A stretch of 35,753 bases of DNA, taken from positions 1-35,753 of the forward strand of contig JAJYMV010000146.1 in NCBI GenBank assembly GCA_021786705.1, given 5' to 3'. This document shows, piece after piece, positions 1 to 35,753 of this stretch. The stretch's first letter is position 1; each line of letters starts with the position of its first letter. Made by a program: the position numbers and the translations under genes. This DNA is from a bacterium (GTDB lineage: Bacteria; Vulcanimicrobiota; Vulcanimicrobiia; Vulcanimicrobiales; Vulcanimicrobiaceae). The notes beneath the pieces were generated by a model. The model ran no database searches. It worked only from the letters and a program-made list of their open reading frames with translations, and was not told the origin of the DNA.

Positions 1-77
1 TTTGGGCCGTGAAATCGGGATTCATGGGGTCTGCCATAGAGAAAGTATTGCCACGCCGATACGCGAAAGTCCCGCGA

Positions 78-2225
78 ATGAAGCTGCTGCAAAGTACCTC
101 CGTTCTTGCGATGTTGCTGATGGCGGGCATCGCCGCCGCTCCCGCCCAGGGCGCGCTGACGCCGTCATCGGCGTTTGGGAAGGAACCTCCATGGGGGCGC
201 CAACCTGCAGCGGTCTCGTGGTCTCACGACGGACGGCGCTTCACCTACATTCTCCCGTCGCAGGACCCTTCGGAGCATCTCCCGCTGATGCTGCATGCGC
301 GCGACGGAAGCGCACGGGTGTTGCTCGCGCCCGACCGGTTCGGTAAGCACGGGGCGACGCCGTATAACGCCGGCTGGTCGCCGAACGATCGGCGAATCGC
401 CGTCAGTGCCGGCGGTTCGCTCTACGTCTACACCTTCGCAACCCAGGCGCTGCAAAAAATTGCGAGCGGCGTCTCCGATCCGCAGTGGTCGCCGAATGGG
501 CGCGCGATCGCCTTCGCGAAGAAAGCGAATCTCTACGTCGCGACTCTCGGTCCGAAAATAGCGCTCGACCGGTTGACGAACGGTGGCTCCGGGAATGCCG
601 TTCTCGATGGTCAACTCGATTGGGTCTATCCCGAAGAGCTCGGCATCAACCATGGCTTTCGTTGGTCGCCCGATGGTTCGAAAATTGCGTACCTTCGCTT
701 GGACGAGCGAAACGTCACGCGCTTCCCGCTAACGGATTTTCTTCCGAAGAACGGGCGCGTCAATTATCAGCGATATCCGCTTGCCGGGGAGAAGAACCCG
801 GCCGCGAGCCTTCACGTGGTCGACCTTGCGACGAAAACCGATCGCCTGCTCTACGACGCGGCGCCGAAAGATCGGTATATCGCAGCCTTTGCCTGGCGCC
901 CGAAGAGCGACGATCTCGTAACGGAGATTTTGAATCGTCGCGAGCAGTGGCTCCGCGTCGAATCGTTTCCCGGCGACGGTACGGCGCCGACGCTCCTCTA
1001 TCGCCAGAGTTCGCCCTCGTGGGTCGACGTGATCGCGTTGCCGACCTGGCTTCCGAACGGATCGTCGCTCTGGGTGCTCGATCGCGACAACCTGCGCTCG
1101 CTCTACCTACGGAACGTCGATGGAAGCTTGCGGCGCATAACCGGTGATTACAACCTCGGAAGCGAGTATGCAACCAACGGGCTCGTTGCGGCCGGCAAAC
1201 GGGGGCTCCACGCGTGGGTCTACGCCGACTATCCGACCCGTCGCAATCGCGCGCTGCTGAAGGTCGATCTCCGGAGCGGCGCGCTGCAAGACCTTACCGA
1301 AGCGCGCGGCGTGCATCGCATTGCCTTCGCACCGGCGACCCAGGCGTACGTCGACACCTATTCCTCGATGAATCGCGTACCGGAGGTAACGCTCCATCTC
1401 CCCTCGCAGGCTCCGCAGGTCCTTGCAGCGGCCGACGCATCGTTGCAGTCGATGCTGTTGCCGGTGAAACGCTTCGAGGTTCCATCGAAATACGGGCCGC
1501 TCGATGCCTGGATGATTCGCCCGCCGCACTTCGATCCGCACCGGAAGTATCCGGTCGTCGTGTATGTGTACGGCGGCCCGGCCGCGCCGACCACGACCGA
1601 CGGTTTCGGCTATACGATGGAACTGATGCACGATCTTTTAGCGCAGGAAGGCATCATCGTGTTCTCCATCGATGGGCCCGCCTCGCAGATCGATAACGAC
1701 CAACACGTTCGGCTGCTTCTGCATAATTTCGGCCCGGGCTCGTTATTGGGGCAGCGAATCGGTGCGCGCTATCTCGCATCGCTTCCGTACGTCGATGCGA
1801 AGCGGATCGGCATTTGGGGCTGGAGTTTCGGCGGTTACGAGACGATCTACGCGCTCGAACACTCCAAGCGCTTCGTCGCCGGGCTCGCGGTCGCACCGGT
1901 AACCGACTGGCATCTCTACGACACGATTTATACCGAGCGCTATATGGGGCTGCCGCAGAAGCATCCTCACGCCTACGATCGCAGTTCGAACCTGCTCGAC
2001 GCGGCGCATCTCAACGGTCCGTTGCAGATCATGCACGGGACGAGCGACGACAACGTTCATATGGCAAACACGGTCGCCTTCTTGCAGAAGACGATTTTGG
2101 CGGGGCTCACCGACGTGAACGTGATGCTCTTTCCGCGCAAGACGCACTCGATCGCCGGCCTGATGCAGCGGCGTACCCTCTGGGAGCGAATGCTGATCTA
2201 CTGGCGCTCGATCTTGCATCCGTAG
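78..2225 (+). CDS. S9 family (dipeptidyl peptidase IV-like) serine peptidase, secreted
   Basis: ORF 9..2225. Internal ATG at 78 gives a signal peptide (MKLLQSTSVLAMLLMAGIAAAPAQG). Beta-propeller-like N-terminus, DWVYPEELG (DPP-IV double-Glu-like motif), YVYGGPAAPTT, nucleophile motif GWSFGGYE, MHGTSDDNVH and KTHSI catalytic Asp/His regions. Confidence 0.93.
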   Translation: MKLLQSTSVLAMLLMAGIAAAPAQGALTPSSAFGKEPPWGRQPAAVSWSHDGRRFTYILPSQDPSEHLPLMLHARDGSARVLLAPDRFGKHGATPYNAGWSPNDRRIAVSAGGSLYVYTFATQALQKIASGVSDPQWSPNGRAIAFAKKANLYVATLGPKIALDRLTNGGSGNAVLDGQLDWVYPEELGINHGFRWSPDGSKIAYLRLDERNVTRFPLTDFLPKNGRVNYQRYPLAGEKNPAASLHVVDLATKTDRLLYDAAPKDRYIAAFAWRPKSDDLVTEILNRREQWLRVESFPGDGTAPTLLYRQSSPSWVDVIALPTWLPNGSSLWVLDRDNLRSLYLRNVDGSLRRITGDYNLGSEYATNGLVAAGKRGLHAWVYADYPTRRNRALLKVDLRSGALQDLTEARGVHRIAFAPATQAYVDTYSSMNRVPEVTLHLPSQAPQVLAAADASLQSMLLPVKRFEVPSKYGPLDAWMIRPPHFDPHRKYPVVVYVYGGPAAPTTTDGFGYTMELMHDLLAQEGIIVFSIDGPASQIDNDQHVRLLLHNFGPGSLLGQRIGARYLASLPYVDAKRIGIWGWSFGGYETIYALEHSKRFVAGLAVAPVTDWHLYDTIYTERYMGLPQKHPHAYDRSSNLLDAAHLNGPLQIMHGTSDDNVHMANTVAFLQKTILAGLTDVNVMLFPRKTHSIAGLMQRRTLWERMLIYWRSILHP

Positions 2226-2245
2226 CGCGTTGCGCGCATACGGCG

Positions 2246-2286
2246 CAAAATAAAAAGAGGGCATCGGCGTTGAGCCGGTGCCCTTT
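2246..2286 (-). terminator. Rho-independent-type terminator for the minus-strand gene at 2327..2620 (possibly bidirectional)
   Basis: Stem gggcatcggc (2259-2268) / gccggtgccc (2274-2283), 10 bp with one G-U, loop gttga. On the minus strand it is followed by ctctttttatttt. Confidence 0.75.
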
Positions 2287-2326
2287 GGAGTCGCCCCCGG
2301 GTTTACCTTAGGATGATAACGATCGG

Positions 2327-2620
2327 TTAGCGAACCGGCGGTTTGTGGCCCTTCTTGGCAGCGGCTTTCTTGGCCATCGGCTTCTTAGCGGCGGCTTTCT
2401 TAGCCATCGGTTTCTTGGCGGCGGCCTTCTTAGCCATCGGCTTCTTAGCAGCGGCTTTCTTGGCCATCGGCTTCTTAGCAGCGGCTTTCTTGGCCATCGG
2501 CTTCTTAGCAGCGGCTTTCTTGGCAGTTGCCTTCGTGGCGGTCTTTGCCGTCGAGGCAGCCATGGCCGTACCGGTGGCAAGGAAGGACGCCGCGATCAGT
2601 GCAGCGAGGAGTTTGCGCAT
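2327..2620 (-). CDS. Secreted Lys/Ala-rich repeat protein (histone H1-like / Asr-like low-complexity)
   Basis: 97 aa: signal peptide [21 protein letters not shown], then about five copies of [10 protein letters not shown]. Good upstream RBS (gggggtg) and terminator downstream. Confidence 0.8.
2351..2525. repeat. 30-bp in-frame tandem repeat, about 5.8 copies
   Basis: Consensus cttcttagcagcggctttcttggccatcgg repeated at 2351, 2381, 2411, 2441, 2471 and 2501 (last partial). The 2441 and 2471 copies are identical. Confidence 0.95.
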
Positions 2621-2704
2621 TCTTTCACCCCCTTTTGTGCGAAAATTCGTCTCATAACGTGTCTGAACAACGTTTGAGAAGGGCGGTTAGTTCGCAAAGC
2701 CGAG

Positions 2705-3862
2705 CTAGCGCCCCTTCCCAACCAGATTGCGCGAAATGACCAGACGCTGGATCTGCTGGGTCCCTTCGTAGATCTGGGTGATCTTGGCGTCGCGCATCAT
2801 TCGTTCGACCGGGTACTCCGCTGAGTACCCGAAGCCGCCGAGGACCTGGACCGCGTCGGTGGTCACCGACATCGCGACATCCCCACATTTGAGCTTCGCC
2901 ATCGAGGCCCAGAGCGAGACGTCGGGAGCGCCCTCGTCGCATTTACGGGCCGATTCGTAGAGCATGAGCCGGGCCGCTTCGACCTCGGTCTTCATATCGG
3001 CGAGCATGAACCCGATGCCCTGATGCTGGCCGATCGGCTTGCCGAAGGCAACGCGATCGCGGGCGTACTGGGTGGCGTACTCGAGCGCGCCGGCGGCGAT
3101 GCCCAGCGCCTGCGCGGCGATGCCGGGGCGCGACTTATCGAGCACTTTCATCGCGATCTTGAAGCCCTCGCCTTCTTCGCCGAGGCGATTGGCGGCGGGG
3201 ACGCGGCACTCGTTAAAGATCAGTTCGACGGTCGGCGAACCTTTGATCCCCATCTTGCGCTCTTTCTTGCCGACGGAGAAGCCCGGCGTTCCCTTTTCGA
3301 CGACGAACGCGCTGACGCCGCGGCTGCCCGCCTCGGGATCGGTGACGGCGAAGACGCAGACGACGTCGGCGACGCTCCCGTTCGTGATCCAAATCTTCTG
3401 GCCGTCGAGCACGTAGGAGTCGCCGTCGCGGCGAGCGCGCGTGCGCATCGAGCCGAGTGCGTCCGAACCGCTGCTCGCCTCGGTCAGGGCGTAGGCGGCG
3501 AGGTGCTCTCCCGAGGCGATCTTCGGCAGGAAGCGTCGCTTCTGTTCGTCGTTGCCGCCGATCATGATCGGCAGCATGCCGAGCTCCTGCACGGCGACGA
3601 TCAGCGAACTCGACGCGCAAGCCTTCGCGATCTCTTCGACGACCTTGACGTAGGTGACGAAGCTGCCGCCGAGCCCGCCGTATTCGGTGGGAATCGGAAT
3701 GCCGAGAAGATCGTTCTGCGCGAAGAGACGACGGATATCTTCGGGGAATTCCTCGCTCTCATCGATGGCCGCCGCGCGCGGCGCGACTTTCTCGGAGACT
3801 AAATCGCGCACCATCTCGATGATCATCGCTTCTTCGTCGTGCGCTTGCGCGGCTACTGACAT
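2705..3862 (-). CDS. Acyl-CoA dehydrogenase
   Basis: ORF 2705..4090; likely start at MSVAAQAHDEEAM (3862). Motifs YALTEASSGSDA, ITNGSVADVVCVFA, VQVLGGFGYSAEYPVERMMRDAKITQIYEGTQQIQRLVISR. Confidence 0.95.
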   Translation of the reverse strand: MSVAAQAHDEEAMIIEMVRDLVSEKVAPRAAAIDESEEFPEDIRRLFAQNDLLGIPIPTEYGGLGGSFVTYVKVVEEIAKACASSSLIVAVQELGMLPIMIGGNDEQKRRFLPKIASGEHLAAYALTEASSGSDALGSMRTRARRDGDSYVLDGQKIWITNGSVADVVCVFAVTDPEAGSRGVSAFVVEKGTPGFSVGKKERKMGIKGSPTVELIFNECRVPAANRLGEEGEGFKIAMKVLDKSRPGIAAQALGIAAGALEYATQYARDRVAFGKPIGQHQGIGFMLADMKTEVEAARLMLYESARKCDEGAPDVSLWASMAKLKCGDVAMSVTTDAVQVLGGFGYSAEYPVERMMRDAKITQIYEGTQQIQRLVISRNLVGKGR

Positions 3863-3964
3863 TCTGAACTCCTCTTCAATAACGAGAGACCGGGTAGTGG
3901 AACCTCGCCGATAGCTTCGGGGGCGACCAGGGTTTTGCTCCCGCGACCGCCTATCTGCGCCGGT

Positions 3965-4723
3965 ATGGATAAAGTGTACCCATCGGCGGCCGCGGCCGTC
4001 GCCGACATTCCCAGCGGGGCCTCGTTGGCCGTCGGGGGATTTGGCCTCAACGGCATCCCGCATAACCTCATCCAGGCGCTGCTCGCCCAAGGCGCGAGCG
4101 ATCTCGTCACCGTCTCAAATAATTGCGGGGTCGATGGTTGGGGGCTCGGCGTCCTCCTCGACAACAAGCGCATCGCCCGCACGACGGGCTCCTACGTCGG
4201 CGAGAATAAAGAATTCGAACGGCAATACCTCTCGGGCGAACTCGAGGTCGAACTCGTGCCGCAGGGCACCCTCGCCGAGCGCCTTCGCGCCGGGGGGTGC
4301 GGCATTCCGGCCTTTTACACGCCGGCCGGGGTGGGGACCCCGGTCGCCGCGGGCGGCCTTCCCTGGCGCCACAATCCCGACGGCAGCGTCGCAAAAGCTT
4401 CGCCCGCGAAAGAGACGCGCCGCTTCGGCGACCGCGACTACGTGCTCGAAGAGGCGATCCGCTGCGACTACGCACTCGTGCGCGCGAGCATCGGCGACCG
4501 CGAGGGGAATCTCTATTTTTCGAAGGCAACGCGCAACTTCAACCCCCTCTGCGCGATGGCCGGGCGCATCACCATCGCCGAGGTGGAGCGCCTCGTCGAG
4601 CCCGGCGAGATCGAACCGGAGGACGTGCACGTCCCGGGGATCTTCGTCGCGCGGATCGTCGAGGTTGGTGCGGAAGGCAAAAGAATCGAGCGCGTGACCA
4701 CGCGCAAGCGGGAGGGACGATAA
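3965..4723 (+). CDS. 3-oxoacid (succinyl-CoA:3-ketoacid-type) CoA-transferase subunit A
   Basis: ORF 3935..4723, likely start [32 protein letters not shown] at 3965. GGFG-GIP and [14 protein letters not shown] motifs of CoA transferase family I. Confidence 0.93.
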
Positions 4724-4725
4724 TC

Positions 4726-5385
4726 ATGGCGCTCACACGCGAAGAACTCGCCGCACGCGTCGCTCGCGAATTGCGCGACGGCATGTACGTGAATCTCGGT
4801 ATCGGCATGCCGACGTTGATTCCCAACTACGTGCCGCCCGGCGTGCGCGTCGTCTTACAGAGCGAGAACGGCATTCTCGGCACCGGTCCGTACCCGTACG
4901 AAGAAGATGTCGATGCCGATCTTATCAACGCGGGTAAGGAGACCGTGACGGTGCTGCCGGGCGCCTCGTTCTTCGATTCGGCGCTCTCGTTCGGAATGAT
5001 CCGCGGCGGGCATATCGATCTTGCGGTGCTCGGTGCGATGCAGGTGAGCGCGCACGGCGACCTTGCGAACTGGATGATTCCGGGGAAGATGGTTAAAGGC
5101 ATGGGCGGGGCGATGGATCTCGTGCACGGTGCGAAGCGCGTGATCGTGATGATGGAGCACGTCGCGAAAGGGAACGCCCACAAAATCGTCGGCGAATGCA
5201 CCCTGCCGCTCACTGGGAAGCGCGTCGTTCATAAACTGATGACGGACCTCGCGGTCATCGATATCGAACCAGAGGGGCTGGTCTTGCGCGAGCTCGCACC
5301 GGGAGTAACGGTGGAAGAAGTCCAGGCGGGCACGGGGGCGCCGCTGTTGATCCCGGCGACGCCGACCTCGATGGCCGAATTGTAG
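4726..5385 (+). CDS. 3-oxoacid CoA-transferase subunit B
   Basis: Within ORF 4297..5385; start [30 protein letters not shown] at 4726. [12 protein letters not shown] catalytic-Glu motif. Adjacent to subunit A. Confidence 0.93.
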
Positions 5386-5416
5386 ATTGTTATCCGTACG
5401 CGTACGGCATATCGGC

Positions 5417-5953
5417 ATGTCAAAAATGAAGACCAATGGACCGGCGGGCGAACTTGGTTTACCAATAATGCGGCGCTGCGTTAAACGCCGTTCGAAACGA
5501 CGCTTTTTAATACGGGCACGTGCTTTTTTTATCGTCACTCTCGCGATAAGCCAATGCATATTCACTCGCCCGAATGCTGCTGCTTCTCCAAAGCATAAAT
5601 CGAAATGGCTGCACCTGGGTTACGGATCGACCGAAGTGTCGCTTCCCAATGAATGGAAATATAAGAAATTTGTCCACTGGGAATCAGAAATCTATATTTT
5701 TTCATTTCGTAATGCGGTCTTAGTTTCCATAACCCTGCAAAATCAAATGCCGGATCCGAATCTTGGGAATCGGCCTCGCCGTACGATCATAAATGGGATT
5801 CCGGCGAAGCTCTTTTGGAATAAAGAACGTCCGGTGGGCGTGTTGTGCGCTCCTCCGTGCGGCGTTGACCAGCGGATTTGGGTACGCAGAGAGGGTTGCG
5901 TTGGCCGCAATGCGACGATTACGAACTTTATGCTCAGCTTGCGGTGCGTATAA
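5417..5953 (+). CDS. Hypothetical protein with N-terminal hydrophobic/signal segment
   Basis: ORF 5387..5953 (188 aa); internal start MSKMKTNG near 5417. Basic N-terminus followed by a hydrophobic stretch (AFFIVTLAISQCIF). AT-richer than its neighbours. No family recognised. Confidence 0.5.
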   Translation: MSKMKTNGPAGELGLPIMRRCVKRRSKRRFLIRARAFFIVTLAISQCIFTRPNAAASPKHKSKWLHLGYGSTEVSLPNEWKYKKFVHWESEIYIFSFRNAVLVSITLQNQMPDPNLGNRPRRTIINGIPAKLFWNKERPVGVLCAPPCGVDQRIWVRREGCVGRNATITNFMLSLRCV

Positions 5954-6026
5954 GTTCGTCACAACTGTTAGCGCGCAAGCGAGCGACGACCCCTCGTCTA
6001 TCCTATGAGGTGCGCAAGCCTTTGAG

Positions 6027-6737
6027 TCATTTACATAAAATCGGAGGCACCCAGGGAGGAGTCGCGATACTATAGTGAACGGTAAAGTTCATATCGAATG
6101 GGGCAGGCACCGTTGCCATGCGTTTTTTCGACGCAATGATCATTGGAATATTCGCGATGCGGTTCATTAGCGCAGCAAAGTCGGGTAATAGATGTGCGTC
6201 ATCGGGATTGGCTGATAGTATTATAGCATCGTAGCCATATGATACAAGCGTCTCGACGAGCATGCGCGGAGCATCTTGATTTTGCCGAAAATTCTCGCGA
6301 AGGTTTTCGGGTTCGACACGTGCCAGCAGGGCTGTGTTTCTTGTGTTTACGCGAGGCTGCCACTCTAATAAACTTTGAAAATGTGGACCACGCACGCCGA
6401 TATCTGTTCCCAGGTTATCGTTAATACCTTGGAAATCGTTTACGAGAGCAGCAAAACAATCAAATTCGAACTCGCCCGAATGGTCTTCCGGAGGGTCGAA
6501 ATTCCACGCGCTCAATATGCAGCCTAGACGTGAACCCGGGAAGAGTCGAGTCGATGCCACACGAGCTTCTTCCGGGCCAGGAATAAATTGGATTGCTACG
6601 AGGTCGTCGTCCGGGTTCCCGAAAGATGTGGCAGCTCTATTGGAGGCATCGCACTGGAAGATCGGGGGATACCAACCGTACAAAAGCGCCGCTCGTCCAT
6701 GCTTAAAAAACAGGGGGCCAAGCTTCATCCCGTCCAT
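6027..6737 (-). CDS. Hypothetical protein
   Basis: 236-aa ORF, the longest in the AT-richer region. The segment SYGYDAIILSANPDDAHLLPDFAALMNRIANIPMIIAS is weakly reminiscent of a receiver-like alpha/beta pattern, but no family is recognised. Confidence 0.45.
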   Translation of the reverse strand: MDGMKLGPLFFKHGRAALLYGWYPPIFQCDASNRAATSFGNPDDDLVAIQFIPGPEEARVASTRLFPGSRLGCILSAWNFDPPEDHSGEFEFDCFAALVNDFQGINDNLGTDIGVRGPHFQSLLEWQPRVNTRNTALLARVEPENLRENFRQNQDAPRMLVETLVSYGYDAIILSANPDDAHLLPDFAALMNRIANIPMIIASKKRMATVPAPFDMNFTVHYSIATPPWVPPILCK

Positions 6738-6914
6738 ATTCGGCGTATTCGAATGACAGAACGGCTCTCCTGTTGGGACTCCACTCCCTTGATTTATTAA
6801 TGGTTCGCTGTGGATCGAACGATCTCTAATCTCATTTTAGTCGACACGGCAGCAGTGCTGCGATAGAGTCGGGGTGTAGTTACAGCAAACTCATACCTTT
6901 ATGGAGATCGCGTT

Positions 6915-7181
6915 ATGAACCAGACTCCTTCGAATATTCTCGGCTACGTACGCATCGTGGCGTTCGTCTTCGTCGGCCTCTTTGTCGGCTCTGCGGTGAC
7001 CGCATACGCCTTCGAGCGTCAGCCGCATATGCAGATGGCGCTCGGAGCGCTGAACCGCGCGGCGGCGCAGCTCAATGCCGCGCAGCGCGACAAGGGTGGG
7101 CATCGTGCTGCTGCCTACAATCTCGTCGAGCAAGCGATCGGACAGGTCCGCGCCGGCATCGCCTTCGACAACCATCGATAA
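6915..7181 (+). CDS. Small membrane-anchored/secreted protein with DKGGHR...AI..V..GI motif
   Basis: 88 aa. One N-terminal TM, then ALNRAAAQLNAAQRDKGGHRAAAYNLVEQAIGQVRAGIAFDNHR, a pattern seen in small conserved bacterial proteins of unknown function. Confidence 0.75.
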   Translation: MNQTPSNILGYVRIVAFVFVGLFVGSAVTAYAFERQPHMQMALGALNRAAAQLNAAQRDKGGHRAAAYNLVEQAIGQVRAGIAFDNHR

Positions 7182-7189
7182 CCGGTCCC

Positions 7190-7232
7190 GAAAAATAAAG
7201 ACCGGAGGTCGAGAGTTCTCGGCCTCCGGTCT
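7190..7232 (-). terminator. Terminator between convergent genes, polarity best for the minus-strand cupredoxin
   Basis: Stem agaccggaggtcgag (7199-7213) / ctcggcctccggtct (7218-7232), 15 bp with one G-U, loop agtt. On the minus strand it is followed by ctttattttt. Confidence 0.8.
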
Positions 7233-7252
7233 GGTCTCTGACGGGTTCGAGG

Positions 7253-7597
7253 TTACTTGATAACCTTGAACGTCATCATCATATGCTCGTGGCCGATGCC
7301 GCAATAAATCGCGCAATGTGCCGGGAAGGTGCCGAGTTTCTTGGGGGTGACGGTAACGGTGGTCGGCTTGGAGGTAATCGTGATGACCTTGGTGATGCCG
7401 ACTTCGGGAGCGATCATTCCGTGGACGCCCTGAACGGCGACGAACGTAATCTTCTGCGGCTTGCCGACATGCAGGGTGACGACGTTGGGCATGAACTGAA
7501 AGTTCTTGGCTTTGACGACGATGGTGGCGTTCGCGCTGGCCGAGGCGACCGTGAGGGCGCTAAAGGCGAGAGCGAGAGCTAAAGCGAGCTTGCGCAT
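7253..7597 (-). CDS. Secreted cupredoxin with CuA-like ligand loop
   Basis: ORF 7253..7690; ATG at 7597 gives signal peptide MRKLALALALAFSALTVASASA. Cupredoxin fold pattern with VHGMI and CAIYCGIGHEHM (CX3CX3HX2M). Confidence 0.85.
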   Translation of the reverse strand: MRKLALALALAFSALTVASASANATIVVKAKNFQFMPNVVTLHVGKPQKITFVAVQGVHGMIAPEVGITKVITITSKPTTVTVTPKKLGTFPAHCAIYCGIGHEHMMMTFKVIK

Positions 7598-7715
7598 GGT
7601 GTTCTCCTGATACGAGTTTGAAAGGATTACGGAGGGGCTGACCCCACTACTCTTGAGCATAGGGCCCAACGACCGCGGACGGTACGACAAAACTCCGTCT
7701 GCAATAGAGTCGAGG

Positions 7716-9524
7716 CTACGACGGAATGCGTTCGCGAAATTGCGTGCGATAGAGTCGAGCGTATACGCCGTCGCGCGCGATCAATTCGTCGTGCGAACCT
7801 GATTCGACGATGCGCCCATCTTCGACTACGAAGATCGTATCGGCATTGACCACCGTCGAGAGGCGGTGGGCGATCACCATGCTGGTGCGGCCGCGCATGA
7901 GGCGCTCGAGCGCGCTCTGAATCGCCGCCTCGTTCTCGGAATCGAGTGCCGAGGTCGCCTCGTCGAGAATGAGGATGCGCGGGTTCTTCAGGAGCACCCG
8001 TGCGATCGCGAGCCGTTGGCGCTCGCCGCCGGAGAGCTTATGGCCGCGCTCGCCGACGATCGTGTCGTAGCCTTGCGGCAAGGTTTCAATGAATTCGTGG
8101 ATATTCGCCGCTCGGGCGGCCGCGTGGATCTGCTCGAGCGTCGCATCGGGGCTCGAGTAGCGTAAGTTGGCGATAATCGAATCGTGGAAGAGGTAGGTCT
8201 CTTGCGTGACGATGCCGATATTTTCGCGCAACGATTCGAGGCTAACCGTTGCAATGTCGTGGCCGTCCACGAAAATGTGCCCGTCCGAGAGATCGTAAAA
8301 ACGCGGAAGGAGTTGGGTGATCGTCGTTTTCCCCGCTCCCGACGGGCCGACAAAGGCGGCTATTTTCCCGGCGGGTATTTTGAAATCGATGCCGTGCAAG
8401 ATCGGGCTTCGCCCTTCGTACGAGAAGTTCACGCCCCGGAAGGCGATATCGCCGCGCACCTCGCCGAGCGCGACGGCATTAGGCGCATCGTAGCGTTCGG
8501 TCTTCATGTCGAGATAATCGAAGATGCGTTCGAAGACTGCGAGCGCGCTCACGATCTGCACTTGGATGCCAACGAGTGCCGCAGCGGGTCCGTAGAGTCG
8601 CCCTTGTATGTAGCCGATAAACGCGACGATAACGCCGACGTCGAGCGCTCCCTGGAGGGCAAGCCAGCCTCCGCCGAGCCACACGATCGCCGGGCCCACG
8701 ACGACCATCGCCGTGACCGAGGCGATGAACCAGCGCCCGATCATCGCCAATCGAATCTCGAGATCCATCAACTCCGTCCCGACCTTATAGAAACGCGAGC
8801 GTTCGTACGCTTCGCGAACGAAGGATTTGATCAGCGTTATTCCCGAGATCGAGAGCGTTTCTTGGGTGATCGATTCGATGCGATCGCGCTGTTCGCGCGT
8901 ACGCTTGCGCACGTCGTACATCTTGCGCCCGACGGGGCCGAGCGGAAGAACCATGAAAGGAACGACGATCGTCGAGATCAACGCGAGTCGCCAATTCCAA
9001 ATCAACATGGCGATCAGCGTCGTCGAGATCATGACGATGTTGGTAACGATGGTCGTGAGCGTCCCGGTCACGACGCCGTCGACGTTGTCGACATCGCTGG
9101 AGACGCGGTTCATAATCTCGCCGGTCTTCGTTGCGGTGAAGAACGAAAGCGGCATGCGGTGGAGGTGGGAGACGAGGCTCGTTCGCAGATCGCGCATGAT
9201 CCCCTCGCCGACCATGGAATTAAAATACCCTTGCGCGACTCCGAGCGCCATCGAAAAAACGGCGGCCGCGAGGATGAATCCGACGTCAACCGTGAGTTCG
9301 TGGAAGCTGCGATGCGGAAGCGCGGAGTCGATGATCCGCGCCGTCATATATCCGGGCACGAGGCCGACGATTGCACTCAGAACGATGATAGCGAATACCA
9401 CCGACTGCTGTTTCCAATAGGGAGAAAACAACGAACGAATGCGCCGCCAATCGACCCGCCTGCGGACGCGCGGCTTCTCGGGGTCGTACATATTCGACCA
9501 CATGAGGCCGTGTCCGGACATCAT
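7716..9524 (-). CDS. ABC transporter, fused permease/ATPase (MsbA/exporter type)
   Basis: 602 aa. TM domain plus GPSGAGKTT Walker A, LSGGERQRLAIARVLLKNPRILILDEATSALD signature/Walker B. Confidence 0.95.
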   Translation of the reverse strand: MMSGHGLMWSNMYDPEKPRVRRRVDWRRIRSLFSPYWKQQSVVFAIIVLSAIVGLVPGYMTARIIDSALPHRSFHELTVDVGFILAAAVFSMALGVAQGYFNSMVGEGIMRDLRTSLVSHLHRMPLSFFTATKTGEIMNRVSSDVDNVDGVVTGTLTTIVTNIVMISTTLIAMLIWNWRLALISTIVVPFMVLPLGPVGRKMYDVRKRTREQRDRIESITQETLSISGITLIKSFVREAYERSRFYKVGTELMDLEIRLAMIGRWFIASVTAMVVVGPAIVWLGGGWLALQGALDVGVIVAFIGYIQGRLYGPAAALVGIQVQIVSALAVFERIFDYLDMKTERYDAPNAVALGEVRGDIAFRGVNFSYEGRSPILHGIDFKIPAGKIAAFVGPSGAGKTTITQLLPRFYDLSDGHIFVDGHDIATVSLESLRENIGIVTQETYLFHDSIIANLRYSSPDATLEQIHAAARAANIHEFIETLPQGYDTIVGERGHKLSGGERQRLAIARVLLKNPRILILDEATSALDSENEAAIQSALERLMRGRTSMVIAHRLSTVVNADTIFVVEDGRIVESGSHDELIARDGVYARLYRTQFRERIPS

Positions 9525-9895
9525 GGCGTAACGGTCGATTCGTGAAGCGTGATTTTATTGCCCTCGGGGTCGGTAAAGGATCCGAGCTTACAGACCGGCG
9601 TGACGTGGATTTCCTCGGTCGGGACGCCGCGTTCGCGTAATTGCGCGAATGCGGCTTCGATATCTGCGACCTCGAACGCGATCGACGCGCAACTCCCGGG
9701 GGCGACGCCCATCCACGCGGAGGTCATCAGCGAGAAGTATCCGCTTCCGACGCGGGCTTCGCAGTAGAGTGCGACGCCGTCCTCGCGGTATGGCTCTCCA
9801 AACGCGATGCCGAGGTGCTCGCGGTAAAAGCGCACGAGCCCCTCGACGTCGCGCGCCGGATAGGCGGTAAATGCGATCTCCCGTACCTCAGGCAT
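9521..9895 (-). CDS. VOC family (glyoxalase/bleomycin resistance-like) protein
   Basis: 124 aa. FTAYPARDVEGLVRFYREHLGIAFGEP ... LGSFTDPEGNKITLHE. ATGA overlap with the downstream ABC transporter. Confidence 0.88.
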   Translation of the reverse strand: MPEVREIAFTAYPARDVEGLVRFYREHLGIAFGEPYREDGVALYCEARVGSGYFSLMTSAWMGVAPGSCASIAFEVADIEAAFAQLRERGVPTEEIHVTPVCKLGSFTDPEGNKITLHESTVTP

Positions 9896-9904
9896 TCGGT
9901 TCGA

Positions 9905-10915
9905 CTACTTCTTCCCGTTCCGCAGATTCTTGAGATCGCGGAAGAGCTTGCGCTCCTTATCGCTGAGATTTTGCGGGAGTTGACCGATGAGGCGAACGTA
10001 CTGGTCGCCGTTCCCGCCGCCTTTAACGTGCGGCATCCCCTTGCCGCTGAGCCTGAGCAATCGATTGTTCTGCGTCCCTTCGGGGATCGTCATCGCGACG
10101 TTTCCGCTCATCGTCGGTACGTGAACCTCGGCTCCGAGGACGAGATCGTAGAGATCGACGGGCAGATCGACGTAGAGATCGTCGCCTTTGCGTTTATAAC
10201 GAGCGTCCTCGCTCGTTTTCACGATGAGAAACAGATCGCCGTTTGGAGCACCGCCGGTGCCGGCGCCGCCTTGCCCCGTGAGGCGAATGCGTTGACCGTC
10301 GCCGATTCCCCGTGGAATCGAGACTTCGAACTTCTTGTTGGTCAGCGTGTGTCCGGTACCGTGGCACGCCGCGCAGAGCCGCCCGTTCTCGGTTCCGGTT
10401 CCTCGGCAGCGTGGACAGCTATCTTCGAGTTGCAGCGAGATCGATTTTTTCCCGCCTTCGAAAATGTCGTGCAGCGAGAGCTCGATCGTCGTCTCCATAT
10501 CCTGCCCTCGCGTGGCGGTAGGCGCCGTTCCGGCCGGACCGCGTCGCCCGACTCCGGAGAAGAACATATCGAAGAAGTCGGAGAACCCGCTCGCTCCGGC
10601 TCCGGCGGTCGGTCCGAAGTTAAAGTCGAATTGCGTCGCGCCTTGTTGCGTGCGATAGCGGCGCTGTTGTTCGGCCTGTCGTGCCGCCTGCTGCCAGTCG
10701 CTCCCAAGCGCGTCGTATTTCCGTCGCTTATCGCCGTCGCCGAGCACCTCGTACGCCTCGGAGATCTCCTTAAATTTCTCCTCCGCCGCCTTCGCATTGC
10801 CCGGGTTTGCGTCGGGGTGCCATTTGCGCGCGAGGCGGCGATAGGCGGACTTGATGTCCTTCTCGGGCGCACCTTTCGGCACGCCGAGAACGGCGTAGTA
10901 GTCCTTGTAGTTCAT
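9905..10915 (-). CDS. dnaJ: Chaperone DnaJ (J domain, shortened zinc-finger region)
   Basis: MNYKDYYAVLGVPKGAPEKDIKSAYRRLARKWHPD (HPD), G/F-rich linker, CPRCRGTG...CAACHGTG, then C-terminal substrate-binding domain. Confidence 0.95.
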   Translation of the reverse strand: MNYKDYYAVLGVPKGAPEKDIKSAYRRLARKWHPDANPGNAKAAEEKFKEISEAYEVLGDGDKRRKYDALGSDWQQAARQAEQQRRYRTQQGATQFDFNFGPTAGAGASGFSDFFDMFFSGVGRRGPAGTAPTATRGQDMETTIELSLHDIFEGGKKSISLQLEDSCPRCRGTGTENGRLCAACHGTGHTLTNKKFEVSIPRGIGDGQRIRLTGQGGAGTGGAPNGDLFLIVKTSEDARYKRKGDDLYVDLPVDLYDLVLGAEVHVPTMSGNVAMTIPEGTQNNRLLRLSGKGMPHVKGGGNGDQYVRLIGQLPQNLSDKERKLFRDLKNLRNGKK

Positions 10916-11427
10916 TGATGCTTCGCGACGAGCACTTTCGCCGGGCGGAGGAGATCGTCGCCGAGGCGGTAGCCCTTCTCCGCGACTTCGACGACGGTTT
11001 CGTCGGCTTGCCCGTCGGCCGCCGCGACCGTGCCGATCGCTTCTGCAACGTGCGGATCGAACGGATGCCCCTTCACGTCGACGGCGCTGATGCCTTCGGA
11101 GGTAAGGACCGCCTCGAAACCGCGCAACGTGCTTTCGACGCCCGAGCGCAGTGCGTCGCCGCCTGCGGGCACCGCGAGTGCGCGTTCGAGATTATCGAGG
11201 ACCGGCAGCAAGCGTCCGAAAAGGCGACGCCGGTGTTCGACGATGCGTTGCTCGATATCGCGCTGCACGCGCCGCTTGTAATTTTCGAAGTCCGCCATCG
11301 CGAGCAAAAACTTGTTGTAGTTCTCGTCGGCGCGAGCGTTGGCTTTGGTGAGCTCGCTCTCCGACTGCACGTCCTCATCGGTCGCGGCGGGGTCGCCGAT
11401 GGGATCGTTGAGTAGATCGTTATCCAT
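10912..11427 (-). CDS. grpE: Nucleotide exchange factor GrpE
   Basis: 171 aa. Coiled coil, then ADFENYKRRVQRDIEQ, LLPVLDNLERAL, GHPFDPHVAEAIG, GYRLGDDLLRPAKVLVA. Overlaps dnaJ start (ATGA). Confidence 0.95.
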   Translation of the reverse strand: MDNDLLNDPIGDPAATDEDVQSESELTKANARADENYNKFLLAMADFENYKRRVQRDIEQRIVEHRRRLFGRLLPVLDNLERALAVPAGGDALRSGVESTLRGFEAVLTSEGISAVDVKGHPFDPHVAEAIGTVAAADGQADETVVEVAEKGYRLGDDLLRPAKVLVAKHQ

Positions 11428-11485
11428 AATTGCGTCTATCTCTACTTCTGTTTATGAAAATGAGCGCATGAAAAGACGGCGGCCG

Positions 11486-11519
11486 GTGAGGGCGACCGCA
11501 GATTGCGGCGCGCCCTCAC
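11486..11519. other. Strong hairpin in the dnaK-grpE spacer
   Basis: gtgagggcg(11486-11494)-a-ccgca-gat-tgcgg-cg-cgccctcac(11511-11519): 9-bp outer and 5-bp inner perfect pairing. No T-tract directly after it on the minus strand. Confidence 0.75.
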
Positions 11520-11540
11520 TCCATCCGCGCGAACGAAAGG

Positions 11541-13394
11541 CTACTTCGCTTCCTTGAACTCGGCGTCGATGACGTCGTCGGGTGTCGAACTCGCAGCGCC
11601 GTTTGAGGCCTGTCCGTTCGTCGACTCGGCTCCCGCCGCTTCGCCCTCGGGCGTCGCTCCGGTGCTCTTGTAGAGCAACTCCGCCATCTTGTAGCTCGCG
11701 CTCTGGAGCTTCTCGATCGAGGCCTTGATCTCGGTCGCAGCTCCGTTCTCGCTGAGTTTCTTGAGCTCCGCGAGCGCGCTCTCGACTTCACCGCGAGCGG
11801 TTGCGTCGAGTTTCTCTCCGACTTCTTTCAGCGACTTTTCGGTCGAGTAGATCAGGCTCGATGCGGTATTCCGCACCTCCGCCTCTTCGCGCTTCGCCTT
11901 GTCGGCGGCCGCCTGAAGTTCGGCGTCCTTGACCATCCGTTCGACTTCCTCTTTGTTGAGGTTGGTCGATGCGGTGATCGTGATCTGCTGTTCCTTTCCG
12001 GTGCCCAGATCTTTCGCGCCGACGTTGACGATGCCGTTGGCATCGATGTTGAACGTGACTTCGATCTGCGGTACGCCGCGCGGCGCCGGGGGTAAGCCCT
12101 CGAGCCGGAAACGTCCCAGCGTTTTATTGTCGGCCGCCATCGGACGTTCGCCCTGCAGAATGTGGATATCCACGCTCGTCTGGCCGTCTTCGGCGGTAGT
12201 GAAGACCTGCGATTTCTTCGTCGGGATCGTCGTGTTCCGTTCGATTAGCGTCGTCATAACGCCGCCCATCGTTTCGAGACCGAGCGAAAGCGGGGTGACG
12301 TCGAGCAGAACGACGTCGCGCACTTCGCCCGAGAGGACGCCGGCCTGAATCGCTGCGCCGACCGCGACGACTTCGTCGGGGTTAACGGTGAGGTTCGGGT
12401 CCTTACCGGTGAGCTTCCGAACGAGTTCGAGGATGACGGGCATGCGGGTCGAGCCGCCGACCATCACCACTTCGTCGATCTGCGAGATGTCGATCTTTGC
12501 ATCGGCGAGCGCGCTCTTGAACGGATTGATGCAGCGATCGGTGAGATCGCTCGTGATCTCCTCGAACTTCGCACGCGTCAGCGTGTACTCGAGATGCTTG
12601 GGCCCCTCGGCGTCGGCCGTAATGAACGGCAGATTGATCGTCGTTTGCACGACCGCCGAGAGTTCGATCTTCGCTTTCTCCGCGGCTTCGGTGAGACGTT
12701 GCATCGCCTGTTTGTCCTTGGAGAGATCGATGCCCTGATCTTTGCGGAATTCACCGACGAGCCATTCCACCACGCGGTGGTCGTAATCGTCGCCGCCGAG
12801 GCGCGTATCGCCGTTGGTCGATTTCACTTCGAAAACGCCGTCGCCGACTTCGAGAATCGAGACGTCGAAGGTACCGCCGCCGAGATCCCATACCAGGATC
12901 GTTTCGTTGCCTTTTTTATCGAGGCCGTATGCAAGTGCGGCCGCGGTCGGCTCGTTGATGATGCGAAGCACTTCGAGCCCGGCAATTTTGCCGGCGTCTT
13001 TGGTCGCCTGGCGCTGTGCGTCGTTGAAATATGCGGGGACCGTGATCACCGCTTGCGTGACCCGTTCGCCGAGATAATTGCTCGCGTCGTTCACGAGCTT
13101 TTGCAGGACCATCGCCGAGATCTCTTGCGGGGTATAATCCTTGCCGTCGATCTTGACGCGATAATCACCCTCGCCCATATGGCGCTTGATCGAAGAGATC
13201 GTGCGCTCCGGGTTGGTGACGGCCTGACGTTTTGCGAGCTGTCCTACGAGACGCTCGCCGGTTTTCGAAAAGGCGACGACCGACGGGGTGGTACGCGAGC
13301 CTTCCGAGTTTGCGATGACGGTGGGCGAGTTGCCCTCCATAACGGCGACGACCGAGTTGGTCGTCCCGAGGTCGATGCCGACCACTTTAGCCAT
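11541..13394 (-). CDS. dnaK: Chaperone DnaK (Hsp70)
   Basis: 617 aa. [48 protein letters not shown]-terminal [12 protein letters not shown]. Confidence 0.98.
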
Positions 13395-13482
13395 GAATTT
13401 TTCTTACCTCGTTGTTGTGATGTGAACCCCGAGCGCGCTCTGGACCAGCTAGATCGAGACGCCGGGCGGTCGAGCCGAGGCG

Positions 13483-13509
13483 TGCGCACATTCGAGGTTG
13501 GTGTGCGCA
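13483..13509. promoter_or_regulatory. Inverted repeat upstream of dnaK (candidate operator)
   Basis: tgcgcaca (13483-13490) N11 tgtgcgca (13502-13509), perfect 8-bp arms, about 90 bp upstream of the dnaK start. Confidence 0.4.
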
Positions 13510-13597
13510 TCGCGACGATCCGGCGACGCTCCGAGCGTCCGACGACGCCTTGCCGCTTACGAACGAATTCGGGCTTGGTTGCCTACCCCATAGTACA

Positions 13598-13628
13598 ACA
13601 AGGAGCGGCAATTTGTTCCGCTCCTTGT
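13598..13628. promoter_or_regulatory. Inverted repeat between htrA-like gene and dnaK (terminator or regulatory site)
   Basis: acaaggagcgg (13598-13608) N9 ccgctccttgt (13618-13628), perfect 11-bp arms. No obvious T-tract on the minus strand. Confidence 0.55.
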
Positions 13629-13676
13629 AACAGCAGGTGGCCCCTCCAGGTTGCGCTCGCCTCGGAGCGCCGCTTC

Positions 13677-14873
13677 CTAGGGAACGGTTCCGGCGGTCGC
13701 CGGCCGCTCCGTTAAGGTGACCGCAGCGAACTTCTTGAGCCCCTGCGCCCAGAGATCGATCCGAACGACCGTACCGGGTTTCTTACCGGCGATATATTTC
13801 ACGAGATCCTGCGTCTTCGTATACGGCTTGCCGTCGACGCTGAGGATGACGTCACCGGGCTCGAGCCCAGCCTTATCCGCCGGCGATCCGGGGACGACCG
13901 CGATCACCGCGATCCCGTTGGGGCCGCTGGTATAACCGATCTGGTTGCGCAGCCCCGGGGTGAGGTCGGCCATCTGGATCCCCATGTAGCCTTCGTTCGT
14001 TCCCTGGGTGATGCCGGGGTGCGCGAGCATCTCGGCGACCACGCGTTGCACGGTATTCGCCGGAATCGCGAAGCCGATGCCCTGGGCGTACGCCGATTTC
14101 ACCGTCGATTGGTTGATGCCGATCACCTTGCCGTGGTCGTCGATCAGTGGGCCGCCGGAGTTCCCGGGGTTGATCGGCGCCGAGGTCTGCAGGAGCCCCT
14201 TGAAATCGATCGTCTGGCCGCTATCGTTCTGGATCGGCTCGTTCCGGTTAAATGCCGAGACGATACCGAGGGTCACGGTCTGCTGGAGTTCGAGCGGCTC
14301 GCCGATCGCGATCGCCCACTGCCCCTGTTCGACGCGGTCGAAGTTCGCGAACTGCAACGGCGGCGGGAGCTTCTTGTAGTTGTCGACCCGAATGATCGCG
14401 AGGTCGGCGCCGATATTTTCCGCGACGACGTGCGCCGGCACGTGGTCGCCGTCGGCGAAGACGACGGTGAGCTTGGTGATGTTCCCGCCCTGCGGCGGGG
14501 TGACGACGTGGGCGTTCGTGACGATATCGCCCTTCGTGTCGTAGACGAAGCCCGATCCCGATGCCTTCCCCTTATAGGGTTCCTCGACGCCGGGGCCGCC
14601 TTGGCCGAAGAAGCCTTGGAAGAACGGCACGACCCGCTGGCCGTTGACATCGAGTTGAATCGCGACGACCGATGGCTTCGTGCGCTTGACCGCCGAGACG
14701 ATGCGATCTTGGTCGCTGATTCCTTGCAGCGGCGCGGCGGAGACGGCGGGGAGCGAGTGATTCGGCCCGGCGACGCCGGCGAAATGGGTGCTGGCGTAGA
14801 GCATCATGAGGAAGCTGCCGATGCTCGCGCCGACGAGCGCGATGATGAGGGTGGGGAGAACGCGTTGTTTCAC
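13677..14873 (-). CDS. HtrA/DegP-like trypsin-family serine protease with PDZ domain
   Basis: GTG start at 14873 (VKQRVLPTLIIALVGASIGSFLMM TM anchor). TNAHVV (His), DLAIIRV (Asp), NPGNSGGPL (Ser), PDZ region GIAVIAVVPGSPADKAGLEPGDVILSVDG. Confidence 0.95.
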   Translation of the reverse strand: MKQRVLPTLIIALVGASIGSFLMMLYASTHFAGVAGPNHSLPAVSAAPLQGISDQDRIVSAVKRTKPSVVAIQLDVNGQRVVPFFQGFFGQGGPGVEEPYKGKASGSGFVYDTKGDIVTNAHVVTPPQGGNITKLTVVFADGDHVPAHVVAENIGADLAIIRVDNYKKLPPPLQFANFDRVEQGQWAIAIGEPLELQQTVTLGIVSAFNRNEPIQNDSGQTIDFKGLLQTSAPINPGNSGGPLIDDHGKVIGINQSTVKSAYAQGIGFAIPANTVQRVVAEMLAHPGITQGTNEGYMGIQMADLTPGLRNQIGYTSGPNGIAVIAVVPGSPADKAGLEPGDVILSVDGKPYTKTQDLVKYIAGKKPGTVVRIDLWAQGLKKFAAVTLTERPATAGTVP

Positions 14874-14907
14874 AGTTACAAATACTCCAAGCTGTGGAGA
14901 AGGCTCG

Positions 14908-15651
14908 TTACGATTGAGGGGTTGCCTCTTGTGGAACGATGGAACCTCCCGAAAAGTGCCCGCGTGCGGTCGGTGTGTCGGAGAGAACGAGCCCGTCGCG
15001 CAGGCGCACGACGCGGTCCGCACGCTCGGCGACCTCTTCGTCGTGGGTGACGACCACGATCGTGCGACCGGCGCGGTGAAGACTTTCGAAGAGCGCGAGG
15101 ATCTCCTCGCTGGTGGTGCTGTCGAGGTTGCCGGTGGGCTCGTCGGCGAGCAGGACGGCGGGATTATTGATCAGCGCCCGAGCGATTGCGACGCGCTGTT
15201 GCTGGCCGCCCGAGAGTTCGCTCGGCTTGTGGTGGCCGCGATCGGCGAGCCCGACCTCGGCGAGTGCGGCGCGCGCCCGCTCGCGGCGCTCCCGCGGTGA
15301 GACCTTTGCATAAAAAAGCGGCAACGAGACGTTTTTCAGCGCGTCGGTACGCGGAAGAAGGTTGAAGCCCTGGAAGATAAAGCCGAGTTTCTCCAGGCGA
15401 ATCTTTGCCAGCGCGCGATCGTCGAGTGCCGAGAGATCGATGCCGTCGAGATGATAGTTGCCCGAGGTCGGCCGGTCGAGGCAGCCGATGACGTTCATTA
15501 GCGTTGATTTTCCCGAACCGGAGGGGCCCATGATTGCGACGTATTCGCCGCGCTCTATGCGAAGCGTAACGCCACGCAGTGCCTGCACTTCGATGCTGCC
15601 CGACTTGTAGGTCTTGAAGATTTGTTGGAGATCGATTGCGATGTCATTCAT
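14908..15651 (-). CDS. ABC transporter ATP-binding protein (MacB/LolD type)
   Basis: Start [18 protein letters not shown] at 15651. [55 protein letters not shown]. Confidence 0.95.
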
Positions 15652-16852
15652 AGCGTAATGCCTCGATGGGGTCGACGGATGCCGCGCGTAGCGCGGGAAG
15701 GGTGCCGAAGACGAGCGTGACGACGGTTGCAAAGAGCGTGGCGAGGAGGATCGCGTGCATCCACGGAAGCGCCGCGATCGTCCCCGAGATGCGCGCGATA
15801 AAGAGCTGTTGTGCGAGTTCGCCGATCCCGAGCCCGGCGAGCATGCCGACCAACGAACCGCTGAATGCCAGGACGAAGGCTTCGACGAAAAACTGAATGA
15901 GAATCGTCGCTCGCGACGCGCCGATAGCGCGCCGTATTCCGATCTCGCGCGTCCGTTCGCTCACCGAAACGAAGAGAATGTTCATAATCCCAATCCCTGC
16001 AACGAGCAGCGAGATCGCGCCGACGGCACTCACGATCGTTCCGACGACGCCGAAGAAACCATCGATCTGTTTGGTGAAGAAACCAAAATCGAAGGTTTGG
16101 TAGATCGAGCCGCCGTGCGCTTGCGAAAGAACGCGTTTGGAATTCGCTTCGAGCGTCGCCAGCGTCGCATCTCGGCTGCCCAATACCTGGATACCGAAGA
16201 GCGGGCGACCGCGCTGGTAATCGTTGTAGAAGGTCGTGTAGGGAATCACGACGTCGTTATTGATATCGAAGCCTAACGAAGCGGTCGAGAGCGTCGCCGG
16301 GCCGAGCACGCCGACGATGACGTAACGCTTCGGACCGACGTAGACCGATTGGCCGAGCACCGTGCTCGGATCGGCTGCATGGGGGAAGAGGCGCGAGAAC
16401 GCCTTCGACGAGAGCACGCAGACCGGGGTCGCTTGTTCGACGTCGGTGCGCGAGATCGCGTGCCCGGCGACGACCGGCGCGGTGCTGAAGCGGCGATACG
16501 ATTCGCCGCCGAACTTCAGCATGACGTGCTGGTGGCCGGCGCTGACGATGGTGCGCGTTTGTCCGAATGGAATCGCAGTCTCGACGCCGGGAACGTTTCG
16601 CTCGAGGAGCGTCAGGTCGGAGAGCCCGAGATTCGCTCGTTGCGTGCTGCCTTGCGTGGATTTAGGGAAGAGAAAGAACGTATTAATGTTGATCCCGCGG
16701 AAGGCGCCGTTCACCGCTGCCGCCATCCCGGCGGCGGCGACCTGAATGGAGATGATTGCGGCGACGCCGACGACCAGGCCGATTAACGTGAGAATGGTTC
16801 GCGTGAGGTTTTCCTGCATGAGTTCGAGCGTTTCGCGCATGTAGTCGAGCAT
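15644..16852 (-). CDS. MacB-like ABC transporter permease (MacB_PCD/FtsX)
   Basis: 402 aa. N-terminal TM, periplasmic domain, then [39 protein letters not shown]. Overlaps ATPase start. Confidence 0.93.
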
Positions 16853-16853
16853 G

Positions 16854-18041
16854 TTAACTCCGCAGCGCCACGACGGGATCGAGTTTTCCGGCGCGGATCG
16901 CCGGATAGGCGCCGAAGCCGATACCGATGCCGATGGTAAAGAAGGCGGCGATCGAGAGAACGAGCGCCCATGGTACCGGCGCGCTGCCTACGAAGTGCAC
17001 GAGGCTTCCCCGCAATGCAAGGACGATGAGGACGCCGAAGACCGTGCCGATCGCGCCGCCGATCGCCGAAAGGATCGTCGCTTCGATTAAAAACTGCAGC
17101 GAGATATCGCCGGAGCTCGCTCCGATCGATTTGCGGATGCCGATCTCGCGCGTGCGCTCGTTCACCGAGACGAGCATGATATTCATGATACCGATTCCGG
17201 CAACGCAAAGGGCGATGCCGCCGATGAGCGTTATTCCGACGCCGATGCCGCCGAGAACGTGGGAGAATATTCCCAGCGACTTCGCCTGATCCTGAATCCT
17301 GTACTTCGCATGGGGTCCGTGGAGGCTCCGGAGTGCGGCGGCGGCCGCCGCCGTGACCTGCGCGGACCTGACGCCGGGAGCGCTATAAAAAATGATGCCG
17401 TCGATCGGCCCCGGAGCGATGCGATGCATCGTCGTGTACGGGACGTAAATCGCGTCGCCGACGGCACTGCTGAGAAGGCTTCCGGTCGCGTCGAAAACGC
17501 CGACGATTCGTAGCCGCGTGTTGCCGACGGAGATGCTGCGCCCGAGTGGATCTTCGTGCGGGAAGAGCGTTTTGCGAGCCTCTTTCGAGATCATCGCGAC
17601 GTTCGCTGCGGCCAAGACGTCGTTGTGGTCGAGCTTACGTCCCTCGAGGATCACCATGGCGTTGTCGCCCTTGTCGGTGCCGTGGAGTTGCGGATAATGC
17701 GTTTTACCGCCGACGTTCACCGGAAACGGGCGACCGAAATACCCCGCGTACGCACTCGCGATTGCGCCGTTGCTTCGGGCGACGAAGCGCGCGACATCGC
17801 GATAATAGAGCGTTGCAGCGAGCGGGTTATCGGAGGAGCGATCGACGAAAACGACCCACCCCACCGAATCGGCATTGCCCAACGACGCTTCGAGGCCCCG
17901 CGCGCCGGCCTGGCTTAAGCCCAAGACGGCGATCGTCGACGCGATGCCGATAATGGTGCCCAACAATGAGAGCACCGAGCGAAGGCGATTGCGCCAGAGC
18001 GATGCGAGCGCCTCCTCAACGTATGCGGCGAGAACGCTCAC
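16854..18041 (-). CDS. MacB-like ABC transporter permease (second, non-identical)
   Basis: 395 aa, GTG start. [64 protein letters not shown]. Confidence 0.93.
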   Translation of the reverse strand: MSVLAAYVEEALASLWRNRLRSVLSLLGTIIGIASTIAVLGLSQAGARGLEASLGNADSVGWVVFVDRSSDNPLAATLYYRDVARFVARSNGAIASAYAGYFGRPFPVNVGGKTHYPQLHGTDKGDNAMVILEGRKLDHNDVLAAANVAMISKEARKTLFPHEDPLGRSISVGNTRLRIVGVFDATGSLLSSAVGDAIYVPYTTMHRIAPGPIDGIIFYSAPGVRSAQVTAAAAAALRSLHGPHAKYRIQDQAKSLGIFSHVLGGIGVGITLIGGIALCVAGIGIMNIMLVSVNERTREIGIRKSIGASSGDISLQFLIEATILSAIGGAIGTVFGVLIVLALRGSLVHFVGSAPVPWALVLSIAAFFTIGIGIGFGAYPAIRAGKLDPVVALRS

Positions 18042-19333
18042 GGAGTTTCCGAGGGGCTGCTCTGCGGAAGCGGGACGATTCGCATTCCCTCGTGCAGTGC
18101 CGGTACCGCCGAGGCGACGATCGTTTCGCCGGCGGTTAAACCGGAGCGAACGATGCTTTGGAGATCGTTACTTTTGCCGAGGACGACGGCGACTTCGTGA
18201 GCTTCGCCCTTGCGGACGACCCAGATCTTCGTGGCTTTTTTTACGTGGACGATCGCGGCCGTCGGAACGACGAGAGCGTTCGGGATGCTCGTCGTCAGGA
18301 TATCGACGTTCGCCGTCATCCCGTCGCGAAGGACCGGATTGCTTTCGTCGAGGGCGACCGTCGTGAGCACTTCGCGTGCGGTCGAACCGGCGTCGGTGGA
18401 ACGGGTCGCAAGCGGCGAGATGCGCTCGACGTGGCCATGCAGGGTGACGTTCGGAAAGTCTTCGCTCGTGACGTTGACCGGCATGCCGAGGGAGACGGCG
18501 TGGATATCCTGTTCGTCGACCTGTGCCTGCACGACGTAGTTGCTGCCTTCGGCTATCGTGAACATCGCCTGCCCCGCCGAGACCGCGTCGCCGGGAAGAA
18601 TGGTGCGGTTCGCATCCGTCGGTCGCGGTGCGACGCTCTCGATCACTCCGGAGAATGGAGCGACGATACGTTCGAAGCCGAGTTGTTGCTGCGCTTGGTC
18701 GTTGAGGATCTTCGATTTTAGAGCCTGTGCTTTGGCGGCCTGAACCGAGCTCGTTCCGTATCCGGTCACCGCTCCGAGCTTGAGTTGCTCGACCGACTGG
18801 TCGTAGGCGACCTTCGCCTGCTCTTCTTTTGCGCGATCGGCGTCGAGTTGGCTTCGCGGGATCGCTTTGTCGGCGTAGAGCGTTTCGTCGGCGGTCAGGA
18901 CGCGGCGCGCTTCATCGAGGTTGCTTTTCGCGGTATCGACCCCGGCTTGATACTGCACGCGAGCGTTGCGCTCTTGAATCGCCGCGGTCCGTACGTTCGC
19001 GACCGAACTCTGATAGTCGGCGAGCGCTCCGGCGGCGCTCGCGTCGAGCGATGGATTTTCGATCGTTGCGAGCAGCTCGCCGGCCGAGACGTGGCTACCG
19101 GCCTTCACGTCGATGCTCGCGAGATTTCCGCTGACCAGTGCCGGTACCGTTTCCATGTGCGGGTGCATCACGGTGCCGTTCTCCGGGAGCTTCACGACGA
19201 ACGTCGTCGGCTCGACTTTCAACGTTTTGGCGGCGATCGAGTTGCTCGAATGGGGGCGGAATGCAAGCGCGAGTCCGACGGCGACGATCGCGACGACCGC
19301 GACGATGACGATGATCCGGGCGTTCTTGTTCAT
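18038..19333 (-). CDS. Efflux periplasmic adaptor (HlyD/MacA-like membrane fusion protein)
   Basis: 431 aa. N-terminal TM, biotinyl-lipoyl-like GNLASIDVKAGSHVSAGELLATIENP, coiled coil, IVAPFSGVIESVAPRPTD. Confidence 0.93.
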   Translation of the reverse strand: MNKNARIIVIVAVVAIVAVGLALAFRPHSSNSIAAKTLKVEPTTFVVKLPENGTVMHPHMETVPALVSGNLASIDVKAGSHVSAGELLATIENPSLDASAAGALADYQSSVANVRTAAIQERNARVQYQAGVDTAKSNLDEARRVLTADETLYADKAIPRSQLDADRAKEEQAKVAYDQSVEQLKLGAVTGYGTSSVQAAKAQALKSKILNDQAQQQLGFERIVAPFSGVIESVAPRPTDANRTILPGDAVSAGQAMFTIAEGSNYVVQAQVDEQDIHAVSLGMPVNVTSEDFPNVTLHGHVERISPLATRSTDAGSTAREVLTTVALDESNPVLRDGMTANVDILTTSIPNALVVPTAAIVHVKKATKIWVVRKGEAHEVAVVLGKSNDLQSIVRSGLTAGETIVASAVPALHEGMRIVPLPQSSPSETP

Positions 19334-19341
19334 GCTGCTCC

Positions 19342-20757
19342 TTAGTGAAGGTCGGCGACGGCGCTCGTTGGTGAAAAAATACCCATGGATGTGCGCAACC
19401 GGACGAGCGCGTTCACGTACGCGACACGCGCGGAGATGAGGTCGTTTTGCGCCGATATAGAGGTTTGCTGGGCTTGTACGACATCGGAGAGAGCGGCGAC
19501 GCCCGCCTTATATTGAAGCCGTTTGATATTCGCGCTCTCGATTCCTAAACGCGCCTCCTGCCGTGCGTATCCGACTTGTGCGAGGGCGGCCTTCGCGGCG
19601 CGGTAGGCGCTGCGAACGTCGTTGAGCGCCACGAGTTTTGCATTGACGAGCGCGAGCTTGGCGCTCTTCACCGCTGCGTCGTAGTTCACGCGTGAGAGGC
19701 GCCTGGCGCCGTAATCGACGATCGGAAGATTGAACGTGGAGACCGCCTGAATCTGCCAGAAACCGGGGGTTCCACGCGGCACGAGAACCTTACTAGGAAT
19801 CAGGCCCGCGGCATACTCGTTATCGAGTTGCTGTTGTTCGAAGACGGCATTCGTCGGAGAAAATTGGTTGCCGAGTGCGGCCGAGAGTTGGATCTGCGGG
19901 AAGAGCTGCGGCAACCAACTCTTTCGGTTGAGATCGGCGACGCGGAGCGCGTCGCGGGCGCTCGCGATATCGGCGCGGTTCGCCAGCGCGATGCGTTCGA
20001 TTTTTTTCAACGAAATCGACGGGAGTGCGGGGAGCTTCAGCTGCTTCGGCAGCGCGAAGGGCGTTCCGAGCGGTGCGCCGATGCTCTGGCAGAGCGAATC
20101 GAGCGCGTTAGCGACGTTGGCCTGCGCCGCTACGAGCGTCGATTCGCTCCGTGCGACCGCAACGCGAGCCGAGAGGACGTCGACGCCGGCGGCGACACCC
20201 GCGCGTTCCTTGACCCGCGCATTTTGTAATAACAAGCGCTGGTATTGCAAATCACCGCGATCGACGGTCACGAGTTCGTCGTCCTGCACGACGGTATTGA
20301 AGGCCGCCGTTACCGAGGTAGCGACCTGAGCGCGCGCGTTGCGCAGGTTCGCCTTGGCCTGTTCCAAGTTCGCTTTCGCAACCGCAAGTTGAATTCCCGA
20401 GAGACCGCCGGTCGTCAGCGTGTACTGCGCCTGTAATTGCGCGGTATTTTGGCTGAAGATGTTCTGTTGCTGAGCGCCGATGACGGCGTACGCTCCGCCG
20501 TAGTTCGAACTCTTCGACATGACGTTGTTCAGCGAAGCTCCGGCCGTTGGCAGATTCTGCGTTTTTTGAACGGCGAAGGTGGAGCGAGCCGACGCGACGG
20601 CGGCCGCCGAGGCGGCGACCGTGGAGTTGTGCGCGAGCGCGAAGGCGACCGCTTGCCGGAGGGTCAACGGCTGCGGTGCGGCGCCGGCCGGGCCGGCGAA
20701 GAGTGCCCCTGCGAGAAGTGCGGGGGCGCATGTCCAAACGAAAAGTAGGCGACGCAT
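19342..20757 (-). CDS. TolC-family outer-membrane efflux protein
   Basis: ATG at 20757 yields signal peptide MRRLLFVWTCAPALLAGALFAGPAGA. LTLRQAVAFALAHNSTVAASAAAVASARS, duplicated TolC coiled-coil pattern. Confidence 0.92.
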   Translation of the reverse strand: MRRLLFVWTCAPALLAGALFAGPAGAAPQPLTLRQAVAFALAHNSTVAASAAAVASARSTFAVQKTQNLPTAGASLNNVMSKSSNYGGAYAVIGAQQQNIFSQNTAQLQAQYTLTTGGLSGIQLAVAKANLEQAKANLRNARAQVATSVTAAFNTVVQDDELVTVDRGDLQYQRLLLQNARVKERAGVAAGVDVLSARVAVARSESTLVAAQANVANALDSLCQSIGAPLGTPFALPKQLKLPALPSISLKKIERIALANRADIASARDALRVADLNRKSWLPQLFPQIQLSAALGNQFSPTNAVFEQQQLDNEYAAGLIPSKVLVPRGTPGFWQIQAVSTFNLPIVDYGARRLSRVNYDAAVKSAKLALVNAKLVALNDVRSAYRAAKAALAQVGYARQEARLGIESANIKRLQYKAGVAALSDVVQAQQTSISAQNDLISARVAYVNALVRLRTSMGIFSPTSAVADLH

Positions 20758-20769
20758 ACGTCGCCTACT
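20744..20769 (-). promoter_or_regulatory. Start-codon hairpin at the tolC-like gene
   Basis: agtaggcgacg (20744-20754) / cgtcgcctact (20759-20769), perfect 11-bp stem; the 4-nt loop (mRNA UAUG) contains the ATG start codon. Confidence 0.6.
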
Positions 20770-20801
20770 ACGGGGCAGCGGTAGAAAAGTTTCAGGAGCG
20801 C

Positions 20802-21575
20802 TTAGGGGCTCGCCGAGGCGCTCGTCGAGGGAGGGGTGCCGGTCGTTGCGGCCGGTGGTTGAGCGGCGAAAGCTGCGCCGATCAGTGCGGGGACGAGTAG
20901 CACCGCGAGTGCGGCTGCCCACGCTTTGGGGGCCGCCAGGCGAGCGATGTGTTGCATGAGGAGAGAGTTGAGCCAGAGGACCCAGAGTGTGAACGGGGTG
21001 AATGCGGCGAGCAACGCAACAACCTTGATGTTCGCAGACGGAATTATCGCGGCGAGCGAGAGTGAATTACGATAGATATCCATCACCCCGGTGAACGCGT
21101 CGGGACCGCGCAGCGCGAGGACGATCGAGCCGATCAGCGATCCGATTGCAATGACGATGAACACATTCATGCTCGCACACCAAAGTTGCTTGAAGGTCGC
21201 TTTCCCGCCAAGAACGGCGCTGAAAACGAAAAGGATGACCGTTGCGATCAATACGAAGAACAGAATGCCGATCGGCGAAAAGACCCAAGCGAGCTCCGAA
21301 ATTTTCATTCCGATCGCCGCCGCGGCCCTAGCGGCTGCCGCTTGCTGTGCGTTGGCCGCTTCCGCGATCCTTTGCTCCGTTAAGAGACGAGCGATATGTC
21401 GCTGGACCGGGGCGCTCGCCAAAGCGCTGACCACGGTGAGCAGGGAGGAGGCGATGAACGCCCAGCCCCAGGTTTGCTTCTCGGCGAGGCGGTCGAAGGC
21501 GCTCGCCGGGGCGACGATGGTCTCCACGAGGCTGGAGAGCCCCGCGTTCTCTTGAGGTGGTGGTGCAGTTGTCAT
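20802..21575 (-). CDS. Yip1 family multi-pass membrane protein
   Basis: 257 aa with an N-terminal LVETIVAPASAFDRLAEKQTWGWAF Yip1-like pattern and about five TM segments. Confidence 0.75.
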   Translation of the reverse strand: MTTAPPPQENAGLSSLVETIVAPASAFDRLAEKQTWGWAFIASSLLTVVSALASAPVQRHIARLLTEQRIAEAANAQQAAAARAAAAIGMKISELAWVFSPIGILFFVLIATVILFVFSAVLGGKATFKQLWCASMNVFIVIAIGSLIGSIVLALRGPDAFTGVMDIYRNSLSLAAIIPSANIKVVALLAAFTPFTLWVLWLNSLLMQHIARLAAPKAWAAALAVLLVPALIGAAFAAQPPAATTGTPPSTSASASP

Positions 21576-21930
21576 GGCTGCGACTATTGGCGGGCGGCTC
21601 CTCGGTTCTTGCCGCGAGCCGCGGATCGGCGAGCAGGCAACCGATCGGCACCCCCGCCCGCAGCAGTCGCTCGAGGCGCCCGAGGCGCTCCCGGCGCAGT
21701 TCGAGCAGATGGAGAACGAGGATATCCCGCGTTTGGCGCAGGGCGTGCCACGAATAGAGCAGTTCGGCCCGTGGTTGCGACGGCGGGGGCGCGGGTGCGT
21801 GTCGCTTGTGGTGGGGGGTGCTACCGAGCAGGGTCGCGGCGAGTAGCGCGAGCGTGATAGAGTGGCTGTATCGCATGGGCGTTCCTCCGCCCGTCATTCC
21901 CACGCAAACAGCCGTTGTAAAGGCCCCATA

Positions 21931-23625
21931 TTGAAGACGCAGAGTATCTCCGTTCCTAAAGCTCCGAAGGAGCCGTTCGTTCGCGTCGTCCCGCTCGGTG
22001 GATGTGGCGAGATCGGCCGCAACATGACCGTCATCGAAACCAACGACGATCTCGTCGTGGTCGACTGCGGGCTGATGTTTCCCGACGAGGAGATGTTCGG
22101 CGTCGATATCGTCATTAACGATTTTAGCTACGTACGCGAGCGCGCGCACAAGCTGCGCGCGGTTTTAGTAACCCACGGGCACGAGGATCACATCGGCGGC
22201 ATCCCCTACTTCTTGCGCGAATTTCCGAACACGCCGATTGTCGGCACGGCGATTACCGGAGCGCTCATCAAGGCAAAGTCTCGCGAACACAAGCTCGGCG
22301 AGATGCCGTTGGTCTCCGTCGCCCCCGGCGACCGGGTTCGCTACGGCGAGATCGAAGCCGAATTCGTCCATATCAATCATTCCGTCGCAGGCGCATGCTC
22401 GCTCGCGATTCGTACGCCGAGCGGCACGATTTTTCACACCGGGGACTTCAAATTCGATCAAACGCCGATCGACGGGCGCCCGGCCGATTTCGCTGCGCTC
22501 GCTCGCATCGGGGAGGAAGGCGTTCTCTGCATGCTCGCCGACTCGACGAACGCCGAGCGGCCGGGGCACACGCAATCCGAGCGCGTCGTCGGAGAAGCGT
22601 TCACGACGATTTTTTCAAAAGCGACCGGGCGCATCCTGATCGTCTCCTTCGCCTCGAACGTCCCGCGAATTCAACAGGCGATCGATCACGCTGAAAAATT
22701 CGGGCGGAAGATCGCGTTCCTCGGGCGTTCGATGAACAACGTGTTGCACTTTGCGCGCGAGCACGGCCACCTTCGGATCCCACCCGATATTCTGGTGAAG
22801 ATCGAGGACGTCGGAAATCTCCGCGCCGATCAAATCGTCGTGATGACTACCGGCTCGCAGGGCGAACCGATGAGCGGGCTCTCGCGAATGTCGGTGCGCG
22901 ACCATCCGAAGTTCGCCATCGATCCCGGCGATACGATCGTCATCAGTGCGACGCCGATCCCCGGGAATGAAAAAAGCGTCTATCGGACGATTAATAACCT
23001 CTATCGCCTCGGCGCTACCGTGATTCACGGCAACGAAGGGCGCGCGCACGTCTCCGGACACGCCTCGCAAGAAGAGCTGTTGCTCATGCTCAATCTCATC
23101 CGCCCCGAGTATTTTATCCCCGTCCACGGTGAGTATCGGATGTTGGTGACGCACGGCCGCTTGGCTACGAAAACCGGCGTGCATCCCGAGAGCGTCTTCG
23201 TCATCGAAAACGGGGATATCGTCGAGTTCACCGCTGAATACGGCGACAAGATCGGCAAGACGTACGGTGGGATGGTTCTCGTCGACGGAACCGGGCTGGG
23301 AGAGATGGGCGAAGCGGTGCTGCGCGACCGGAAGATGCTCTCGCACGACGGTATCGTGACCGCAGTCGTCGCTATCGACGCAGAAGAGGTGCAGCCGATC
23401 GGCGTTCCCGATATCGTGACTCGCGGAGCGTTCTACGAACCGGAGTCCGAAGAGCTGATCGAACATCTGCGTTCGCACTTGAGCGCGATGTTGGCGACGC
23501 TTTCGAACGATGCGTTGCGCGATACCAACTCGGTGCGGGAGCACGTGCGTGCGACGCTGGCGAAGGAAATATTCTCGCGCACGCGGCGCCGCCCGGTGAT
23601 CGTGCCGATCGTCATCGAGGCATAA
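21931..23625 (+). CDS. rnj: Ribonuclease J
   Basis: ORF 21862..23625; likely TTG start at 21931 (LKTQSISVPKAPKEPFVRVVPLGGCGEIGRNM). THGHEDHIGG metallo-beta-lactamase motif, FHTGDFKFDQTP, LADSTNAERPGHT, PVHGEYRML. Confidence 0.96.
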   Translation: MKTQSISVPKAPKEPFVRVVPLGGCGEIGRNMTVIETNDDLVVVDCGLMFPDEEMFGVDIVINDFSYVRERAHKLRAVLVTHGHEDHIGGIPYFLREFPNTPIVGTAITGALIKAKSREHKLGEMPLVSVAPGDRVRYGEIEAEFVHINHSVAGACSLAIRTPSGTIFHTGDFKFDQTPIDGRPADFAALARIGEEGVLCMLADSTNAERPGHTQSERVVGEAFTTIFSKATGRILIVSFASNVPRIQQAIDHAEKFGRKIAFLGRSMNNVLHFAREHGHLRIPPDILVKIEDVGNLRADQIVVMTTGSQGEPMSGLSRMSVRDHPKFAIDPGDTIVISATPIPGNEKSVYRTINNLYRLGATVIHGNEGRAHVSGHASQEELLLMLNLIRPEYFIPVHGEYRMLVTHGRLATKTGVHPESVFVIENGDIVEFTAEYGDKIGKTYGGMVLVDGTGLGEMGEAVLRDRKMLSHDGIVTAVVAIDAEEVQPIGVPDIVTRGAFYEPESEELIEHLRSHLSAMLATLSNDALRDTNSVREHVRATLAKEIFSRTRRRPVIVPIVIEA

Positions 23626-23633
23626 CTTCGCCC

Positions 23634-24467
23634 TTGGGGGTCCTCTTTGCGCTCGTCGCCGCCGCCGCATACGGTAGCGCCGATTTCCTCGGCGGAATCG
23701 CCGCGCGTCGTGTCGCCTTGCTCGCCGTCGCCCTTGCGACGCAGGCGGTCGGCCTTCTCGTTATCGCGATCGTGCTCGCGGTGCATCGAGAGGCCTTCAG
23801 CGTCGTCTCGTTGGGGTGGGGCGCGCTCGCGGGCCTCGCCGGTGCCGCGGGAATCGCGCTGCTCTATCACGCGCTCTCGATCGGTCGCATGGGCGTCGTA
23901 TCGCCGGTCACGGCATTGCTCGCCGCTGCGGTGCCCGTCATCTTCGGCATCGCGACGGGCGAGCGGCCATCCCCGCTCGTGTATGCAGGGCTCGTGCTGG
24001 CGGTGGCGGCTATCGTTGCAATTTCGGCGTCGTTCGATAGCAGCGGAGAACGCGAATTCTCAACCGCGGGTCTGCGCGAGGCGGTGCTCTCCGGTATCGC
24101 GTTCGGTGCGTTTTTCACCCTGCTGGGAATGGCGCGCGACGGCGCTCCGCTCTTTGCCTTGCTCGGCTCGCGCCTCGCTTCCGTGGGCTTGCTCGGTTCG
24201 ATCGTTTTCGTTACTCGCACCTCGATGCGCTCGAATGGCGCACTCTGGATCGTCGTCCTCGGCGGGGCGCTCGATATGGGTGCGAACCTCCTCTACCTGC
24301 TCGCCGCTCGAATCGACGGGCTCGCGATCTCGGCGGTTTTAACCTCGCTCTACCCGGCATCCACGGTGCTGCTCGCGGCGATGGTTTTGCGCGAGCGACT
24401 CTCCCGCATTCAATGGGCCGGCGTGCTCTGCGCACTCGTTGCGGTCGCGATGATTGCCGCGGGCTAG
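23634..24467 (+). CDS. EamA/DMT-family transporter
   Basis: 277 aa, two-repeat 10-TM pattern, ends TSLYPASTVLLAAMVLRERLSRIQWAGVLCALVAVAMIAAG. Confidence 0.9.
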   Translation: MGVLFALVAAAAYGSADFLGGIAARRVALLAVALATQAVGLLVIAIVLAVHREAFSVVSLGWGALAGLAGAAGIALLYHALSIGRMGVVSPVTALLAAAVPVIFGIATGERPSPLVYAGLVLAVAAIVAISASFDSSGEREFSTAGLREAVLSGIAFGAFFTLLGMARDGAPLFALLGSRLASVGLLGSIVFVTRTSMRSNGALWIVVLGGALDMGANLLYLLAARIDGLAISAVLTSLYPASTVLLAAMVLRERLSRIQWAGVLCALVAVAMIAAG

Positions 24468-24520
24468 AGCGCCGGTGCAGGCATGCAAACCTTCGCAGTC
24501 AAAGGGCGTTCTTGCACGTC

Positions 24521-24835
24521 ATGAAGAGTTCGCGGAGAATCTTTCTCGCAGGCGCCGCACTCGGCGTCGGTGCCGCCCTGTTGCCGAGCGCGCCGATGGC
24601 TGAGCCGTCACCGGCGGCGACGCCGAGCCCGGCACCGGTGCCGACGCCATCGCCCGGAGCGCTCGATCTCGCGCGATCGATGCGCCGTTTCGATCCGCAG
24701 CTCACCGAGCCCCAGATCGAAAAGATCGCGGCGGGCATCGAACAGGGATATACCTTCGGTTCCTCGTTGAACCCGCACGGTACGTTTTTACAGAATGGTG
24801 ACGCGCCGGTTCCGCAATTCGAGGTGCGCCCGTGA
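24521..24835 (+). CDS. Small Tat-signal protein
   Basis: Internal start MKSSRRIFLAGAALGVGAALLPSAPMA (SRRxFLxG twin-arginine motif), Pro-rich linker, conserved-looking C-terminal helix. GTGA overlap with downstream amidase. Confidence 0.75.
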   Translation: MKSSRRIFLAGAALGVGAALLPSAPMAEPSPAATPSPAPVPTPSPGALDLARSMRRFDPQLTEPQIEKIAAGIEQGYTFGSSLNPHGTFLQNGDAPVPQFEVRP

Positions 24836-26226
24836 ACGAGATCGATCTCGCATTCTCCGACGCCGTAACGCTCGGCCGCGAGATCGCTCGCAAGCGTATC
24901 TCTTCGCTCGAACTGACGAAACTCTACCTGGCGCGCCTCGAACGCTATGGCGCGCGCTTCGGTGCGGTGGTGACGATTCTCCACGAACGCGCATTACGAG
25001 AGGCGAAGGCCGCCGATCGCGCGCTCGCTCGCGGCGAGCGAAAGAGCCCCTTGCACGGCGTTCCGTATGGAGTGAAAGATTTGCTCGCCGCCGTCGGCGC
25101 GCCAACGACGTGGGGTGCCGCGCCGTACCGCGACCGCACCTTTGATTTCGATGGCGCGGTCGTCGAGCGATTGCACGCCGCAGGTGCCGTCCTCGTCGCA
25201 AAACTCGCGATGGTCGAACTTGCGGGCGCGTTCGGCTACAACGGCGCCGATGCGTCATTTACCGGTCCCGGAAGAACGCCGTGGAACCCGGAGTATTGGA
25301 GCGGCGGGAGTTCGAGCGGACCGGGCGCTGCAGTCGCCGCAGGGCTCGTCGGCTTTGCGATCGGGTCGGAGACGAACGGATCGATTTTAACGCCGAGCGC
25401 GATGTGCGGCGTCTCGGGGCTGCGCCCGACCTTCGGGCGCGTCAGCCGATACGGTGCGATGGCGCTGATGTGGAGTTCGGATAAGCTTGGGCCGATGGCG
25501 CGTTCGGCGCGCGATACGCTGGCGATTCTCCGCATCGTCGCCGGGAGCGATCCGCGCGACGACAGCACCCGCTCCGCGCCGCTCTACGCGCCGAAAAAAA
25601 CGCCGCGCGTTGCCGTCATCGTCGGAGCGCGCAAGCAAACGCAAGCGGCAGTGGTGAAGAACTTCGATGCCTCGCTCGCTGCAATCGCGGATGCGGTGAC
25701 GATCGCCGATGAGGTAAAACTCCCCGATCTTCCGTATGGCGCGACGATCGGCGCCTTGCTAAACGGTGAGAGCGCCGCGGCGTTCCGCGATCTCATCGAG
25801 AGCGGAAAGGCGCGCGAATTACGGTCCCCGGACGATCGTATCGGCGGATACGTTCAATACGAAACCCGCGCGGTCGATTACGTCGATGCGATGAGGCGGC
25901 GACGAGAGATCGTCGACGCCGTCGGGAAGACGATTGCCCCTTACGACGCGTTGTTGTTCCCCACGCTTCCGACCGTTGCATACCCGATCGGAACGCCTTT
26001 CGATAAGGTCTACCCCGACGCGCCCGGTGCGGTCGATCCGGTCACGCCCGGCAATCTCTGCGGCCTTCCGTCGATGAGCGTTCCCAACGGTTTCGGCGAA
26101 CACGGTTTGCCGACGGGTTTTGGAATGATGGCGAACCCGTGGCGCGAACGCGATCTCGTCGCGCTTGCGATGCACTATCAGGAGCGCACCACGTTCCACT
26201 CCATGCGCCCGCCCGGGGTCGAATAG
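24832..26226 (+). CDS. Amidase signature family protein
   Basis: 464 aa. GVPYGVKDLL (Lys), GGSSSGPGAAVAAG (cis-Ser), GSETNGSILTPS (nucleophile Ser). Confidence 0.94.
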   Translation: MNEIDLAFSDAVTLGREIARKRISSLELTKLYLARLERYGARFGAVVTILHERALREAKAADRALARGERKSPLHGVPYGVKDLLAAVGAPTTWGAAPYRDRTFDFDGAVVERLHAAGAVLVAKLAMVELAGAFGYNGADASFTGPGRTPWNPEYWSGGSSSGPGAAVAAGLVGFAIGSETNGSILTPSAMCGVSGLRPTFGRVSRYGAMALMWSSDKLGPMARSARDTLAILRIVAGSDPRDDSTRSAPLYAPKKTPRVAVIVGARKQTQAAVVKNFDASLAAIADAVTIADEVKLPDLPYGATIGALLNGESAAAFRDLIESGKARELRSPDDRIGGYVQYETRAVDYVDAMRRRREIVDAVGKTIAPYDALLFPTLPTVAYPIGTPFDKVYPDAPGAVDPVTPGNLCGLPSMSVPNGFGEHGLPTGFGMMANPWRERDLVALAMHYQERTTFHSMRPPGVE

Positions 26227-27375
26227 TTACCCCTCGAGAACGCGTTCGTACGCTCGGCGCGTCGCCTTCGCCGCAAGGGCCCACGTGAATTCTTCGACGA
26301 TACGCGTCCGCGCGCGCGCGCGAAGCTCGGCGTCGCGTTCGTAGCGATGCCAGGCTCGGTGCGTCGCACGGAGGATCGACCATGCGTCGCAGGGGTCGCA
26401 GTAACTGGCCGCTTCGCCGAAGTACTCCGACTCGAATCCGAGATTTCCGACGACGATGGCGGTGTCGGCGAGTAACGCTTCTAGCGACGAGAGCCCGGGA
26501 GATTCAAAAAGGCTAGGGAGAAGGTGGACGCGTGCCGCTGCATAGAGATGGCGTAGTTGCTGCTGGGGAATAGCCGGATAATAATAGACTGGTGCCTTTC
26601 TTTTCGCTCCGAGATCGCGGAAGCGCGCAAAAATCTCGGGATCGGTCGCATCGCCAACGAATACGAGCGGGTACTCGGTATGCTTGAGTGCGAGCAGCAC
26701 GAAATCTTGTTGTTTGCGCGCGTCGAAACGCGCCGACATTAAGGCAAAGGGTGTCGAGCGAAGTTCGTCGGGAACCGCCGTCGCATCACCGGAGCCGAAG
26801 AGCGCTGCGTCGACGGCATTTGGAACGACCGCATGATTGCAAAAATCGCCGAGATAGGTGAAAATCGCCGCGAGTTCCATCCAGGAGTTTGGGAGGATAG
26901 TATCGATGCGGGCGAGGACGCCTCGGCATGCCGCCGTCGACGGATGTGCGGTCCACGCAGTGAGCGTAACGCCATCGACGGTGATATTAACGCTGCGCCG
27001 CGCGATCTGTTCCAAGATGTCGCGTGCGTTTTCGATATCGAGTGCTCCCCTGTCGGGCCTGCTTTCGAAGAGCCATCGGCGCGCCGCATGCATCCATCGC
27101 AGCGTGTGGTGCGGTGCCCAGATCGGCGAGAGGACGACGCGCACGCGTTCGCGGACCGGTGCCAGTGCGTCGAGCTGTCGGTCGAGAACCTCGGGCAAGT
27201 GCAAGCTCGTCCACAGATGGACGATATCGAAGTCCCCTTCCAGCGCACGCTCCGCTCCGGCGATCTCCACCTCGATACCGTCGGCGCGAAGTTCGCGCGC
27301 GGTCGCTTCCATCTGCACGACGTCGCCGCCGAAGACGCGGTGACCGTCGCCTCGCGGAACGAAAAGGACGCGCAT
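26227..27375 (-). CDS. Glycosyltransferase (GT4-like, family 1)
   Basis: 382 aa. MRVLFVPRGDGHRVFGGDVVQMEATARELRADG, C-terminal ARVHLLPSLFESPGLSSLEALLADTAIVVGNLG (E-x7-E region). Confidence 0.87.
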   Translation of the reverse strand: MRVLFVPRGDGHRVFGGDVVQMEATARELRADGIEVEIAGAERALEGDFDIVHLWTSLHLPEVLDRQLDALAPVRERVRVVLSPIWAPHHTLRWMHAARRWLFESRPDRGALDIENARDILEQIARRSVNITVDGVTLTAWTAHPSTAACRGVLARIDTILPNSWMELAAIFTYLGDFCNHAVVPNAVDAALFGSGDATAVPDELRSTPFALMSARFDARKQQDFVLLALKHTEYPLVFVGDATDPEIFARFRDLGAKRKAPVYYYPAIPQQQLRHLYAAARVHLLPSLFESPGLSSLEALLADTAIVVGNLGFESEYFGEAASYCDPCDAWSILRATHRAWHRYERDAELRARARTRIVEEFTWALAAKATRRAYERVLEG

Positions 27376-27381
27376 CGAGCG

Positions 27382-28263
27382 TTACTTTTCTCCGGTGCGC
27401 AAGCGACGCAGTTGCAGCGCGTGATTGAAACGAACGATTTCTTCGCGCGAATAGCCGTCGAGGTTCACGAACTCGACGCCGAACGAATTGCGGCCTTCGA
27501 CCGGCGCGAGCTTGGCCACCACCTGAGCGCGCGCAAAAATTTGGTCGAACGGGCGCCGATTATCGGGAACGCGGACGCGCCGTGCCCCGAACGGCGTAAT
27601 CTCGGTGCGCTCGCCGCCCTTTGGAAAAACGTCGAGGACCTCGTTGGGAAGGGTGAAGCGCAACTCGATCTCGCTACCGTCCTCGATCGCATCGCCGCAG
27701 ACCAAACGGATACCGCCCGCGCTGACGTCCGCACAGAACCCGTTCTGCCAGATCGAGCCGGGCCGACGGAATGAAATTGGAAACGAGACGCTCTGCCGTA
27801 AATCTTTGCGCCGTTGGTCGTTCTGCTGCGCGGGCCTTTCGTCGCGTGCGTGCGCGCGTGCGGCGGCTTCCCGTCGCTGCATCTCCATAATTTCGGCGAG
27901 CAATTGCTTGCGCTCGGCAGCCGAGACGCCGTCGAAGGTGATGCCGTATTCGTATCCCGCGCCGTCGGTTGGGGCTCTGCGCCCGGCAACGTGGCCGCGC
28001 AGGCGCAACGCCGCGCCACCGCTGCGCCGTAGTTCGAAGCGGATAACGCAATCACGATCGAGCAAAATCAGGGAACGAAGCCGGCAACCGGTCTCCGAGA
28101 TATCGATGAGCGTGCCGTAGACCTGAGCGGCTTTCCCACCCGCTTCGAACGAAATGGGAATCTCGAGCGACTGTCGGAACGTCGCCCGCTTCGGAGTCGC
28201 GTTTTCGCCGTTCGAGCGCGGAGGGTTGCCGGAGCCGCCCGAACCTCGCGTTATCCAGGACAT
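27382..28263 (-). CDS. Tandem PilZ-domain protein
   Basis: Two units with RxxxR + (D/N)xSxxG: RATFR...DISETG and RKDLR...DVSAGG. Confidence 0.82.
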   Translation of the reverse strand: MSWITRGSGGSGNPPRSNGENATPKRATFRQSLEIPISFEAGGKAAQVYGTLIDISETGCRLRSLILLDRDCVIRFELRRSGGAALRLRGHVAGRRAPTDGAGYEYGITFDGVSAAERKQLLAEIMEMQRREAAARAHARDERPAQQNDQRRKDLRQSVSFPISFRRPGSIWQNGFCADVSAGGIRLVCGDAIEDGSEIELRFTLPNEVLDVFPKGGERTEITPFGARRVRVPDNRRPFDQIFARAQVVAKLAPVEGRNSFGVEFVNLDGYSREEIVRFNHALQLRRLRTGEK

Positions 28264-28317
28264 GCACGACCTTATTCACGGGGCGGCGGCCGAGACCCCT
28301 TAAGGAAGCGGCAACGA

Positions 28318-28348
28318 GCCGGGGCGCCCCATCGCGGGGCGCCCCGGC
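28318..28348. terminator. GC-rich intergenic hairpin (possible terminator without U-tract)
   Basis: gccggggcgcccc / ggggcgccccggc, perfect 13-bp stem with atcgc loop, directly after the minus-strand dehydrogenase stop (28356). Confidence 0.55.
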
Positions 28349-28355
28349 GCAGAAC

Positions 28356-29450
28356 CTAGAGCGAGGACCAGACCTCGAGTTTGCGTTTCACGCCGTCGAT
28401 CACGGCGTCGGTGAATTCGGTGGTCGTCGCATGGCCGCCGAGATCGGCGGTGGCGACGCCGCCGTGAATCGCTTCGAGGGAGGCTTCGTAGATCGCGCGC
28501 GAAGCGTTGCTCGCGCGACGATCGTCGATGTATCCGAGCATCGCTCCCGCCGCTAAGATCATCGCCAGTGGGTTGGCGACGTTTTTTCCGAAGAGTCGCG
28601 GTGCGGTTCCGTGTGGGGCTTCGGCCATGACGATGCTGGGCTTGAATGCCTCGCCGGCTTCGGGAGAGCCCTCGAAGGAGAGAAGAACCGATTCGGCGCC
28701 CGCGATCGACCCGAAGAGTTGCATGACGAAATCGGAGAGACAATCACCGTCGCGGTTGAGCGAGGGTATGACGAGCGGATCGTCGCCGACCGAACTTAAG
28801 AGCAGCGCGTAGGTCGCGTCGATGAGCTGCGGTTCGTACGGTACGTCTTTGTTGCGATCGGCCGCCGCATCCATCTCTTCTTTCAGCATGCCTTCATAGA
28901 CCGGGCTGACCGTATACTTCGGGCCGCCGAAGACGCGCCCGCCGACTTTGCGGGCGTGCGCGAACGAATACTCGGAGACGTAGCGGCAGATCGTCCGCGA
29001 GATCGATTCGGTGCGGTAGGCGATCTCGTCGCCGTCCGCGCTCTCGCGCCATTCCTTCGCGCCATACGCGTCGCCGACGGCCATGCGCACGACGGCGATC
29101 GGCGCGTGGATGCCGCCGACCGGGCGTACGCGCGGCAGGCGACGGCCGGTGCGAACGATCACCTTGCCGTCGATCTCTTTGCGAAGAATCGCGTTGGGCG
29201 AGCCGACGTCGTCGCGCTGTTCGGGGGTGATCGTGGCGGCTTTGATGCCGAAGCGGTGCTTCCGCATCGCGGCGGCCGCCTCGTGGACCACCGCGTTATT
29301 TCCGCTCCGCCGGTTTTCCAGCGAGAGGTCGAAGCGCAGCAGCTCGAGATCGAGGTCGATCGTTTCGCGCGCGATGACGCGCAACGATTCCTCCAATAAT
29401 TCCTGTCCGGTTTGATCGCCCTCGAGGACGACGACGGTTGGCTTGCTCAA
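28356..29450 (-). CDS. Isocitrate/isopropylmalate dehydrogenase family protein (divergent)
   Basis: 364 aa, TTG start. VLEGDQTGQELLEES, SPNAILRKEIDGKVIVRTGRRL, NRDGDCLSDFVMQLFGSIAGAESV, EAPHGTAPRLFGKNVANPLAMILAAGAML. Confidence 0.88.
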   Translation of the reverse strand: MSKPTVVVLEGDQTGQELLEESLRVIARETIDLDLELLRFDLSLENRRSGNNAVVHEAAAAMRKHRFGIKAATITPEQRDDVGSPNAILRKEIDGKVIVRTGRRLPRVRPVGGIHAPIAVVRMAVGDAYGAKEWRESADGDEIAYRTESISRTICRYVSEYSFAHARKVGGRVFGGPKYTVSPVYEGMLKEEMDAAADRNKDVPYEPQLIDATYALLLSSVGDDPLVIPSLNRDGDCLSDFVMQLFGSIAGAESVLLSFEGSPEAGEAFKPSIVMAEAPHGTAPRLFGKNVANPLAMILAAGAMLGYIDDRRASNASRAIYEASLEAIHGGVATADLGGHATTTEFTDAVIDGVKRKLEVWSSL

Positions 29451-29486
29451 AAGAACTCCTCGTACGATGACGAATGAAATCGCCCA

Positions 29487-31667
29487 ATGGCACGCGTGCG
29501 TCGTAAGGCAAGTTCGAGAGATCGCCTAAACTCGGAGATCGTCGGGCTTCTTGCGCTCGGATGCGCGCTGCTCTTCGGAATCGCGTTGGCGCTACCGCAG
29601 CATTCCGGCGAGATCGGGCGGTGGGGCGCCACGATGTTGCATCGCATCTTTGGTGATGGAGCCCCGCTTTTCCCGGTGCTCGTCGCTCTGATCGGCGCGA
29701 TCGTCTTTCTTGAAATCGACGTTCCGCGCTTGATTGCGACCTATGGCGGAGCCGCCGTCGCGTACTTTTTACTCGCCGATGCCGCCCTGGGAGCCCGGAG
29801 CGACCGTTCCGGAGGCATTCTCGGCGCCTCGATATGGTGGATGCTTCATCGACTCGTCGGCGGTCTCGGCGGTGCCGTTTTTCTCATCCTTGCGGCGATC
29901 GTGCTGACGATGTGGCTGGCGAACCTCAGCCTCAAGCGCGTTCTTGGGCTCCTCGCGCTCCTGCTCGCACGGATGCCTCGTCCCCAGGTGCGCATCCCCG
30001 AGTTCAAGATGCCGCAGTGGCGGATGCCGGATTTCTCGCGCCCCGCACTTCCCGCCGCGCTTCCGGAGCGGCCGCTCCCCGCAGCGCCGGAGCCGCCGCC
30101 TCGCCCCGAGCGAGCCGCCTACGACGAAAGCGCCGCCTATACCGAGCCGCCGCGCGCGCCGGTGCCGGCGCGCATTCCGGGCCCGGTCGAGGGTGAGTAT
30201 CAGGCCCCCGATCCGGCGGCACGGGCGCGGACCTATCGTCTCCCCGACCTCGCACTCTTCGATCCCCCCGCCCGACAGGTCGTCGACGAGAGCAATCGCG
30301 CACACGTCCTCGAGGATACCCTTGCCTCGTTCGGCGTCGGAGCGAAGGTCGTGCATATCGAGCGCGGTCCATCGATTACCCGATACGAATTGCGCCCGGA
30401 GCGCGGCGTCAAAATATCGCGCATCGCGTCGCTCGCCGACGATATCGCCCTCGCACTTGCTGCGACCAGCGTTCGCATCGAGGCGCCGATTCCCGGAAAA
30501 TCCGCGGTCGGCATCGAGGTTCCCAATGCGAATATCTCCGTCGTCGCGATTCGCGAGATACTCGAGGCACTTCCCAACCGCGGGCAGATCCCGCCGCTCT
30601 GGATGGCACTGGGCAAAGATATCACCGGCCGCCCGGTCTTCGGCGATCTCGGGAAGATGCCGCATCTTCTCGTCGCCGGTGCGACGGGTTCGGGAAAATC
30701 GGTCTGCCTCAACACCATCGTCGCCTCGCTACTCGTTGCAGCGACGCCCGACCAAGTACAGATTTTAATGATCGATCCAAAGCGCGTCGAGCTGACCGTC
30801 TATAACGGCATTCCGCACCTGATCAAAGAGGTCATCACCGATCCGAAGGTCGCGGCGGGTGCACTGCTGGAGATGACGCGCGAGATGGACGCGCGCTACG
30901 AACGGTTCGCGAAGGCGGGCGTGCGAAAGATCGAAGAGTATAACGCAAAGTACCCCGACGAGCGTCTACCCTTCGTGGTGATTATTATCGACGAACTCGC
31001 CGACTTGATGTTGGTCGCACCCTCGCGCGTCGAGACGACCATCATGCGTCTCGCACAACTCGCACGCGCCACCGGCATTCACCTCATCGTTGCGACGCAG
31101 CGCCCATCGGTCGACGTCATCACCGGGTTGATCAAAGCGAACATCCCTTCGCGCATCGCATTTGCGGTGAGTTCGCAGGTGGATTCGCGCACGATTCTCG
31201 ACCAGGCGGGCGCGGAGCGGCTGCTCGGGCGCGGCGATATGCTCTTTCTCCCCATCGACGCTCCGAAGCCGATGCGCGCGCAGGGCGCTTTGATATCCGG
31301 TCCCGAAGTGACGCGGCTCGTCGAGTTTTGGGCGCGACAAGCGCGCCCGGAGAATTTACTCGAAGTAGAACTCGTACCCGTCACCGACGAAGAAGAGAAC
31401 GGGAGGCGCGATGTCGATGCGCTCTGTTACGACGCCGCAAAATTCATCATCGAAAGCAACGTCGCGTCGACCGCCGCTCTTCAGGCGCAATTCTCGATCG
31501 GACATCCGCGCGCGGTACGCGTGATGAAACAACTCGAAGATTTCGGCGTCGTGGGGCCGCACGAGGGAACGAAACCGCGGAAAATCGCGCTCTCGCTCGG
31601 CGATTTGGAGTTGCTCGCGCCGCGCATGGGCAGGGGTGAAGGCTCGCAACAGGGGCTCTTCGACTGA
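29487..31667 (+). CDS. ftsK: DNA translocase FtsK/SpoIIIE
   Basis: 726 aa. N-terminal TMs, Pro-rich linker, VAGATGSGKSVCLNTIV Walker A, FVVIIIDELADLMLVAP, GIHLIVATQRPSVDVITG, C-terminal winged-helix gamma domain. Confidence 0.97.
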   Translation: MARVRRKASSRDRLNSEIVGLLALGCALLFGIALALPQHSGEIGRWGATMLHRIFGDGAPLFPVLVALIGAIVFLEIDVPRLIATYGGAAVAYFLLADAALGARSDRSGGILGASIWWMLHRLVGGLGGAVFLILAAIVLTMWLANLSLKRVLGLLALLLARMPRPQVRIPEFKMPQWRMPDFSRPALPAALPERPLPAAPEPPPRPERAAYDESAAYTEPPRAPVPARIPGPVEGEYQAPDPAARARTYRLPDLALFDPPARQVVDESNRAHVLEDTLASFGVGAKVVHIERGPSITRYELRPERGVKISRIASLADDIALALAATSVRIEAPIPGKSAVGIEVPNANISVVAIREILEALPNRGQIPPLWMALGKDITGRPVFGDLGKMPHLLVAGATGSGKSVCLNTIVASLLVAATPDQVQILMIDPKRVELTVYNGIPHLIKEVITDPKVAAGALLEMTREMDARYERFAKAGVRKIEEYNAKYPDERLPFVVIIIDELADLMLVAPSRVETTIMRLAQLARATGIHLIVATQRPSVDVITGLIKANIPSRIAFAVSSQVDSRTILDQAGAERLLGRGDMLFLPIDAPKPMRAQGALISGPEVTRLVEFWARQARPENLLEVELVPVTDEEENGRRDVDALCYDAAKFIIESNVASTAALQAQFSIGHPRAVRVMKQLEDFGVVGPHEGTKPRKIALSLGDLELLAPRMGRGEGSQQGLFD

Positions 31668-32308
31668 TGCAGCGCATTGCGAAAGTTTCGCTGTTCTTCG
31701 CGAGTTCGATACTTGCGTACAACATCGCGTTTGCGATCGGCTCGTTCGTCGGACGATCGGCCGATCCGGCGCCGGTGATGGCGTTCGCGCGGGCGATCGT
31801 GGGAGTGCGCCCGCACCTCGCCTGGGATTTCACGCTGATCGGGCGCCCTGAGGTGCTCGCCCCGCTTGGGATCGCGCTGATCGTCGCGGCGTTCGTCTTT
31901 CGCGCCTGGAGCGGGCGGATCGCGTTTTCGCTCCTCTCGTTGCTTGCATCGTGGCGCTTGGATGCGTTCTTGCAGCACCTCTTCAAGCGGCCGCGTCGTA
32001 CCGATTGGGTGCTCCACCACGAAACCTCATTTTCGTACCCGAGCTCGCACGCGGCGATCGCCTGCGGGTTCTATCTCCTGTGGGCTTATTTCGTCGCGCG
32101 AAGCAACCTACCGGCGGCCGTGCGCGTCGCTCTTCCCGGCTCGCTCGTCTTGCTCTGGATCGCCATTCTCTGGTCGCGGCTCGCGCTCGGAGCGCACTAT
32201 CCTAGCGATCTCCTGGGCGGCACCTTCGTCGGTTTGGCGGCGATCTTCGCGCTTGCGGCGGTGGTCGAGACGATAAAGGTGGTAGGCGCCACCTCGCGGC
32301 GGGCATAG
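31667..32308 (+). CDS. PAP2-family (phosphatidic acid phosphatase-like) membrane protein
   Basis: 213 aa. KRPRRTDW, SYPSSHAAIACGFYLL, SRLALGAHYPSDLLGG phosphatase motifs. Confidence 0.92.
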   Translation: MQRIAKVSLFFASSILAYNIAFAIGSFVGRSADPAPVMAFARAIVGVRPHLAWDFTLIGRPEVLAPLGIALIVAAFVFRAWSGRIAFSLLSLLASWRLDAFLQHLFKRPRRTDWVLHHETSFSYPSSHAAIACGFYLLWAYFVARSNLPAAVRVALPGSLVLLWIAILWSRLALGAHYPSDLLGGTFVGLAAIFALAAVVETIKVVGATSRRA

Positions 32309-32319
32309 CATCGTCGTCA

Positions 32320-33450
32320 ATGAGCGTTGCGACGGTGGCCGGCGACCCTACGCTGGCGAAGATTGAGGAAAAGATCGCGGCAGGTCTCTCGCTGTCGTTC
32401 GAGGATGGGCTCGCGCTCTACGCGACGCGCGATTTGCATACGTTGGGGCGATTGGCCCGCGAACAGAAAATGCGCAAGAGCGGGGACCGCGTCTATTACG
32501 TTCTGAATCGCTATATTAATTCGACCAACGTCTGCTACGCCGGGTGTACGTTCTGCTCGTTCGCCGCCGACGAGTTTAAGGAAAAAGCGCGCGTCTTTCG
32601 GATGACCCCGGATCAGGTTTTTGAAAAGGCGCTCGAGACCGGCCGGAACTTCAACCAATTACACATCGTCGGCGGGCACGACCCGCGCCAGCTTTCGTTA
32701 GATTATTGGCTGCCGCTGATGCGGCGCTTTAAGGCCGAGTTGCCGCACGTCCAGCTCTCCCTCTTTACCGCGGCCGAGATCGATTATATGGCGCGGCGCC
32801 ACCGCCTGAGCTATCCGGCGATCGTCGCTCGGCTCAAAGAGGCCGGGCTCGACAACGTCAACGGCGGAGCCGCCGAAATTTTCGCCGAGGAGACGCGCAA
32901 GAAGATCTGTCCGAATAAAGTGACCGCCGACCAATGGTTGGAGGTCCACGAAGAGCTCCATCGGCAAGGCGTCGCGAGTAACGCGACGATGCTCTACGGC
33001 CATATCGAGTCGATCGAGGATCGCATCGATCACCTGATCCGTTTGCGCGAATCGCAGCGACGGTCGCCGGGCTTTAATGCGTTCATCCCGCTCGCGTACC
33101 ATCCCGATGGGAACGAGTTGAGCTATTGCGGCTGGACCGGGGGCATCGACGACATTAAAACCTTTGCCGTCGCACGGCTGATGCTCGACAACTTCGATCA
33201 TATCAAGGCCTATTGGATGATCCAAGGGCTCCACGTCTGCCAAGTAGCGCTCGAATTCGGCGCCGACGATATGGACGGCACCCATGGGTCGACCGACGAA
33301 GAGATGATCTATCATGCTGCCGGAACGCGCTCGGGGCAGTACGTCGACGATCGCGAATTTCGACGGTTAATCGAGAACGCGGGGTACACCCCGGTGCGCC
33401 GCAATTCGACCTACCAGACGTTCGCGCACGACTGGAGCCCCGATGCTTAA
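32320..33450 (+). CDS. mqnE: Aminofutalosine synthase MqnE (radical SAM)
   Basis: 376 aa. NRYINSTNVCYAGCTFCSFAADEF radical SAM motif, GGHDPRQLSLDYW, NGGAAEIFAEETRKKICPNKVTADQWLEVH. Confidence 0.94.
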   Translation: MSVATVAGDPTLAKIEEKIAAGLSLSFEDGLALYATRDLHTLGRLAREQKMRKSGDRVYYVLNRYINSTNVCYAGCTFCSFAADEFKEKARVFRMTPDQVFEKALETGRNFNQLHIVGGHDPRQLSLDYWLPLMRRFKAELPHVQLSLFTAAEIDYMARRHRLSYPAIVARLKEAGLDNVNGGAAEIFAEETRKKICPNKVTADQWLEVHEELHRQGVASNATMLYGHIESIEDRIDHLIRLRESQRRSPGFNAFIPLAYHPDGNELSYCGWTGGIDDIKTFAVARLMLDNFDHIKAYWMIQGLHVCQVALEFGADDMDGTHGSTDEEMIYHAAGTRSGQYVDDREFRRLIENAGYTPVRRNSTYQTFAHDWSPDA

Positions 33451-34276
33451 TTGCGGTCGAATTCGCTATACCAACGATTTACCGATCTTCGCGGCGTTCG
33501 ATGAAGGAGTGATTCGGTATCCCGGTACGTTACATGAAGACGTACCGACGCGCTTGAACGCGATGCTCCTTTCCGGGGAACTCGATCTCGCCCCGATCAG
33601 CGCCTTTGCTTGGGCTCGCAATGCCGACCGGCTCGCTTTGCTTCCCGATCTCTGTATCGGCGCGCGCGACGAGGTCGTCTCCGTCGTTCTCGTTTCGCAG
33701 ACGCCGCCCGCACTGCTCGAAAACACGCAAATATTCGTAACGCAGGAATCTGCGAGCGGGCGGAACTTGTTGCGCGTCCTTTTGGAGCGGCGCTACTGCA
33801 TCTCTCCGTCCTACGTAGAGGACGCCGCGCCGATCGAGCGCGCGCGTCGCGGTTTTCCGGCGCTCTTGATCGGTGATGGCGCGATTGACGCGATCGAAGA
33901 GTTTCCACGCTCGCAGGTCTACGATCTCGGAACGCTCTGGCACGAATGGACCGGGCAGCAGACCGTTTTTGCGGTTTGGGCCGCGCGGCGCGAGATCGTC
34001 GACGAGCGAAACGAGGAAGTGCGCGCTTGTATGGACGCATTGACCGATGCGCTGACGTGGTCGAAGCGGAATATGGGAACGGTCATCGCCGCAGCGCAAC
34101 GACGTTTCGAACGCCCGCCGGGCTTTTACGAGGATTATTACGAGAAATTGAATTTCACATTTCATACCGCCGCACGCAACGGGCTTGCGGCCTATTGCCG
34201 GGAGCTCTTTGCCATCGGTGCGATTCCGCAGGCGCCCCTCGTCGCTCCGGAGGTTACCGATGCCGTCGCTCGCTGA
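33443..34276 (+). CDS. mqnA: Chorismate dehydratase MqnA
   Basis: 277 aa. LNCGRIRYTNDLPIFAAFDEG, SGELDLAPISAFAWARN, IGDGAIDA. Located between mqnE and mqnC with overlaps. Confidence 0.92.
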   Translation: MLNCGRIRYTNDLPIFAAFDEGVIRYPGTLHEDVPTRLNAMLLSGELDLAPISAFAWARNADRLALLPDLCIGARDEVVSVVLVSQTPPALLENTQIFVTQESASGRNLLRVLLERRYCISPSYVEDAAPIERARRGFPALLIGDGAIDAIEEFPRSQVYDLGTLWHEWTGQQTVFAVWAARREIVDERNEEVRACMDALTDALTWSKRNMGTVIAAAQRRFERPPGFYEDYYEKLNFTFHTAARNGLAAYCRELFAIGAIPQAPLVAPEVTDAVAR

Positions 34277-35345
34277 CCTGCTCGACCGCGCCGCCGCCGG
34301 CGGCCGCCTGAGTTACGACGAAGGCGTACGCCTCTATCGCGAGGCTTCGCTCCACGATCTCGGCGCGGCGGCGCACGCACGCCGTATGGCGATGCATCCG
34401 GGCGACACGGTTACCTACGTTATCGATACCACGATCAACTACACGAACGTCTGCAACGTCCACTGCACGTTCTGCGCCTTCTTCCGCCCCGAACAACATA
34501 AAGAAGGCTACACGATGTCGCACGATCGCGTGCTCGAACGGGTGAAGTTCGCCGCCGACCAAGGGGCGACGCAGATCATGATTCAGGGCGGCGTCAACCC
34601 CAAGCTCGGGCTCGCATGGTTCGAAGAACTCTTCGAGCGCGTGCGCCGCGAGTATCCCGAGGTCGATATCCACTCGCTCTCGGTCTCCGAGATCGTCGGC
34701 ATCGCGAAGGTCGAAGGCTGCTCGACGCGCGAGGTGTTGCAGCGCTTGCAGGCCGCCGGGCTGAAATCGCTGCCGGGTGCGGGAGCGGAGATTCTCGTCG
34801 AACGCGTGCGCAAACGCATCTCTGCGCGGAAGGTCGTGCCCGAGGCGTGGATCGGCGTCATGCGCGAGGCGCAGCAACTCGGCATGCCGACGACGGCGAC
34901 GATGATGTTCGGATCGATCGAGACGCCCGAGGAACGGATCGAACACATGCGCGTGCTCCGGGATCTTCAGGACGAAACGCAGGGCTTCACGGCATTTATT
35001 CCTTGGTACTACGTGCCGTTCAAGACGCCGTTGCGTGGGAAGGAAGCGACGGGATTGGAGTACCTGCGCGTGCTCGCGATCTCGCGGCTCTTCCTCGATA
35101 ATTTCCCACATCTCCAGGCGTCGTGGTTGACCCCCGGTCTCAAGATGGGGCAACTCGCGTTGCTCTACGGTTGCGACGATATGGGCGGCACGATTCTCGA
35201 AGAGCAAGTCGTGCACGATGCCGGTTCGACGAACGAAGCGACGCGTCGCGACCTCGAGAACGCAATTATCGGTTCGGGGTTCCGCCCCGTGATTCGCGAC
35301 ACGTATTGGAATCTTCGTGCGGAGCCCGCGCTCGCTACGGCGTGA
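34260..35345 (+). CDS. mqnC: Cyclic dehypoxanthinyl futalosine synthase MqnC (radical SAM)
   Basis: ORF 34185..35345; start MPSLADLLDRAAAG at 34260. NYTNVCNVHCTFCAFFR, IMIQGGVNPKLGLAWFEELF, GAGAEILVERVRKRISARK. Confidence 0.94.
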   Translation: MPSLADLLDRAAAGGRLSYDEGVRLYREASLHDLGAAAHARRMAMHPGDTVTYVIDTTINYTNVCNVHCTFCAFFRPEQHKEGYTMSHDRVLERVKFAADQGATQIMIQGGVNPKLGLAWFEELFERVRREYPEVDIHSLSVSEIVGIAKVEGCSTREVLQRLQAAGLKSLPGAGAEILVERVRKRISARKVVPEAWIGVMREAQQLGMPTTATMMFGSIETPEERIEHMRVLRDLQDETQGFTAFIPWYYVPFKTPLRGKEATGLEYLRVLAISRLFLDNFPHLQASWLTPGLKMGQLALLYGCDDMGGTILEEQVVHDAGSTNEATRRDLENAIIGSGFRPVIRDTYWNLRAEPALATA

Positions 35346-35509
35346 TGCTGACGCCGAGCCTCTACCCTGAAACGCTTAGCGATAACGACGTCTGCTATTT
35401 CGTAACCACTGCGCAATCGTTCAATTGTATCAAAATCGCCTAGCAAAGCGTTGAGAGCGCTTCGGAAGGTTGCAGCGGAGATATCCTTCCGGCTACCGAA
35501 GGCCGCTCG

Positions 35510-35753
35510 ATGGCAGTACCGACATTCGACCAATTGATGCGTCCGCTTCTCAATGCGCTCACGGACGGGAAATCACACCGCCTTTCCGACCTCGCCGATC
35601 CAATTTCTTCGTCGATCGGCCTATCTGAGGCTGACAAGGCGGAGCAAATCCCATCCGGACAATTACGGTTTCGCAATCGAATTTACTGGGCGAAGCTTCA
35701 TTTAAGCAAGGCAAAGGCCGTCGAGACGACGGCGCCCAGTACGATTCGTATTA
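35510..35753 (+). CDS. Mrr-like restriction endonuclease, N-terminal winged-helix domain (truncated by window end)
   Basis: My own translation from ATG 35510 is open to the end: MAVPTFDQLMRPLLNALTDGKSHRLSDLADPISSSIGLSEADKAEQIPSGQLRFRNRIYWAKLHLSKAKAVETTAPSTIRI. It matches the Mrr_N pattern (vPtyd.l..PlL..L.dG...........a...gLs...r.e.lpSG....y.NRi.WA...L..A). Absent from the ORF list because it has no stop in the window. Confidence 0.82.
   Translation, partial: MAVPTFDQLMRPLLNALTDGKSHRLSDLADPISSSIGLSEADKAEQIPSGQLRFRNRIYWAKLHLSKAKAVETTAPSTIRI

Follow-up and report, generated by a model that had tools for sequence, protein, structure and literature searches.

A conserved hairpin at the start codon of a tolC-like efflux gene has the features of an intrinsic terminator and overlaps a predicted ECF-type promoter

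The start codon of a tolC-like gene that heads an efflux operon lies in the loop of a perfect 11-bp hairpin, and the stem, the loop and the adjoining T-rich tail are unchanged in eight congeneric species of Eremiobacterota. Judged from the sequence, this palindrome would, with slightly better than even probability, be an intrinsic terminator that insulates the operon from RNA of the upstream Yip1-domain gene and that is superimposed on the promoter, the transcription start and codons 1 to 7 of tolC. The hairpin, its tail, its position after the upstream stop codon, the promoter motif family and the invariance are direct observations. The genus of the organism, within the candidate phylum Eremiobacterota, is known through genomes assembled from metagenomes, and all coordinates refer to the window, the whole stretch of 35,753 nucleotides that was analyzed. 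The features of the region are as follows:

14908 to 19333, minus strand: downstream operon (HlyD/MacA-like adaptor, two MacB_PCD/FtsX permeases, ABC ATPase)
19342 to 20757, minus strand: tolC-like outer membrane efflux protein (OEP, PF02321), 471 amino acids
20736 to 20743, minus strand: T-rich tail TTTCGTTT, adjoining the stem (last base of codon 5, codons 6 and 7, first base of codon 8)
20744 to 20754, minus strand: 3′ arm of the hairpin, CGTCGCCTACT, formed by codons 2 to 4 and two bases of codon 5 (CGT CGC CTA CT)
20755 to 20758, minus strand: loop TATG with the tolC start codon (ATG, 20757 to 20755)
20757 to 20762, minus strand: predicted transcription start zone, about 7 to 11 nt after CGTA (leaderless, or a leader of at most 5 nt)
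20759 to 20769, minus strand: 5′ arm of the hairpin, AGTAGGCGACG, between the −10 element and the predicted transcription start
20736 to 20773, minus strand: 38-nt invariant block CCGTAGTAGGCGACGTATGCGTCGCCTACTTTTCGTTT, identical in 8/8 orthologues
20769 to 20772, minus strand: −10 element CGTA, separated by 16 nt from TGAAAC; the hairpin begins with its A (20769)
20789 to 20794, minus strand: −35 element TGAAAC of an ECF-sigma-type promoter, within CTGAAACTTTT (invariant in 8/8)
20802 to 21575, minus strand: upstream co-directional Yip1-domain membrane protein (PF04893)

On the minus strand, positions 20769 to 20744 read AGTAGGCGACG-TATG-CGTCGCCTACT, with all 11 positions of the stem paired. 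From the stop codon of Yip1 (TAA) onward, the layout is TAA-gcgctcc-TGAAAC-(16 nt)-CGT-AGTAGGCGACG-TATG-CGTCGCCTACT-TTTCGTTT-GG, and the hairpin follows the stop codon at a distance of 32 to 33 nt. A preliminary description of this DNA had placed the ATG in the 4-nt loop of a perfect hairpin and codons 2 to 4 in its 3′ arm, and both statements hold. Its assignment of a TolC-family start with a signal peptide is likewise borne out, as this ATG is the sole in-frame start common to all eight orthologues and the signal peptide follows directly; a misannotated start is thereby ruled out. The gene also heads an efflux operon, as had been stated, with the OEP followed by a macA-like HlyD protein, two MacB/FtsX permeases and an ABC ATPase. 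Apart from a weak lone AGG 6 nt upstream, no SD sequence precedes the ATG.

The hairpin has a folding energy of −19.7 kcal/mol, and none of 200 shuffles of the 45-nt segment folds equally well. It is single copy in its own genome, which rules out a repeated element. When up to three mismatches are allowed, eight of the ten genus genomes contain one copy each, every one at tolC, and the sole other match in the genus is one three-mismatch site in genome G007. Perfect hairpins of at least 11 bp with loops of 3 to 8 nt are more frequent than expected in the 436 kb covered by these statistics (the window and 400 kb from a congener), with 18 observed against about 2.3 expected, and many of the 18 are terminators between convergent genes. 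A start codon inside such a loop is estimated to occur about 0.04 times per genome (5e-6 per base for about 8000 start-codon positions). Chance alone is a weak argument for the hairpin; conservation is a strong one. Elsewhere in the window, an open reading frame that encodes a repeated 10-letter protein unit (2343 to 2657) probably reflects a tandem DNA repeat and not an ordinary gene.

The tolC start was compared in eight of the ten genus genomes, the contig of G003 starting at tolC residue 69 and G004 being without a tolC orthologue. Four-fold sites of tolC differ by 20 to 51% between pairs of these genomes, and 49 of 222 are invariant. The block CCGTAGTAGGCGACGTATGCGTCGCCTACTTTTCGTTT is invariant in all eight, from the −10 element to the final T of the tail, as is an upstream stretch, CTGAAACTTTT, that contains the −35 element; outside the block the sequence diverges, both in the spacer upstream and from codon 8 onward. 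Codons 1 to 7 form the longest invariant run among the 471 codons of tolC, in a gene where, on average, 18% of codons are identical at positions with an invariant amino acid. The 3′ arm retains the rare leucine codon CTA (3.4% of leucines), and, given MRRLL and the codon usage of the genome, the probability of the exact 3′ arm complementary to the 5′ arm is 0.002. The preliminary description had proposed that orthologues be aligned and compared for compensatory changes upstream of the coding arm. The alignment shows the 5′ arm to be conserved (invariant in 8/8 congeneric genomes), but as 0 of the 11 pairs vary in the eight species there is no covariation to score. Few stem pairs are free to change, because the right arm is coding and the left arm is partly promoter-like, so that the invariance of the stem neither proves nor refutes a role as RNA.

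The early codons of Yip1 and bases upstream of them are also unusually conserved, and part of the invariance of the 3′ arm may be a general effect of start regions. Around the Yip1 start (window 21530 to 21620), the first 13 or so codons and the bases from about −30 to −8 are nearly invariant in seven species, the bases just before the ATG vary, and the protein is only 62 to 84% identical outside the closest pair. A candidate promoter box, CAATAGT, stands 7 nt before this ATG and may mark another near-leaderless start.

The hairpin is restricted to the genus as far as the family was sampled, since none of the 36 tolC orthologues examined in other genera of the family has it at the start, and a family-wide feature is thus ruled out. 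In those genera, tolC generally stands close behind the upstream gene. In one of them (L014), a similar promoter, CGAAAC-N17-CGTA, precedes a tolC without the hairpin, about 156 nt behind the upstream gene. Two further genera carry perfect hairpins of 13 bp (L016, at about base 1 of the match) and 11 bp (L025, at about +39) near or in the coding region of the tolC signal peptide; these lie further into that region and are unrelated to the hairpin at the tolC start. Promoter and hairpin combined thus look like an arrangement peculiar to the genus, one by which the pump operon is uncoupled from the gene next to it.

The promoter motif TGAAAC-N16-CGTA has the classic form of an ECF-sigma promoter of the Bacillus subtilis SigW type. 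With a spacer of 16 or 17 nt, it is found 11 times in the tolC-bearing genome, where the reversed control has 0 matches, and the ten genus genomes together give 109 matches against 30. Several matches directly precede genes and are retained in other species, where −35 element, −10 element and spacer length are kept and the spacer sequence drifts; the genes behind the matches encode, among others, a 256-amino-acid secreted-type protein, a secreted protein family of about 280 amino acids, an RND pump and a membrane protein. Several start codons of this set fall 8 to 14 nt after CGTA, that of tolC at 11 nt. Elsewhere among the ECF promoters of the genus the interval from CGTA to the start codon is variable; at tolC it is constant. 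The candidate ECF-sigma regulon (window 20758 to 20802 and contigs C81, C104, C147, C168, C173 and C48 of G000) includes two efflux systems, the ABC-type tolC operon and the RND pump, as well as secreted and membrane proteins, and within it CGTA is often followed by GTAGG. Eleven Sigma70_r2 matches are present in the genome; no convincing motif was found upstream of them, and none is assigned as the cognate sigma factor.

In Sinorhizobium meliloti, the CGTC of the RpoE9-dependent ECF promoter TGTCACA-N16-CGTC lies 9 nt upstream of the mapped transcription start (PMC3616915). This yardstick, together with the recurrence of start codons 8 to 14 nt after CGTA, places the predicted start of tolC where the 5′ arm ends. 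The arm would then be promoter DNA rather than mRNA leader, and the tolC mRNA itself would be near-leaderless and unable to fold the hairpin. In computed foldings, RNAs that start near the AUG do not form it. Across the whole genome, a TANNNT test for leaderless starts gives no peak, whereas the SD sequence does, and a leaderless start is thus proposed for the ECF regulon only. From the sequence, then, we infer the transcription start of tolC, its leaderless translation, termination at the hairpin and the identity of the sigma factor.

The hairpin has the hallmarks of an intrinsic terminator, namely, a stable GC-rich stem-loop, a T-rich tract and a position downstream of a co-oriented gene. 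The tail TTTCGTTT, with T at six of eight positions, follows directly after the stem, so that in read-through RNA the hairpin is followed by UUUCGUUU, and the distance of about 33 nt from the Yip1 stop codon compares with 20 to 57 nt for clear terminators of the genus. On a d'Aubenton-Carafa-type scale that combines stem energy and T-tail, applied to both strands of the 436 kb, the site scores about 19 to 20 and ranks seventh or eighth; 13 sites score above 10, and the only two inside a gene on the sense strand are the tolC hairpin in two species. The invariance ends exactly at the end of the T-tail, which counts in favor of a terminator. The choice of TTC in the tail counts against it, as this is not the best codon for a U-tract and TTT is synonymous.

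A bidirectional intrinsic terminator between convergent genes (G007:C6:219930-219969, orthologues L165 to L173) serves as the control, with compensatory changes at 6 of its 17 pairs in nine genomes, and is a good calibration case for terminators in Eremiobacterota. The tolC tail TTTTCGTTTG resembles TTTCGTTCGTTTG, the tail of this covariation-supported terminator. Since the control covaries and the tolC stem does not, something stricter than RNA pairing also acts on the latter; coding and promoter constraints explain its absence of compensatory change only in part.

Taken together as a terminator and insulator, the element would work in the following way. The only source of an RNA with both arms lies upstream, and chiefly in Yip1, because the RNA of tolC itself is predicted to begin where the 5′ arm ends. 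Such read-through RNA, holding both arms and the U-rich tail, would fold the hairpin, which would release the polymerase within codons 5 to 8 and lock the tolC AUG away as well. An RNA polymerase carrying an ECF sigma factor would instead use TGAAAC-N16-CGTA and initiate in the last bases of the 5′ arm or just after them, and the resulting (near-)leaderless mRNA, with the 3′ arm only, would form no hairpin and be translated. Expression of the efflux operon would then be confined to times when the ECF sigma factor is active. More tentatively, and with somewhat less than even confidence, the site may represent a terminator centered on a transcription start, a one-way gate at which RNA from upstream is terminated and its start codon masked while RNA begun at the center escapes folding. 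If this is true, codons of the protected gene make up the 3′ half of such a terminator.

The serious rival is an operator, which the preliminary description had offered as an alternative. Efflux operons are often under repressor control of this kind, MtrR being an example. The 26-bp palindrome would bind a dimeric repressor with TetR-like geometry over the −10 element and the start, silencing the ECF promoter as long as no efflux substrate is present, and to this we give roughly one chance in four. The two half-sites are perfectly symmetric, the palindrome is centered near the predicted transcription start, and both half-sites and the 4-bp center are 100% invariant in the eight species, unlike the covarying genus terminator. 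The invariant block, however, is asymmetric and continues through the tail codons CTT TTC GTT, for which an operator has no need; the annotated neighborhood (7.7 to 31.7 kb) contains no regulator gene, and the three-mismatch site in G007 is the only second site in any genus genome. The operator and the terminator could also be present together.

An unlikely reading is that the palindrome has no function, the sequence downstream of the promoter and the early codons being conserved separately and complementary by accident. The recurrence of CGTA-GTAGG after other ECF −10 elements makes half of the left arm promoter-like, the early codons of Yip1 are conserved too, and hairpins do arise at start sites by chance, as the hairpin at the start of ndk (nucleoside diphosphate kinase) in one species illustrates. 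That 13-bp hairpin (G007:C26:101979) is broken in other species, whereas the tolC stem is unbroken in 8/8 species, which speaks against a chance start-site hairpin of this kind. An accident would moreover have to supply the rare CTA and the complementarity calculated above, and the region from the −10 element to the ATG varies at other promoters of the same type, as do the bases before the Yip1 ATG, which argues that the left arm of tolC is held by more than the promoter. The ndk site is of interest in itself: a perfect hairpin adjoins the start codon (L136, G007:C26, 1979 to 2008), and in the orthologues L156 to L159 the outer pairs decay and the core palindrome CTTGGGCGTACCCAAG before the ATG is nearly invariant across five species, possibly as an operator or promoter element.

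About one chance in ten is left to the gate first proposed for this site, in which a hairpin of the tolC mRNA covers the start region until temperature, a ligand or a protein opens it: the fold is strong, the AUG lies in the loop and a Yip1-tolC read-through transcript would carry the hairpin, but for such a gate transcription would have to begin before the hairpin, of which there is no sign, the lone AGG is the only SD-like sequence to sequester, 11 GC-rich base pairs make a very stable stem for a thermosensor, and the window has 0 Rfam matches. A transcription start downstream of the 5′ arm, which the preliminary description had named as speaking against its proposal, is what the conserved promoter predicts, and by prediction the tolC transcript does not contain the arm. 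The overlapping promoter and the lack of an Rfam match are the reasons for which an RNA switch in the gene's own mRNA is rejected as first choice. The hairpin, which proves to be conserved, the start codon in the loop and the efflux operon thus stand from that description, and the gating of the tolC mRNA is not supported.

Under the favored terminator, 38 invariant bases would be shared by a terminator, a promoter, a transcription start and a start codon. If this is true, the point at which a message starts would alone decide whether the same DNA acts as a terminator or as the translatable start of a gene, and, if general, it would be a compact way to tie a stress operon to one promoter only. 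For start-codon hairpins seen in DNA, an internal promoter should be looked for before an RNA switch is proposed. The ECF regulon is a candidate one in a little-studied phylum.

A literature search did not find this exact overlap of terminator, promoter and start codon among the papers covered, which is weak evidence of its absence, and the element can be set beside several known systems. RNA thermometers and start-codon-sequestering riboswitches likewise have the AUG within a hairpin, but the 5′ arm at tolC is predicted to be absent from the gene's own mRNA. Operators of the TetR family in efflux systems share the long palindrome over the promoter and start of an efflux operon; the conservation at tolC is instead asymmetric, through the T-tail, and is accompanied by no local regulator gene. 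With SigW-type promoters of B. subtilis the tolC promoter shares the exact −35 element, spacer and −10 element, as well as a regulon-like set of cell envelope and efflux genes; it differs in that it runs straight into a palindrome and in that none of the sigma factor candidates is assigned to it. The terminator T1 of Tn916 stands before a set of genes and blocks read-through from an upstream promoter (PMC11658703). T1 is also a terminator that acts as an insulator, but it works with an antiterminator, and no fusion to a promoter and start codon is described for it (PMC11658703). With intrinsic terminators the tolC element has in common a perfect stem rich in GC, a loop of 4 nt, a T-rich tail and a location about 33 nt past an upstream stop codon, and its score falls within the range of clear terminators of the genus. 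It differs from them in that its 3′ arm and tail are codons 1 to 7 of the next gene, its 5′ arm lies between the −10 element and the predicted transcription start of that gene, and its stem shows no covariation.
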